Source: Clostridiales bacterium
Lineage (GTDB): Bacteria; Bacillota; Clostridia; Christensenellales; Pumilibacteraceae
Direction: 5' to 3'
DNA length: 64,000 nucleotides
Assembly (NCBI GenBank): GCA_022508445.1
Contig: JAFLVG010000002.1
Coordinates: 62,001-126,000 of the forward strand
Below are positions 1 through 64,000 of this stretch, one piece after another (the stretch's first letter is position 1; each line of letters opens with the position of its first letter). Under the pieces are notes generated by a model. That model had not been told where the DNA came from. It made no database searches and worked only from the letters and a program-made list of their open reading frames with translations. The position numbers and the translations under genes were made by a program.

Positions 1-417
1 TCCGGCGCAAACACAACGCCGCAAAAAGTAGAGCGCGAGCTTCCGAAGTACCACCACAAGATTGATGAGAGTCACATAAAGATTATCGAAACAATCGAAG
101 CCGACTACAAGCGCCGGCAGGGCAATCTCGTCTTAAAACTTTGTAAGTTCATCAAGCCCGAATACTTTGAGCGCGATCCGAACAAAAGGTACAAGGCAAA
201 CGACAACAAACTCAAACGCAGACTCGGCATTTCGCACAGAAATGTAGGAAGGCGGTTTGGAAAGTTCTTTCGCTCGTTCGGTCCGGAGTGCGAATTATTG
301 GAGCGCGACTTTTCACAGCGCTTACAAGAAATCGAAAGGGAAATCGAGCAAGAGAGGGAAAGACAAGCAAAAGCGGAAACGCAACAACTTAAAAAAGAGG
401 AGAATAACAAATATTGA
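1..417 (+). CDS. Hypothetical protein, C-terminal part (5' end outside window), charged/coiled-coil C-terminus
   Basis: Frame 1 is open from base 1 to TGA at 415-417 (SGANTTPQKVERELPKYHHKIDESHIKIIETIEADYKRRQ...KKEENNKY*). Not in the ORF track because its start lies outside the window. Overlaps the TTG start of the next gene by 4 bp, as in an operon. Confidence 0.6.
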   Translation, partial: SGANTTPQKVERELPKYHHKIDESHIKIIETIEADYKRRQGNLVLKLCKFIKPEYFERDPNKRYKANDNKLKRRLGISHRNVGRRFGKFFRSFGPECELLERDFSQRLQEIEREIEQERERQAKAETQQLKKEENNKY

Positions 418-2636
418 ACAGAAAAGAAGCATTTAAGCATAAAAAGCGAAAGTCGCACAAACTCGGCATCGTGCTTTGGGTTTTTATCTTTGCGTTTATG
501 TTCGTGCTCACAATGTTCCTATTCGCTATCGGCGGCGCGGAAAGTATATCCGAAATCATTGGCAACCGTAATTATTGGTTGACCAACGGAGTGATAGACG
601 GACTGCTGCTTGTCGGCTTCTTGATGGTGTATCGAATCGACGCGCAAAACATCGCGCTTAACGAGAACGATTTAGAGGACACCGAATGGCTGTCGGCAAA
701 GCGGCTGAAAAAGCTGAAAGAGTTTACGGTAACGAATTGGAAAGGCGTAAGGGAAACGGACGACGGCATTGTAATCGGTGCGGAAAAGAAAGGCGGCAGC
801 GTAGAGGTTATAACGACAAGTCAGCTTCACGCGCTAATCGTCGGCACGACGGGCAGCGGCAAAACAACGGGATTTGTTGACCAAAACATCTCGGTACTGT
901 CGCGCAGTAAAGGCAAGCCGAGCCTTGTAATATCCGATCCGAAAAAGGAGCTTTACGAGAAACACGCAAAGCACCTTGAAAAAGACGGGTATAAAATCTC
1001 GGTACTCGACTTGCGAGAGCCGTATTCGTCAGAGCGGTGGAATCCTATGAATGTACTTATCCGTCGTATTCGGTTGGTGAAAGAACTCGAATACCACTTG
1101 GAACACAAGGACGGAAAGTATTACGGCGCAGGCGAGGTATTCCTTTCTTTGCGTGACGCGAGAACGAGGATGCAGGAACTCAAAGACGAAATCTACGAGA
1201 ACGCGCAGGACTTGGTTTATACGCTATGTCCCGTACAAAACAAAGACCAGCCGACATGGGAAGAAGGCGCAAGAAATCTTATCTTTGGTTTGGTACTCGC
1301 GTTTTGCGAGGACTGCATTAAAGGCAAGATGGAAGAAAAACAGCTTTTGCTTTTCAACATCTATCACAACATCACTAAATACTGCTCGGAAGATACGACG
1401 GCGCTGAGGGATTACCTTCTTAAAGGGCGCGACGAATTTTCAAAGGTACGCGGTCTTGTAAATACGGTACTCATCACGAGCGATAAAACGCTTACGAGCT
1501 ATCTTTCGGAAGTAAACAGCTATATGCACCAACTATCAGACGACGGTATTATGTCGCTTACAAGCGAGAACGATTTGGACATTATAAACCTCGACGAACA
1601 GCCGAGCGCGGTGTTCATTATCGTGCCGGACGAGAGGTTTACGCGGCATAGGTTTGTAACGCTGTTCATCACGCAGATGTATAAGGAGCTTGTCGAAAAG
1701 GCGAACTTGAACTTGCGCAGAGAGCAGACGAACACAGCTATATTAAAACGCAACACTTACTTCATTCTCGACGAGTTTGCGAACTTACCGAAGTTTGACA
1801 ATATCGAGGGTATGGTAACCGTAGCGCGGTCGCGTGGCATTCGTTTCTTGTTCGTACTTCAAGCGTACTCACAGCTTACGGCTAAGTACGGCAGAGATAT
1901 AGGCGACATCATTAAGACCAACTGCAACGTCAAGATATTTATAGGCTCGGACGATAGCGACACACGCAAAGAGTTTTCAGACTTGTGCGGACAAAAGAAA
2001 GTCAAAAACTTCTCGGTCAACACCAATGCCGAAAATCCTGCGTCGAGCAACACCGGCGCGAGTAACCAACCGCTAATTACGGTTGGAATGCTTGAAAGGC
2101 TGAACGGCGACGAGAAAGGCGACGCGATTGTATCGGTGCGCGGCTATGAGCCTATATGGACGAAGTTCACACCGTCTTACGAACTGAGCGGACTTTACTT
2201 CAAAGAAGGTAAGGCGAGCATCGCAAAGCGCGAAGCGGTATTGTTCGACAAGAACGATTATGTCTTTGACATCACGAGCAAGGGCGGCAACGAAGCAGAG
2301 CGGCTACTGACTGCGATAGAGGAAGAAGAAAACCGCGAGAACGCCGCCGAGATAGAACGGCAAAAGAAACTTGACGAGCTTGACTGCAAGTGGAAAAGCA
2401 TTGAGCAAGAAATTCACATCAAGCTTCAGGAATTTGCAAATTCGCTAAAGCCCGAAGATAAGGAGGCGGTGCTGAAAGTCGATTTAGACGGAATCGTAGC
2501 GCTGCTGTTTATGATCGAGGAGAACTACAATAAAAAGCCGCACAAAGTCCAAAAGATCAGGGAAGTTGCGGAATATGTCAAGGACAAATTGTCCGAAATG
2601 ACAGAACTTCAAAACCAAGCAAAAAAACAAAAATAA
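414..2636 (+). CDS. Type IV secretion coupling protein, VirD4/TraG/TraD family
   Basis: Two N-terminal TM segments, Walker A GTTGSGKTTG, Walker B-like YFILDEFANLPKFD, and VARSRGIRFLFVLQAYSQLTAKYG typical of VirD4/TraG. TTG start. Confidence 0.93.
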   Translation: MNRKEAFKHKKRKSHKLGIVLWVFIFAFMFVLTMFLFAIGGAESISEIIGNRNYWLTNGVIDGLLLVGFLMVYRIDAQNIALNENDLEDTEWLSAKRLKKLKEFTVTNWKGVRETDDGIVIGAEKKGGSVEVITTSQLHALIVGTTGSGKTTGFVDQNISVLSRSKGKPSLVISDPKKELYEKHAKHLEKDGYKISVLDLREPYSSERWNPMNVLIRRIRLVKELEYHLEHKDGKYYGAGEVFLSLRDARTRMQELKDEIYENAQDLVYTLCPVQNKDQPTWEEGARNLIFGLVLAFCEDCIKGKMEEKQLLLFNIYHNITKYCSEDTTALRDYLLKGRDEFSKVRGLVNTVLITSDKTLTSYLSEVNSYMHQLSDDGIMSLTSENDLDIINLDEQPSAVFIIVPDERFTRHRFVTLFITQMYKELVEKANLNLRREQTNTAILKRNTYFILDEFANLPKFDNIEGMVTVARSRGIRFLFVLQAYSQLTAKYGRDIGDIIKTNCNVKIFIGSDDSDTRKEFSDLCGQKKVKNFSVNTNAENPASSNTGASNQPLITVGMLERLNGDEKGDAIVSVRGYEPIWTKFTPSYELSGLYFKEGKASIAKREAVLFDKNDYVFDITSKGGNEAERLLTAIEEEENRENAAEIERQKKLDELDCKWKSIEQEIHIKLQEFANSLKPEDKEAVLKVDLDGIVALLFMIEENYNKKPHKVQKIREVAEYVKDKLSEMTELQNQAKKQK

Positions 2637-2646
2637 GGAGAATAAA

Positions 2647-4149
2647 ATGACAAGAACAAAACACAAATTTTGGGCAATGCTCGGCGTTATGCTTACAATA
2701 GCGCTCGGCATTTCTCTCTGCGGTTTTACGACCGACAAGGCATCCGCGTTTGCGGAAGAAGAACTGTGCGAACACGATTATCAGACCGAAACCGTGAACG
2801 CGACTTGTAAAGACATGGGCTACACGCTCTATACTTGCTCAATCTGCGGCGACAGCTACAAAGACGACTACACCGAAGTCAAAGAGCATAACTACGCCGT
2901 CATCAAGATAGAGCCTACCTGTACGAACAGCGGTTATACCACACATTTCTGCGTGGATTGCGGCTACGAGTATTCGGACGAGTATGTTGTGCCGAACGGA
3001 CATACATTCAAAGACCAAGTTATAGTGGCGACTTGTATAACCGACGGCTATACCATTCACACTTGCGAGGTATGCGATTACGAGTACACCGACAGCGTAG
3101 AGCTTGCGTTCGGGCATAACTATCTTCCCGAAGTAACCGATCCGACTTGCACTGAGGGCGGTTACACCACGCATACTTGCGAACATTGCGAGGACAGCTA
3201 CATAGATACCGAAACGGAAGCAACAGGGCATAGCTACGGCGAGGAAGTCATCGATCCCACTTGCACTGCATTCGGCTTTACTGTCCATCAATGCGCGGAT
3301 TGCAATTCGCGTTATGTAACCGATTATATCAATCCCATCGGACACAGCTTTGTTGATACGGTAGTGGAAGCAACGCCCGATTCGGTTGGTTATACCATAC
3401 ATAAATGTACGACTTGCGAGTACAGCTATCTTTCGGATTTCGTGCGAAGCGGCGAACAGCCTACGGACGCAAAGCAGCCGGAAAAGCCCGAACAGCCGAC
3501 CGAGCCTGAAACGCCCGACAATCCCGATAATCCCGATAACCCCGACAACCCCGATAATCCCGATAATCCGGACGATCCGAGCGAACACGAACACAACTAT
3601 TCGCTAAAGACTGAGCTTTACAGTACGGACAAGCTTATTCATATTTCGTATGTTTGCGAGTGCGGCGCGGAGAACAACGGCGTAGTATCGGTAACTTTCA
3701 CCGAAGAAGGCGGTAACCGTTATGACTTCGTTATAGACGATAGAGGCTTTGTCGATTTCTCGGAAGTAGTGGGCGGTAAGTACGCGGTGGAGATGTTCGA
3801 CGAGAACGGCGAAACTCTTATGTGGTACGAGCTTGAGATCGAAAAGGTGGAAACGCCGGAAACTCCCGACGAGCCTACCGTACCCGATGAGCCTACCACA
3901 CCCGACAATCCCGACAATCCCGATAATCCGGATAACCCTACAACGCCGGACGAGCCTTCCGAACCCGAAACACCCGATGAGCCTACGACTCCCGACGAGC
4001 CGAGCGAAACGGACAAGCCTTCGGAAAGCAAAGAAGATAGCGGCAGCAATGTAGGACTAATTGTCGGACTGCTTATGACGCTTGTTGTACTTTCGGCAGG
4101 CGGTTTGGCGGTGTTCTTTATAATCCGCAAGAAAAGAAAAAACAAATAA
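2647..4149 (+). CDS. Surface protein with about 6 Cys/His repeats, PDNPDNP linkers and C-terminal TM anchor
   Basis: N-terminal signal peptide; repeats of form PTCT..GYTTHTC..C...Y.D......GH.Y; low-complexity PDNPDNPDNP/EPTTPDEPS; C-terminal LIVGLLMTLVVLSAGGLAVFFIIRKKRKNK. Confidence 0.8.
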   Translation: MTRTKHKFWAMLGVMLTIALGISLCGFTTDKASAFAEEELCEHDYQTETVNATCKDMGYTLYTCSICGDSYKDDYTEVKEHNYAVIKIEPTCTNSGYTTHFCVDCGYEYSDEYVVPNGHTFKDQVIVATCITDGYTIHTCEVCDYEYTDSVELAFGHNYLPEVTDPTCTEGGYTTHTCEHCEDSYIDTETEATGHSYGEEVIDPTCTAFGFTVHQCADCNSRYVTDYINPIGHSFVDTVVEATPDSVGYTIHKCTTCEYSYLSDFVRSGEQPTDAKQPEKPEQPTEPETPDNPDNPDNPDNPDNPDNPDDPSEHEHNYSLKTELYSTDKLIHISYVCECGAENNGVVSVTFTEEGGNRYDFVIDDRGFVDFSEVVGGKYAVEMFDENGETLMWYELEIEKVETPETPDEPTVPDEPTTPDNPDNPDNPDNPTTPDEPSEPETPDEPTTPDEPSETDKPSESKEDSGSNVGLIVGLLMTLVVLSAGGLAVFFIIRKKRKNK

Positions 4150-4166
4150 AAAGGAGATAGAAAAAC

Positions 4167-4457
4167 ATGATTAATTTATTGTCAGAAGAAACCCTCAACG
4201 GCAGTCTTGCTTCGATTGTCGATAACCTCAAAACGCTGATGGACAGCTTTTGGATCTACATCGTTATCGCTCTTGCGGCGGTAGTCGTTGTTTGGGGCGC
4301 ATACATAGGCATACGAGTTGCCATCGCGCACAAGAACGAGGAAAAGATAAACGCACGAGACATGGTCAAGAACCTTATCATCGGCATAATCATAATCTTC
4401 GTCGTTGCGATGGGCGCGCCTTTGCTTATAAGCGGTCTGTCCGCTTGGGTTGGCTAA
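4167..4457 (+). CDS. Small two-TM protein, probable VirB2/TrbC-like conjugative pilin
   Basis: 96 aa with two hydrophobic helices around a short charged loop (AHKNEEKINARDMVKN), located between the T4CP and the VirB6-like gene. Confidence 0.7.
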   Translation: MINLLSEETLNGSLASIVDNLKTLMDSFWIYIVIALAAVVVVWGAYIGIRVAIAHKNEEKINARDMVKNLIIGIIIIFVVAMGAPLLISGLSAWVG

Positions 4458-4482
4458 ACCAATAAGCAATAACTTTAGACGA

Positions 4483-4504
4483 GGCGGCAGAACGCTCTGC
4501 CGCC
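4483..4504 (+). promoter_or_regulatory. Intergenic hairpin between pilin and VirB6-like genes
   Basis: Perfect 9-bp inverted repeat GGCGGCAGA-ACGC-TCTGCCGCC, no following T-tract. Confidence 0.6.
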
Positions 4505-4530
4505 TTCGCGGTCAAGGAGAAGAAAAGTAA

Positions 4531-5709
4531 ATGATAATATTCTTACAAGAATTCTGCTTGCAGCTCTTTCTTTGGCTACTCAAAATGATAGACGGGTTGA
4601 TGAGCATATTCTCGGCTATAACAGGCGTGACGGATGTGACTTATCAAGGACAGAAGGTGAACATAATTGAATACCTCGCCAACTCGACGGGAGTAAGCAC
4701 TATCTTTTGGTGCGTGTTCATCTTGGCTGTAGGACTCGCGTGTATCTTTACAATCGTCGCGCTCATCAAGAACATGATAGCGAACAACAGAAACATATCG
4801 TCGATTGTCGGCAAGTTCTTTTTGGCACTTCTTGGAACATTGGCAATGCTTATCGTTGTCATACTCGGCATCCTTATATCCAATGCGGTATTGGTGCTTG
4901 TGGCGCGAATATTCCAAATTGAGAACACAACCAAAATCTCAAATATGCTGTTCGACGCTTGCGTAGGTGATTGGATAAACGGCTATACCATTTCGGAAAT
5001 AGATGTCACATCATTGTCTGTGCGAAATATATTCGGCGACTACAGCGGATCGATTTGGGATATATGGCCGTATTCGTGGGAAATGGACGGCATGGTAAAT
5101 CCCGAAACCTTTATGTACTTTCCGTCGTTGGTCGCGTCTATCGGCGTGATTATCGCTATGCTTGTTGCGGCAATCAACCTTGCAAAGAGGGTGTACGAGA
5201 TAATTCTGCTTTACATCATTATGCCTGTGTCGCTGTCCACTATTTCTTTGGACGACGGTGCGCGGTTTAAGGTATGGCGCGAAACCTTTATTACCAAGAT
5301 TGTGATTGCCTACGGAACGGTGTTTGCGGTCAATATATTCATATTGCTGCTACCGATGATAACTAAAATGCGTATTCCGGGCATGGGTGGCTTCGGCAAC
5401 TCCATATTCAAAATCATTATGATAATCGGCGGCGCTTTGGTCATTCCGGCAGGACAGCATTTGTTCGCACGACTATTCGGTCAAGCCGACGATCTACACG
5501 CAGGCGGTGGCTTTATACGAAGCGCGTTCTACGGCGGACGAATCGCAGGTGCGCTCACATTCGGAGCTGCGGCAAAGGTGATAGGTGCGGCAACAAAAAA
5601 GAAAAATCAAAACGCAGGTAGCAGTAGTAGTGGCGGAGGCTCAAGCGAAGAAAGCGACGATTCGGGTAGATATTCCGAAGAAAGTTCGGGAGGAGGAAGT
5701 AGTGAATAA
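4531..5709 (+). CDS. VirB6/TrbL-like multi-spanning conjugation protein
   Basis: Multiple TM segments; Ser/Gly-rich cytosolic C-tail; position directly upstream of VirB4 ATPase and downstream of the pilin. Confidence 0.75.
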   Translation: MIIFLQEFCLQLFLWLLKMIDGLMSIFSAITGVTDVTYQGQKVNIIEYLANSTGVSTIFWCVFILAVGLACIFTIVALIKNMIANNRNISSIVGKFFLALLGTLAMLIVVILGILISNAVLVLVARIFQIENTTKISNMLFDACVGDWINGYTISEIDVTSLSVRNIFGDYSGSIWDIWPYSWEMDGMVNPETFMYFPSLVASIGVIIAMLVAAINLAKRVYEIILLYIIMPVSLSTISLDDGARFKVWRETFITKIVIAYGTVFAVNIFILLLPMITKMRIPGMGGFGNSIFKIIMIIGGALVIPAGQHLFARLFGQADDLHAGGGFIRSAFYGGRIAGALTFGAAAKVIGAATKKKNQNAGSSSSGGGSSEESDDSGRYSEESSGGGSSE

Positions 5710-8357
5710 TGAGAATAATCCCTAAAAAAATCAAGGTAAAGAACACTGTGTGGAAGTGTTATTCGATGGTGGACATTATAGTCGCGCTAATCGTATTCGC
5801 AATCATATTCATAGCGGTAACTGCAAAGAATTGGGCGTTTGCCGCAATCATGGGTATAGCGGCGATAGTGCTTTTAATGCCTACGCAGGACGGCATCTTC
5901 TATTCGTGTATCTTTGAGAACATCAAGTTTTTATTCGCCAAAAAGCATTACACGCTTACGGCGAAGAACGCAAAAGAAAATATAGATACGCTTATAGGGC
6001 TGAAAGAGATAAGAGAGAACGGTTTGCTTGCGTACAACGGCGGTACATTTGGCAGAGTTATAAAGGTCGGACAAAAGAACTTCGGCATCGAAGATACGGC
6101 AGAGCAGAATATAGACATCAACTATCTTGCCAATGCTTTGAAGCTCTTGGACGGCACACAAAGCGCGGACATAGTAAAAATCGACCGTCCGGTAACGCTC
6201 GACAACTTTTCGGCAGACCTTTTCGATAAACTTACGGCTATGCAGAACGGTGACGAGCAATCGGAAGTAAAGGCTATAAAGGCAAACATACTGCGCGAAC
6301 GCATTGACCGAATAGACCGTATGAACAATATCCGCAAGCAGTACATTTCCGACTATTATATCGTAGTGTACGGAAAGAACGAAATCGATCTTGAAAATAC
6401 GGCGATAAATATTGCGGCAGACATAAACAAGTGCGGACTAAGTACGAAAATGCTCGGCAATCGTGAAACGGCGGTGTTCCTCAAGTATAGCTATTCACGC
6501 GACTTTGACGAACGCGAGGTAGCGGACATCGAAAGTGACAAACTCACAGAATGGGTAAAGCCGAAAGACATAGAGTTTAGGGCTAATAAGTACATAATCG
6601 ACGGCTTGGAAGCGGCGGTGCTGTCCGTTGCTGAATACCCGTTGCGCGTAAAAAACGCTTGGGGTGCCGAACTGTTTAACATACCTAACACAAAGGTAGT
6701 TATGCACGTCAAGCCTGTTGACAAATTCAAGGCGATTAAACGCATAGACAAGTGCATCGGCGAGATGGAAACGAAGCAAATTCTTTCCGAAAAGGCGAGT
6801 GAAAGCAACAGCGCGGAAACGCACAGGGATACTATGAACTCGCTGCTCGACAGCTTGCAGACAGAAAACGAAAGCCTTTTGGATGTAACGCTTACGGTTA
6901 CTGCGTACAACTATCTGTCCGACGAGAACTACAAGAAAAATGTGCGCCGCGCTATGCTTACGGGTAACTTCAAGCCGTCAATGCTTTACGGTTTGCAGAT
7001 AGAAGGCTTTAAGTCGGCAAACATTTCGCCGATGAGTACGCTTTCAAAGTACGAGCGCGGTATAAACAGCTCGTCGCTTGCTGCGGTATTTCCGTTCGTC
7101 AGGACTTGCGTTATGGACGAGGGCGGCATTATGCTCGGCGAGAACAGGACGAACGGCTATCCGTTCATTTTTAACCTATGGAAACGCGGCGACCTTTACC
7201 AAAACTCCAATGCCATGATAATCGGTAAATCGGGCAGCGGTAAATCGTTCTTTCTCAAAAACCTTATTCTTAACGAATGGGCGAACGGCACGAGGGTAGT
7301 CGTACTCGATCCCGAAGCGGAGTATCTTGCGCTTACTCGGAATCTGTACGGCAATATCATAGATGTCGGCAACGCCAAAGAGGGCAGAATCAATCCCTTT
7401 CATATATATAAGGTGCTTACAGAGGAAGGCACGCCTGCCGATTCTACGGTTACATTCAACACACACTTAAAAACGCTTGAATCGTTCTTCAAAATCGTTC
7501 TCGCCGACGCACCGAAGGATGTAATCGAGCTAATTAACAACCTTGCCGTAGAAACCTACGAGCGTATGGGCATTACCGAAAATACGGATTGTTCGGACTT
7601 TACAGCCGACCGATTTCCGTTGTTCTCGGACTTGCTCGACACTTTACAAGCGAAAGACAAGGAAAACTTGGACGCGCTGACACTTCGGGATATGCGAACG
7701 GCAGAGCTGTATTTGCAGAAATTCGTCGCAGGACGGTATTCGGATATATGGAACGCGCCGTCAACCTTGACCACACAAGCAAACCTCATAGACTTCAATT
7801 TTCAGTCGTTGTTTGCGAACAAGAACAATGTGGTTGCGAACGCGCAAATGCTTTTGGTATTCCGCTTTATAGAGCAGGAAGTCATAAACGCAAGGGAAGC
7901 AAACAAGAGCGGTAAGAACTTGCGGACGATGATAGTCTGCGACGAGGCGCACTTATTCATAGATGCGAAGTTCCCGATAGCGCTCGACTTCTTCTATTCA
8001 ATGTCAAAGCGAATCCGAAAGTACGGCGGCAGCTTCATACCGGCGACACAGAACATAGCCGATTGGAACGCCAACGAAGAATTGCGCGGCAAGACGAGCG
8101 CGATTATTAAGAACAGTCAGTACACATTTATCTTTAAGCTGTCCGCGCCGGATATGAAAGATGTGCTTGATGTCTATTCGGCAGGCGACAGTTTCAACCA
8201 AGAGGAACAGCGTATGATTATCTCCGCAGTGACGGGACAAGCGTTCTTTATAGGCTCGACCGAGCTTCGCGCTTGTATTCGCATAACGGCAGGAGAATAT
8301 ATGCAGGACTTATTCAACGAGGAAATAAAAAAGGAGGATGAACAATTTGAGGACTAA
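5709..8357 (+). CDS. VirB4/TraE-type conjugation ATPase with PrgI/VirB3-like N-terminal membrane segment
   Basis: N-terminal two-TM region (MRIIPKKIKVKNTVWKCYSMVDIIVALIVFAIIFIAVTAKN...); Walker A IGKSGSGKSFF; Walker B TMIVCDEAHLFID; SKRIRKYGGSFIPATQNIADW. Confidence 0.92.
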   Translation: MRIIPKKIKVKNTVWKCYSMVDIIVALIVFAIIFIAVTAKNWAFAAIMGIAAIVLLMPTQDGIFYSCIFENIKFLFAKKHYTLTAKNAKENIDTLIGLKEIRENGLLAYNGGTFGRVIKVGQKNFGIEDTAEQNIDINYLANALKLLDGTQSADIVKIDRPVTLDNFSADLFDKLTAMQNGDEQSEVKAIKANILRERIDRIDRMNNIRKQYISDYYIVVYGKNEIDLENTAINIAADINKCGLSTKMLGNRETAVFLKYSYSRDFDEREVADIESDKLTEWVKPKDIEFRANKYIIDGLEAAVLSVAEYPLRVKNAWGAELFNIPNTKVVMHVKPVDKFKAIKRIDKCIGEMETKQILSEKASESNSAETHRDTMNSLLDSLQTENESLLDVTLTVTAYNYLSDENYKKNVRRAMLTGNFKPSMLYGLQIEGFKSANISPMSTLSKYERGINSSSLAAVFPFVRTCVMDEGGIMLGENRTNGYPFIFNLWKRGDLYQNSNAMIIGKSGSGKSFFLKNLILNEWANGTRVVVLDPEAEYLALTRNLYGNIIDVGNAKEGRINPFHIYKVLTEEGTPADSTVTFNTHLKTLESFFKIVLADAPKDVIELINNLAVETYERMGITENTDCSDFTADRFPLFSDLLDTLQAKDKENLDALTLRDMRTAELYLQKFVAGRYSDIWNAPSTLTTQANLIDFNFQSLFANKNNVVANAQMLLVFRFIEQEVINAREANKSGKNLRTMIVCDEAHLFIDAKFPIALDFFYSMSKRIRKYGGSFIPATQNIADWNANEELRGKTSAIIKNSQYTFIFKLSAPDMKDVLDVYSAGDSFNQEEQRMIISAVTGQAFFIGSTELRACIRITAGEYMQDLFNEEIKKEDEQFED

Positions 8358-11277
8358 AACTAAAAATATCTACATGATACTCGTGCTTATATTGGCGGCA
8401 GCCGCACTTGCGTTCGGTTTGTCGCTGTATGAAGGCGGTCATGCTAATACAGCGTATGCGGCTTCGATGCCGAAGTACACGATGACATTTGCATATACTC
8501 ACTATTATACATACAATACGAGCACTTCGACAGACGGCACTGCAAGCGGAACTACTTCGGCAACGGTTAAGGGTAACGGCGGCAGTAATGTCACTGTAAG
8601 ATTCTATTTATACAGTAGCTCGCAGTCGGGAACGGCAACTCTGCCTATGGGCGGCGCTATATCCGAACGGAATATAACGATTTCAATGGACGGAAGTTGG
8701 CAAACGCGCATGATTACCGTTACGAATAGCGCCGGTACTTCAATGGGATCGTCATATAGCGGATCGTTGTCGTTAAGTAATCTATCCGATGGTACATATA
8801 CGATGACTTGCAAAATGACGGGATCGGGTTGGAATCCGAACAGTCGTGCGTATGCTTATTACAGTATGACCGCGACCTCTATATTCGTTATAGATTCGAC
8901 CGCGCCCACAGTAAGCGGCGCTTCAACATCTACTACGGGCAAATATACCAATTCCGCTTTTACGGTAAGCGCAAGCGATTCCGTCAGCGGTGTAGAAAAT
9001 CTTTACATGAAAGCACCCAACAGCAGTAGCTATACTGCTGTTGGGACTTCAAGAACTGTGACGGCAGGTAGCACAAACGGGCTATACAGCTTTTACGCCA
9101 AAGACAATGCAGGAAATTCTTCCGCAACATACTATGTCTATTACGATACTTCGCTCCCAACGCTAACAATATATCAATCGGGTAGCAGCACGCTCAAAAC
9201 AATAACAGGCGATAGCACGAACACAGCTTTCTATTGTAACGCAAGCGATACGGGTAGTGGCGTAAGCCAAATCGAATATAAGACTCCGACTGCTACTTCG
9301 TGGACAAGGTATTTGTCCGGCGCGGTAATTCAGACATACGATCCAAACGGACTGTATCAGTTTCGTGTGACTGACAAGGCAGGGAATGTATCTGCAACAC
9401 GACTAATTACAAAAGATACGACTAACCCCTCCGGCACGATTTACGGAGAAAATACGGTGGTATCTTCGGGCGGCTCGACAAAAGCCGCCTATATTAAATT
9501 TACAGCTTACGATGCCGATTCGGGCATAGACAAAATTTATGTGCGTAAACCATTTACGGGATCTTATGTACTTTACACAGAAGGAACTCAATTTACCGAG
9601 AACGGATCATATTCATTCTATTGTTTAGATAAAGCAGGTAATTATTCTATTACATATTCGGTAACCTTAGATAATACTGCGCCGGTACTGTCATGTAGCC
9701 AAATCGCATTCTATGAAAAGACGGGATATGACTTCACTGTAAAGGCAACCGACGCTATAAGTAAAGTTACATTGTATTATAAGACGCCGCTTATGACATC
9801 GTATGCGGCGGCAAGCGACGGCAGCTACAGCGTAAAAACAACCGATTCTGACGGAAGATATTACTTCTATGCAGAGGACGCGGTGGGAAACAAATCCGAA
9901 ACAAAATGGATAGAGCTTGCAGTGGCGGTCCCAACTGCCACGATTGAGCGCGACAACAGCACAAACCACTACCGAATTACTTGGGATGATTCGTCCACAG
10001 GTAGATTGAACGATAATCCCTATACCAAAGGAACTTGGATTACGACAGAGGGCGAGTACACATTCGTCATTACAAATTCAAGCAATCGGTCTAATACCTA
10101 TCACTTTACCATCGCGCATGGCTTTGTGCCTGTAGAAACTGTAAAACCGACTTGTACGGATAGGGGCTATACTACTTATAAGTGCCTAACTTGCGATGTT
10201 TCGTATGTGTCAGACTATGTAGATGCAAACGGACATAGCTACGACGAGCAGCTTGTCGGTGAAACTTGTACGGAGGGCGCACACTACTTATATACTTGTT
10301 CGGTGTGTGGTCATCAGTACAAGTCCGAGTATTTGACGGCAGGGGGACATAAGTACGATAAGACGGTTGTGAAAGCGAACTGTACGGATCGCGGCTATAC
10401 AATATATAAGTGTACGGTATGCGACTATACATTCCGCGACGACTACACCGAAGCGCTTGGTCATAATTTCAAGTTGACGGTGTTAGAGCCTACTTGTTTA
10501 GATGGCGGCTATACGACTTACGAGTGTAAGCGTTGCGATTACGAGTATATATCCGACTATACGCAAGCGTTAGGACATAACTATGAGGAAAGCGTGGTCG
10601 ATGCCAACTGTACGGAAAGAGGATACCACTTGCATAAGTGTTCACGCTGTGACGACGAGTATAAAACCGATGAAACTCTCGCGCTCGGTCACTACTATAC
10701 CGAAAGAACGGTGGAAGTATCTTGTACGCAGAACGGTTGTGTACTCCATACTTGTACGCGATGCGGTTACGAGTACGAAACGAATGTTGTTGTAAAACTC
10801 GGTCACAAGTATGTAACCGAAGTAACAATGCCGGCAACTTGTGAGGACGACGGTAACCGTCATTATTTATGTTCTCGCTGTGGCGATCAGTATGACACGC
10901 CAATTCCGGCGTTTGGGCATACCTACGAGATTTCCAACATTCAAACGAACGGGGGAGAAACCGTGCGTACCTATACTTGCTCTATATGCGGTCACAGCTA
11001 TACGCAAGACTTGGGCGATCAGTATGAGGAAGTGTCCAACTATGTTGAATACCTATTCAGACAGTACAGCCCGTATATGTGGTGGGTATTCCTCGCGGTT
11101 GCAGGTGTGTGGTCGATAGCTATGGGTATCGCAATTATTGTTGCCCATAAGAACGAGGACAAGCAAAAGGCGAGAAAGATGCTTGTGAACTATGTCATAG
11201 GCTTGGTAGTTATAGCGGCTATTCTCATTGCGGCCCCGTATTTGGTGCGCGGAATCGCGGCTCTCATTTCGGGATAA
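8338..11277 (+). CDS. Large secreted protein: Ig-like region, 7-8 Cys/His repeats, C-terminal pilin-like two-TM domain
   Basis: Signal-peptide-like N-terminus; repeated Ig-like modules (FYAKDNAGNSSATYYVYYDTS / FRVTDKAGNVSATRLITKDTT); repeats matching those of the 2647-4149 protein; C-terminus VAHKNEDKQKARKMLVNYVIGLVVIAAILIAAPYLVRGIAALISG aligns with the 96-aa pilin. Confidence 0.85.
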   Translation: MNNLRTKTKNIYMILVLILAAAALAFGLSLYEGGHANTAYAASMPKYTMTFAYTHYYTYNTSTSTDGTASGTTSATVKGNGGSNVTVRFYLYSSSQSGTATLPMGGAISERNITISMDGSWQTRMITVTNSAGTSMGSSYSGSLSLSNLSDGTYTMTCKMTGSGWNPNSRAYAYYSMTATSIFVIDSTAPTVSGASTSTTGKYTNSAFTVSASDSVSGVENLYMKAPNSSSYTAVGTSRTVTAGSTNGLYSFYAKDNAGNSSATYYVYYDTSLPTLTIYQSGSSTLKTITGDSTNTAFYCNASDTGSGVSQIEYKTPTATSWTRYLSGAVIQTYDPNGLYQFRVTDKAGNVSATRLITKDTTNPSGTIYGENTVVSSGGSTKAAYIKFTAYDADSGIDKIYVRKPFTGSYVLYTEGTQFTENGSYSFYCLDKAGNYSITYSVTLDNTAPVLSCSQIAFYEKTGYDFTVKATDAISKVTLYYKTPLMTSYAAASDGSYSVKTTDSDGRYYFYAEDAVGNKSETKWIELAVAVPTATIERDNSTNHYRITWDDSSTGRLNDNPYTKGTWITTEGEYTFVITNSSNRSNTYHFTIAHGFVPVETVKPTCTDRGYTTYKCLTCDVSYVSDYVDANGHSYDEQLVGETCTEGAHYLYTCSVCGHQYKSEYLTAGGHKYDKTVVKANCTDRGYTIYKCTVCDYTFRDDYTEALGHNFKLTVLEPTCLDGGYTTYECKRCDYEYISDYTQALGHNYEESVVDANCTERGYHLHKCSRCDDEYKTDETLALGHYYTERTVEVSCTQNGCVLHTCTRCGYEYETNVVVKLGHKYVTEVTMPATCEDDGNRHYLCSRCGDQYDTPIPAFGHTYEISNIQTNGGETVRTYTCSICGHSYTQDLGDQYEEVSNYVEYLFRQYSPYMWWVFLAVAGVWSIAMGIAIIVAHKNEDKQKARKMLVNYVIGLVVIAAILIAAPYLVRGIAALISG

Positions 11278-11307
11278 AAAATTTTTCAGAAATTTATGCC
11301 AAACCTA

Positions 11308-11336
11308 TTGACAAAAGAAATTAACAAGTCTATAAT
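11308..11336 (+). promoter_or_regulatory. Sigma-A-type promoter
   Basis: TTGACA (11308-11313), 17-bp spacer, TATAAT (11331-11336). Confidence 0.8.
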
Positions 11337-11345
11337 AAATGTACG

Positions 11346-11361
11346 GTCGTATCAATACGAC
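11346..11361 (+). promoter_or_regulatory. Candidate operator palindrome next to the predicted TSS
   Basis: GTCGTAT-CA-ATACGAC, perfect 7-bp inverted repeat starting 10 bp downstream of the -10 box. Confidence 0.5.
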
Positions 11362-11372
11362 GCGAGTATTAA

Positions 11373-11741
11373 ATGAAGGAGGCAATTATGAAAAGGGCAG
11401 AGATTTTAAGGAAAGCGCAAGCTGACGAGGGAATGACCGTTGCGGAAATAAAGGCATATCAGTCGATAGTGCAGCCGAAGCCGCAAGTGTACGGTAAGTA
11501 CGGAACGCTCAAAAAGAGATACCTTGAGGATAAGGGAATAGATTGGACGATAGCCGACCTTCCTACATACTTGCACGGCATCGACAGACAGGCAGAGCAA
11601 ATGCGCGAAACGATGTACGCCAAGCTGTCAGCATCAGAACGATTCAAAAAGACGGGCGACTTCTTGAACGATTTGCGAATCGAAACGGAAATTCAACATC
11701 GAATCGAAGAAGAAATTTTAAGTGAGCTTGTCTATGTGTAA
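11373..11741 (+). CDS. TnpV-like transposon-associated protein
   Basis: 122 aa; YGKYGTLKKRYLEDK...LPTYLHGIDRQAEQM...EEILSELVYV resembles TnpV family layout (GK(W/Y)G.....YL...; terminal E.I..ELIYA). Confidence 0.6.
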   Translation: MKEAIMKRAEILRKAQADEGMTVAEIKAYQSIVQPKPQVYGKYGTLKKRYLEDKGIDWTIADLPTYLHGIDRQAEQMRETMYAKLSASERFKKTGDFLNDLRIETEIQHRIEEEILSELVYV

Positions 11742-11754
11742 CGGGGATACGGCT

Positions 11755-11904
11755 ATGACAAAGAAGAATGTTAAGAATACGGCGAAGAAAGCCGTTACAA
11801 CAATAGGCAAAGTGGGCGGAATCGCGCTCGCCGGTGCGCTTGTTTTGGCGCACGTCGCGGCGAGCGCGGTCGGCGCTCTTGTCTGTGCTATTACAAAGGA
11901 GTAA
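11755..11904 (+). CDS. Small hydrophobic protein
   Basis: Within ORF 11722-11904; internal ATG at 11755 follows a GGGGA-like RBS (MTKKNVKNTAKKAVTTIGKVGGIALAGALVLAHVAASAVGALVCAITKE). Confidence 0.5.
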   Translation: MTKKNVKNTAKKAVTTIGKVGGIALAGALVLAHVAASAVGALVCAITKE

Positions 11905-11907
11905 CCT

Positions 11908-12132
11908 ATGGAGCGCAAAGAAAGTACACCCGAACGCGAAAGGAAACGCACTTATGAAGAAAAGCATAAGGACGAGCGCAAGGCAAAGTGTAAGATTTGG
12001 GGAACAAGCGTTGACCGCAAGCTTGCGGACGAAATCGACGAGTTTTTAGCCAAGCACAAAATTACGAAGGTCGCTGTCATAACGGCAGGCTTTCAAGCAT
12101 TAAAAGAACAATTTGAACCGGACGATAAATAG
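11908..12132 (+). CDS. Small basic protein, possible ribbon-helix-helix-like DNA-binding protein
   Basis: 74 aa, RBS AAGGAGT; KIWGTSVDRKLADEIDEFLAKHKITKVAVITAGFQALKEQ resembles an RHH strand-helix-helix pattern. Confidence 0.5.
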   Translation: MERKESTPERERKRTYEEKHKDERKAKCKIWGTSVDRKLADEIDEFLAKHKITKVAVITAGFQALKEQFEPDDK

Positions 12133-12233
12133 CCGTTCGAAATAGCGGAGAGCCGCTAATAATATCGTGATGCCGAACGGCATAGTCACGGAGTACAACC
12201 ATTGAAGGATGGAGTGTAAGCGTGACTATGCCG
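12132..12233 (+). ncRNA. Candidate structured RNA / cis element upstream of the recombinase cassette
   Basis: GCCGTTCG(12132-12139)/CGAACGGC(12174-12181) encloses hairpin AGCGG-AGAG-CCGCT; CGGCATAGTCACG(12178-12190)/CGTGACTATGCCG(12221-12233) is a perfect 13-bp inverted repeat enclosing CCAT-TGAAGG-ATGG. Confidence 0.5.
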
Positions 12234-12275
12234 TAATGTCTATATGCTCCTTCTTTCATTATAAAGGAGTGAAAT

Positions 12276-12443
12276 TTGGACGCTACGGCAGAACAAGAAA
12301 AATGTAAGAAAGAGTTTATATACCTTGCGGCGTACTCGCTTATAAAGCAAGCGCAACAAGAAGGTAGTGTGGACTTAATCGTGTTGGAACGATTAAATAA
12401 CAGATGTGCGGAAAGAATGGGTTGTATGCCTATTCCGCTTTAA
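12276..12443 (+). CDS. 55-aa small protein preceding the recombinases (SHOCT-like small ORF typical of recombinase cassettes)
   Basis: TTG start after AAGGAGTG RBS; MDATAEQEKCKKEFIYLAAYSLIKQAQQEGSVDLIVLERLNNRCAERMGCMPIPL*. Not in the supplied ORF track. Confidence 0.5.
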   Translation: MDATAEQEKCKKEFIYLAAYSLIKQAQQEGSVDLIVLERLNNRCAERMGCMPIPL

Positions 12444-12466
12444 GTAAAACAAGGAGGTGTGCCGCT

Positions 12467-14023
12467 ATGAATGCAGCGAGAGAAATAAGAGTAATACAGC
12501 CGACAAAGCAAGGCGATTCTGCTGAAAAGATCAGAGTAGCGGCATATTGCCGTGTAAGTACAGATTCGAGCGATCAGTTAAATTCGTTCTATGCACAAGT
12601 AAAATACTATACCGATTACATACGAAATAATGACGGTATGCAGCTTGTGGATATTTACGCAGACGAAGGCATAACGGGAACGGCGATTTCCAAACGCGAC
12701 GATTTTAAGCGGCTTGTAGCTGATGTTAAGAAGAAGAAGATAGATAGAGTGCTTGTAAAGAGCGTTACAAGGTTTGCTCGTAATTCGTTGGAGTGCATCG
12801 AAACTGTTAGACTTTTCAAATCTAACGGTACAAGCATATATTTTGAGAACGACAATATCGACACCGAACGGATGAACTCGGAAATGATACTATTTATAAA
12901 GAGTGCATTTGCGCAAGGTGAAGCTATATCCGCATCGCGTCGTATGGCTGTCGCCAACCGAATGAAAATGGCGGACGGAACATACAACCTTGCAAGCGCT
13001 CCGTTCGGATATAGGCTTAGCGAAAACGGACTTGTTGTCGAGCCACAAGAAGCAGAGATTATAAAAAAGATTTTCGAACTTTACTTGTCGGGCATGGGCG
13101 ATTGTCTTATACTGCAATATCTTAAAGAGCGGTATAGCGAGATGTCGTGGTCGATGAAAAGAGTGAGCTATATCTTATCTAATGAAAGGTATATCGGCGA
13201 TTGTCTTTTACAAAAAAGGTTTTCTCCAAATGTATTGCCGTTGACACCAAAAACGAATAGGGGTGAACTGCCAAAGTATTACTATGAGGGAACGCACGAG
13301 CCGATTGTATCCAAAGAAGTCTTTGATAAAGTCCAATCTATGCGAAAAGAAAAACGCGATAGGTACACACGAAATGACGGTAAGGAAATTCGCAAGGAGT
13401 TTTTTACTAAAAAGGTCTATTGTAGACATTGCGGTTGGGCTTATAGCAAAAAGTGGAGAAATGGCGAATTGTTTTGGCGTTGTCGTAAGCAAGGCACGAC
13501 AGCGGACGAGTGCAGAACACCGCCACAAGCAGATAGCGTTCTCCGGCAAGCATTTATAAAGATGTTCAATACATTAAAGCAGAACAGCAGGGTGGTCATT
13601 CACGAAACGCTTTTGCAACTTCAAACATTGAAAATGAAAGTGAGCGGAGGCAGGGATGAGATTATAGAGATTGACAAAGAGCTTGTTACCTTGTCCGAGC
13701 AAAACCGTATATATTCGGAATTGTTCGCTCAGCACATTCTGGACGAGGTTTCGTACTATGAACAAACGGACAAATTGAAAAATAAAATGACCGAGTTGCG
13801 TAGCAGGCGCTTGAAAATCTTAAACGACGACGAAGAAGAGAACTGCTTAGAGCATTTACGCAAATTGGAACGAGTTGTAACGGATACTGAATTTATAACC
13901 GTATTTGATGAAAAGTTGTTCGACGATATAGTTGAGCGTATCTTTATCGAAGAAAACGGTGGAATATCGTTTAGGATGCATTGCGGTCTTGAGTTTAAAG
14001 TGAATATGGAGGACGGTTTATGA
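12467..14023 (+). CDS. Large serine recombinase 1
   Basis: ATG at 12467 preceded by AAGGAGGT (track ORF begins at 12404); catalytic motif VAAYCRVSTDSSDQL, YADEGITGT, recombinase domain, CxxC zinc ribbon, coiled coil. Confidence 0.93.
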   Translation: MNAAREIRVIQPTKQGDSAEKIRVAAYCRVSTDSSDQLNSFYAQVKYYTDYIRNNDGMQLVDIYADEGITGTAISKRDDFKRLVADVKKKKIDRVLVKSVTRFARNSLECIETVRLFKSNGTSIYFENDNIDTERMNSEMILFIKSAFAQGEAISASRRMAVANRMKMADGTYNLASAPFGYRLSENGLVVEPQEAEIIKKIFELYLSGMGDCLILQYLKERYSEMSWSMKRVSYILSNERYIGDCLLQKRFSPNVLPLTPKTNRGELPKYYYEGTHEPIVSKEVFDKVQSMRKEKRDRYTRNDGKEIRKEFFTKKVYCRHCGWAYSKKWRNGELFWRCRKQGTTADECRTPPQADSVLRQAFIKMFNTLKQNSRVVIHETLLQLQTLKMKVSGGRDEIIEIDKELVTLSEQNRIYSELFAQHILDEVSYYEQTDKLKNKMTELRSRRLKILNDDEEENCLEHLRKLERVVTDTEFITVFDEKLFDDIVERIFIEENGGISFRMHCGLEFKVNMEDGL

Positions 14024-14928
14024 GAAATAGAATGTTGCCGCTCGGTTATGGCATAGAGAACGGTGAGATAGTAGTAAACGAACAAGAAGCAGAAATAGTC
14101 AAAAGTATATTCGACGAATATTGCAATGGAAGTTCCTTAAAGACTTTGGTTAATAACCTAAATGAGCGAAATGTTATGTTCACGGCAGGTAAAGCTCAAT
14201 GGAATAAGGGCAGAATACACCATATACTTACTGATCTCAGATATACAGGGATTAAGGCGTTTCCGCAGATAATCAATCCTGACACATTCAATAAAGCAAT
14301 TCACTTCAAAAACAGTAAGAGCATAAGCAAACGTGAGATAAGTTCTGAAGCCGAATATCTGAAAGAAAAAGTGTTTTGCGGAAAGTGCGGCAGTCGATAT
14401 GTTCGTATTATTGACAGCAACAAAAAAGAGAGGTGGGTATGTGCCAACGGTTGTAAGTTTGGGCGCAGACCTACCGATCTACTACTATTATCTGCAATTC
14501 AAGCGATAGTGTTAAGAGTAAACGAAAACCGAGAATTGTTATTACAGCAACCGAGAGATACGGGTTATACTCGAACGCTTGAAATAATGAGGTTGACGAA
14601 CGAGATTGCGCGATTGAATGAGCAAATTTCGCCAAGCTTCAATACAGGTAAGACTTTACTGTTTCAAATTGCCGAAAGCAAGTTTTCGGCTTGCAAAGAA
14701 GACAAGAGTATTTATACCGATTATGTTCTTGAGCAGATACATAATACCATCGAGCGAGGTGGTGTGGATGTGCCGTTCATAAAGAACTCCGTTCACAAAG
14801 TATTGATTACCGGAAAGAATGAGTATGAGATAGTGTTTGTGAACGGTGCAAGAATATCTAATAAGGAGGTGACGGAAGGTGCAAGCAAAACTTGTAACAA
14901 AGATAGACGCGAATCCATTACTGTCTAA
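14020..14928 (+). CDS. Serine-recombinase-related protein lacking the N-terminal catalytic domain
   Basis: Begins directly in the recombinase domain (LGYGIENGEIVVNEQEAEIVKSIFDEYCNGSSLKTLVNNLNERNV), followed by a Cys-rich ribbon (VFCGKCGSRYV...CANGC); no YxRxS motif; start overlaps upstream stop (ATGA). Confidence 0.85.
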   Translation: MRNRMLPLGYGIENGEIVVNEQEAEIVKSIFDEYCNGSSLKTLVNNLNERNVMFTAGKAQWNKGRIHHILTDLRYTGIKAFPQIINPDTFNKAIHFKNSKSISKREISSEAEYLKEKVFCGKCGSRYVRIIDSNKKERWVCANGCKFGRRPTDLLLLSAIQAIVLRVNENRELLLQQPRDTGYTRTLEIMRLTNEIARLNEQISPSFNTGKTLLFQIAESKFSACKEDKSIYTDYVLEQIHNTIERGGVDVPFIKNSVHKVLITGKNEYEIVFVNGARISNKEVTEGASKTCNKDRRESITV

Positions 14929-16486
14929 ACATACAAACGAAAATGCGCTTTTGCGCGTGGCGGCGTATTGCCGAGTAAGTACAGATGCGAACGATCAGTT
15001 AGAAAGTTATAAAGCGCAGGTTGCATACTATTCCGACGCTATTGCCAAAAATCCGCGTTGGCGGTTTGTTGATATTTACGCCGATGAGGGTATAACGGGA
15101 ACGCAAGATAAAAAGCGTAAAGACTTTATGCGTATGATAAGGGACTGCAACAAGGGTAAAATAGACTTGATCCTTACAAAATCAGTTGCGCGGTTTGCTC
15201 GTAATACAGTAGATAGCTTGAAATATGTTCGTCAGTTGAAAGCTATGGGAATAGGAGTGTTCTTTGAGGAACAAAACCTTGATTCTCTGAAAGCGGATAG
15301 CGAAATGTTAATAGGCTTTCACAGCGTAATGGCACAAGCTGAGAGCGAGAACATAAGCGCAAATGTTCGTTGGGGAATACAGCAGCGTATGAAATCAGGG
15401 ACATTCGCTTTTCGCTACAATATAATAGGATATAGGAAAGGCGCGGACGGGCAACCCGAAATAGTACCCGAAGAAGCGGAGATAGTAAAAAAAGTATATG
15501 AGATGTTTTTGTTCGGTAACAGTATAGACCAAATCAAAGCGTACTTGGAAGCAAAGCAGATCAAAACTCGCAAGGGTAAAACTGTTTGGGAAAAACACGC
15601 CATACGGAATATGCTTACAAACGAACGCTACACCGGCGATATGTTATTGCAAAAAACCTATACAGAGAATCCGATTTCCAAAAAAGTCAAGAAGAATCGT
15701 GGTGAAATGGCGAAGTACCTTGTATCTAACAATCATCCGGCGATTATTGACAAGGACACGTTTAAGTTAGTGCAGATGGAAATGGCAAAGCGTAGCAACA
15801 AGCGCGTCACCTCTGATTTGAGTATAACTGGTAAAGGAAAGTACAGCGGTAAATGCGCTTTGACGGATTTACTTGTTTGCGGAGAGTGCGGTAGCGCATA
15901 CAGGCGTAGGACTTGGACGAAGAAAGGCAAGAGTAAAAAAGTGTGGCGATGTTTGAGTAGGCTGGAACACGGAACGGAATTTTGCAAGCATTCCATTAGC
16001 GTGGACGAAACCAAACTCAATGAAGCGATACATCGGGCGATGAGAAAAATAACAGAGCAGCGCGAAGCCTTTAATCTGATTTTTTCGGAACTGTCTTATG
16101 CGGCTACGGGCGATGATACAGTTCTTGATGTTGGCGCAATAGAGCAGGAGATAGCTACATTGGTGGAAACGAGCAATAGCTATGTAGCACTTATGGCATC
16201 GACCGAAGGCGACAAAGAACGGTACAGAACAGAGATTGTAAACATAAACCAAAAGATAACCGTACTTCGCGGCGAGCTTGAACGGGTAAAAGCTGTGATA
16301 GCGTCGAGTGAAAAAGTCAACATAGAAATCGAGCGACTGAAAAAGCTATTTGAGAATATGGGCAACGCTTTCAATCTTACTGACGAGATGATCCTGCGGC
16401 GAATGGTGGAGTACATACGAGTAATGAGCGAAGGTAAGATTATAGTGGTATTCAAAGGCGGGATGATAGTTGAAGAATATTTGTAA
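14879..16486 (+). CDS. Large serine recombinase 3
   Basis: GTG start after AAGGAGGT; VAAYCRVSTDANDQL, YADEGITGTQDKKR, recombinase domain, LVCGECGSAYRRR zinc ribbon, coiled coil. Confidence 0.93.
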   Translation: MQAKLVTKIDANPLLSKHTNENALLRVAAYCRVSTDANDQLESYKAQVAYYSDAIAKNPRWRFVDIYADEGITGTQDKKRKDFMRMIRDCNKGKIDLILTKSVARFARNTVDSLKYVRQLKAMGIGVFFEEQNLDSLKADSEMLIGFHSVMAQAESENISANVRWGIQQRMKSGTFAFRYNIIGYRKGADGQPEIVPEEAEIVKKVYEMFLFGNSIDQIKAYLEAKQIKTRKGKTVWEKHAIRNMLTNERYTGDMLLQKTYTENPISKKVKKNRGEMAKYLVSNNHPAIIDKDTFKLVQMEMAKRSNKRVTSDLSITGKGKYSGKCALTDLLVCGECGSAYRRRTWTKKGKSKKVWRCLSRLEHGTEFCKHSISVDETKLNEAIHRAMRKITEQREAFNLIFSELSYAATGDDTVLDVGAIEQEIATLVETSNSYVALMASTEGDKERYRTEIVNINQKITVLRGELERVKAVIASSEKVNIEIERLKKLFENMGNAFNLTDEMILRRMVEYIRVMSEGKIIVVFKGGMIVEEYL

Positions 16487-16489
16487 TGT

Positions 16490-16521
16490 AATTCCGAGTC
16501 GGTGCGGCTCGGAATTATTTT
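16490..16521 (+). terminator. Rho-independent terminator downstream of recombinases
   Basis: AATTCCGAG-TCGGTGCGG-CTCGGAATT followed by ATTTT. Confidence 0.75.
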
Positions 16522-16579
16522 ATATATAAAAAGGTTGCATTTTTTACTTAAATTTGTTATAACTATACTTGAGAATCGG

Positions 16580-16668
16580 TTTTGTCTTTTTTATCCGAAA
16601 AAGGTAGGCATCCTTTTCGGGTACTAAAGACAAAAATCGGCATGTGCATGTAAGCAGATGCCGATTTT
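16580..16668 (+). other. Two adjacent, slightly overlapping strong hairpins at the putative element edge
   Basis: TTTTGTCTTT(16580-16589)/AAAGACAAAA(16626-16635) with inner CCGAAAAAGG/CCTTTTCGG; then AAAATCGGCAT(16633-16643)/ATGCCGATTTT(16658-16668). Confidence 0.6.
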
Positions 16669-16733
16669 CATTTCTTAACTCTTCATTTTAGGAGACAGAT
16701 TATTTTATAAATTATGAAAAAAATTATAATATA

Positions 16734-16762
16734 TTGACAAGTTGGTTAAAAAATGTTATCAT
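16734..16762 (+). promoter_or_regulatory. Promoter for the restriction endonuclease gene
   Basis: TTGACA (16734-16739), 17-bp spacer, TATCAT (16757-16762). Confidence 0.6.
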
Positions 16763-16790
16763 AATAATACTTTATATTGAGGTAAATTAT

Positions 16791-17807
16791 ATGAGCAAAA
16801 TTACAGATGACAAAAAGGTTTGGGGTATTCACACAAATGATGATAACTTGTTCGTACAAGAAAATGTTATAGCAATTGAGTGGAAAGCCATTGGTAATCT
16901 CAATCTAATTGATGGGAATCGTACTGCATTTAAACAAAAATATGCGGAAGTATATCCCAATGCATCGAAACAATCAGTTGCAAACAGCGCCGGCACACTG
17001 TTTAGGTTTGTTCATGAAGTGCAAATAGGGGATTATGTTGTTTATCCGTCAAAGTCAGATAGGATGATTAATCTTGGTGTTATAGATGGAGAATATGTGT
17101 ATCGTCCTGATGCTGCAAAGTGTGTTCAGCAAAGGGCGGTAAGATGGATAAAGAAATTACCTCGCACAGCTTTTTCACAAGGTGCTTTGTACGAGATTGG
17201 GTCGGCGATGGCGTTCTTCACAGTGAAAAATTATGCAGATGAGTTTTTAGATACATTCTCCCTGTCCTCAAAGCACATCACCGCGGCGGATGAAGATGAC
17301 GCAAGCGTGGCGGCGACGGCGGAAGACATTATAGAAAATACAAAAGATTTCATACTCAAAGAACTAAGCAAAAACTTTAAAGGATATGAGTTGGAAAATT
17401 TCGTAGCAAACTTGTTGGAGGCTATGGGATACCGCGCTGTTGTATCCCCACATGGGGGCGATAGTGGAATTGATATAACAGCATACAAAGATGAGTTGCC
17501 GCCGAGGATACTTGTTCAGGTAAAGAGTCAAGATTCTGATATAAAAGAGACCACGATACAATCGCTTAAAGGAGCAATGCGCGAGGGAGATTACGGTGTT
17601 TTTATTACATTATCGAATTATACTAAAAACGCGCAACAGTATTTAAACAATACTCCTATTATTCGCGGAATAAATGGTACAGAACTTGTAGAACTTATTT
17701 TGAAATATTACGATAAGTTGAGCGAAGAGTATCGAAGGGCTATACCACTCAAAATGGTTTACATACCCGTAGCAAAAACACCGGATATTGGCGAAGATGC
17801 GATGTAG
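16791..17807 (+). CDS. Mrr-like (type IV) restriction endonuclease
   Basis: Start revised from 16734 to ATG 16791, since 16734 coincides with the -35 box. C-terminal LENFVANLLEAMGYRAVVSPHGGDSGIDITAYKDELPPRILVQVKSQDS matches the Mrr_cat D...(Q/E)xK motif. Confidence 0.85.
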   Translation: MSKITDDKKVWGIHTNDDNLFVQENVIAIEWKAIGNLNLIDGNRTAFKQKYAEVYPNASKQSVANSAGTLFRFVHEVQIGDYVVYPSKSDRMINLGVIDGEYVYRPDAAKCVQQRAVRWIKKLPRTAFSQGALYEIGSAMAFFTVKNYADEFLDTFSLSSKHITAADEDDASVAATAEDIIENTKDFILKELSKNFKGYELENFVANLLEAMGYRAVVSPHGGDSGIDITAYKDELPPRILVQVKSQDSDIKETTIQSLKGAMREGDYGVFITLSNYTKNAQQYLNNTPIIRGINGTELVELILKYYDKLSEEYRRAIPLKMVYIPVAKTPDIGEDAM

Positions 17808-17874
17808 CAAATCTTGCCAAACAAATTGAAACAACTTGTTTAGTCAAATATCCAATACATTACATTCTAAAACA

Positions 17875-17901
17875 AAAGGCTTAACGATTGGTTAAGCCTT
17901 T
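17875..17901. terminator. Bidirectional terminator between convergent genes
   Basis: AAAGGCTTAAC-GATTG-GTTAAGCCTTT. Confidence 0.75.
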
Positions 17902-17921
17902 AAGCTAATTGTGTTGATTTA

Positions 17922-18542
17922 CTATATATTTTGAGTGTCGTCAATAATGTTCTCGGGTAAAGTGACAACAGTGGTGCCAACGTCTTTCACGATAATTTCC
18001 AAAGATTTTTCAGTTCCGTCAGTGTATATAAAATTAACGGTCAATTCGTTAGCTATAAGAGTGGCAGTTGCTATTCCGTCAGTCAACTCGCATTTTAATG
18101 TTTTAGTTTTACTGTTATATTCATTCCAATATAAAACATTAAGCTTGGAAATAAGCGACGATATTTGATCTTTCGGATTTCTCATATCGTCTATATCGGT
18201 ACTTTTGTGCCATGACAAATCGTTCGATTGAGAAATTTTGTAAATATTATCTTCTTCGACTATGCCATATATAATAGAATCATCATAGTCAATTTGAAAT
18301 TTGTCACCGTCGCCGTAATATGTGAATGAATAAACGTTTGGCTGATTGGTAATTGAAGTAAAGTTTTGTTCGTACTTTGCCCGTGACAAAAATAAGTTAA
18401 TGCTATTAACAACTTCGGAAATATATGGCTCCTTGTTAGAATTATCATTACCGCAGCCTGTCATTGCAAACCCCGATGCCGGAACACTTGCGGCAATCAA
18501 AACGGGTAAAACATTGATTTTGAAAAATTTCTTTATTTTCAT
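17922..18542 (-). CDS. Predicted lipoprotein, unknown function
   Basis: Signal peptide with lipobox-like AMTGCGNDN; no recognised domain. Confidence 0.75.
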   Translation of the reverse strand: MKIKKFFKINVLPVLIAASVPASGFAMTGCGNDNSNKEPYISEVVNSINLFLSRAKYEQNFTSITNQPNVYSFTYYGDGDKFQIDYDDSIIYGIVEEDNIYKISQSNDLSWHKSTDIDDMRNPKDQISSLISKLNVLYWNEYNSKTKTLKCELTDGIATATLIANELTVNFIYTDGTEKSLEIIVKDVGTTVVTLPENIIDDTQNI

Positions 18543-18570
18543 ATTTCTCCTCGATTATTCAAGTCATTGT

Positions 18571-19752
18571 TTATTCAATTGTTGTTCCTTTATCAGTATA
18601 AGCCTTTAACCCGTCCGATAGGCGGTGAAGTCCGTCTGTCATTCGCGCTCTGTCGCATGCTATATTCATGCGCACGAAAGTTTTTCCGTTTCCTCTGTAT
18701 TGCGCGCCCGACGAAAGAATCAATCCGTAGCGCTCGGCAATGAAATCGCATAGTTCATTTGAATCGTTTGTGATTGCGGAGCAATCTATCCAAAGCAAAT
18801 ATGTGGCTTTTCCGTCTATAAGGTGTGCAGAAGGTGCATTCTTTTTCAAATATTCGGCGGCCGCATTGCGGTTATCGGCAAGATATCCGCGAAGTGAGTC
18901 GAGCCATTCTTCGCTTTGATTGAAAGCGGCGACAGTTGCGCCGACGGCAAAACTATTGGGCTCGGCTACTTCCATAGAGTTAAGACCGCGAATAGCTATC
19001 TCGCGCAAGCGCTTGTTGGGTACAAACACTGCGGCTGACTGCAAGCCTGCGAGGTTGAACGCTTTGCTTGCCGAAATGCAGGTGATGCTGTTTTGGGCGC
19101 AATCCTCGGAAACCGACGCGAAAGGGGTGTAGGACACGTTTGGTAATGTCAAGTCGCAATGGATTTCGTCAGATAAAACGACAACGCCGTATTTTTTGCA
19201 CAGCTTGCCGATTTTCGACAGCTGTTCGTGAGTCCATACCGTGCCGGTTGGATTGTGCGGATTGCAAAGAATGAGCATTGTAGTGAGCGGATTTGAAAGG
19301 ACGCGCTCCAAGGCGTCGAAATCGATTTGATAATTTCCGTTTGAATAGGCGAGGCCGCACTCCGCTACGTGCCTGCCGAAGTTCTCGATTGAATGGAAGA
19401 AGATATCGTAAACGGGAGTCAATACCGCAACATTGTCGCCGACATTGGTTATGCGTTGCACAAGGCATGAAATGGCAGGGACAGCGCCGGTGCAAAACTG
19501 CAACCACGATTTGTCGATTGTGTAGTTGTGCCGACGCTTCCACCAAGAAATTATGGCGTCGTACCACTCGTCGGGAACGATTGAATACCCGAACACACCG
19601 TGTGAAGCGCGATTTTTAATAGCCCGGATAACCTGTGGCGCAGTGGCGAAATCCATGTCGGCAACCCACATGGGAAGCTCGTGTTCCGCCACATCCCATT
19701 TCATCGAGCCTGTGCCTCGGCGATTTGGGGTAGTATCGAAATCGTACAGCAT
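18571..19752 (-). CDS. MalY/PatB-type PLP-dependent aminotransferase / cystathionine beta-lyase
   Basis: RRGTGSMKWD, LPMWVADMDFATAPQV, HNPTGTVWT, VLSDEIHCDL, SASKAFNLAGLQ; RBS GGAGGT on minus strand. Confidence 0.9.
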   Translation of the reverse strand: MLYDFDTTPNRRGTGSMKWDVAEHELPMWVADMDFATAPQVIRAIKNRASHGVFGYSIVPDEWYDAIISWWKRRHNYTIDKSWLQFCTGAVPAISCLVQRITNVGDNVAVLTPVYDIFFHSIENFGRHVAECGLAYSNGNYQIDFDALERVLSNPLTTMLILCNPHNPTGTVWTHEQLSKIGKLCKKYGVVVLSDEIHCDLTLPNVSYTPFASVSEDCAQNSITCISASKAFNLAGLQSAAVFVPNKRLREIAIRGLNSMEVAEPNSFAVGATVAAFNQSEEWLDSLRGYLADNRNAAAEYLKKNAPSAHLIDGKATYLLWIDCSAITNDSNELCDFIAERYGLILSSGAQYRGNGKTFVRMNIACDRARMTDGLHRLSDGLKAYTDKGTTIE

Positions 19753-19764
19753 TGATACCTCCGA

Positions 19765-20610
19765 TTAGTTCTTTGAACGGCAAATAATGACTGTCTTTTG
19801 CGGATCGATCTTGTCCTTTTCGATTATGAGCTTGTCTATTGAGTCTGCACAGATTCGTCCGCCGCTCGGATTGAGAACGCTGTCGACACTGCCAACAATA
19901 TCGGCTTGCACGGTCGAGTACTCAAACGCAAGGGTGGTGTTGAGCAGTTTGCAGTTTATCAATACGAGGTTTTCTATATAGCAAAGGCCTTGCAGGCTTT
20001 CGATTGTGCAATTTATCAGAGTAAGGTTTTTCGAGTTCCAGCCGAGGTACTCGCCGGAGATAAACGAGTCGTGCACGGTCACGTTTTCGCAGTTCCAGAA
20101 TGCGTCCTTGGTGAGTAGCCGCGAGTTGCGGATAGTCACATTCTTTGCGCCGTCAAAGCCGTAATTGCCGACGAGGTCGAGGTTATTGACCTCCATATCT
20201 TGACTTTGCATGGCAAAATAATCTCCGCAAGCCGAAACGTTGTTGAGCGTGACTTTTTCGCACCACCACATTGTTTCGCTCGCGTGTGGAATTGTTACGT
20301 TTTCGAGTTTAATATCGGACGCATGCCTAAATGTTTTCGGTGCGGCAATCGTGCAGTTTTCGAACGAGATGTTGTGTGTGTACCACACGCCGGCGCGTGC
20401 GGTATCGAAGAACGTGCAGTTTTTCAGCTTGATGTTTTCGGAATACCACAGCGGATATTTCCACTTAAACATACTGTTAAAAAGCTCGATATTTGCACTC
20501 TCTTTCAAATGGGATTCGCCGTCGGCAAATGTTGAATCTGTTATTACAAGATCTCGGCACATGAACAGAGCGCGTTCACCCGTTAATAGCTGTTGTTTGA
20601 TTTCAGTCAT
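19765..20610 (-). CDS. DUF3737-like right-handed beta-helix protein
   Basis: LLTGERALFMCRDLVITDSTFADGESHLKES...WKYPLWYSENIKLKNCTFFDTARAGVWYTHNISFENC. Start shortened from 20655 to MTEIKQQ because of the promoter position. Confidence 0.8.
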   Translation of the reverse strand: MTEIKQQLLTGERALFMCRDLVITDSTFADGESHLKESANIELFNSMFKWKYPLWYSENIKLKNCTFFDTARAGVWYTHNISFENCTIAAPKTFRHASDIKLENVTIPHASETMWWCEKVTLNNVSACGDYFAMQSQDMEVNNLDLVGNYGFDGAKNVTIRNSRLLTKDAFWNCENVTVHDSFISGEYLGWNSKNLTLINCTIESLQGLCYIENLVLINCKLLNTTLAFEYSTVQADIVGSVDSVLNPSGGRICADSIDKLIIEKDKIDPQKTVIICRSKN

Positions 20611-20660
20611 CTTGCACTTCCGAAAAGCAAATTGTTTGGCGTACTTTGTGCGCATATAAT

Positions 20661-20689
20661 ATTATATCAAATTGCACAAATCAAGTCAA
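20661..20689 (-). promoter_or_regulatory. Minus-strand promoter of DUF3737-like gene
   Basis: Minus strand TTGACT-17 bp-TATAAT. Confidence 0.65.
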
Positions 20690-20917
20690 GGGAAAACATT
20701 CGAAGCGAGAGGGTAGCGCCTTGTTTCTTTGCCGAGAAGTGCGCGGCTTTTTCGCTCGCTTGCAAAGGTATCGGGCGGAACGGATTTACGAGATTAACGT
20801 GTTTACGCGAAGGCGCATACAAAATATTGTGTAGGACGATTTATCTTTTACTTCTGAAAACTATGAACAAATTGTAAATTTTTATCATAAAAATCGGGCG
20901 CACAAAGGTATATACGT

Positions 20918-20946
20918 TTGACAAATGCGTACCGAAAGTATATAAT
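20918..20946 (+). promoter_or_regulatory. Promoter
   Basis: TTGACA (20918-20923), 17-bp spacer, TATAAT (20941-20946). Confidence 0.8.
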
Positions 20947-20957
20947 GTATGTACGTG

Positions 20958-21068
20958 TCGGTCTTGGTTTAGGACAACGGTGTCAGCCAAAGCCGATATT
21001 TGCATATAAAAAATCCGTCGATTTTACATATTATCAGCATGTTGCAGCACAAATCGACAACTCGGATT
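20958..21068 (+). promoter_or_regulatory. Structured 5' leader of the 1531-aa lipoprotein gene
   Basis: TCGGTCTTGG/CCAAAGCCGA imperfect stem (20958-20996), then AATCCG-TCGATTT...AAATCGA...CGGATT nested stem (21012-21068). Confidence 0.45.
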
Positions 21069-21112
21069 GATTAGTGCATTATACACCGGACACCGTAAAC
21101 GCAGAGGTTATT

Positions 21113-24100
21113 ATGAAAGGAATTCGCAAGTTTATCTATTTGATCGCCGTTGTACTCGCAGTCACCGCGGTTTCGCTGGTTGCTGCGGCTTGCGGCGAAT
21201 CTGACAGTAACAGTTCGGCCAAGTACACGCTCACATTCATGAACGGTACTGCACCGTACTACACAATAACCGGCACTGCCGGCAGCAAAGTGGTGTTCGA
21301 CAAAGAGAACCCCACTCGCACCAATCTCGAATTCGACGGTTGGAGCGAGGAGCCGGACGGCGCTATCGTAGAGTTGCCCACAAAAATGCCCGCGGAGAAT
21401 AAGACGTACTACGCGGTATTTTCTGCGCGCTACACGGTTACGTTTGACGCAGGCAGCGGAACGCTGGCCGCGACGAGCCAAACCGTAAAAGCCCGTGCAG
21501 GCGCTAAACTGTACGATCTCGTATCGGGGGTTGTTCCCACCGCTGCGGGCGATTCGACGTTTGCGGCTTGGTACTACAACGATTCCGAGCTTTCTGCGTC
21601 GAGCAGTGTTGTCATGCCGGCCGCGAATATCACGGTAGAAGCCAAGTACACGGTCAGTTATGTATTGAGAGAATACAAACAGACCGAGTACAAAAATTAC
21701 GACGATGACGCGTACTCCTCACCCGAGACTAAAAACAAGGTCGGTTTTGTCGGCGAGATGGTTTCGCTTTCCAACTATACGGGTTATGCTGTGTACGACG
21801 AAAAGGACGACAAGGCGACCACCGTCGCGCTTTCGCCCGACTCATCCGACAATACATATAATGTTTATTACAATCTCAGAGATATCATGGTAGTATTCAA
21901 CCATAATTTGCCCGACGTTGATGTGGAAGGCGAAATGCCCGACGAACCTTACGGATACGGCGTTGAAACCGATGTGCCTAAGTGCAAATTCGAGGCGGAA
22001 GGCTATCGATTTGTCGGCTGGGCAAAAACGGCTTCCGGTAAAGTTGTGTATCGCGTGGGCGAAACCTTCTCGGTAGTTAGCAGAACTACATTGTATGCTA
22101 TCTGGGATAAGGGTTATATCGACGCCACCGGAATGTCGACCGACTATATATTCGTTTCTGAAAAAGGCGAGGGCAAAACCGTTTACCTCGATCGCTTGTT
22201 TCACGAGGAATTGGAGGGTGAATATAACGAAACAACCCATGAGTTCGTTTTCAAGAACTCGAACGGTGAAGTGTTCCTTCGCGGACTTGTCGATCCTGCT
22301 ACGGAAACGTTCGTCTATCTTGAACTCCAAGATCAAACTACATATAGCTTCAATGCCAGAAAGACTGTTATCAAAACCGCCACGTCTTCGGGTGAAAGTG
22401 CGACTCCGTACGAGTATGTAAGCATCGAAGACGACATTAGCGATACTTCCACACTTGTTGTAAAAGCAAACGGCGACCTTGTTTATACCGACGCGGAAGG
22501 CAATGTGAAGAACGGCACGCTATCTTATGACGAGGATGCCGACTCTCTCGTATTCATCGCAGTCGATCTCACATTCCATTTCAGATTGACCGTGCGCGAA
22601 AGCGAAGCCGGTGTTGTTCCGGTGTTTGAAATTCGTGACGACAGCATGTACGGCGTTCGCTATGAGCTGACGCAAAACAACAAGCTTGACGGTTCGTCTT
22701 ACATGGTGTTTGACGGTTACGGCATGGTTACACTGTACACGATAGGCTTTGCTTATATTGTACGGTCCGAAGACTACTTGGTCGGTGTGACGTGTGGCGG
22801 ATACTATTATATTTATGAAAACGAAGATGACTCCGATCGCATACACGGACGCATATCCATCTACAACAACGGATATGTAAAAACGAGCTATTTAGACTTT
22901 ATTAACAGCGATACCAATTTGGGAACTGCGTCAAAGCCCGTGTACAAAGTATACGCGTACCGCGACAGCATTAGCGGCGCGCTTTACGCAAAGCCGACCG
23001 ACGCGATTAGCGATTCCTCAGCATGGGAAGAGTATGTACAGGCCGACACTACGGCGAAAATCGTTCTCGACGGATACGGCGTATACGCCGACAGTGCGGT
23101 CTACACCTTCAAGAACAGCCAAGGCGAGCAGCAGACGGTTAAAGGCAAGTATTACCTCGATTTGTATCTCGGCGAGCTTACCATATATACAACCGGCGGC
23201 AACTATATGATGTTTATATCCACATATTCCGTCGGTGAAGAGGAAAAATTGGTGTTCTCAATTCAGCACGGCAGTTATACGTCCCGTCCCATAATGGGGC
23301 TTGGCAATGCCAATATGCAGTACAGATTGAGATTGATTGACGATACATATGCGGAGTTTGCATTCAACCTGCCCATTGCCGATGAATTCCTCGGCATTTA
23401 CAAGTATGACTTGCAGATGATAACAATGTTCAGCGGCACCTACAAGCAAGTGGGAACCGACAAGGACGGCAATACTGTTTACGAGTTTACCGCAGACGAG
23501 TCGTTTACATCACAGGTAGCGAGCCAAATATTCACAATTTTCTACTTGTCGTATTCAGTTCAGCTTACAATTGATAATTTCTACCAGTTCACGTTTATTA
23601 AAGCAACGGGGTATCTCAACGGTCAGCCTTTGGATTGCTTCTCTGCCGTAGCGATAAGCGACGGTCTCAACGGTTATACTATTACTTTGGACGAGATCAC
23701 CTATACGCTCAACGGATACGGCAAGGCCACATCCGAACAGGAAAATGCGAAAGAGTTGAGCTATAAAGCAACTTTGAGTAACGGCATTCCTTTCGTTACG
23801 GTGAGCTGGACAGAGGGTAGCGGCGACACCGCAGTAACAAAGAGCGTAAGGTTTGTGGGCGTCCTCCAAGACGATAATATGACCTTTAAACGCTTTATAG
23901 GCAGTTATATTACCAACAACGCGCAATACTTGTTCGCGGTCGCGTTGCTCGAAGGTGATTATGCGCTTGTCGGTTACATTGAATATCAATCGACCGGTGC
24001 ATATATAATCTACTACTCTTTGGGCACTGTTTCAAAAACCGGCAGCGTGTATGCGTACACAGAGCTACACTGCTCGGCTCAAAGCAACGCACCTATTCTC

Positions 24101-25669
24101 AGCATCTACGGCGATTTCAAGTTCACAATCGTGGAAGAAATCAGCGAAGGAAAGAACGGACTTATCAATATCGAAACCAACATCGGCATGACTTTGACGA
24201 CTGTCGGCGTCGGTACGCTTACGCTTGGCGCAGATCCCCAAAAGGCAGAGGCGACATTTACGGATACGGACAGCAAGGTCTATGCGGGAACTTATAGGGT
24301 ATACGAGGATTTCCTCATTCTTTCCTATACTACCGTAGACGGAGTAGCGTCGACCGGAGTTAAGAAATTCAGGCTCACGTACGATTCCGGCTCTTCACAA
24401 GCCACTGCCTTCCGCGTGGTCGGAAACGAAGCCGGCACATGGCGCGACATTATGCAAGATGACAGCACGATGGTTCTTGCCGCGGAAAACTATGTCGCAA
24501 GAGACGTGCTCGTCGGCCTTGATCCCACTACCATGAAACCTATATATAAGAAATTCAACCATGCGAAAGCAACTTATACGACTGGTTTGGGCACGGATGA
24601 AGAGAATACTATTGTCGGTGAATACTACCGCACCGAAAACACGAATTTCCAAGAATACTGCTTTATCGCAAACAGCGGAGCGGACAACGAAGTGCGTTTC
24701 TTGTTCATCATCGCTTTGAACTCTTATACGCGCCTTCCCATATTCAAAATCAAGGAAATGGAGTTTGCCAATTACATTTTCTCGTCTCCCACCGCTTCAA
24801 GTCCTTCGGCTATTTTGCAGTCCGACGGATATAACACTGCGGTCTTGACTCTTCCGTCACAGGAAGTGTACGGAACTGTATATCAAGACGAAGCAACAGG
24901 GGTAGTCGTATTTACTGCGAGCGGTATTATATTCTCGTCTACGAATAGCTCTTCGATGTACTTCGGGGCAGTCACTGTTTCCGGTCAAACAAGATGGGTC
25001 ATTCTTGACGGGACCGTGGCGGCGCCTCATTACGGAATTTTCGAATGCACCGACGGTAGCGGCGATCTCTTCGGCGACGGCAAAACCGTTGTCAAAAAAG
25101 TTTGGTTTACAGGCTACGGTATTGCATATCTCATTACGGATGAGTCGGAGGATGAAAACGGCGAAAACATCATGTCCGGATTGCGCGTCGGGTATAACGT
25201 GTTCGAAAACCAATATGCCTTCTATGTAGTAGACGAAAACAATCAGCCCCTTATCGTCACTCTTTTCCGTTTGTTCAAGCGCGGCAACGGTATCGTTGCA
25301 TCCGATTATACGATTTCGTTTACCGACAGCAAGCTGAATTACCTTTTTGTCGGCGTGTTCAAGGGTGAAAATTACACCTCCATTTTGTTCGACGGGTTCG
25401 GTAGCGGCATATACGTTGATGCTAAGGGCGTAAGACACAACTTAACGTATACAAAATATGAAAACGACAAAGATAGCGCCATTATCGTCAGGATTCGGTA
25501 TGCCGGCGAAAACGGTTATGTGTATGTTGTTATTGCGCTCGAATTCGATGAAAAAGGACGTGCACAGAGCTGTACAGTGCTTGACAAAGAAGATCCGAGG
25601 TATCCTCAAATCGATGAAGACGATGAGGAAGGTGCCGCATACGAAGATACGTATGCACTTGCGGCGTAA
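21113..25669 (+). CDS. Large lipoprotein with InlB-like (Flg_new) beta repeats
   Basis: Start revised to ATG 21113 (MKGIRKFIYLIAVV...AAACGESD lipobox); repeats such as YTLTFMNGT...FDKENPTRTNLEFDGWSEEPDG and CKFEAEGYRFVGWAKTASG. Confidence 0.85.
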   Translation: MKGIRKFIYLIAVVLAVTAVSLVAAACGESDSNSSAKYTLTFMNGTAPYYTITGTAGSKVVFDKENPTRTNLEFDGWSEEPDGAIVELPTKMPAENKTYYAVFSARYTVTFDAGSGTLAATSQTVKARAGAKLYDLVSGVVPTAAGDSTFAAWYYNDSELSASSSVVMPAANITVEAKYTVSYVLREYKQTEYKNYDDDAYSSPETKNKVGFVGEMVSLSNYTGYAVYDEKDDKATTVALSPDSSDNTYNVYYNLRDIMVVFNHNLPDVDVEGEMPDEPYGYGVETDVPKCKFEAEGYRFVGWAKTASGKVVYRVGETFSVVSRTTLYAIWDKGYIDATGMSTDYIFVSEKGEGKTVYLDRLFHEELEGEYNETTHEFVFKNSNGEVFLRGLVDPATETFVYLELQDQTTYSFNARKTVIKTATSSGESATPYEYVSIEDDISDTSTLVVKANGDLVYTDAEGNVKNGTLSYDEDADSLVFIAVDLTFHFRLTVRESEAGVVPVFEIRDDSMYGVRYELTQNNKLDGSSYMVFDGYGMVTLYTIGFAYIVRSEDYLVGVTCGGYYYIYENEDDSDRIHGRISIYNNGYVKTSYLDFINSDTNLGTASKPVYKVYAYRDSISGALYAKPTDAISDSSAWEEYVQADTTAKIVLDGYGVYADSAVYTFKNSQGEQQTVKGKYYLDLYLGELTIYTTGGNYMMFISTYSVGEEEKLVFSIQHGSYTSRPIMGLGNANMQYRLRLIDDTYAEFAFNLPIADEFLGIYKYDLQMITMFSGTYKQVGTDKDGNTVYEFTADESFTSQVASQIFTIFYLSYSVQLTIDNFYQFTFIKATGYLNGQPLDCFSAVAISDGLNGYTITLDEITYTLNGYGKATSEQENAKELSYKATLSNGIPFVTVSWTEGSGDTAVTKSVRFVGVLQDDNMTFKRFIGSYITNNAQYLFAVALLEGDYALVGYIEYQSTGAYIIYYSLGTVSKTGSVYAYTELHCSAQSNAPILSIYGDFKFTIVEEISEGKNGLINIETNIGMTLTTVGVGTLTLGADPQKAEATFTDTDSKVYAGTYRVYEDFLILSYTTVDGVASTGVKKFRLTYDSGSSQATAFRVVGNEAGTWRDIMQDDSTMVLAAENYVARDVLVGLDPTTMKPIYKKFNHAKATYTTGLGTDEENTIVGEYYRTENTNFQEYCFIANSGADNEVRFLFIIALNSYTRLPIFKIKEMEFANYIFSSPTASSPSAILQSDGYNTAVLTLPSQEVYGTVYQDEATGVVVFTASGIIFSSTNSSSMYFGAVTVSGQTRWVILDGTVAAPHYGIFECTDGSGDLFGDGKTVVKKVWFTGYGIAYLITDESEDENGENIMSGLRVGYNVFENQYAFYVVDENNQPLIVTLFRLFKRGNGIVASDYTISFTDSKLNYLFVGVFKGENYTSILFDGFGSGIYVDAKGVRHNLTYTKYENDKDSAIIVRIRYAGENGYVYVVIALEFDEKGRAQSCTVLDKEDPRYPQIDEDDEEGAAYEDTYALAA

Positions 25670-25713
25670 CAGCGTTGCCGTCCTTCAAGCCTTGGCGGAC
25701 GGCGGCAATCAAC

Positions 25714-25743
25714 TTGACAATATATCGAAATTTTTGGTAAAAT
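25714..25743 (+). promoter_or_regulatory. Promoter of the subtilase-opp gene cluster
   Basis: TTGACA (25714-25719), 18-bp spacer, TAAAAT (25738-25743). Confidence 0.6.
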
Positions 25744-25825
25744 ACAGGATGTGCCGTTCGATTTTGTCGCTATCATAGACAGTCGTTCAGCCGAAAGGCG
25801 ATGACATCTTCGAGAGGAAATATAA

Positions 25826-28800
25826 ATGACAAAAGCAGCTCGAAAATCATTAAGCAGAAAACTTATAATATTACTCACTGTCGCTCTTTTGTGCGTAGTG
25901 CTGGCGTTGCAGTTTGTTTCTGCTCCGGTTTTTAACGTTGCGCGCAAAAATGGCGTGTCTGCTGATGCGGACGGTGGCAACGGCGTTAAAATTTCGTACG
26001 AGCAAGCGGAGAAGGGTTTGATATCGGACAGCGAATACATGCTTTCCAATTCCAATGTCGCTTCGCACGCCGAAACTGCGGCTACGCCGGCGCCGACCGA
26101 TGTCGTCACGGTTATAGTTACGCTATCCGGCACACCTATGATGCAGTTTGCAACGGCAAATAGGATTTCCGTTCCGGAAGCGCTCGCCACAAAAGATGGC
26201 AAGGATAACCTCGACAACCTCGTTTCGATACGCGAGCGTGCGTACAATGGTGTATCAAAGTACATAATCGAGTACGGATATGAGTATTCGACTATTATGA
26301 ACGCATTTTCGGCTACCGTCAAGTACGGCGATGTGGAGGCGATTAGCAACAATAAATATGTACAAGGCGTAATACTCTCCGATACATATCTCGCACCGCA
26401 GACGATAACCGAAAACTACGTGGACGTCTACGAAACAGGTATTTTCAATTCGTCGGGCGTAGGTTATGACGGAACAGGCACTGTTGTAGCTGTTGTCGAT
26501 ACCGGTACAGACTACACCCACGAAGTTTTCGACATGGAGCTCGATCCCAACACACTCGCTATTACAAAAGACGACGTTGCGGCAGTTGCGTCTGTGCTTA
26601 CGGCCACATCGTTATCTGCGGCGAGGAATGAGGTCATAAACGAGGATAATCTGTATATCAAGAGCAAGCTCCCGTTTGCTTACGACTACGCAGACAGCGA
26701 CGCCAATGTGTATCCGCACGAATCGCACGGCACGCACGTCGCCGGTATTATTGCAGGTAAGTCCGAAAAGATCACAGGCGTTGCGCCCGGCGCGCAGATC
26801 GCCACATTCAAGGTTTTCTCCGATTACAAGTCGGGCGCTAAAACCGAGTGGATATTGGCAGGACTTAACGACGCCGTAACTCTCGGTGTGGACGCGATAA
26901 ACATGTCACTCGGCTCTTCTTGCGGATTCTCGCGCGAGGTTGACAAAGAAGAGATAAATAAAGTTTACGACGCTATCAATGATGCCGGAATATGCTTGGT
27001 TGTCGCGGCGGGCAACGAATATTCGTCCGCACAAAGCAGCACGTGGGGTAACACAAACCTTGCGTCCAACCCCGATTCGGGTACTGTCGGATCGCCCGGT
27101 TCGTACCTCGCGTCACTTTCCGTCGCGTCGGTCAGTGGTGTAAAAACCAAATACTTCATGGTCGACGATCATGAGATTTACTTTGCAGAATCGCGCATCG
27201 CCGGCAAGGTGGACTCCAATAATTTCGTGGAAGAGCTTCTCGGCGACAAGCACGAAGGTGAGTACGAATACGTTGTGATCCCGGGCATAGGTCTTGCTAT
27301 CAACTACTCGGGCATTGACGTCACCGGTAAAATAGCCGTTGTAAAGCGCGGCAGTAACTCGTTCGAGGACAAAGTCAAAATCGCAATGGAAAAGGGCGCG
27401 ATAGCGGTTGTTTGCTACAACAACGTTTCGGGCTCTATCAACATGTCTATCGGCACGAAGCCGCTTATTCCTAGCTGCTTTATCACCATGGATCTTGCGG
27501 CGCCACTCGTCGCGAGCGGAAGCGGCACAATCAAAGTTTCAAAGGATTTCCTTGCCGGTCCGTTCATGTCCGACTTCTCGTGCTGGGGCGTGTTGCCCGA
27601 TCTCACTCTTGTTCCGGATATCACGGCGCACGGCGGCGAGATTTATTCTTCCGTTGTGGGCGGAGATCAGTATAACAGATTGAGCGGTACGTCAATGGCA
27701 TCGCCCAACTTAGCAGGCGCGCTCATTCTCGTGCGTCAGTACGTCAAGGAGCAACACCCCGAATACGCAACAACGCAGACACGCGACGAATCGTACAGTC
27801 GTATGATGAGTACGGGTACGATAGTCAGGAACGAGTACGGCAATCCTTATTCGCCGCGCAAGCAAGGCGCAGGCATTGCCGATATTTCGCATTCGATAAA
27901 TACAAAAGCGTACCTCACGGTTGACGGCTCAAACAAGCCCAAGCTCTCGCTCGGCGACGATCCCGCGCGCACCGGCGTGTACACCATGAAGTTCAACCTT
28001 GTCAACGTTTCGAACAACGCCGTAAGCTACAATCTCGGCGCGTACGTCATGACAGAAAGCATGTCGAGCGACGAGCGCACGGTAGCCGAAAAAGCGTACA
28101 TGCTTGACGACACGACAAACACCTATCAGGCGTCGGCAAAGAATGGTACACTCGTTCAAAAAGGCAACACGATTACCCTCAGCGGATACGGCGAAGCGCA
28201 AATAACCGCGACTGTCAAGCTGTCCGCCAAAGATAAGAAATATCTCGACAGCACCTTCCGCAACGGCATGTTCGTCGAAGGATATATTTTGCTCGACAGC
28301 AACAATATCGACGGAATTGATTTGAACATACCGTATCTTGCATTCTACGGCGACTGGGCGGACGCGCCCATGCTCGACGTGACCGCGTATGCGGTGGGCG
28401 AGTCCAATGCCGACGATTCGGTTATTGCCGAGGAAAAATTAAAGGCAGACGTATTCGGCACGCTTCCTTATGCCGGATTTGCGTCGAGTTCTGCGGCCGA
28501 GGGTATCGGATATACCGGTATGGGCGCGTTTGCGTTTATTTTGGCAAACGGTTATACCGCGCCCGAAACACAAGAAAAATTCGCAGCGCTCACTTCCAAT
28601 CCCGACGGCGACTATTTGTTCTACGCCGTAGCGGCGGGACTTTTGCGCGGCGCAAAGCGCGTCGAATGGGAGATTCGCAACAGCGCAACGGGCGAGCTTA
28701 TAAGAAGCGGTACGTCTTACAACGCGCGTAAGAGCCACTCGGCAGGCGGCGAGCAATCGGGCGGCTTTGTCGAGATTGATCTCGATATGAGAACTCTCAA

Positions 28801-31800
28801 TCTTCCGAACAACTCCAAGTATACGTTCAATATGTCTTGCTATCTCGATTGGCAAGATCAAAATGGCGAGTATACCTACGGCAACAAAAACACGTTCTCG
28901 TTCGAGTTTACAGTAGATAACGAGGCGCCCGAGCTTACCGACGTAGCCGTTCGCAAGGACGATTCGGGCAGCACCACGAGGTACTATCTCGACTTGACCA
29001 TGTACGACAATCATTATCTGCAATGTTACAGCGTTTACACTTACGAGGGTAAGGACGAAGAAGGCAACATAGTCGGAGTTACGAACTTGACGGGCGGTGT
29101 AGGCGTTATACCCGCAAAAGGCGACTTCAACAGGGATAACACCCTTACGCTTGACATATCGCAGTATTGGAGCCTCATTCAGGCAAACGGCGGCAAGCTG
29201 TATGTCAACGCTTACGACTACGCCAAAAACTTCAACTCGTTCGAAATCGAAATCAAGCAAGAAACAGACTTGCAGATTACCAAAACGCGTACAGCGCGCG
29301 ACGAATATACGATTGTTCCCAACGGTCAGTTGGATCTTTCCGACTACATCATCGTGCGCGCAAACACCCTCGACGGTGTCCAAGATGACGACAAAGCGTA
29401 CATCGACGGGTACTGGACGAAGGATTTGATTTGGGAAAGCTCCGATCCTACTGCTGTCGAGGTTGACAGAAACAGCGGACTTATTACCGGTATTCAATCG
29501 GGCAAGAGCGCAATAATAACGGTGCGCACTCCCAATGCCGGCGAATACGAAGACGATGCTTTGCATTGTTTACGGTTCACAATTAAAGTCAGCGGCAATC
29601 CTACGACCATCAAGCTGTCCGGAATAGAAATGTACGTGTGTAAAACCGACGAAAGCGGTGAGGTTTTGAGCGAGATTCAAAGCAATACGCTCGCGCTTGA
29701 ACGCGGCGAGTATGCCGTAATCAGCGCAAAAGTCAAGCCGTACAACTATACCGAACCCGTCGCGCTCGAATGGACGAGCACAAGCTCCAATGTAAAAATA
29801 GTAGAGGTATCGGAAGACAGAATGTCCGCGAAGATTCTTGCGGTCAAGAGCGGCGCCGCTACGGTAAGAGCAACCGTTTCGGGCAGTCGTATTTCCGGAT
29901 ACACGTCTGTCCGTGTGGCGAACGAGTATACGATTGATAGTATCTATCTGCGTTCTTATACCGGTAGAGGCGGCGATTACGTCAATGAGAACGGCGAGAC
30001 CGAACATAACGTAGTGGAAATTCCCAATGATCTCGGCATCGTGTACATTTACCCGCGTGCATTCCTCGGAAATAAATATATCGAGAAGGTAATAATACCC
30101 GAAGGCGTCACGACGATATTGGATTATGCGTTTACAAACTGCCCTAATCTTAAAGAGGTAGTATTGCCGTCCACCGTGGAAACAATCAGCAAGTACGCAT
30201 TCTATCAGATTATCGACCAAGACGAAACGAGCGAAGAACCCGTTTTCAACGGCAAGCTCGAAAAAATCAACCTCGAAAACGTTAAAACAATAGGCATGCT
30301 CGCATTCCACGGTTGCATGCTCGAAGAAGTTGATTTGTCGCATTGCACGTATATAGACTCTACGGCGTTCATGTACTGCCAGCAGCTCAAATCGATAGAC
30401 CTTTCGCGCGTAGGCACGGTCGGCGGCGGTGCGTTTGCGTTCTGCACGTCGTTGACTAACGTCGTAATTCCCGAGAACACCACGTTGTCCTCGTACGCGC
30501 CCGCTTTGATACGCGGTTATCTCGGTGCTTTCTACGCCTGCACCGGCATCAAAACATTGGAAATTCGTTCGCGTAACGTCGGTGATATGGCGTTTGCGTT
30601 CTGCGAGGGCTTGACGGAAGTCACGTTCGTGAACGACGTCGAATCGATAGGCGCGCAAGCGTTCTTCATGTGTTCGTCATTGAAAAAAGTCAACTTCCTC
30701 GGTTCTGTTTATCGGATCGGTGACGCGGCATTCTGTTATTGCTCCGAGCTTACAAGCATCAAGCTTCCCACAGGCCTTACCGAGCTGGGATCGCAGGTGT
30801 TCGTCAACTGCTCGAAATTGACCAACATAACAATTTCGTCCGGTGCGCTTCTCGAAACGCTCGACAGCACCACGCTCTCGTATTTTGCGGCTGTGCAGAA
30901 ATTCACAGTAGAGGACGGAAACAAATACCTTTCAAGCGACAGCTACGGCGTTTTGTACGACCGCGCAAAGAAAAAGCTCATCGCTTATCCCTTCCGCTCC
31001 ACTGCGTCGAGCTTCTCCGTCCCCGCGACCGTAAAGACAATAGGCAAGAGCGCGTTCTCGGGAGCATTCTATCTGGGCTCGGTCAATTTGAATAACGTAG
31101 AGTATATCGAGTCGTATGCTTTCGCGGAAGCGATTTCTTTATCGACTGTTTCCGGCACGAAAGTAAAGCATATCGGCGACTACGCCTTCTATGCGACGAG
31201 CATTCGCACAATGCCGATATCCGACAATACGACGTACATCGGCGACTACGCGTTTGCCGGTTGTAACGCGTTGACCAATACCGAATTCAAGGCGCCCGCC
31301 AAACTCACTCATCTCGGAAGCTATGCTTTTGCGCAAGTCGAATACAAAGCGTACGACGGCAGCGAACAGATGCGCACAGTGCCGTTCCGCACAGTCGATT
31401 TCTCGAACAGCTCCGTTAAGAGTCTAGGTATAGGCGCATTTGAGAATTGCGCGTACCTCACTACGGTCAAATTGGGTAGCCTAACAAGTTTGAGCGAACG
31501 CATGTTCTACGGATGCTCATCACTTACAAACGTTACCGTTCCGAACACCGTCAAGTCTATGGGCGCAGGCGTGTTTGCCGAATGCTCGGCTCTTACGAGC
31601 GTAACGCTTTCCAACAAGCTTACGAGCATACCTGCCGATGCGTTTGCAAACACTGCGTTGACTGCGATTGCTATACCGCAGGATGTGACTTCGATAGGTG
31701 CACGTGCGTTTATGAACACGGACCTTACAAGCATCACGCTTTCGAATTCCGAGTCGAGTAGCAAGCGAACAATCACAATAGGCGAAAGCGCATTTGCCGA

Positions 31801-33166
31801 TACAAAGATTGAGTCAGTTGATTCGCAGATAGTAAAGAGCGTAGGTAAGAGTGCGTTTGCAGGCTGCAAAAACCTTACCGAGGTCAACCTTCCCAACGCT
31901 ATCTCGATCGGCGAGAAAGCGTTCGAAAAATGCGTACGTCTTTCGTCCGCCACTTTGACTAACGCCCAAGAAATCGGCACACTCGCGTTTTCGGGCTGCA
32001 CGGCGCTTACCGAAATCGCACTTCCCAATGCGCGCAACATCGGCAGCTCGGCATTCGAGAACGCAAGCTCGCTCGAAACGGTCACGCTTTCCAAAGTAGA
32101 AGAAATCGGTAACCGTGCGCTTGCCGGCACTGCGGTAACGACGGTCAGCTTGCCCGCGACGCTTACAAAGGTTATTGACGGAGCGTTCTTCGGTGCGCAA
32201 AGCCTTGAAAGCATTACGGTCAACAACAATAATAAAGCGTATAAGTCAATTAACGGCGTGCTTTACGGCGTCACTCCCGACAATTACTATATTCTCATCG
32301 CGTATCCTGCGAATAAACAAGCAGACAATGGCGAGTACACGGTTATTGACAGAACGATCAAGCTTGCCGCTTATGCGTTCTGCGGCAACGCCGCTCTCAC
32401 CAAAATAACGTTGCCCGCGCATCTGCAAATCATAGGCATGTCGGCGATGAACGGCATGAGCAATCTCCGCGAGATTGTCATGAACGCCGTCGAAGCGCCC
32501 ACGCTCGAAAGCAGATCTTGGGTGGAGTACGAAAGAGACAGTGAAGGTCAGATTGTGACGGACAGATGGGGCGCTCCGCTCTACACGTTCATGAATCAGT
32601 ACGACAATTTCAATTTCGTGTTCGATCCCGAGGATGCGACAGAGCACGACTTGACGATTACCGTGCCTGCCAACCACAGCGGATATTTCAGCAACAAGAT
32701 TTGGAATTTGTATGTCGGCAAGTACATCAATCCTTCCGACAAAGCCCACGCTATGGTTGATACGCTCAAATTCATCGAGCGTGTAATTGCGCTTCCCGAC
32801 AATCCGACGGCTGCCGACGCTGCCGAAATTGCGGCATTGATTCGCATATACAACATGTTCGACACAGTTCAGGCGTATATCGTTCGCGGCCAGTATTCGA
32901 GCTATAACGTAAACGGCGTGACTATCGACGTCGACTATTACACAAACTTGCTCGGCGGAAAGAACTATTACAGCATGCTTACTTCGGTGCAAGGCAAGCT
33001 TCCCAAAGCGGTTGCAAAAGCGATAGACGCCGAGGTTTACGGACAAACTACCGTTACGCAGGAAACGAGCGGACGGAAAATCGATTTCGTACTGATTGCG
33101 ATTGTTTCGATAATAGGCGCAATGGTCGTTTCGTCGAAAATTAACAAGAGAAGGAGCCGTAAATAA
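25826..33166 (+). CDS. Cell-surface subtilisin-like (S8) protease with propeptide, PA-like domain, BIG2-like domain, LRR_5/BspA repeats and C-terminal TM anchor
   Basis: Catalytic Asp VVAVVDTGTDYTHEVF, His SHGTHVAGIIAG, Ser LSGTSMASPNLAGA; many repeats of type IGDYAFAGCNALTNTEF; C-terminal KIDFVLIAIVSIIGAMVVSSKINKRRSRK. Confidence 0.93.
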   Translation: MTKAARKSLSRKLIILLTVALLCVVLALQFVSAPVFNVARKNGVSADADGGNGVKISYEQAEKGLISDSEYMLSNSNVASHAETAATPAPTDVVTVIVTLSGTPMMQFATANRISVPEALATKDGKDNLDNLVSIRERAYNGVSKYIIEYGYEYSTIMNAFSATVKYGDVEAISNNKYVQGVILSDTYLAPQTITENYVDVYETGIFNSSGVGYDGTGTVVAVVDTGTDYTHEVFDMELDPNTLAITKDDVAAVASVLTATSLSAARNEVINEDNLYIKSKLPFAYDYADSDANVYPHESHGTHVAGIIAGKSEKITGVAPGAQIATFKVFSDYKSGAKTEWILAGLNDAVTLGVDAINMSLGSSCGFSREVDKEEINKVYDAINDAGICLVVAAGNEYSSAQSSTWGNTNLASNPDSGTVGSPGSYLASLSVASVSGVKTKYFMVDDHEIYFAESRIAGKVDSNNFVEELLGDKHEGEYEYVVIPGIGLAINYSGIDVTGKIAVVKRGSNSFEDKVKIAMEKGAIAVVCYNNVSGSINMSIGTKPLIPSCFITMDLAAPLVASGSGTIKVSKDFLAGPFMSDFSCWGVLPDLTLVPDITAHGGEIYSSVVGGDQYNRLSGTSMASPNLAGALILVRQYVKEQHPEYATTQTRDESYSRMMSTGTIVRNEYGNPYSPRKQGAGIADISHSINTKAYLTVDGSNKPKLSLGDDPARTGVYTMKFNLVNVSNNAVSYNLGAYVMTESMSSDERTVAEKAYMLDDTTNTYQASAKNGTLVQKGNTITLSGYGEAQITATVKLSAKDKKYLDSTFRNGMFVEGYILLDSNNIDGIDLNIPYLAFYGDWADAPMLDVTAYAVGESNADDSVIAEEKLKADVFGTLPYAGFASSSAAEGIGYTGMGAFAFILANGYTAPETQEKFAALTSNPDGDYLFYAVAAGLLRGAKRVEWEIRNSATGELIRSGTSYNARKSHSAGGEQSGGFVEIDLDMRTLNLPNNSKYTFNMSCYLDWQDQNGEYTYGNKNTFSFEFTVDNEAPELTDVAVRKDDSGSTTRYYLDLTMYDNHYLQCYSVYTYEGKDEEGNIVGVTNLTGGVGVIPAKGDFNRDNTLTLDISQYWSLIQANGGKLYVNAYDYAKNFNSFEIEIKQETDLQITKTRTARDEYTIVPNGQLDLSDYIIVRANTLDGVQDDDKAYIDGYWTKDLIWESSDPTAVEVDRNSGLITGIQSGKSAIITVRTPNAGEYEDDALHCLRFTIKVSGNPTTIKLSGIEMYVCKTDESGEVLSEIQSNTLALERGEYAVISAKVKPYNYTEPVALEWTSTSSNVKIVEVSEDRMSAKILAVKSGAATVRATVSGSRISGYTSVRVANEYTIDSIYLRSYTGRGGDYVNENGETEHNVVEIPNDLGIVYIYPRAFLGNKYIEKVIIPEGVTTILDYAFTNCPNLKEVVLPSTVETISKYAFYQIIDQDETSEEPVFNGKLEKINLENVKTIGMLAFHGCMLEEVDLSHCTYIDSTAFMYCQQLKSIDLSRVGTVGGGAFAFCTSLTNVVIPENTTLSSYAPALIRGYLGAFYACTGIKTLEIRSRNVGDMAFAFCEGLTEVTFVNDVESIGAQAFFMCSSLKKVNFLGSVYRIGDAAFCYCSELTSIKLPTGLTELGSQVFVNCSKLTNITISSGALLETLDSTTLSYFAAVQKFTVEDGNKYLSSDSYGVLYDRAKKKLIAYPFRSTASSFSVPATVKTIGKSAFSGAFYLGSVNLNNVEYIESYAFAEAISLSTVSGTKVKHIGDYAFYATSIRTMPISDNTTYIGDYAFAGCNALTNTEFKAPAKLTHLGSYAFAQVEYKAYDGSEQMRTVPFRTVDFSNSSVKSLGIGAFENCAYLTTVKLGSLTSLSERMFYGCSSLTNVTVPNTVKSMGAGVFAECSALTSVTLSNKLTSIPADAFANTALTAIAIPQDVTSIGARAFMNTDLTSITLSNSESSSKRTITIGESAFADTKIESVDSQIVKSVGKSAFAGCKNLTEVNLPNAISIGEKAFEKCVRLSSATLTNAQEIGTLAFSGCTALTEIALPNARNIGSSAFENASSLETVTLSKVEEIGNRALAGTAVTTVSLPATLTKVIDGAFFGAQSLESITVNNNNKAYKSINGVLYGVTPDNYYILIAYPANKQADNGEYTVIDRTIKLAAYAFCGNAALTKITLPAHLQIIGMSAMNGMSNLREIVMNAVEAPTLESRSWVEYERDSEGQIVTDRWGAPLYTFMNQYDNFNFVFDPEDATEHDLTITVPANHSGYFSNKIWNLYVGKYINPSDKAHAMVDTLKFIERVIALPDNPTAADAAEIAALIRIYNMFDTVQAYIVRGQYSSYNVNGVTIDVDYYTNLLGGKNYYSMLTSVQGKLPKAVAKAIDAEVYGQTTVTQETSGRKIDFVLIAIVSIIGAMVVSSKINKRRSRK

Positions 33167-34650
33167 TGAAAATCAAAAAGATTAAATGTGCAATTATCGG
33201 CTTCCTGTCTGTGATAATGGCCGCTACCGTGCTCGGTGCATGCGGAAAAGAAAGCAAAAAATACACCGTAACGTTCGATACGCGCGGCGGTTCTGCGGTT
33301 TCTTCGTATAAATTGGAAGCAGGTGCAAAGATACGCCGTCCGTCCAAAATCCCCACGAAAGAGATGTCGGTATTTAACGATTGGTATACCGATACGAGCT
33401 ACACTCAAAAGTTCGAATTCGACACGCGTATGCCGGCGTACAATATAACTATTTACGCAGGCTGGATAGGCGAGGCGAGCGTTGAGATCAAGCTCGACGC
33501 AAACGGCGGAAAATTCGACGGCGACGCTACCGAGTACAAGCTGTACGGCGACGTGGGTACTACGTTCGCAATGCCGACCGTTCAGCCCGTATACAACGGT
33601 TACGCTTTCGGCGGATGGTATACCGATCCCGAATGCACCCAAAGCTACACCTTTACCGTTTATCCCGTAGAAAATTTAACTCTTTACGCTTCGTGGGTAA
33701 ATGACGCCGCTTATTGTTACGTTTCGTATTACGGCAACGGCGCGCTCGTCTCAAAGGTCCCGGTACTCAAAAATATAACTCTCAAAGAGCCTAATTTATT
33801 TGGTAGCGATATCGTAAATACCGGCTGGTACACCGATTCTGCCATGACGCAAAAGTATACGTTCGGCACTATTTCGAAGGACATCTCGCTCTACACCACA
33901 TACTATACCGACGGCTTGACGATAGAAAACGGCACCGTCACCGGCTACACGGGCAATTCTTCAAGCGTTATCGTTCCCAACAGATACGAAGAAGTAAATG
34001 TTACGACGGTGGGCGAGTACGCGTTTTATAGGTCGAGCGAGCTTACGAGCATCACTTCGGTATCGTTGCCCGCAACCGTCACTTCAATAGCGGCTGGCGC
34101 GTTCTACGATTGTCAGTATCTTGTTACAGTAGGACTTACAGGCAATGTCACATCTATCGGCGACAACGCGTTTTATAAGAACTACCGCTTGAAGTCTGTC
34201 GGCGACGTTTCTTCGGTCACCTCGATAGGCGAAGCCGCATTCATCGGTTGCAAGGTGCTCGGCAATATCGAGCTTTCTTCGGAGCTCACTTCGCTCGGCG
34301 CGTATGCTTTTACCGACTGCCAAATGCTCACGCAAATGGTGATACCTTCTTCTATTCGCGATATTCCGGACTATCTGTTCAGCGGCTGCACATCGCTTAA
34401 ACAAGTGGATATCACGGCGGCAAGGCTCGAAACGATTCCTGCTCACGTCTTTGAAAATTGCAAGGCATTGGAGCGCGTGACGATAAGGAGCATTCTTGAC
34501 GCTTACATCGAAGATGTCGACGGCAACACGACGTTCTCCGGTCTCGATAAAGTCAAGATCTATGTTCCGGCATCGCTACTCAACGTCTATCGAGAAACGT
34601 ATGTCGATTTAGATAACAACACTCTTTCGGATAAGTTCGAGGCTATATAG
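33166..34650 (+). CDS. Lipoprotein with InlB-like repeats and LRR_5/BspA repeats
   Basis: Lipobox VLGACGKES; YTVTFDTRGGSAVSSYKLEAGAKIRRP; FGGWYTDPECTQSYTF; ITSVSLPATVTSIAAGAFYDC. Start overlaps previous stop (TAATG). Confidence 0.88.
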   Translation: MKIKKIKCAIIGFLSVIMAATVLGACGKESKKYTVTFDTRGGSAVSSYKLEAGAKIRRPSKIPTKEMSVFNDWYTDTSYTQKFEFDTRMPAYNITIYAGWIGEASVEIKLDANGGKFDGDATEYKLYGDVGTTFAMPTVQPVYNGYAFGGWYTDPECTQSYTFTVYPVENLTLYASWVNDAAYCYVSYYGNGALVSKVPVLKNITLKEPNLFGSDIVNTGWYTDSAMTQKYTFGTISKDISLYTTYYTDGLTIENGTVTGYTGNSSSVIVPNRYEEVNVTTVGEYAFYRSSELTSITSVSLPATVTSIAAGAFYDCQYLVTVGLTGNVTSIGDNAFYKNYRLKSVGDVSSVTSIGEAAFIGCKVLGNIELSSELTSLGAYAFTDCQMLTQMVIPSSIRDIPDYLFSGCTSLKQVDITAARLETIPAHVFENCKALERVTIRSILDAYIEDVDGNTTFSGLDKVKIYVPASLLNVYRETYVDLDNNTLSDKFEAI

Positions 34651-34658
34651 GTAAACAA

Positions 34659-36392
34659 ATGAACAAAACAGCTTTGACAAGACGCAGAACAATCTTACTG
34701 CCGATAATATTCGCTGTACTTGCCGTGCTTTGTGTGCTTGGCTTGGTTGCGTGCTCGGAGGACGTCGTAACAGAAGACGATATTATAAACAGAGGTTATA
34801 ATATCGCCGTAGTATTCGACTACGGCGGCGGCACTGCAAACGAAAAACCGAGTATGAAAATTCGCATACAAGAGGGCAGTAAGGTCCCCAATCCGGCGTC
34901 GTCCGGCAATAAATTGAAATTACCCGGCCGTAGCGGTTATTCGTTCAAGTGCTATTGCGTCGCCAAAACAGACGAAAACGGCGAGCCTTTGCGCGACGAG
35001 GGCGGCAATCTCATTCCCGACAGGGTTTGGGATTTTGACAAAGATATTCCGGAAGGCGACATAACGCTCGTTGCGCAGTGGTGGCAAAATTATAAATTGG
35101 TTTTGCACTACGGTGAGAACTACGAGCTTACAAAAAAGGCAGAAGAGATTCCTCGCACTACGGACGGCCTGCCTACTTCCACTATAAAATCTACGTTCCT
35201 TGTAAACGGATATACGTTCATAGATTATTTCTATGACAAGGAAGAAAGCGAAATTATCGAGAGCGTTCCCATGCCGCTTGAAAACGAGCGTTTTCAAAAC
35301 TCTGCGGACGGGCTGACGCTCGACATTTACGGCAAATCGCTTTTCGGCACGTATCAAGTCATCAAAAAAGCGCGCGATTTGCTTTCGTTCAGCTTCACGT
35401 CGACGACTAATATATACATGTATACAGACGTCGATATGAATGATTTGTCGGCAAATCAATCGTTTGCTTTCCCGAACGAATACAGCGGCGAATTTTTAGG
35501 CAACTACAAGACCATTTCCAACCTCAAAATTTCGCAAAGCTCATCCAACAACTCCGATTTCTATTACGGAATATTCAAGGAATTGGGCAGCGAAGCGAAA
35601 ATCAGCAACATTACTTTTGAAGACGCGGTATTGGAAGCCAATCTTTCTCAACCGTCTATACAGCAATATACATTGGGTATGTTTGCAGGTCGTGTAAGAG
35701 GGAATGCGCAGCTCACCAACATTCATGTGACGGGCACAATCGACTACACTGTCGCGGCAGGCTTCACAGATTTCGAACACTTGTTTTTAAGCGACTTTAT
35801 CGGCGTCGATCAAGGCGCGGCAATTCAAGACTGCGACAGTGCGATGTCAGTGATTGCGTCAAAGGCTTTTTACACCGCCGACGAGCAGTACGCGGTTTAT
35901 GCCAAATACACCACCGACGGCGATACGATATCGATCGGTGAAGTGTACGGAATTGCGGATAAGGACGACAACGGTTACAGCTCAATTCGTGTAAGAGGCG
36001 ATGTCGTAAAAGAAGGCGATGTCTATAAGATCACCTCGTCGAACAACATCAATTACTTTGTTTCGTTGACGCAAGGTGAGGGCGTCGATGATGTCGTCGC
36101 CGACGTAACCGAAACATTAGCGGTAAGCGATTCCGCATCGCAATATACAGTGTATTTCGAGTTCACGCGTAGCGACGCGGGCCTAATGACATTGACCGAT
36201 ATTTACGGCATGGCAGTCAAAGGTCAGGACGGGGCATTCGAAACGGTTGCAATCGACGGCGAAATAAGCTATAATGAGAGTACTGCCACTTATACGGTTC
36301 CGACAACGAACGGCACATACGCGGTCAAACTCATTATAGAGAACGCCGGCAGAAACAGATTCAAAGTCGAAGTGACAAAAAACAACGGTTAA
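34659..36392 (+). CDS. Lipoprotein with InlB-like repeat and GLUG-like segment
   Basis: Lipobox GLVACSED; IAVVFDYGGGTANEKPSMKIRIQEGSKVPNP; FLGNYKTISNLKISQSS...FKELGSEAKISNITFEDAVLEA. Confidence 0.75.
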   Translation: MNKTALTRRRTILLPIIFAVLAVLCVLGLVACSEDVVTEDDIINRGYNIAVVFDYGGGTANEKPSMKIRIQEGSKVPNPASSGNKLKLPGRSGYSFKCYCVAKTDENGEPLRDEGGNLIPDRVWDFDKDIPEGDITLVAQWWQNYKLVLHYGENYELTKKAEEIPRTTDGLPTSTIKSTFLVNGYTFIDYFYDKEESEIIESVPMPLENERFQNSADGLTLDIYGKSLFGTYQVIKKARDLLSFSFTSTTNIYMYTDVDMNDLSANQSFAFPNEYSGEFLGNYKTISNLKISQSSSNNSDFYYGIFKELGSEAKISNITFEDAVLEANLSQPSIQQYTLGMFAGRVRGNAQLTNIHVTGTIDYTVAAGFTDFEHLFLSDFIGVDQGAAIQDCDSAMSVIASKAFYTADEQYAVYAKYTTDGDTISIGEVYGIADKDDNGYSSIRVRGDVVKEGDVYKITSSNNINYFVSLTQGEGVDDVVADVTETLAVSDSASQYTVYFEFTRSDAGLMTLTDIYGMAVKGQDGAFETVAIDGEISYNESTATYTVPTTNGTYAVKLIIENAGRNRFKVEVTKNNG

Positions 36393-36430
36393 GTCCGAAG
36401 CAATATACAAATTTCGAATTGGAGGACATT

Positions 36431-39088
36431 ATGGCAAATAAAAGAGCAATGAGCAATTTAGCAAAAGTACTCGCGGCAACTATGGGCGCGATAGCGGTGT
36501 CGACTCCGCTTGTCGGTTGCGGCAAATCCGACAAAAAGCTGTCAAACAAAACGTCTCCGCTCGTTTTGGCGACCGACGTTCTCGACGGCGTTTTTAACCC
36601 GTTCTTCTATACGTCAGGCTCGGACGGAGAGATCGTATCTCAAACGCAAATAGGCATGCTTTCAAGCGACAGGTCTGGCGCGTTGATCGCAAACTGGAAA
36701 GAGCCGTGCGTCGCGCTCGATTACAGCTATGTTACGACCGGCGACACCAGAGACGATAGCGAGGTAGGCGATGCGAAGTACAAGAATTTCTACACCGACT
36801 ACTATTTTGCGCTCAAAGACAACATCGTTTTCAGCGATGGAGTGCCGCTCACAAAAGATGATGTTCTTTTCAATATCTATATGTATCTCGATCCCGCGTA
36901 TAACGGATCGAATACCATGTATTCTGTAAACATCAAGGGCTTGTCGGCTTACCGCGCTCAAACCCTCGATCCTCAACAGGCTGCGGATACAAACAACTTC
37001 TACAATTCGATGGTTGAAGACCGCATCAACGTTATCTACGATTGGATTGACGATGACCGTGCCGAGTGGGGCGACTGGCTTGAGCCCTATGACGATGTAG
37101 ACGTCATCGCAGACGACATCGCAAAAGCTCAACAGCTGTTCAAAGAAGAGCTTGTCGACGATTGGAACAGCGCTATGGCAATCGAGGACGTTGCCAAGGA
37201 CTATGACAGATATGTCGGAAGAGACGGAAAACCGCTCATTAACGAAAATTGGCAAGCGTTTTTGGTGAATTACGGCATTATAACTCCCGTCAGAACGTTT
37301 ACGGCAGACGGTACACCGTATTACTATTTAATAAACACTTATTGCGACATGGATGAAGCGAGTACCGAGCATAGGGCTTGCCATGGCGACCACTCTGCCC
37401 AAACGCTTCAAAACTATGTTTACACCTCGTTCTTCGACAAAACACTTTTATCTACTTACAAGAATAAATTGGCGAGCGTAATTACATATTACGCAACGGC
37501 TACGACTTTCCGCGACTATCTTCGCTCGGACGTTATCGAGCGCGAGGTTGCAAAGCGCGGCGGACTTGTAGTAAAAAGTATAAGCGGAATAGAAATACTC
37601 GAAAAGCAGTCTGAAATACCGTGCAGGGATAAAGACGGCGAGCTCACAACCAAAAAGCTCCTCAACGCTGATGAAGAACCGTCGCAATACGACGTTTTGC
37701 ACATCACGATTAACGGACTCGATCCCAAGGCGATTCAGAACTTCGCGTTCACCGTTGCTCCCGGACATTACTATTCAAACAAATGGAACCAAGTCAAAAC
37801 AATTTACGGCAAAAATGACGAAGCAGATCAGTACTTCGGCGTTGATTTTGCAAACTCGAACTTTATGAACAGAGTACGTCAGATACATCTTCCGTTGGGT
37901 GCAGGTCCGTACCTTGCCGCAAACAGCAAAGGTAAGCCTGCAAGCTCCGAAAGCGAATTTTTCGAAAGCAACACAGTAGTGTACTTTGAGCGCAACGAAA
38001 ACTTCTTGCTCGGTGCGCCCAAAATTCACAAGCTCCGCTACCAAGTTGTCAACAGCAACATGCTTTACAACAGCATCAAGAGCGGTCAAGTGCATTACGG
38101 CTCTCCGTCGATGGACATAAAGGTTTTGAATCAGCTTAACGGTAGCGACAGAAATGTTTTGCATTCGGCAAGCGCGAACAACCTCGGCTACGGCTATATC
38201 GGAATAAATGCGCGGTTTGTGCCTAATATATGGGTGCGCCGTGCGATTATGGCGACGCTTGATCCTTCCTATTGCGTAAACTATTACGGCGGAGGCGAAA
38301 ATGCTTCCATAATTCGTCGTCCGATGTCAAGAACTCTCGATAAGTATTACGATGAGATTGCGTTCAGCGATAGCGCTGACTATCACTATTATCCGTACGG
38401 CGGCGACGTAGAAGGTGAGGACAATAGAACTGCCGATGAAAAGAAAGAAGCGGCAAAGGCAATAGCGCAAGAATATCTGCGCCAGGGCAATTGCACTCAG
38501 AAAGGCAACGTTCTTCACGATAATATTTACAATCAAGATTTGAGATATACCTTTACAATAGCGGGAAATACCGAGGATCACCCGGCATACAACATGCTCG
38601 TCAATTCAAAAGAGATTCTTGACTCAATCGGTTTCGAAATAAAGCTCAAACAAGATTCCCGTGCGCTTTCGCTTCTTGCCGCCGGCGAATTGACTGTATG
38701 GGCTGCCGCTTGGAGCTCGTCTTCCGATCCCGATATGTATCAGGTCTATCACAAGGATTCCAAAGCTACGAGTATCAACGCCTGGGGTTACAGCTTCTTG
38801 AATAGCAACCGCAGCACCGCTTACGAAAGAAATATTCTCGATGAGCTTTCGGATAAGATCGAAGAGGCGAGAGAATACAACACTGTTGAAGAGCGCAAGC
38901 CGCGCTACATCGATGCTCTTAACATGCTCATGCAACTCGCTATCGAGTTCCCGACTTATCAAAGAAAGGTGTACTACGTATGGCGTAGCGGCGTGTTCGA
39001 CGAGTCGACGATGTTCACCGGCGCACAGGTAGATACTTATCAAACTCCGCTTTCGAGGATTTGGGAAGTCAGCTTCAAGGAAGGTTGA
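36431..39088 (+). CDS. oppA: Oligopeptide ABC transporter substrate-binding lipoprotein (OppA/SBP_bac_5 family)
   Basis: Start revised to ATG 36431 after GGAGG; lipobox PLVGCGKSD; KDNIVFSDGVPLTKDDVLFNIY; NPxxY-type opp layout followed by permeases and ATPases. Confidence 0.88.
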   Translation: MANKRAMSNLAKVLAATMGAIAVSTPLVGCGKSDKKLSNKTSPLVLATDVLDGVFNPFFYTSGSDGEIVSQTQIGMLSSDRSGALIANWKEPCVALDYSYVTTGDTRDDSEVGDAKYKNFYTDYYFALKDNIVFSDGVPLTKDDVLFNIYMYLDPAYNGSNTMYSVNIKGLSAYRAQTLDPQQAADTNNFYNSMVEDRINVIYDWIDDDRAEWGDWLEPYDDVDVIADDIAKAQQLFKEELVDDWNSAMAIEDVAKDYDRYVGRDGKPLINENWQAFLVNYGIITPVRTFTADGTPYYYLINTYCDMDEASTEHRACHGDHSAQTLQNYVYTSFFDKTLLSTYKNKLASVITYYATATTFRDYLRSDVIEREVAKRGGLVVKSISGIEILEKQSEIPCRDKDGELTTKKLLNADEEPSQYDVLHITINGLDPKAIQNFAFTVAPGHYYSNKWNQVKTIYGKNDEADQYFGVDFANSNFMNRVRQIHLPLGAGPYLAANSKGKPASSESEFFESNTVVYFERNENFLLGAPKIHKLRYQVVNSNMLYNSIKSGQVHYGSPSMDIKVLNQLNGSDRNVLHSASANNLGYGYIGINARFVPNIWVRRAIMATLDPSYCVNYYGGGENASIIRRPMSRTLDKYYDEIAFSDSADYHYYPYGGDVEGEDNRTADEKKEAAKAIAQEYLRQGNCTQKGNVLHDNIYNQDLRYTFTIAGNTEDHPAYNMLVNSKEILDSIGFEIKLKQDSRALSLLAAGELTVWAAAWSSSSDPDMYQVYHKDSKATSINAWGYSFLNSNRSTAYERNILDELSDKIEEAREYNTVEERKPRYIDALNMLMQLAIEFPTYQRKVYYVWRSGVFDESTMFTGAQVDTYQTPLSRIWEVSFKEG

Positions 39089-39119
39089 TAGCTTACTTTA
39101 ATTACTTCAAGGAAGATAT

Positions 39120-40106
39120 ATGGTCAAGTATATAATCAAAAGAGTATTATACTCAATAGCTATACTGATTTGCGTGTCGATGATTCTCTATTGTTTGATG
39201 CGGCTGCTGCCGTCCGACTACATAGAGAATACGTTTGGCGATAAGCTGACCAACGGAGCTATAACGCAAGAACAGTTGGACGCTCTCAAAGCCTCCTACG
39301 GACTCAATTCGAGCATTCCGGCAGGGTATTGGGACTGGCTGACTTCTGCGCTTTCGGGGGATTTGGGGCTTTCATTCGTGTACGAAAAACCTGTATCCGA
39401 AGTTATTTTCGACCACATGTGGATTTCGTTCGGCGTAGCTATTTTCGCGTATCTGTTCCAGTTTTTGATTGCTATTCCGCTTGGCATTAAGGCGGCTACA
39501 AAGCAGTACGGCGCGGTTGACTACACGACTTCGATTTTCGCAATGATAGGCATTTCGTTGCCGTCATTCTTCCTCGCAATACTCTTGATTCGCATTTTCT
39601 CGGTGCAGTTCGGTTGGTTCCCGATAGGTGGCATGTTCGACACCACGGTTGACTGGACGGGCAATGAAACAGGCAAATTCCTCAACGAGATTTACCACTT
39701 GATTTTGCCGATGATAGCGATTATAATCGGCTCAATCGGCGGTCTTATGCGGCATACGCGCACAAACACGTTGGAAGTTCTCAATCAGGACTATATCAGA
39801 ACGGCGCGCGCGAAAGGCCTTTCCGAGCACAAGGTCGTTTATAAGCACGTATTCCGCAACACCATGGTGCCTATTGTCACCATGACTGCCGGCATCATTC
39901 CCAGCCTTTTCGGCGGTATGATGATTTTGGAACAGGTTTTTGCAATTGACGGTATAGGAAATGTCGCATACAAAGCGTTGAGTACGGGCGATATTCCGTT
40001 CGTTATGGGTTACAATATGTTTATAGCCATACTTACGGTTATAGGCACGCTACTTTCCGATATAGCATACATGCTGGTCGATCCTCGTATCAAGATCAGT
40101 AAATAG
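39120..40106 (+). CDS. oppB: Oligopeptide ABC transporter permease OppB
   Basis: DppB/OppB-type permease: RTARAKGLSEHKVVYKHVFRNTMVPIVTM, six TMs, HTRTNTLEVLNQDYI. Confidence 0.93.
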   Translation: MVKYIIKRVLYSIAILICVSMILYCLMRLLPSDYIENTFGDKLTNGAITQEQLDALKASYGLNSSIPAGYWDWLTSALSGDLGLSFVYEKPVSEVIFDHMWISFGVAIFAYLFQFLIAIPLGIKAATKQYGAVDYTTSIFAMIGISLPSFFLAILLIRIFSVQFGWFPIGGMFDTTVDWTGNETGKFLNEIYHLILPMIAIIIGSIGGLMRHTRTNTLEVLNQDYIRTARAKGLSEHKVVYKHVFRNTMVPIVTMTAGIIPSLFGGMMILEQVFAIDGIGNVAYKALSTGDIPFVMGYNMFIAILTVIGTLLSDIAYMLVDPRIKISK

Positions 40107-40114
40107 GATTAACA

Positions 40115-41443
40115 ATGGCAAAGAAAAAACAACAAACCAATGCGGAGCAGATTGCCGAGGAAGAAAAGCAACCCGTCGCCGCCACCGACAACGTCGCAGA
40201 AAGTGTCGCTGACGATATTCCGAACAGCGAAGGTCTTTCCGTGGAGTCAACAGGTGTCGTTTCCGATGCCGAAATAAATGCCGAGCATCAATCGGACGAA
40301 TTGGCAAAAGCATTGACGGAGGAGCAGACGACTTCCGCCGCGGCGACCGTCGCTTTGGACGCCGATCCGGTAGCAACTCCCGCGGATGCAGTGGAGAAGA
40401 AGCCCGAGGAAGGGCTTGCCGACCGCGTTCGTATCGTGTCGCCCATGAAGTTGGTGTTCAAGCGGTTTTTCCGTTCAAGACTTTCGGTTATCGGCTTGAT
40501 GGTATTTTTGGCACTTTTCGTATTCTCGTTTTTAGGTCCGGTATTCGTCGGATGGGAGTCGGACGAGGTAGACGATTCTCCGTCTCAACAGATTTACTAT
40601 AACAACGAATACAATGACGCGTTCGACGACGAAGGAAATCCGCTTTCTTATTACGTTATCGAGTCCACGCGTCCGGATAACCTCAATGCCCACGCCGACG
40701 TTTGGACGTACAGCACCAATAAAAAAGGCGAGCGCGCACTCCACGTCTTGGGCACCGATAAAACAGGTTATGACATTTTCGTCCGTTTGATGTACGGCGG
40801 ACGTATGTCGCTCTTGTTGAGCTTTATAGTAGTTCTTGTTTATACATTTTTAGGTATCGTTTTAGGCGGGCTTGCGGGATACTTCGGCGGTTGGGTCGAC
40901 ATGGTGATAATGCGTATTGTCGATGTTCTCAACTGTATACCGTCTCTGCCTATATTAATTATTATCGGCGCAATTTACAACGGATTGGATCTTCCACCCG
41001 AACTCCGTGTGTATTTTATGATGGGCGTCCTTACGCTTCTCAGTTGGCCGGGAACGGCGCGCTTGGTGCGCGGACAGATATTGTTCTTGCGCGAGCAGGA
41101 ATATATGGTCGCGGCGGACGCGCTCGGTTTCAGCGCATCGCGCAAGATATTCAAGCATCTCGTGCCAAACGTCATGCCACAGCTCATAGTTTCAATGACT
41201 CTCGGTCTCGGCGGAACAATTCTTACCGAGGCGTCGCTCAGCTATTTGTCGCTCGGCGCACCGCCAGAAGTGGCGTCGCTCGGTCAAATGGTAAGTCTTG
41301 CGACCAAGGGCGACCTGTCAGTTTTGACGTATTATATGCTCGACTGGATGCCGGCAGGCATTGTTATCGTACTCGCGGTTGTTGCGTTCAACTTTATCGG
41401 CGACGGTTTGCGTGACGCGCTCGATCCCAAGATGAAGAGGTAA
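40115..41443 (+). CDS. oppC: Oligopeptide ABC transporter permease OppC with about 100-aa acidic N-terminal extension
   Basis: LGTDKTGYDIFVRLMYGGRMSLLLSFIVV; EYMVAADALGFSASRKIFKHLVPNVMPQLIV; LGAPPEVASLGQMV. Confidence 0.93.
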   Translation: MAKKKQQTNAEQIAEEEKQPVAATDNVAESVADDIPNSEGLSVESTGVVSDAEINAEHQSDELAKALTEEQTTSAAATVALDADPVATPADAVEKKPEEGLADRVRIVSPMKLVFKRFFRSRLSVIGLMVFLALFVFSFLGPVFVGWESDEVDDSPSQQIYYNNEYNDAFDDEGNPLSYYVIESTRPDNLNAHADVWTYSTNKKGERALHVLGTDKTGYDIFVRLMYGGRMSLLLSFIVVLVYTFLGIVLGGLAGYFGGWVDMVIMRIVDVLNCIPSLPILIIIGAIYNGLDLPPELRVYFMMGVLTLLSWPGTARLVRGQILFLREQEYMVAADALGFSASRKIFKHLVPNVMPQLIVSMTLGLGGTILTEASLSYLSLGAPPEVASLGQMVSLATKGDLSVLTYYMLDWMPAGIVIVLAVVAFNFIGDGLRDALDPKMKR

Positions 41444-41448
41444 CCACA

Positions 41449-43278
41449 ATGGCAGAGAAGAAACCGTTACTTTCGCGCATCAAGGCGTGGTACAACCATA
41501 TTACACATAAAGACGATCCGCACTATATTTCGGGCAAAGAAGCTCGGAAAATATCGCGCGACAACAGAAAGACTACGCGCATGTACGAGAAGAGAAAGCT
41601 TCGCAAGGTAGCAGAGAGTGAATATCTTACTCAAATGCGCGACGACTCCAATATTTTGGAGATAGAAAATCTCCGCACATACTTCTTTACCGATGCCGGC
41701 GTATCCAAAGCGGTGGACGGCGTATCCTTTGACATTCCCAAAAGTTCGGTCGTTGGAGTTGTCGGCGAGAGCGGTTGCGGAAAATCGGTCACGTCGCTTT
41801 CCGTAATGCAGCTTGTTCAAGCGCCGCAAGGTCAGATAGTAGACGGATCTATACGCTTTAACTCGCAGGACTATAAGCAGGACGAAAACGGCAAGCCCAT
41901 TCCCATTTGGGAATACGAGGAAGTGGACGGCGAGCGCGTTATCAAAACCGCGCCCAAGCTCGACAAAAAGGGCAGACCCGTTCTCGATAAAGAGGGCAAG
42001 CCCGTCATGGTCCGGGTTCAAGCTCGTGACGGCAACGGTTTCCCTGCGTTTGAAGTCGAGGACAAGGTCTTCGATATTACTAAGATGCCTACAAACGCGA
42101 TGCGGCGTATTCGCGGCAAGGAAATCGCCATGATTTTCCAAGAGCCCATGACCAGCCTCAATCCGCTTTTTACAATAGGCAATCAGCTCAACGAGGTCGT
42201 GCTTTTGCACACGCCCGGCGCCGACAACGAAATTGCTAAAAAGCGTACGATGGAAATGCTCGGTCTTGTCGGTATCGCAATGCCCGAAATCGTTTACAAG
42301 AGCTATCCTCACGAGCTGTCGGGCGGTATGCGTCAGCGCGTCATGATTGCTATGGCGCTTGCATGCAATCCCAAGCTCATTGTCGCAGACGAGCCTACGA
42401 CCGCGCTTGACGTTACTATTCAAGCTCAGGTTTTGGATCTTCTCAAAGAAATCAAAGACAAAATTAACGGATCTATTATGCTTATAACGCACGATTTGGG
42501 CGTTATTGCGAGCATGGCGGATTACGTTGTTGTTATGTACGCAGGCAGAGTTATCGAAAAGGGTACTGTCGAGGATATTTTCGATACGCCTCTTCATCCT
42601 TACACAGTTGGCTTGCAAAAGAGCAAGCCTGTCATAAACAAGAGCACAGACGTCCTTTACAGCATAAAAGGTCAGGTTCCCAACCCGATAAACATGCCGA
42701 CTTACTGCTATTTCAAGGATCGTTGCGAGGAATGCAGGGAATGCTGTAACGGCGAGTATCCGCCGCTTGTTCAAGTTACGCCCACGCACAGCGTTGCGTG
42801 CTATTTGGCGTCCGAAAAGTATGCGGAAATCGAGGCGAAGCGCCAAGCGGAAGAGGCACGAAAAGCCGAGTCTGCGGCAACTGCCGATGAGAACGCCAAG
42901 ACCGAATTGAGCGCGGAGCAAGAGCAGACGGAGCAAGCAAGCGAAGTAGCGGAAAAGAAGGCTAAAAAGCCCCGTGCCGCCAAGAAAACGACAGCGAAAA
43001 AATTGTCGTCAAGCGCCACCAAGAAAACCGCGTCGAAATCGGGCGGCACAAAAGCTGCAAGCGCAAAGAAATCGACCACCGCTGCCGCTAAAAACCCCGC
43101 GGCGAAAAAATCGACAACTTCTGCTACGAAAAAGTCCGCGGCGAAAAAAACGACCACCGCTGCCGCTAAAAAACCCGCGGCAAAGAAATCGACTGCTTCT
43201 GCTACGAAAAAAACCGTCGCGAAAAAGACTTCTGATACTGCGGCGAAAAAATCGAGTGCAAAGGAGGATAACAAATAA
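41449..43278 (+). CDS. oppD: Oligopeptide ABC transporter ATPase OppD with Lys/Ala-rich C-terminal tail
   Basis: Walker A GESGCGKSV; IAMIFQEPMTSLNPLFTIGNQ; LSGGMRQRVMIAMAL; LIVADEPTTALDVTIQ; tail KKTTAKKLSSSATKKTASKSGGTKAASAKKSTTAAAKN... Confidence 0.93.
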   Translation: MAEKKPLLSRIKAWYNHITHKDDPHYISGKEARKISRDNRKTTRMYEKRKLRKVAESEYLTQMRDDSNILEIENLRTYFFTDAGVSKAVDGVSFDIPKSSVVGVVGESGCGKSVTSLSVMQLVQAPQGQIVDGSIRFNSQDYKQDENGKPIPIWEYEEVDGERVIKTAPKLDKKGRPVLDKEGKPVMVRVQARDGNGFPAFEVEDKVFDITKMPTNAMRRIRGKEIAMIFQEPMTSLNPLFTIGNQLNEVVLLHTPGADNEIAKKRTMEMLGLVGIAMPEIVYKSYPHELSGGMRQRVMIAMALACNPKLIVADEPTTALDVTIQAQVLDLLKEIKDKINGSIMLITHDLGVIASMADYVVVMYAGRVIEKGTVEDIFDTPLHPYTVGLQKSKPVINKSTDVLYSIKGQVPNPINMPTYCYFKDRCEECRECCNGEYPPLVQVTPTHSVACYLASEKYAEIEAKRQAEEARKAESAATADENAKTELSAEQEQTEQASEVAEKKAKKPRAAKKTTAKKLSSSATKKTASKSGGTKAASAKKSTTAAAKNPAAKKSTTSATKKSAAKKTTTAAAKKPAAKKSTASATKKTVAKKTSDTAAKKSSAKEDNK

Positions 43279-44558
43279 TGGAAGAGCAAGAATTGAATAA
43301 CGAAATAGAATCGGTATCCTCTGCTAGCGAAAACGAAAATCAAAATGACGAACCGACAACTATTGCGGAACAAACGCAATCCGAATTCATACTCGAAGTC
43401 AAAGACCTTAAAAAGTTCTTTTTGACCAAGAAAGAATGGAAAATCGTCAAGGAGCCTGTCGAGCCGCAAGAGCAAGAAAGCGAAGCCGTAGAAGGCAATG
43501 CCGAAATTAGCGATAAAGAAAACGTCGGCGAACAAGCAGAGCAAGAGGCCTTCGAGGGCGAAAACGATAAAGACGTTAATAACGCCGAAAACAACGAAGA
43601 ACAATCTGAAAAACCGTCCCAAGAGAAAAAGAAATTCAAGTATAGGCTTGTGCGCCAGAAGACTTATGTTCGAGCTGTCAGCGGCGTGAGCTTCAATATG
43701 AAGTGCGGCGAGACGCTCGGCATAGTCGGCGAGAGCGGATGCGGAAAGAGCACGATGGGCAGAAGCATTCTTCGCTTGCACCCTATAACCGACGGCAGTG
43801 TGTTCTTTGAGGGTACGGACATCACAAAGCTCAAACCGAGCGAAATGCGCAAGTTCCGTACAAAAATGCAGATAATATTCCAAGATCCGTACAGCAGTCT
43901 TCCGCCGAGAAGTCCGGTAGGTCAGATTATCGGCGAGGCCGTCAAAGTGCATAAAATCGTACCTAAAAGCGATTACCGCGATTACGTCATCGATATAATG
44001 CGCAAGTGCGGTTTGCAGGACTTCTACTACGACAGGTATCCGCATGAGTTTTCGGGCGGTCAAAGACAGCGTATATGCATAGCGCGCGCTCTCGCGGTAA
44101 AGCCTAAATTCGTGGTTTGCGACGAGCCTGTATCGGCGCTTGACGTTTCCATACAAGCGCAGGTAATCAACTTGCTCAAAGATTTACAGCGCGACATGAA
44201 CTTGACGTACCTTTTCATTTCGCACGATTTGAGCGTAGTACAGCACATTTCGGACAGAGTCGGCGTCATGTACCTCGGAAGCTTTGTCGAGCTTGGCGAT
44301 AAAAAGGATATTTTCGACAGCCCGATGCATCCTTATACTCACGCGCTTTTGTCGGCTGTTCCCGTGCCGGATCCGCACTACAAGGGCAATCGAATCATAC
44401 TTCACGGCGACATTCCCAGCCCTGCTCATCCGCCCAAAGGCTGTAAGTTCCACACAAGATGCTCGCGTTGCATGGAAATATGCAAGAGTGTCGAGCCTAA
44501 ATTCAAGGATTACGGTAACGGACACATGTGCGCATGCCACTTGTATCCGCAAGATTAA
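43278..44558 (+). CDS. oppF: Oligopeptide ABC transporter ATPase OppF with acidic insertion near N-terminus
   Basis: Walker A GESGCGKST; IIFQDPYSSLPPRSPVGQIIGE; FSGGQRQRICIARAL; VVCDEPVSALDVSIQ; insertion EPQEQESEAVEGNAEISDKENVGEQAEQEAFEGENDKD. Confidence 0.93.
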   Translation: MEEQELNNEIESVSSASENENQNDEPTTIAEQTQSEFILEVKDLKKFFLTKKEWKIVKEPVEPQEQESEAVEGNAEISDKENVGEQAEQEAFEGENDKDVNNAENNEEQSEKPSQEKKKFKYRLVRQKTYVRAVSGVSFNMKCGETLGIVGESGCGKSTMGRSILRLHPITDGSVFFEGTDITKLKPSEMRKFRTKMQIIFQDPYSSLPPRSPVGQIIGEAVKVHKIVPKSDYRDYVIDIMRKCGLQDFYYDRYPHEFSGGQRQRICIARALAVKPKFVVCDEPVSALDVSIQAQVINLLKDLQRDMNLTYLFISHDLSVVQHISDRVGVMYLGSFVELGDKKDIFDSPMHPYTHALLSAVPVPDPHYKGNRIILHGDIPSPAHPPKGCKFHTRCSRCMEICKSVEPKFKDYGNGHMCACHLYPQD

Positions 44559-44562
44559 AGAA

Positions 44563-44844
44563 ATGTCACGAAAGGACAAAAAGAACAAGAAGAAAAAACA
44601 CTACGACGATGACGACGGCAGAGTTATTGCTAACATGAATGTCGAAGGTTTGCCGTGGTATCAGCCCAATCTGGATAGGAACAAAAAGATCAGCGAAGAG
44701 GACAAGCCTACGCGCAAGGAATTTTGGGCAATGGTCAAAGCGTGGTTTGCCGCCTATGCGCCGCGCGTCCTCGCCGTCTTGGTAGGGTTCGGATTGGCAG
44801 TCGGCTTATTGGTTTGCTGGCTCAACGGTTGGTTTATAAAATAA
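44563..44844 (+). CDS. Small membrane protein with charged N-terminus
   Basis: ATG 44563 inside track ORF 44284-44844: MSRKDKKNKKKKHYDDDDGRVIANMNVEGLPWYQPNLD...VLAVLVGFGLAVGLLVCWLNGWFIK. Confidence 0.65.
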   Translation: MSRKDKKNKKKKHYDDDDGRVIANMNVEGLPWYQPNLDRNKKISEEDKPTRKEFWAMVKAWFAAYAPRVLAVLVGFGLAVGLLVCWLNGWFIK

Positions 44845-44850
44845 AAAATT

Positions 44851-44883
44851 TTTTATCGGTGCTATAAACGGCGCCGATTTTTT
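44851..44883 (+). terminator. Rho-independent terminator at end of opp cluster
   Basis: ATCGGTGC-TATAAAC-GGCGCCGAT followed by TTTTTT. Confidence 0.7.
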
Positions 44884-44922
44884 ATGAATTCTTCACAATT
44901 GATTAAAGAAATAATACGAGCC

Positions 44923-44951
44923 TTGACATTTGGTGCGACTTATAGTAAAAT
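44923..44951 (+). promoter_or_regulatory. Promoter of the esterase operon
   Basis: TTGACA (44923-44928), 17-bp spacer, TAAAAT (44946-44951). Confidence 0.65.
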
Positions 44952-44960
44952 GCTTATAGG

Positions 44961-46073
44961 ATGAAAGAAGATAACGAAAAGCAGCCTAAATGCGGCGATA
45001 AAGCAGATACGACAGAAGGTTCTATCAAGCGTAGTGAGAATCAATGCGTTTTGAGCGATTGTGGAAATGCGGAAAAACCCGAAGAAACGCTTTCAAAGTC
45101 GGAGATAAAAAAGCGCAATAAGTCTATACGCCGCACGAAATTTCTTTTTCGCGCAATAGACGTATTATACAAGTCGGCGCAGAACAAAAGTCCGTACGTC
45201 GATAAATCGAACATCGGATTGATAGAAGCCACAAACGATATTGTGTACGACGAAAACGAACCCGATATTTGCAAATTCGATTTCTACCGAAATAAAACCG
45301 AAGACAAATTGCCGGCGATTATTTTGATACACGGCGGCGGTTTTTCGGCGGGTGATAAAAAATACAGAAAGGGGCGAGCGCAGTTTTTCGCGTTACACGG
45401 TTTTGCGGTGTTTGCTGTGAATTACGGGCTTGCTCCGCAGTGTGTTTTTCCAAAACCGCTTGAACATGTAGTCAATGCGGCGAATTTCATTTACAAAAAC
45501 TCCGACAAGTACAATATAGACAGAAACAGAATATTAGTGGGCGGCGACAGCGCGGGCGGTTACTATGCCGCAATGCTCGCGGCGTTCAACGGCAACGAAA
45601 ACATGAAAAATATTTTCGGGTTTGCACCCGAGTTTCGCTTTTTCGGTGCACTGCTCAACTGCGGCGTTTACGATATGAATACCGTGCTCAAAACCAAGTA
45701 CCCGTTCAATCTTGCCGACGGCGTCGCGTTGAGCTTGATGGGGGTACGTTGTCGCGACTTCGACGACTACGCATACAGGAATGTGTGCATGCCGATCGAG
45801 CTTGTTACTGCCGAGTTTCCTCCGACGTTTATAATCTATTCCGATAACGATACGTTTTGTAAAGGGCAGGGTGACGCCATGCTTGAAAAGCTCGAATCGG
45901 AAGGCGTGTATACCGAGCATTACTGCGCAAGACATCAGCGTTCAAATCACTGTTTTTCTCTTACTTGGAGTGGCGAGGACGCGGCGGCGGCCAACGAGCT
46001 ATTATTGTCGTTTGCAAAGCGACTCGCTTCCGATAAAATAAAATTGGATAGGCAATCCGGCGCAATCGATTGA
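44961..46073 (+). CDS. Alpha/beta hydrolase, acetyl-esterase/HSL-like
   Basis: ILIHGGGFSAGDKKYRKG oxyanion-hole motif; VGGDSAGGYYAAML nucleophile elbow; C-terminal NHCFSLTW histidine. Confidence 0.85.
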   Translation: MKEDNEKQPKCGDKADTTEGSIKRSENQCVLSDCGNAEKPEETLSKSEIKKRNKSIRRTKFLFRAIDVLYKSAQNKSPYVDKSNIGLIEATNDIVYDENEPDICKFDFYRNKTEDKLPAIILIHGGGFSAGDKKYRKGRAQFFALHGFAVFAVNYGLAPQCVFPKPLEHVVNAANFIYKNSDKYNIDRNRILVGGDSAGGYYAAMLAAFNGNENMKNIFGFAPEFRFFGALLNCGVYDMNTVLKTKYPFNLADGVALSLMGVRCRDFDDYAYRNVCMPIELVTAEFPPTFIIYSDNDTFCKGQGDAMLEKLESEGVYTEHYCARHQRSNHCFSLTWSGEDAAAANELLLSFAKRLASDKIKLDRQSGAID

Positions 46074-46096
46074 CGGCAGACGCAATTAAGTTTATA

Positions 46097-47578
46097 ATGA
46101 GTACGATGAAAGAGAAGTTCCAAAAGATAGTCGAGAGCAAATTCGGCACATGCGCCGATAAATTTTGCAATTCGATTTGGTATATCGTCGTTATGGGAGC
46201 GGCGTGCGTTTTAAGTCATTCGTTCGATATCCCCGTCGTAGGCGCGGCATTGCTCACGCTCTTGCTTGTTCCGGCGCTTTTGTTCTGCAAAAATTCGTTC
46301 GTGCTCATGCCGTTTTTAATGATGTGCTCGTTCGTGCTTTCCGAAAAAACAAAGCCGGATACGGGATACTACAACACCCCGGCGCGCATAGCGGTGCTTT
46401 GCATCCTTCTTGTATTTATCGTTATCGCACTGCTTTTCAATTTGATTTACTACGGAAAATGGAAGTGCATTTTCAAAAAGTCGTATTTGACAGTGTCGTT
46501 GGCCTTGTTGACGGGCGCATTGCTCATGGGAGGAATAGGCGCCAAAACATTCTCGTTCGGCGGCGTAGGCACGGCGATAGCGATTGCCGCTGCAACAATC
46601 CTGCCTTATGCTTTATTACTTAATTGTGGACAATACGAGGGCAGAAAAACGGTTGTGTATTTTGCATGGGCGGTCATTGTCGCCGCGCTCGCAATCGGAA
46701 TTTGCTATCTAAAACAATATATAATAAACGATTTCAATCTTCAAACGTATGTCAAAGGGTATTTGGCTTTGGGCTTTGTAGGGCCCAATACGGGCGCGGC
46801 AATCGTAACGCTCGCGTTGCCCATGACGTTTTATTTGGTGTATATTTACAAGCGCGGATTTTTGTTCATGCTCTTGGTCGCGCTTGAATTATTTATTATT
46901 GTCGCATCGTTCTCTCGCGCCTCGCTTGTAGTTGCCGTGCCGGGAACGATTATTGTTGCCGTTGCATTATGCTTCAAAAAGAAGGAAGGTAGGCGCGGAT
47001 ATCTTATAGCGTTTTGTATCGCCGTCGCCGCCGCTCTTGTATTTTGCATCGTATTCAGACACAAGATTTACAGCTTGCTCATGAGACTGTTCAACAGGGA
47101 TTTCACCGGCAGTGGTCGGACGCGGCTGTGGAAGCGCGGATTCAATGCGTTTACGGACAATCCCGTGTTCGGCGTGGGATTGGGTTTCTTGCCGTTCCAC
47201 GACTATTGGTATTATTCATTCCATTGTACGCCGTTGACATATTTGTTCTGCGGCGGTATCGTCGGATTTTTGGCGTATGCCTATCATAGGTACAGGACTG
47301 CGCGGCTCGTGTTTTCGGCGAAACTGACCACAGAACGCGTTTTTACGGCGTTAACGGTGTTTGCCATGCTGTGTAACGCACTTCTCGACATAGCGATGAC
47401 ATCGCCGACGCATCTATTGTACTACGGCATAATGCTTGCCTTAATCGAATGTGACGCTAAACAGGCAAAAGCGCAAACGTCGCCCCAAACGAAAGCGCAA
47501 ATAAAAGCGGGCGAAGGCGTCAATAATAGCGTAGACGGCGGCGAAGTCAATGAAAACATTTCGGCAGGTGAAGTATGA
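46097..47578 (+). CDS. O-antigen ligase/Wzy-like polytopic membrane protein
   Basis: About 10-12 TMs; GSGRTRLWKRGFNAFTDNPVFGVGLGFLPFH resembles the Wzy_C periplasmic-loop signature. Start 46070 or 46097 uncertain. Confidence 0.75.
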   Translation: MSTMKEKFQKIVESKFGTCADKFCNSIWYIVVMGAACVLSHSFDIPVVGAALLTLLLVPALLFCKNSFVLMPFLMMCSFVLSEKTKPDTGYYNTPARIAVLCILLVFIVIALLFNLIYYGKWKCIFKKSYLTVSLALLTGALLMGGIGAKTFSFGGVGTAIAIAAATILPYALLLNCGQYEGRKTVVYFAWAVIVAALAIGICYLKQYIINDFNLQTYVKGYLALGFVGPNTGAAIVTLALPMTFYLVYIYKRGFLFMLLVALELFIIVASFSRASLVVAVPGTIIVAVALCFKKKEGRRGYLIAFCIAVAAALVFCIVFRHKIYSLLMRLFNRDFTGSGRTRLWKRGFNAFTDNPVFGVGLGFLPFHDYWYYSFHCTPLTYLFCGGIVGFLAYAYHRYRTARLVFSAKLTTERVFTALTVFAMLCNALLDIAMTSPTHLLYYGIMLALIECDAKQAKAQTSPQTKAQIKAGEGVNNSVDGGEVNENISAGEV

Positions 47579-48408
47579 GCGAATGCACTCACAATTGCAA
47601 AACGTGCGGACAAAAGTGCGATGCGCCCCAAAAGGACGATCCGCATGAGCTTTCGCGTATTAAGCGCGTCATTGCCGTAGTAAGCGGCAAGGGCGGCGTC
47701 GGTAAATCTTCGGTAACGGCTATGCTGGCTTCTGCTATGAACGCCAAGGGATATAATTGCGCCGTACTCGACGCCGATATTACGGGTGCGTCCATTCCGA
47801 AAATGTACGGCGTTGCGGGGGAAGTAAACGGCGACGGAAACGGCATATATCCGCCTGTTTCGTCTACGGGCATAAAGATTATCTCGTCCAATCTTTTGCT
47901 TGAAAACGAAACCGATCCCATTGTTTGGCGCGGACCTGTCATTGCAAGCATGGTCAAACAGTTTTGGACGGACGTCATATGGGGCGACGTCGATTACATG
48001 TTTATCGATTGTCCGCCGGGAACGGGCGACGTGCCGCTTACGGTGTTTCAGTCGATCAAGGTTGACGGAATAGTCGTTGTTGCGACTCCGCAAGAGCTTG
48101 TTTCGATGATAGTCGAAAAAGCGGTCAATATGGCAAACATGATGAAGATACCCGTGCTCGGCATAGTGGAAAATATGAGCTACGTCGTGTGTCCGCATTG
48201 CGATAAGCGGATAAACGTGTTCGGCGACGGAAAAGCAGTGCGAGCCGTGTCGCAAAAGTTCGGCTTGCCCATAATTGCCGAAATCCCGTATGACGAGAAA
48301 ATCGTCAGGGCGGCGGACGCCGGCAAGCTCGACGCTTGCGACGTGGGCTACTTAAACTCCGCGGCTGACATACTCGAAAGCGGATTGCCGGTGAGTACAC
48401 ATGAATAA
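47575..48408 (+). CDS. Mrp/NBP35-family Fe-S carrier ATPase
   Basis: VVSGKGGVGKSSVTAMLA; DADITGASIPKMYG; DYMFIDCPPGTGDVPLT; IVENMSYVVCPHC. Confidence 0.92.
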   Translation: MSECTHNCKTCGQKCDAPQKDDPHELSRIKRVIAVVSGKGGVGKSSVTAMLASAMNAKGYNCAVLDADITGASIPKMYGVAGEVNGDGNGIYPPVSSTGIKIISSNLLLENETDPIVWRGPVIASMVKQFWTDVIWGDVDYMFIDCPPGTGDVPLTVFQSIKVDGIVVVATPQELVSMIVEKAVNMANMMKIPVLGIVENMSYVVCPHCDKRINVFGDGKAVRAVSQKFGLPIIAEIPYDEKIVRAADAGKLDACDVGYLNSAADILESGLPVSTHE

Positions 48409-48410
48409 AA

Positions 48411-48440
48411 AAGCCCGACCGATGTCGGGCTTAATTTTTT
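48411..48440 (+). terminator. Terminator after mrp-like gene
   Basis: AAGCCCGAC-CGAT-GTCGGGCTT followed by AATTTTTT. Confidence 0.8.
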
Positions 48441-48943
48441 GCTATTGCTGAATATGCGCAAATGAGCTCTTCAAGCGAAATCTTGCAGTTTTGCGGACTT
48501 GTCGAAGGGAGCGATATTGCACATTCTATCAGCTTATTAGCAACAGCCTTGTTGTATTTTTGAAGTAGTCTGTATGCCGTACCGCCCGTCGTGAATATTC
48601 TGGTAATCGATTGGTGAGCGTTGAGCAATCCTTCGATATCGTTAAAAACAACATTCTTTATAGTGCTGTCTGACGCGCCGACGATATCGCAACTGTATAT
48701 CACATCCCATAAAGCAATGCCGTGCGATAGGGCGAGGTGGGTGCGCTCGTCGCTTTCGGTGACATATTCCGAGTCTAAAACGGCGGCAAGAACGCGCCAA
48801 AATCTGTTTTGCGGATGCGCATAGTAAAACCGCGCCGCGGTTGATTTTGGCGAGAGCATAGATCCGAGTATGAGCGTGTGACACTTGTCATCCACGATAG
48901 GTGGGACTGTGTCGTGTACGGCGTGTCGTATGGTTGCATTCAT
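48431..48943 (-). CDS. DNA-deoxyinosine (hypoxanthine) glycosylase, UDG superfamily
   Basis: HTLILGSMLSPKSTAARFYYAHPQNRFWRVLAAVL; GIALWDVIYSCDIVGASDSTIKNV; SLPSTSPQN. Confidence 0.85.
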   Translation of the reverse strand: MNATIRHAVHDTVPPIVDDKCHTLILGSMLSPKSTAARFYYAHPQNRFWRVLAAVLDSEYVTESDERTHLALSHGIALWDVIYSCDIVGASDSTIKNVVFNDIEGLLNAHQSITRIFTTGGTAYRLLQKYNKAVANKLIECAISLPSTSPQNCKISLEELICAYSAIAKN

Positions 48944-49111
48944 AGTAGCGCGTGTTCCTCTTGCCTTTATACATTATGCATATGAACTATTATATCACGA
49001 TTGCAGTAAAATATCCACCGCAGGCGGCATATAATGTAGCGTGGTGGGTATATGCCCACAAAAAACGACACATATATAGTTGTCGGTATACAAAAAGCAT
49101 ATATAAAACGC

Positions 49112-49140
49112 TTGACACTATACAGCAAGTGTGATATACT
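49112..49140 (+). promoter_or_regulatory. Promoter of giant BspA-like gene
   Basis: TTGACA (49112-49117), 17-bp spacer, TATACT (49135-49140). Confidence 0.75.
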
Positions 49141-49153
49141 TCATAAAAGTGAC

Positions 49154-49194
49154 AAAGGCGTCGCAAATATTTGCGTTGCCCTTTTTTGTTTTTT
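49154..49194 (+). terminator. Leader terminator/attenuator-like hairpin (copy 1)
   Basis: AAAGGC-GT-CGCAAATATTTGCG-TT-GCCCTTTTTTGTTTTTT directly after the promoter and upstream of the CDS. Confidence 0.65.
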
Positions 49195-49219
49195 AAGAGT
49201 ATTAGCTTAGGAGGCCTAT

Positions 49220-52200
49220 ATGAAAAGACCGAGATTACTGTACATAATTATTGTAGCCGTAGTCGCATTGATCGGAGCTATTTCAATTGCTTGCGGCAAC
49301 AGTAACCCTAAAAAAGTCAAAGAAGGACCGGAAACCGGCATTTATTATTACGATGCCGAAGATGGGGAGTATTTGATTACGTTGAAAAGCGGGGATGTAG
49401 TTACGTTAATAACTACTGAAACCGACAAGACGGGTAAATACACCGTGTCCGGAAATAACTTGACGTTTAAATTCACCGACGAGCAATACACCGCGGTGCT
49501 TAACAACGATATTCTTATCGTAAGCATGGGTGAAGATGAAGCGGAATTACGGTTTACGAAGAAAATTACATATACCGTAACTTTTGACGTCGGCGCAGGC
49601 GCTTCGGCAGTTGAATCCGTAAAGGTCGTCAACGGCAAAAAATTAGCGCGTCCCGCTACGCCTACAAACGGCGCTATGGAGTTTATAGGATGGTATAAAG
49701 ATAAAGAGTATACCACCCCGTTTATATTTGAATCGGATACAATCACCGGCAACACGACGCTGTATGCCCGTTGGGTACAGCCCGTTTTCGGTCAATCCGA
49801 ATTTACAGTTGATTTCGATTTGAACTACGAGACCGACGAGACAGTTGAAAGCAAAAAGACAATCGGCGGCAAGCTGTACGATTTGCCCGTGCCTCCTCGC
49901 GACGGTTACTCATTCAGAAATTGGTGGGTGATGTGTGACGGCGAGTATTCTTACAGAGTGACAGAAGACACGGTGTTTGCTGAGAATACCACTGTTTACG
50001 CAATGTGGCAAAGCACGGAGACTTCTAGCAAATTGGCGACGCCTATAGTAGACGTTACGTCCAACGGTATCAGCTGGGGAAGCAATGCAAACGCTCGCAC
50101 TTTCCGTGTCACAGTCAAAGGCCCCGACGGAGAGACGCTTATCAATGAGGATCGCGGTTCCACTACTATGGATCTTCCGTTTTCCGAGTGGGCGGCAGGA
50201 CAGTACACTATATCGGTGACCGCAATTTCAGCAAGCGGCAACACGGCGAATAATTCCGATCCTGCGATAAGAAAATACAACAACAAGGCTCTTGCAAGAG
50301 TTTCGTTGTTCACGGTTGTAGAGCCTTCGACGCTTATATACAACGCCGTAGAAGGCGCTGAAAAATACATCATCAGCGTTAATTGCGGAGACAGCAATCA
50401 CGTGCATTCCGCATTTGACAACGGACTTTTGACGAGCTTCAATTTTGTCAACTGCAAGATGCAGGACGGCGGCATTAAGTTCACTATTACCGCAACGGCG
50501 GAGGGCAAAGCTAAATCGGTTTCCGAACCCTATGTGTACAAGCGCACACTCGAAAGTGTTGTCGGCTTGCATTTCGACGCCGCTACCGAAGAGGTAGTGT
50601 GGAACAGCGTCGCAAACGCCGCCGGTTATACCGTATTGTTGTCGTGCGAGAACGACGCTCACGATCACAACGTCAGAATCGACGTAGGCAACAAAACGAG
50701 CGTTTCCATAAAAGAATACGAAAGCTGTGACGGCGATATCACCGTTAAAGTAACGCCGTATACCAAAGGATATATTTCGCCGGTTCCCGCGGAGCTCACC
50801 GTGCAAAAGACCACGCTCGCCGCGCCGTCCAATATAAGGATTGTAGGCAGCATGCTCACATGGGACGGCGACAACAATGCTACTTCCTATGCTATATATG
50901 TCGGCGGATCGACCTACACTTCGGCTACCACGTCGTTTGATTTGCAACAAGCAGACAGCACGACTTGGGTGACCGGGACCGATTACCAAATCAGAGTTAT
51001 GTCGGTAGGCAGCGGCGTGTACACATCTTCTTTGTGGAGCGATGTTGTCGATGCGCGCTACTATGCGATGTACAGTAGCCTTACATACAACGGAGGCGTA
51101 GTATCTTGGCGCCGTGTTATCGGTGTTGTGTCCTACAACGTAAAGGTCAACAACGGTGAAGCTGTTTCGATTACGGACGGCTCGAACAATGCCAACGTCA
51201 GACTTACACAAGAAGGTGTGAACACAATCAGCGTCAACTTTGTCGATAAAGACGGCACGGTCTCCGATTGGGCTACGATCACCGTTGTGGCGCACGCAAT
51301 CGAATTCGATCTTCGCGGCGCAATCGGCGATGTGCCTACTCAATACTATGCCGTAGGCGACAAGCTGTATTTGCCTGTAAAAACAGACATGGAAAAGACC
51401 GGTTATGTATTCTCCGGTTGGTACACCACGCCCACAGGTCCGGACGGCATGGGCGCATTATACGACGATGAGTATTTCATTGGAACCGGCGGCTTTGTGC
51501 TTTACGCTTATTGGAAGCCCGAAATCTATGAAATCACATTCGATTATAACGGCGGATTATTGGGCGTAGCTACAGGCAATGTTATTTACCGTCAAGAATA
51601 CACATGGCCGATAGCCGAACCCGCCGATACATCGTCTGTCTTTATCGGCTGGTTCAGCGATAGGTACGGATTTGAAATTCAATATACGGACGAGAACGGC
51701 AACAGTTTAAGCAGGTGGAATATAACTCGTGGAATGACTGTGTACGCATGTTGGGCGTCGATTTTCTCTTTCGAAAAATTGAGCAACGGCACATACAGAA
51801 TTTCCAAGGACTCGACTTATTTCGCCGGTCACGCTCCCGATGAATTGACCATTCCCGCTACATATCAAGGCATCAACGACAGCCGTCCTATCAGTGTAAC
51901 TGAAATAGGCAGCACATCGTTTACCAACAGCTCGATGCTCAAAAAGGTGCGCATTCCCAACACTATCAAGTATGTAGATACAAATGCGTTTTCCGGAAGC
52001 AACAATATAGAGGCTTTCGAAATTTACGACGCCGGTTCGTCTGCACCGACGTACAGCGCCATTGACGGCGTGCTTTATCACGACGCATTAAATGATTTCG
52101 GAGTAATAACTTCCAAGGAGCTTTTAATCTATCCGCGCGCAAAGATAGGGGATTTTGTAATGCCGTCAGGCGTCACGCTCTTGCCTTTGAGATCGTTGTA

Positions 52201-55200
52201 TTATGTAAAAGCGAATAAGATTACCATTCCGGCAACGGTTACCACCATTGAGCGCAATGCGTTCTACTACTGTGACGTGAGCGAAATAGAGTTCGAATTT
52301 GCCGGTAATGTCGAAGAAGGCGGTACAGTTCAACCCCTTATAATCTACGAAGAAGCATTTTATTACTGCTCAAAGCTAAAAAAGATAGTTATTCCCGCAA
52401 GACTTTCCTCATTCAATCCGCTGGTATTCAAAAACTGTAATGCGTTTGAAGCGATTGAGGTTGAACCGGCGAGCAAAAATTACAGCAGTGTTGACGGATA
52501 CTTGTGCAACGCCGCAGGTGATACGATACTTTATTGTCCGACCAATGCCGTTGTCGGCGAATTGAAATTGCCGGCTCGCATCAATAAAATCGGGGAGAGG
52601 GCATTCGCAGCTAACACCAAAATTACTTCCGTTGTGTTCCCTGCAAACTTAATCGAAATCTATGATTATGCTTTCAGCAAGTGCACGCAGCTTGAATCCG
52701 TAACGTTCGACAAGGCGCTCATCGGCATGAAGGCGAAAATAGGCGACTATGCATTCGAAGGTTGCACTAAATTAGCGACGGTTGATTTCTCCGAAAGCGC
52801 AGTTGTAAAAATCGGTCATTATGCTTTTACCGGTTGCACTGCCATAGCGTCCATCACATTCCCGTCGAGCCTGACCGAGATCGGTCAATACGCTTTTAAC
52901 GGCTGCACAAAGCTCGAAACCGTAGAGTTTGAAGAAAGCGAAGGATCGCTTTTGATTGATGATGCTGCATTCAACGGCTGCACGAAGATAACCGAAATCA
53001 CTATACCCAAACACGTAACGCATATAGGCGAGGGCGTTTTTGCAGGCTGCACAAAGCTCGCCACAATATTGGTCGACGAAGAAAACATGCACTACGAAAC
53101 TTGGGAGGGCGTTCTGTTCAGCAAGGGCTTCGAAGAAATGCTGTTCTATCCGCTCGGCAAGACCGATAGTTTCACGCTTCCCTCACAGGTAAAAACGTTG
53201 GGCGCAAGATTGTTCAAGAACAATACTTCTATCAGCGGCATAACCATCCATTCCAACGTCACGTCTATCGGTGACGAGGCATTCATGGGCTGTACAGGTC
53301 TTAAAGAAGTTATAATCGAAGACGGTGACCGTGAACTTACAATCGGAGCCGGCGCTTTTGAAGGTTGCACCAACCTGACGAAGATTACTATGGCCAACCG
53401 CATCAAAGTTATTTCCGACAGAATGTTCTATAACAACAGCAAACTGGCGGAATTCGATATGCCCGATTACGTCACTTCAATCGGTGAGAATGCGTTCTAC
53501 AACACTGTCATCAATGAGATTACCATTCCTGCCACGGTGTACGAGCTCGGTTACAGGGCATTCTATAATGCAAAAAAGCTTGTTACAGTCACATTTGAAA
53601 ATGCTCCCGAAGTTGAAGGTGATGGTGAAGAAGAGGACGAAAGCATAGTTTATGCGGATACATTAGAGGTTAAAGAAAATGCGAACTACTTAGCAGAGAC
53701 CTTCTCTTCCTGCTCGGCCCTTACCACAGTAACCCTTCCTACGCGCTTGACATCTATCGGCAACTCGATGTTCGTAAGCTGTACAAGCCTTAAAAGCATT
53801 TATATCAACAATACTGTTACATATATCGGCTCTAAGGCATTCTCCGGATGTACTGCGCTCACAACGGTCGAGTTCCAAGAGGGTGGTAGCAAGACGTTAG
53901 AGCTTGCGGCGGCGGTACCCAACACCACGCCTACGACTGCTACCGGTATTTTCTCGGGCTGCACTTTGTTGAGCTCTATCAATTTGCCCAATCGCATTGA
54001 ATACATCCCTGCGTACATGTTCTATAACTGCCGTTCTTTGGCGAGCATCACTATTCCCAACTCGGTTAAGAGCACATTGAATTCCGACGGAACAGTGATT
54101 ATCAATGCGCTTGAAAAGGGTGCTTTCCAAAGCTGCACCGGTCTCGTTACGGTTTCGTTCGCCAAAGGCAATGAAAATGCCGTGACGATCGGAGGTTCGG
54201 TGTTCAGCGGTTGCTCGAAACTTACGACCTTGAATTTGCCTAAAGGTCTTACTTACGCTGTTATCAAAGCCAAGGGTGAGAACGACGCGGACATTTACGT
54301 TCACGACTACTACAATATATTCGGCACGGACGCACTTCTCAGTTGCTCTTTGTTCAATACGATTACTGTAGAAGAAGGCGGCAAATACTATGCTGTTGAC
54401 GGTATTCTCTATTACAAGAAAACCGAAACCGTCAATGACAGCGAAGATGATACTGTCGAAGGTGCTGTCGCGGCAGTTGACGACGGTGATGGCAGTGATG
54501 TGACCGGCGAGGGTGCCACCACAAAAGTATTGGTAAACGAAGCGGTTTACTGCCCGATAGGCAGAACTAAAGCGGTTGTTATCCCGTATGACGTAACGAG
54601 CATCAATGCGAGAGCCTTCTTTAAGGCTTGGAACATAACTTCGTTCGCGTTCCAAGAAACACCCGAGGATAAAGAAGAAGTCGATTTAGTTATTAATGAC
54701 GGAACCGATGAAATAACAACGGGTGCGTTCAATCAATTTATAGGCATAACGTCTATAACTCTTCCCAGAAGACTTACGTATATCGGCGATTATGCATTCT
54801 ACAACTGCTCGATGCTGCAAATACTTACTTTCCCGGAAGACAGCAGGGTTAAGAGAATAGGCAATTACGCATTCTCCAAGTGTACCAACATCCGCTCGGT
54901 AGTCATTCCTGCCGCCACCGAAACAATTGGCGACTATGCATTTGCCGGCAACGTTCGCACATCTAGCTTTACGTTTGCTGAAGATTCGCAGCTTAAATCG
55001 ATAGGAAGCGGAGCTTTCTCAGAAAATGTGTTTACGTCAATCGTTATACCCAATAGCGTTACGACTCTCGGTTCGGGATTGTTCAGCGGCAGTAGCGTGA
55101 GGTCAGTAGTATTGCCCTCCAGCCTTGCTGATATAGATACCGGAATATTTGCCGGCTGTGACACGCTTACGGATATAAGCATCACCGGTAATAGCAAAAT

Positions 55201-58200
55201 CTACATCGAGGACAGCGTTGTTTACAATGCCGAGAAAACCGCGCTTCTATATTATCCGACAAACAAACCTGATAAATCGTACACAGTTCGTACCGGCACA
55301 TACGCGATTTACGAAGGTGCGTTTGCTAACAACAAGTATCTCGAAGAAATCACAATTCCCAATACGGTAGACTTAATTGGAGAGGGCGCGTTCTACGGCA
55401 GCATGAAGCTCACCACCGTCAACTTCGAGGCGGATAACGATACTACAAAGAACATGAGCCTCAATGTCGGATCTTCCGGCGACGCAATGGGCGCGTTCCA
55501 AAACTGTGAAGTATTGCAAAATGTCAATCTTCCGCAAAGAACGGTCGGACTCGGCCAGTATGCGTTTAGCGGTTGTGTGTCTCTTAGCAATTTGACGATA
55601 CACAAAAACGCACCTATTCAGCAGATCAATGCCAACGTGTTCAACAATGCAGGCAGCGGCACACTTGCTTTGCCCGACGCTGTCGAAACTATTGCGTCGA
55701 ATGCTTTCACCGGTAGCTTGTTCAGCGAAATTACCTTTGGTCGCGGACTTAAAACCATAGCTGCAAATGCCTTTGACGGAAGTGGAATTACAAAGGTTGT
55801 TTTGCCTTCGTCGCTCGAATCTATCGGTGCATCGGCTTTTGCAAACTGCGAGAACTTGGAATCTGCGGAAATCAAGCTCAACAGCACAAAAAATCTTACG
55901 ATTACCACAAATACAAGTACACTTGTCACTTCGTACGGCAAATACGGCACATTCTACAACTGTCCCAATCTACGTACGGCGACTATTGCATCCAACGGCA
56001 CATTGCCTTATTACATGTTCTATCTTTGCCCCAGTCTTGCCACTCTCACAATTACCGGTGATGCGACAATATCCGGTTACTTGTGCTATCAGCTTGACGG
56101 CCTCAAAAAGGTGGAGATTGCGAAAACCGTAAAGCAAATCGGTCAGTACGCATTCTATGAATGTCACAACCTCGGCAAGCATATTTCCGAGACATGCCCC
56201 GACGAAGAATGCGCCGGCGCTTCGGCTCACGGTTTCGTATTTACCGGAAGCGGCGATAGCAAACTTACAACGTTAGGCAACTATGCTTTCCAAAGTACGG
56301 CTATCTCGTCGTTTGTTATTCCGAGCTCCGTCACTTCGGTCGGTACTTATCTGTTCAAGAACAATACCGCGCTCACGAGTGTTACGATTCCCACCAAGTC
56401 GTTTGCGTCTATAAATACACAAATGTTCTATGGTTGCACTTCTTTGAGCAACGTCACGTTTGACAACAGCGGAACAGGCGACCGCAAGCTTGTGACAGTC
56501 GGATCGGCGTCATTCTACGGTTGCACGAACTTGAAGAGCATCGATTTGACCGGTTTCACAACCATTAACAATTCTACCTCAACCACAAACTCGGCGTTCT
56601 ATAATGCCGGCTTAACGAGTGTGACCATTCCGGACTCGATGACATCTCTCGGTGCCTATGCGTTCTACGGCTCCGCGTTGACGACTATCACGATACCTAC
56701 CGATAACGATGGCTTAACAACAACGGGCAGTTATACATTCACTAATTGCACGTCGCTTCAAACAGTCACGTTTACCGGAAAGGGTACAAAGTTGACCACG
56801 ATAGGCGACTACTCATTCCAGGGTTGCACTTCTCTTAAATCCATAGTATTCCCCACGGGACTTACCACTATCGGTAGCAACTCGTTTGCAAACAGCGGTC
56901 TTACAACCGTCGTGCTTGCCGGCACGGTAACGTCCATCGATTCGCAGGCATTCAAGGGTTGCGCCATCAAGGAGTTCCGAATCAACGGAGCAAGTGGGGC
57001 ATACGTAATGAGTGACGACGGTAAGGCTCTTCTCAATGCGAGCAGGGAAATCCTTATCCGCTATACAGGAAGCGAAAGTAGCTATACTATACCCGCCGGA
57101 ATAAAAACGATTGATGCATATGCCTTCTATGGGTGCACAACTCTTGAAGAAATAACGTTCAACGAAGATCTTGAAACCATCGGCACCTACGCATTTGCAT
57201 ACACTACTGCGCTAACCGATGTCGAATTGCCGGACAGTTTAACATTGATTGATACCTATGCATTCGCATATTCGGGCATAACCGGCATTACGTTTGGAAG
57301 CGAGCTGAAAACAATTTCCAACTATGCGTTCAACTATTGTGAGAATCTGGAAGAAATAACGTTCAACGATAAGCTTGAAACTATCGGCTCCTACGCATTC
57401 GCATACACTACTGCGCTAACCGATGTTGAATTGCCCGACAGCTTGACGCAGCTTAACACCTATGCGTTTGAATATTCCGGATTAACCGATGTGAAATTCG
57501 GCACAGGACTTGAAGTTATTTCCAACTACGCATTCTATCACTGCGAGAGTCTCTTGTCAGTCAACATCCCCGGGTCCGTCAAATCGATAGGCGCAACCAC
57601 GTCTCTTACAACTGCTTCATATGCGTTTGCCTATTGTTACAGTCTTCAAACGGTCACATTAAACAGCGGACTTGAATGGATAGGTGGGGTAGCGTTTATG
57701 GAATGCACATCACTTAATAGCATCTTCATTCCCGCAAGCGTAAAGACGATCGGAAGAGCTGCTTTTGCGGGGTGCTCCGCACTTAACAGCGTCACGCTTG
57801 AAGCGAGCGAGAATAAACTTGACATAGTATACGGTACAGCCGCTACATCCACATCTCGCGGTGCGTTTGCGGATTGTACATCGCTTACTGAAATCGATTT
57901 GTCTCATCGTCCGCTTGATTGCTATAATACATCGACATATTATGACCGGCTTTGCGATTATTTGTTTAGCGGTTGCACAAATCTCGAAACCGTCACATTG
58001 CCCGATAATATTACGTCGATAGGCACGGGTGCCTTCCAAAACTGCTTGTATCTCGAAGAAGCGCCTATGACCGACATAATAACGACGATAAACAACTACG
58101 CTTTCTACGGTTCGGGAATTAATAAGGCTGAATTGCCCGATACGCTCAAAACAATCGGTTCTTACGCCTTCATGGATTGCAAGCTGCTCGAAAAAATAAT

Positions 58201-60436
58201 AATTCCTGGAAGCGTCATCACAATCAACAGCGCGGCATTTGCAGGATGCTCATTGCTCGAAAGCGTAATCTTCGAGTCCGATAATGGCGGCGCAGGACTT
58301 GGCATTGCGTCGGGCTCCGGATCGACGAGCTTCAACCCCAGTCTAGCTCTCACAAATCGCGGTGTTTTCGGAGATTGTGTGTCGCTTAAAACCGTCGACC
58401 TTTCGACGAGAAGCGTAATTTACAACAGTCCTACAAATACGACATCCACATACGAAAAGAGACTGTCCAACTTCATCTTTGCGGATTGCACATCGCTGAC
58501 GTCTGTTGATCTGCCCACAAACACAATGCTTATAGGCACCGGATCGTTCTATAACTCCGGCTTGACGAGCTTTACCATAAACTCCGCGATGACCGGCTTA
58601 TCAAACAGCGCATTTGCGGAATGCAGCGATCTTGAAACGGTTGTGGTAAAGCCTGCCACATTAATCGCCGTAGCAGGCGGATCGAGTACCACGTCGATAA
58701 GTTCTTTGGGAGTATTCTACAACTGCACAGCCCTTAAATCGGTTGACTTTTCCACTCGTAACACTTACTACTTAGGTGCAACCACTACTAGCGGAACAAA
58801 TTACCAGGTAGGCGGATATTTGTTCTACGGCTGCAAGAATCTTGAAAGTGTCAAGTTCCCTTCGAACATTTCACAAATTCTTGCGTACGCGTTCTACGGT
58901 TGCACATCGCTTGCTGAAATCGACATCCCCGACAGCGTTACGATAATTAAGGAAAACGCATTCCGTGGTAGTGGTCTTGTTAACTTGAAACTCCCGGCAA
59001 GTCTTGATTGGGTTTACGAATCGGCGTTTAGAGACTGTAAGGCTCTTGTCAGCGTTCAGTTCCCCAATCCTTGTAGCATCAGGTATATAACCAAGTATGT
59101 ATTTATGGACTGCACGAGCTTGAAGTCGCTTTACATTCCGGCAGGCATCGGTCAAATCGGTGACGCGACATTCGCCGGCTGCACCGCCCTTGAAACCATC
59201 GAATTCGAAGAGAGTGCAACGCGCCTCTTAATTGCGACAGGTACAGGCACCGAGGGCGAGCAAAGAGGTATGTTCGCTGACTGCACTTCCTTGAAGACAG
59301 TTGACCTTTCGTCCATAAACTACACCAGATTCTGGTATACTAAATATCAGGGTGCCGGCGCTACTTTGAGCTGGTCGTATACGATCAACTCGGCTGTGCC
59401 GGAATACATGTTCTATAACTGCACAAACCTCGAATCCGTCAAGCTCGGTAACATAATGTGGTTCGGCGGTGGCTTCTCGAACAATCTCACGTATGCGGAC
59501 TTCTGCTTCGGCAACTGCACTAGCCTTAAAGAAGTGGAATTCCCCACGGAAGTTGATTTCCGACTTGGCGATACGTCGTTCTACAACTGTGGCTTCGAAG
59601 AGCTCACTATTCCGAGCAATATGGCAGGCATTGGTACCGGACCGTTTGCGGACAACAAGCAGCTCACCAAGCTTGTGGTGGAGCCCAACACGCTTTGCAC
59701 ATACATTAGAGGCTTCTCCGGCTGTGAAAAACTTGCGGAAGTGGAATTGCCTTACACCTTGAAGGGTGTTGACCTCAGTGCGTTTAAGGACTGCGTAAGT
59801 CTCAAAACAATTACTTTGCCCGTCGAGCTCGACTACATTGATTCAAACGCTTTCCAAGGCAGCGGACTTACGAGCATAACTATTCCGAGTGGCGTTAGAA
59901 TGTACAGCTATGCGTTTGCCGATTGTAAGGACCTTTCAAGCGTCGAGTTTGTCGGCACCATAGGCAACTTCGGCTGGCACTTATTTGAAAACTGCACAGC
60001 GCTTACCGAGATTACCCTTCCTAACGACATAACGTACATTCCGCAGTATGCGTTCTACGGTTGCTCCGCTTTGACAACGCTCGTCATTCCGGCAACCGTT
60101 ACCGAAATAGGCGACTTCGCGTTTGCCGACTGCACTTCGCTCACCGAAATCATCATACCCGAAGCGGTCGAAGAGATGGGTGATTACGTGTTCCAGGGTT
60201 GGACATCCGCTCAGACGATTTACATCGAGACGCATCAAATCGCTCCTTTGGGTTGGTCTGAGTACTGGAACTACAATTCGAAACAGGTCGAAATCACTCC
60301 CGAGTTACCGCCCGAAGATGGTGACGACCAAGAAGATGTTGAGCCCGAGTATGAGATTCAGCCCGACGGTGTGTGCGGTGCCAGAATCGAGTGGGGGTAC
60401 ACCCGTCCCAATCCCGACACTCAGATAACCGCATAA
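49220..60436 (+). CDS. Giant (3738 aa) lipoprotein with InlB-like N-terminal repeats and BspA/LRR_5 leucine-rich repeats
   Basis: Lipobox-like ISIACGNSN; FDVGAGASAVESVKVVNGKKLARPATPTNGAMEFIGWYKD; dozens of IGDYAFAGCTSLTSVTIP units. RBS GGAGG upstream. Confidence 0.92.
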   Translation: MKRPRLLYIIIVAVVALIGAISIACGNSNPKKVKEGPETGIYYYDAEDGEYLITLKSGDVVTLITTETDKTGKYTVSGNNLTFKFTDEQYTAVLNNDILIVSMGEDEAELRFTKKITYTVTFDVGAGASAVESVKVVNGKKLARPATPTNGAMEFIGWYKDKEYTTPFIFESDTITGNTTLYARWVQPVFGQSEFTVDFDLNYETDETVESKKTIGGKLYDLPVPPRDGYSFRNWWVMCDGEYSYRVTEDTVFAENTTVYAMWQSTETSSKLATPIVDVTSNGISWGSNANARTFRVTVKGPDGETLINEDRGSTTMDLPFSEWAAGQYTISVTAISASGNTANNSDPAIRKYNNKALARVSLFTVVEPSTLIYNAVEGAEKYIISVNCGDSNHVHSAFDNGLLTSFNFVNCKMQDGGIKFTITATAEGKAKSVSEPYVYKRTLESVVGLHFDAATEEVVWNSVANAAGYTVLLSCENDAHDHNVRIDVGNKTSVSIKEYESCDGDITVKVTPYTKGYISPVPAELTVQKTTLAAPSNIRIVGSMLTWDGDNNATSYAIYVGGSTYTSATTSFDLQQADSTTWVTGTDYQIRVMSVGSGVYTSSLWSDVVDARYYAMYSSLTYNGGVVSWRRVIGVVSYNVKVNNGEAVSITDGSNNANVRLTQEGVNTISVNFVDKDGTVSDWATITVVAHAIEFDLRGAIGDVPTQYYAVGDKLYLPVKTDMEKTGYVFSGWYTTPTGPDGMGALYDDEYFIGTGGFVLYAYWKPEIYEITFDYNGGLLGVATGNVIYRQEYTWPIAEPADTSSVFIGWFSDRYGFEIQYTDENGNSLSRWNITRGMTVYACWASIFSFEKLSNGTYRISKDSTYFAGHAPDELTIPATYQGINDSRPISVTEIGSTSFTNSSMLKKVRIPNTIKYVDTNAFSGSNNIEAFEIYDAGSSAPTYSAIDGVLYHDALNDFGVITSKELLIYPRAKIGDFVMPSGVTLLPLRSLYYVKANKITIPATVTTIERNAFYYCDVSEIEFEFAGNVEEGGTVQPLIIYEEAFYYCSKLKKIVIPARLSSFNPLVFKNCNAFEAIEVEPASKNYSSVDGYLCNAAGDTILYCPTNAVVGELKLPARINKIGERAFAANTKITSVVFPANLIEIYDYAFSKCTQLESVTFDKALIGMKAKIGDYAFEGCTKLATVDFSESAVVKIGHYAFTGCTAIASITFPSSLTEIGQYAFNGCTKLETVEFEESEGSLLIDDAAFNGCTKITEITIPKHVTHIGEGVFAGCTKLATILVDEENMHYETWEGVLFSKGFEEMLFYPLGKTDSFTLPSQVKTLGARLFKNNTSISGITIHSNVTSIGDEAFMGCTGLKEVIIEDGDRELTIGAGAFEGCTNLTKITMANRIKVISDRMFYNNSKLAEFDMPDYVTSIGENAFYNTVINEITIPATVYELGYRAFYNAKKLVTVTFENAPEVEGDGEEEDESIVYADTLEVKENANYLAETFSSCSALTTVTLPTRLTSIGNSMFVSCTSLKSIYINNTVTYIGSKAFSGCTALTTVEFQEGGSKTLELAAAVPNTTPTTATGIFSGCTLLSSINLPNRIEYIPAYMFYNCRSLASITIPNSVKSTLNSDGTVIINALEKGAFQSCTGLVTVSFAKGNENAVTIGGSVFSGCSKLTTLNLPKGLTYAVIKAKGENDADIYVHDYYNIFGTDALLSCSLFNTITVEEGGKYYAVDGILYYKKTETVNDSEDDTVEGAVAAVDDGDGSDVTGEGATTKVLVNEAVYCPIGRTKAVVIPYDVTSINARAFFKAWNITSFAFQETPEDKEEVDLVINDGTDEITTGAFNQFIGITSITLPRRLTYIGDYAFYNCSMLQILTFPEDSRVKRIGNYAFSKCTNIRSVVIPAATETIGDYAFAGNVRTSSFTFAEDSQLKSIGSGAFSENVFTSIVIPNSVTTLGSGLFSGSSVRSVVLPSSLADIDTGIFAGCDTLTDISITGNSKIYIEDSVVYNAEKTALLYYPTNKPDKSYTVRTGTYAIYEGAFANNKYLEEITIPNTVDLIGEGAFYGSMKLTTVNFEADNDTTKNMSLNVGSSGDAMGAFQNCEVLQNVNLPQRTVGLGQYAFSGCVSLSNLTIHKNAPIQQINANVFNNAGSGTLALPDAVETIASNAFTGSLFSEITFGRGLKTIAANAFDGSGITKVVLPSSLESIGASAFANCENLESAEIKLNSTKNLTITTNTSTLVTSYGKYGTFYNCPNLRTATIASNGTLPYYMFYLCPSLATLTITGDATISGYLCYQLDGLKKVEIAKTVKQIGQYAFYECHNLGKHISETCPDEECAGASAHGFVFTGSGDSKLTTLGNYAFQSTAISSFVIPSSVTSVGTYLFKNNTALTSVTIPTKSFASINTQMFYGCTSLSNVTFDNSGTGDRKLVTVGSASFYGCTNLKSIDLTGFTTINNSTSTTNSAFYNAGLTSVTIPDSMTSLGAYAFYGSALTTITIPTDNDGLTTTGSYTFTNCTSLQTVTFTGKGTKLTTIGDYSFQGCTSLKSIVFPTGLTTIGSNSFANSGLTTVVLAGTVTSIDSQAFKGCAIKEFRINGASGAYVMSDDGKALLNASREILIRYTGSESSYTIPAGIKTIDAYAFYGCTTLEEITFNEDLETIGTYAFAYTTALTDVELPDSLTLIDTYAFAYSGITGITFGSELKTISNYAFNYCENLEEITFNDKLETIGSYAFAYTTALTDVELPDSLTQLNTYAFEYSGLTDVKFGTGLEVISNYAFYHCESLLSVNIPGSVKSIGATTSLTTASYAFAYCYSLQTVTLNSGLEWIGGVAFMECTSLNSIFIPASVKTIGRAAFAGCSALNSVTLEASENKLDIVYGTAATSTSRGAFADCTSLTEIDLSHRPLDCYNTSTYYDRLCDYLFSGCTNLETVTLPDNITSIGTGAFQNCLYLEEAPMTDIITTINNYAFYGSGINKAELPDTLKTIGSYAFMDCKLLEKIIIPGSVITINSAAFAGCSLLESVIFESDNGGAGLGIASGSGSTSFNPSLALTNRGVFGDCVSLKTVDLSTRSVIYNSPTNTTSTYEKRLSNFIFADCTSLTSVDLPTNTMLIGTGSFYNSGLTSFTINSAMTGLSNSAFAECSDLETVVVKPATLIAVAGGSSTTSISSLGVFYNCTALKSVDFSTRNTYYLGATTTSGTNYQVGGYLFYGCKNLESVKFPSNISQILAYAFYGCTSLAEIDIPDSVTIIKENAFRGSGLVNLKLPASLDWVYESAFRDCKALVSVQFPNPCSIRYITKYVFMDCTSLKSLYIPAGIGQIGDATFAGCTALETIEFEESATRLLIATGTGTEGEQRGMFADCTSLKTVDLSSINYTRFWYTKYQGAGATLSWSYTINSAVPEYMFYNCTNLESVKLGNIMWFGGGFSNNLTYADFCFGNCTSLKEVEFPTEVDFRLGDTSFYNCGFEELTIPSNMAGIGTGPFADNKQLTKLVVEPNTLCTYIRGFSGCEKLAEVELPYTLKGVDLSAFKDCVSLKTITLPVELDYIDSNAFQGSGLTSITIPSGVRMYSYAFADCKDLSSVEFVGTIGNFGWHLFENCTALTEITLPNDITYIPQYAFYGCSALTTLVIPATVTEIGDFAFADCTSLTEIIIPEAVEEMGDYVFQGWTSAQTIYIETHQIAPLGWSEYWNYNSKQVEITPELPPEDGDDQEDVEPEYEIQPDGVCGARIEWGYTRPNPDTQITA
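57146..57553 (+). repeat. Near-identical tandem duplication (2 x 204 bp, 68 codons) within the giant BspA-like gene
   Basis: EEITFNEDLETIGTYAFAYTTALTDVELPDSLTLIDTYAFAYSG... and EEITFNDKLETIGSYAFAYTTALTDVELPDSLTQLNTYAFEYSG...; starts at 57146 and 57350. Confidence 0.85.
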
Positions 60437-60638
60437 GTCGCAGTTACAATTGCCTGCCTTTCGGAGAGCGAATGGCAGGCAATTGTTAATAACGTTTTGG
60501 CGACTTTATTCGGTTTTGTATGTTTTTCGTCGTCACAACCTTATGGATGTTGTACTTTTAAAGAAACATATATGGGTCTTTACTTCATATAATATATCAT
60601 ATTAGTATAAATCGGTTTAAAATATACTATAAATACGC

Positions 60639-60667
60639 TTGACATTACTCTCGCGTTGTGTTATAAT
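60639..60667 (+). promoter_or_regulatory. Promoter of MoxR/DUF58 operon
   Basis: TTGACA (60639-60644), 17-bp spacer, TATAAT (60662-60667). Confidence 0.8.
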
Positions 60668-60683
60668 GAACCAAGCATTCGAC

Positions 60684-60716
60684 AAAGGCGTCGCAATCTA
60701 TTTTGCGGTGCCTTTT
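60684..60716 (+). terminator. Leader terminator/attenuator-like hairpin (copy 2)
   Basis: AAAGGC-GT-CGCAA-TCTATT-TTGCG-GT-GCCTTTT, same architecture as 49154-49194. Confidence 0.6.
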
Positions 60717-60762
60717 ATATAGCCTTTTTTATGGGTTCGATTGCCGAAATATTAGCAGTCGT

Positions 60763-60776
60763 GTGTACATGTACAC
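60763..60776. promoter_or_regulatory. 14-bp perfect palindrome, possible operator
   Basis: GTGTACATGTACAC in the leader of the MoxR operon. Confidence 0.4.
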
Positions 60777-60829
60777 TTTAAGCTCACATCGTGGTTGTAA
60801 ATTACTTTAATCACGCAACAGCAACCCAC

Positions 60830-60849
60830 GAATCCGCTTATGCGGATTC
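60830..60849 (+). promoter_or_regulatory. Leader hairpin upstream of RBS
   Basis: GAATCCGC-TTAT-GCGGATTC, perfect 8-bp stem about 30 nt before the RBS. Confidence 0.5.
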
Positions 60850-60886
60850 TCCGAAAACTTATAATAAATAGGACAGGAGGTACAAA

Positions 60887-62047
60887 ATGGACAGTAAAAA
60901 AGTTTTCGACAAGTATTATTCAAGACTGGCTAAGGAATCAATCATCAAATCGATTCTGTGCAGCGCGGCTATCGGTTTGGGATTGGCGTTTGCGCTCGCA
61001 CTCGTATTTTGGTTTATCGATTTCGAGTTCTTTTGGATTTCGGTATTAATCGGCGTAGCGGTTGCGGCTTCGTTGTTGCCGCTGTTCTATTATAAGCGCT
61101 TCCGTCCCACTACCAGGGCTGTTGCGCACAGAATAGACAGACTCGGTTTGGAAGAGCGCATCATCACAATGACAGAGCTCGAAAACGACGACTCGTATAT
61201 TGCAATGCGCCAGCGCGAGGACGCCAAGGCTGCAATTGCTGCGGTCACGAATCGTACTATAAAGCTCTCTGTTCCCAGAAATATGCTTGCCGTCACTGTT
61301 GCGGTTTTAGTGGCATGCTTGGCAATGGTGTTGATTAATATTTTCAGCGTAGTAGGAATTATGCCTAAGGCGAGTGAAATTATCGATCAAATAACGTCGG
61401 GCGAAGAGCAATATTATACCGTATCATATATTTGCTACGGCGAAGGCTACATTGAGGGCGACGAAGAGCAGGTTGTCGCTATCGGCGAATCCACAGAGAT
61501 GGTTGTCGCAGTTGCGGACGACGGATATTATTTTGACGGTTGGCATGTTTTCATCGGTTGGTCTATCGAAGAAGTAAACGATTTTTTGGCTGAGGGTTGG
61601 CTTGCCTATCCGTCAATGTGGAACGATGAAATCCCCGTGCCCGAAAGAATCGAAGAAAACGTCATCGACAATATGACGGTTGTGGCCGTGTTCAGAAAAA
61701 TGGGAGACCCAGGCGATGACGGTGAACCCGGCGACGGCGAACCCGGCGACGGCGAGCCCGGAGATGAGGGCGAGCCCGGAGATGGTAGCGGCGACGGAAT
61801 GCCGGGCGATCCCGATAACGGCAACAACGGAAATAATGGTCAGTCCGATAATAACGGCGCAGGTGAAGGCGGCGGCGCAGGCGACGGCAAAAACATTCAG
61901 GACAATACGCACCTTGACGGCGAAACCCCGATTGACGCTTTCTATCAAGAGTATTTGGAGCTCGCTATGAAAATGCTTGCCGAGGGCAAGGAGTTGCCGG
62001 AGGACCTTCGCAGAATTATCGAGGCGTATTTCGGCGGCATGCTGTAA
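60887..62047 (+). CDS. Membrane protein with InlB-like segment and collagen-like GEPGD linker, first gene of MoxR operon
   Basis: Two N-terminal TMs, a third TM (NMLAVTVAVLVACLAMVLINIFSVVG), VSYICYGEGYIEGDEEQVVAIGESTEMVVAVADDGYYFDGWHVF, then GDDGEPGDGEPGDGEPGDEGEPGDG. Confidence 0.75.
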   Translation: MDSKKVFDKYYSRLAKESIIKSILCSAAIGLGLAFALALVFWFIDFEFFWISVLIGVAVAASLLPLFYYKRFRPTTRAVAHRIDRLGLEERIITMTELENDDSYIAMRQREDAKAAIAAVTNRTIKLSVPRNMLAVTVAVLVACLAMVLINIFSVVGIMPKASEIIDQITSGEEQYYTVSYICYGEGYIEGDEEQVVAIGESTEMVVAVADDGYYFDGWHVFIGWSIEEVNDFLAEGWLAYPSMWNDEIPVPERIEENVIDNMTVVAVFRKMGDPGDDGEPGDGEPGDGEPGDEGEPGDGSGDGMPGDPDNGNNGNNGQSDNNGAGEGGGAGDGKNIQDNTHLDGETPIDAFYQEYLELAMKMLAEGKELPEDLRRIIEAYFGGML

Positions 62048-62089
62048 ATCTTACTGATTTAGCTTATTACTTTTTTGAGGTATTTTTAA

Positions 62090-63235
62090 ATGGTTACGGA
62101 AAAAGATGTCATGCATTTCAGCGAACAGTGCAAGAAGATATTTGCACAGGTCGAGCGCGACGTTATCGGTCAAAAAGAGGTAGTCGAAGGAACGATTATC
62201 GCCATGATAGCAGGTGGTAATGTCTTGCTCGAAGGTGTTCCGGGCGTTGGCAAAACGCGTTTGGTGCGTTCCTTGGGCAGGGTATTCAACCTTCCTTTCT
62301 CGCGTATTCAGTTCACTCCCGACTTGATGCCTGCGGACGTCACGGGTACCAATATCGTTGTCAAAGACGCGGCAGGCAATTCGAGCTTTCAGTTCCAGGC
62401 CGGTCCCGTTTTCAGCAACATCATTTTGGCTGACGAGATTAACCGTGCAACGCCCAAAACTCAGTCTGCTTTGCTCGAAGCCATGCAAGAGCATACCGTA
62501 ACCGTTATGGGTGTTTCCAGAAAACTGAACGAGCCGTTCTTTGTTCTTGCGACTCAAAACCCGATAGAGCAAGACGGTACGTATCCGTTGCCCGAAGCAC
62601 AGATGGACCGCTTTATGTTCAAGCTCATCGTCAAGAATCCCAGTCTTGACGAGTTGATGGACATTGTTAATATGACGCAAAAGACAATGGCAGAGGTCGC
62701 GGACTCCGTTTGTACAGGCGAAGAGCTTTTGCGCATGCGTGTGACCGCCAATGCAATACCTGTTGCAGAGCCGGTCATGCGTTACGCTATGATGCTTTGT
62801 TCGGCCACGCACCCCGACAGCGAATGCGCGTCGGAGACTGCGAAGAAGTACGTGCGTCTCGGCGCCAGCCCTCGTGCCGGCCAAGCGCTCATATCTGCCG
62901 CCAAAGTTAAGGCTTTGCTTCAAGGCAGATTTAATGTCGCGTACAGCGATGTCAATGAGCTTGCTTATGCAGTTTTACGCCATCGTATGAAGCTTAATTT
63001 CGAAGCGATTGCCGAGCGTGTTACTCCCGATCAAATCATTGAGCTTATCATAGGTGAGCTGGGTAAAAAATACGATATTTCCACAAGCTATAAGACGTTA
63101 ACCAAAGAACCCGTTGCGACCGACGCCGATTCTGACAGTGTTGTCGAAGACAACGCAGAGTCCGTTGTTGCGGAAGCCGATGTTCAAGAGGAAGACTCCA
63201 AGAAAAAATCCAAGCGGAGAAATGCTAAAAAATAA
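62090..63235 (+). CDS. MoxR-family AAA+ ATPase
   Basis: IGQKEVVEGTIIAMIAGGNVLLEGVPGVGKTRLVRSLGRVF; ILADEINRATPKTQSALLEAMQE; LATQNPIEQDGTYPLPEAQMDRFMFKL. Confidence 0.95.
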   Translation: MVTEKDVMHFSEQCKKIFAQVERDVIGQKEVVEGTIIAMIAGGNVLLEGVPGVGKTRLVRSLGRVFNLPFSRIQFTPDLMPADVTGTNIVVKDAAGNSSFQFQAGPVFSNIILADEINRATPKTQSALLEAMQEHTVTVMGVSRKLNEPFFVLATQNPIEQDGTYPLPEAQMDRFMFKLIVKNPSLDELMDIVNMTQKTMAEVADSVCTGEELLRMRVTANAIPVAEPVMRYAMMLCSATHPDSECASETAKKYVRLGASPRAGQALISAAKVKALLQGRFNVAYSDVNELAYAVLRHRMKLNFEAIAERVTPDQIIELIIGELGKKYDISTSYKTLTKEPVATDADSDSVVEDNAESVVAEADVQEEDSKKKSKRRNAKK

Positions 63236-64000
63236 TGAAGGTCTCTTACTTAAATGACGACTTTTTCAGTCGGTTAGAGACTTTGGCTTTGAATTTGCGC
63301 ACGGATTTGTCCGGTTTTTTCGGCGGCAAACATCTTGTTCGCACTTACGGTCAAACCGTCGAATTTGCCGATTACCGAGAATACATGCTCGGTGACGATA
63401 TAAGACGTATCGATTGGAACTTATACAGTCGTTTTGAAAAGTATTTTATCAAGTTATTTACTGACGAAAGGCAAATGCATACGCATGTCTATTTGGACTG
63501 CTCTGCTTCGATGAGTAAAGCCAATCCCGAAAAGGCGGCCTATGCCGTAGGCGTTGCCGCGGCGTTGGGGTTTTTGTCCGTACACAATATGGACAAGCTT
63601 TCGTATAGAATTGTTCAAGGCGATAGAGTGCAAGATCCTTTTGGAACAATCGTCGGGAAGAATACATTTTTTAAAGCAGTACGTGACTTGGAAAATCTGG
63701 ATTTCGACGGAGATTCGGATTTACTTTCTGCTATCAAAAGCGATGTCAATATAGGTTCTAACGACGGACTCACTGTTATTATTTCGGATTTCTTTACAGA
63801 GTGCGATTGGAAAAAAGCGGTTGACTATTTACGCTTTAAAAAGCGTCAAGTGTTGTTAGTTCAAGTTCTTTCTCCCGAGGAGATCGATCCCACCTACGAA
63901 GGGCGCGTCAATATGATAGACGCCGAAGCTATGGATATCGCGGATGAGAGAAACATGAAAATGAACATCACACGCAGTATGCGTTTGGCGTATGCGGAAG
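63235..64000 (+). CDS. DUF58 domain protein (3' end outside window)
   Basis: ATG 63235 overlaps the moxR stop (TAATG); MKVSYLNDDFFSRLETLALNLRTDLSGFFGGKHLVRTYGQTVEFADYREYMLGDDIRRIDWNLYSRFEKYFIKLF... Missing from track because it runs off the window. Confidence 0.9.
   Translation, partial: MKVSYLNDDFFSRLETLALNLRTDLSGFFGGKHLVRTYGQTVEFADYREYMLGDDIRRIDWNLYSRFEKYFIKLFTDERQMHTHVYLDCSASMSKANPEKAAYAVGVAAALGFLSVHNMDKLSYRIVQGDRVQDPFGTIVGKNTFFKAVRDLENLDFDGDSDLLSAIKSDVNIGSNDGLTVIISDFFTECDWKKAVDYLRFKKRQVLLVQVLSPEEIDPTYEGRVNMIDAEAMDIADERNMKMNITRSMRLAYAE

Follow-up and report, generated by a model that had tools for sequence, protein, structure and literature searches.

The window (the whole 64,000-nucleotide stretch of Clostridiales DNA analysed here) encodes, in this order, a MobL relaxase, VirD4, a companion surface protein, a short pilin, VirB6, VirB4, a large surface protein ending in a pilin-like tail (referred to below as the fusion), a TnpV-like frame, and three serine recombinases (Table 1). 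The relaxase, VirD4, VirB6, VirB4, and the recombinases constitute an ICE gene set in one unit; a non-exhaustive scan recognized no VirB1, VirB5, or VirB8 among the proteins scanned. The middle one of the three overlapping recombinases has no recognized resolvase catalytic domain. In two related elements a 623-aa frame interrupts the VirB4 gene (L071:2858-8247 and L081:2-3603); judged by its sequence, the frame in L071 is a reverse transcriptase, and the insertion is probably a group II intron.

Table 1. Features of the conjugation locus and of the fusion protein, in window positions.
Feature	Position	Strand	Basis or remark
MobL relaxase gene, 3' end	1..417	+	PF18555, E 2.6e-17; gene begins left of the window (L035:14080-15417)
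VirD4-type coupling protein	414..2636	+	NF045973, 255.6 bits (cut-off 250); PF02534, E 7e-49
Companion surface protein	2647..4149	+	signal peptide, Cys/His repeats, Pro-rich stalk, ordinary single C-terminal TM anchor
Short pilin, 96 aa	4167..4457	+	PF18895, NF045849, helix-loop-helix model
VirB6-type polytopic membrane protein	4531..5709	+	NF045848, E 1.6e-54
VirB4-type ATPase, N-terminal membrane segment	5709..8357	+	NF045975, E 2e-169; PF19044, E 3e-13
Pilin-tailed surface protein (fusion)	8338..11277	+	ORF, 979 aa from ATG 8338
Predicted signal peptide, residues 1-41, ...ANTAYA/A	8338..8460	+	helix 10-31 in AlphaFold2 model, AxA motifs
Ectodomain, Ig-like beta domains, residues 42-598	8461..10131	+	NF047446, DUF7743, beta model, Foldseek
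Cys/His repeat stalk, residues 599-894	10132..11019	+	repeat analysis and model
C-terminal pilin-type hairpin, residues 895-979	11020..11274	+	blastp, HMM, profile-profile, AlphaFold2 helices 895-938 and 942-978
Three serine recombinase genes (12404-14023, 14020-14928, 14879-16486)	12404..16486	+	PF00239/PF07508; right end of the element

The fusion gene overlaps the end of the VirB4 gene (stop codon 8355-8357). The frame that the sequence-only reading had assigned to it, 8338-11277 (979 aa), stands, but translation probably begins elsewhere: the ribosome-binding site AAAGGAGG (8330-8337) abuts ATG 8338 and has normal spacing to an in-frame TTG at 8347. Because the site touches the ATG, TTG 8347 is the likelier start, and the N-terminus probably reads MRTKTKN.... 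The signal peptide is poorly conserved among relatives (21% median identity), with AxA motifs in most of them. It is followed by the Ig-like part (42-598), the Cys/His repeats (606-861), and finally the hairpin; the large secreted Ig-like and Cys/His ectodomain described earlier is borne out by the secretion features and the beta model. In a motif scan, neither of the window proteins at 2647-4149 and 8338-11277 had an LPxTG, and of the looser LPxTG-like patterns matched in some relatives, none lies ahead of a sorting-type C-terminus. A perfect TTGACA-17-TATAAT (11308-11336) is located just 3' of the fusion gene, ahead of the TnpV-like frame, and this promoter-like site suggests that a new transcription unit might begin there.

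The Ig-like part matches NCBIfam NF047446 (OmpL47-type, E 1e-19) in four stretches and Pfam DUF7743 (E 6e-7), and the pLDDT of the AlphaFold2 beta model is mostly above 85. Foldseek searches with the model of the ectodomain pointed to GhpA and SiiE, surface proteins built like strings of beads, at 9-19% identity; these alignments reflect repeat geometry, and the likeness is structural only. The stalk is composed of seven C-x9-C-x2-C-H units with a 38-residue period and a final CxxC. Each unit potentially forms a zinc site, which three Cys and one His would suit. Between elements, the stalk has from 4 to 13 CxxC pairs; the head as well as the stalk varies in length among relatives, and two fusions (L058 and L059) have a small head only. 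A spacer that crosses the wall and bears an exchangeable head would be expected to vary in this way. The 38-residue Cys/His repeat is common to the fusion and the companion protein of the same operon. The position of the companion, between VirD4 and the short pilin, is conserved.

The sequence-only reading had counted 18 identities in 40 positions between the fusion tail and the short pilin, from AHKNE onward. The count is exact, and the TM-loop-TM layout ascribed to both proteins reappears as helix-loop-helix in both AlphaFold2 models, with modest confidence (helices 2-56 and 63-95 in the short pilin, 895-938 and 942-978 in the fusion; pLDDT 74-86 over most of the short pilin, about 41-61 in the hairpin of the full-length model). 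A blastp comparison of the last 85 residues of the fusion with the short pilin gives 21 identities in 51 positions (41%, E 2e-10). An HMM built from 18 short pilins alone scores the window fusion at 49.1 bits (E 9e-14 among 3,431 ORFs) and all VirB4-adjacent fusions at 37.8-59.6 bits, compared with 12 bits for the best ORF not recognized as a pilin. In profile-profile comparisons, the fusion tails match the short pilins with an E-value of 1.5e-17, the pilins of distant elements with 4.5e-13, and the VirB6 control with 0.11; the proposed similarity beyond generic TM composition thus withstands this check. Pilin and VirB6 profiles show no significant similarity in the clade of the window (E 0.11 and 0.39). 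The consensus sequences of tail and short pilin share 29 of 74 residues in register and 4-12 in any of 16 slid registers, and none of 10,000 shuffles within the helix, loop, and helix segments reached 29 identities (maximum 18). Since the agreement is confined to one register and is unreached by shuffles, generic membrane composition does not explain it. The two families also have 14 fixed residues in common, the loop NE.K..A among them, and their charges are alike, with a basic loop and an acidic outer flank; the end of the fusion coincides with the end of the pilin. Judged by these comparisons, the C-terminal hairpin of the fusion is homologous to the short pilin at 4167-4457.

The family most often matched among the tails and the short and distant pilins is PF18895 (T4SS_pilin), which is recognized in 18/18 short pilins, 15/15 fusion tails, and 8/8 distant pilins, one of the latter at 47.2 bits. 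The window short pilin scores 26.1 bits against a cut-off of 26.6, and the fusion tail scores 20.5-23.4 bits, below the same cut-off. The short pilin matches NF045849 (Mbov_0395 pilin-like) as well, with an E-value of 2.5e-5. PF04956 (TrbC/VirB2) has no listed match for the window proteins and is matched weakly by three of the eight distant pilins (E 0.019 at best). As a label for these hairpins, VirB2-type is therefore approximate. The traits of PF18895 pilins are present according to the models and charges (two long helices and a short basic loop at the protein end), as is their setting, encoded together with VirB6, VirB4, and VirD4. A Foldseek search of the PDB with the short-pilin model gave no match, and HMM searches of PDB sequences with the pilin profiles gave nothing meaningful. 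At least one pilin gene lies beside VirB6 in the elements whose contig includes that part. Three elements have tandem short pilins, one of each pair being C-terminally extended (L036:14648-15296 on the minus strand, L067:6312-6954, and L076:416-1077); they recall the pilin arrays of Patescibacteria.

Relatives of VirB4 were collected from whole genomes and GTDB species genomes. The presence of the fusion beside VirB4 in related elements, anticipated from the window, was found in 19 distinct elements (VirB4 identity at least about 67%), where an intact fusion of 578-1028 aa directly follows VirB4; the count includes the window, three elements from one MAG, and duplicate contigs under two handles once each. 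In all 19 fusions the pilin tail comprises the last 84-85 residues, and in many of these elements the VirB4 stop and the start of the fusion share a 4-nt overlap. The same tail occurs on a long frame in about seven further matches (G007, G052, G053, G648, G793, and two IMG/VR contigs), which brings the total to about two dozen related elements. Nearly all titled records are Clostridia or Clostridiales MAGs, including Candidatus Borkfalkia, and one record with the fusion is labelled Bacilli; in L067, labelled Lachnospiraceae, only the start of the fusion gene is present, at the contig end. An order-wide search recovered tails of the fusion type at 147-167 bits, nearly all on long frames, and short pilins at 61-63 bits. 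Among elements with VirB4 at about 34-51% identity, a short pilin or none was recognized, and no fusion of the window type was found. Searching a plasmid collection with the fusion protein (P0001) returned matches with Ig-like or Cys/His similarity only, none covering 80%.

The fusion gene is interrupted in two cases, by an in-frame TAG in L039/G037:C5 and by a split frame in L055, with the rest of the operon remaining; unless these breaks are assembly errors, the gene may be dispensable. L074 has a shortened copy of the fusion, and the locus is rearranged in L079.

Several other long-frame matches of the pilin type were not further fusions of the window kind: those in G390 and G494 are VirB6-type proteins. 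Going by their location and their TM pattern, the matches in G1008 and G1055 are VirB6-like proteins that end in a pilin-type hairpin, and the ones in G1187 and G954 fall in VirB6-like frames. In other Bacillota, two VirB6-like proteins encoded directly after VirB4 (L151:5119-6591 and L152:3694-5127, both on the minus strand) have a C-terminal hairpin of the PF18895 type, the best matches for this VirB6-pilin fusion being 55.7 and 42.8 bits. Pilin models also weakly match hairpins at the N-terminus of some proteins of the VirB6 family (E about 1e-4 to 4e-6; the window pilin at 4167-4457 against NF045848 and NF045889, and L096 and L097), which hints that VirB2 and VirB6 hairpins either have a common ancestor or converged on similar packing.

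In a hairpin tree of 84 columns, which is weakly resolved, the tails of all fusions group together (99/99) and are separated from the short pilins, with a stem branch of 1.7 changes per column; the one 'short' row in this clade comes from the broken L055 gene and represents a fragment of its tail. A second family of pilin-tailed proteins (264-291 aa with a signal peptide; L061, L067, and L071) nests within the short-pilin clade and is a second, independent fusion. Its members are encoded in pairs just before VirB6 (L061:3-797 and 800-1630; L071:3-824 and 809-1663; L067:7103-7978 and 7993-8859), the pair in L067 coming after two short pilins. Their N-terminal domain differs from that of the large fusions, and Pfam found nothing outside the tail in the two proteins tested. 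Distant elements encode Ig-repeat proteins of 846-1956 aa beside the short pilin, most of them on an ordinary single TM anchor, and the repeats of these proteins match the window ectodomain (E 3e-43 for L042). The fusion thus seems to have arisen when a pilin tail was joined to an Ig-type adhesin that the element already had. Four giants of 1320-1956 aa with Ig repeats and a single TM anchor (L042:8534-14404, L048:11899-16215, and L054:13846-17808, all on the minus strand, and L049:1349-6703) are located between VirD4 and the short pilin.

The fusion is more likely than not an accessory adhesin-pilin, that is, a secreted protein which is held by its pilin hairpin, is directed by it to the T4SS, and helps to hold the recipient. 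The signal peptide would export the protein, leaving the Ig-like head and the Cys/His stalk outside, and the C-terminal hairpin, derived from the pilin family, would reside in the membrane, its basic loop facing inward; the side of the loop NE.K..A is predicted to be cytoplasmic or lumenal. The tail could then recognize the T4SS assembly of the short major pilin (the VirB6 platform, the pilin pool, and the base or tip of a filament, if any), so that the large ectodomain would be displayed at the transfer apparatus and might grip the recipient. The tail may be incorporated in a filament, and the protein may act in adhesion and in recipient selectivity, the last being the least supported step. 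The data equally allow a hairpin that is stationary in the membrane at the channel, with the ectodomain crossing the wall; of filament entry, capping, and channel residence, only channel residence needs no pilus. As a counterpoint to the adhesin-pilin reading, tail and short pilin are homologous but no longer close (41% over 51 aa), and the tail may have another partner. More tentatively, and with considerable doubt, one may envisage a Gram-positive conjugative filament whose minor subunits are pilins with adhesin heads of 500-900 residues, the exchange of heads on a fixed tail setting the recipient range. One polypeptide would in that case both join the pilus and grip the recipient. To our knowledge, no Gram-positive conjugative filament has been established.

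A role as a stationary T4SS subunit without any filament appears somewhat unlikely. The tail would then belong to a membrane ring or channel, VirB2-like or VirB6-associated, and the stalk would lift the Ig head through the thick wall. The wide range of stalk lengths suits such a spacer, conjugative pili are said to be absent from Gram-positive systems (PMC12857230), and pilin-type hairpins are also found inside VirB6-type proteins of other Bacillota. However, nearly every checkable element has a separate short pilin, as in pilus-making systems, and the Gram-positive-type T4SSs of Patescibacteria have essential VirB2-like pilins (PMC12857230, PMC12102498).

That the tail is a mere membrane anchor, a spare pilin hairpin borrowed by a surface adhesin with no link to the T4SS, is quite improbable, even if the tails have diverged from the short pilins into their own clade and related giants manage with an ordinary TM anchor. 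An alignment of 17 fusions gives median pairwise identities of 33% for the Ig-like part, 42% for the Cys/His part, and 70% for the tail (VirB4 and the short pilin, for comparison, reach 77% and 80%); the tail is almost as constrained as VirB4, and the ectodomain is not. Where both were compared, in nine elements, the companion's ordinary TM anchor is 36% conserved versus 72% for the hairpin, and because of this difference the hairpin probably does more than anchor. The residues fixed in both pilin families, including the loop motif, and the constant place after VirB4 also argue against a mere anchor. The hairpin would instead have a specific partner, most simply the T4SS. Still less probable is a structural wall sleeve or matrix protein that would stabilize the machine in the wall, its Cys/His repeats pairing with the ones in the companion at 2647-4149: the repeat common to both proteins and the small heads of L058 and L059 would fit, but the varied Ig-like head of most members, a typical adhesin part, would be left unexplained.

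Gram-positive T4SSs have been described as lacking VirB2 subunits, with the exception of Patescibacteria, and as often employing wall-anchored adhesins (2025 review, PMC12857230); a 2025 genome study agrees (PMC12102498). The present elements of gut Clostridia encode a short pilin together with an adhesin-like protein on a pilin tail. This makes several matters testable: how a monoderm T4SS contacts its recipient, whether it builds a filament, and whether partners change by head exchange as the element spreads among families.

Like the PF18895 pilins (VirB2-like, including the Mbov_0395-type of mycoplasma elements, NF045849), the tail is a helix-loop-helix of about 70 residues encoded next to VirB6 and VirB4; the known ones are short, whereas the window fusion has about 890 residues, mostly extracellular, before the hairpin. 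In Patescibacteria, too, a Gram-positive-type T4SS is accompanied by VirB2-like pilins, arranged in arrays (PMC12102498; Wang et al. 2023 via PMC12857230). These are ordinary pilins; no adhesins of the PrgB type are reported in PMC12102498, and no fusion to an adhesin is described in the passages considered. Gram-positive plasmids have large surface proteins that serve conjugation, namely PrgB and other adhesins with an LPxTG motif (PMC12857230), and the abstract of PMC8092201 describes a thioester adhesin required for conjugation in Bacillus subtilis. PrgB-type adhesins are anchored to the wall by sortase, whereas the window fusion lacks LPxTG and ends in a pilin hairpin. If the fusion contacts the recipient at the T4SS, its role would be equivalent to that of the VirB5 tip proteins of Gram-negative pili (PMC12857230), although VirB5 is a protein in its own right. 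The grappling-hook protein GhpA of Aureispira and SiiE of Salmonella also contain strings of Ig-like beta domains. We know of no pilin domain in VirB5 and of no pilin tail in GhpA or SiiE. Literature searches of open-licence papers turned up no earlier account of a conjugation protein in which a pilin is fused to an adhesin. The parts, i.e., the pilin hairpin, the Ig-like adhesin, and the ICE, are known; their combination in Gram-positive conjugation appears to be new.
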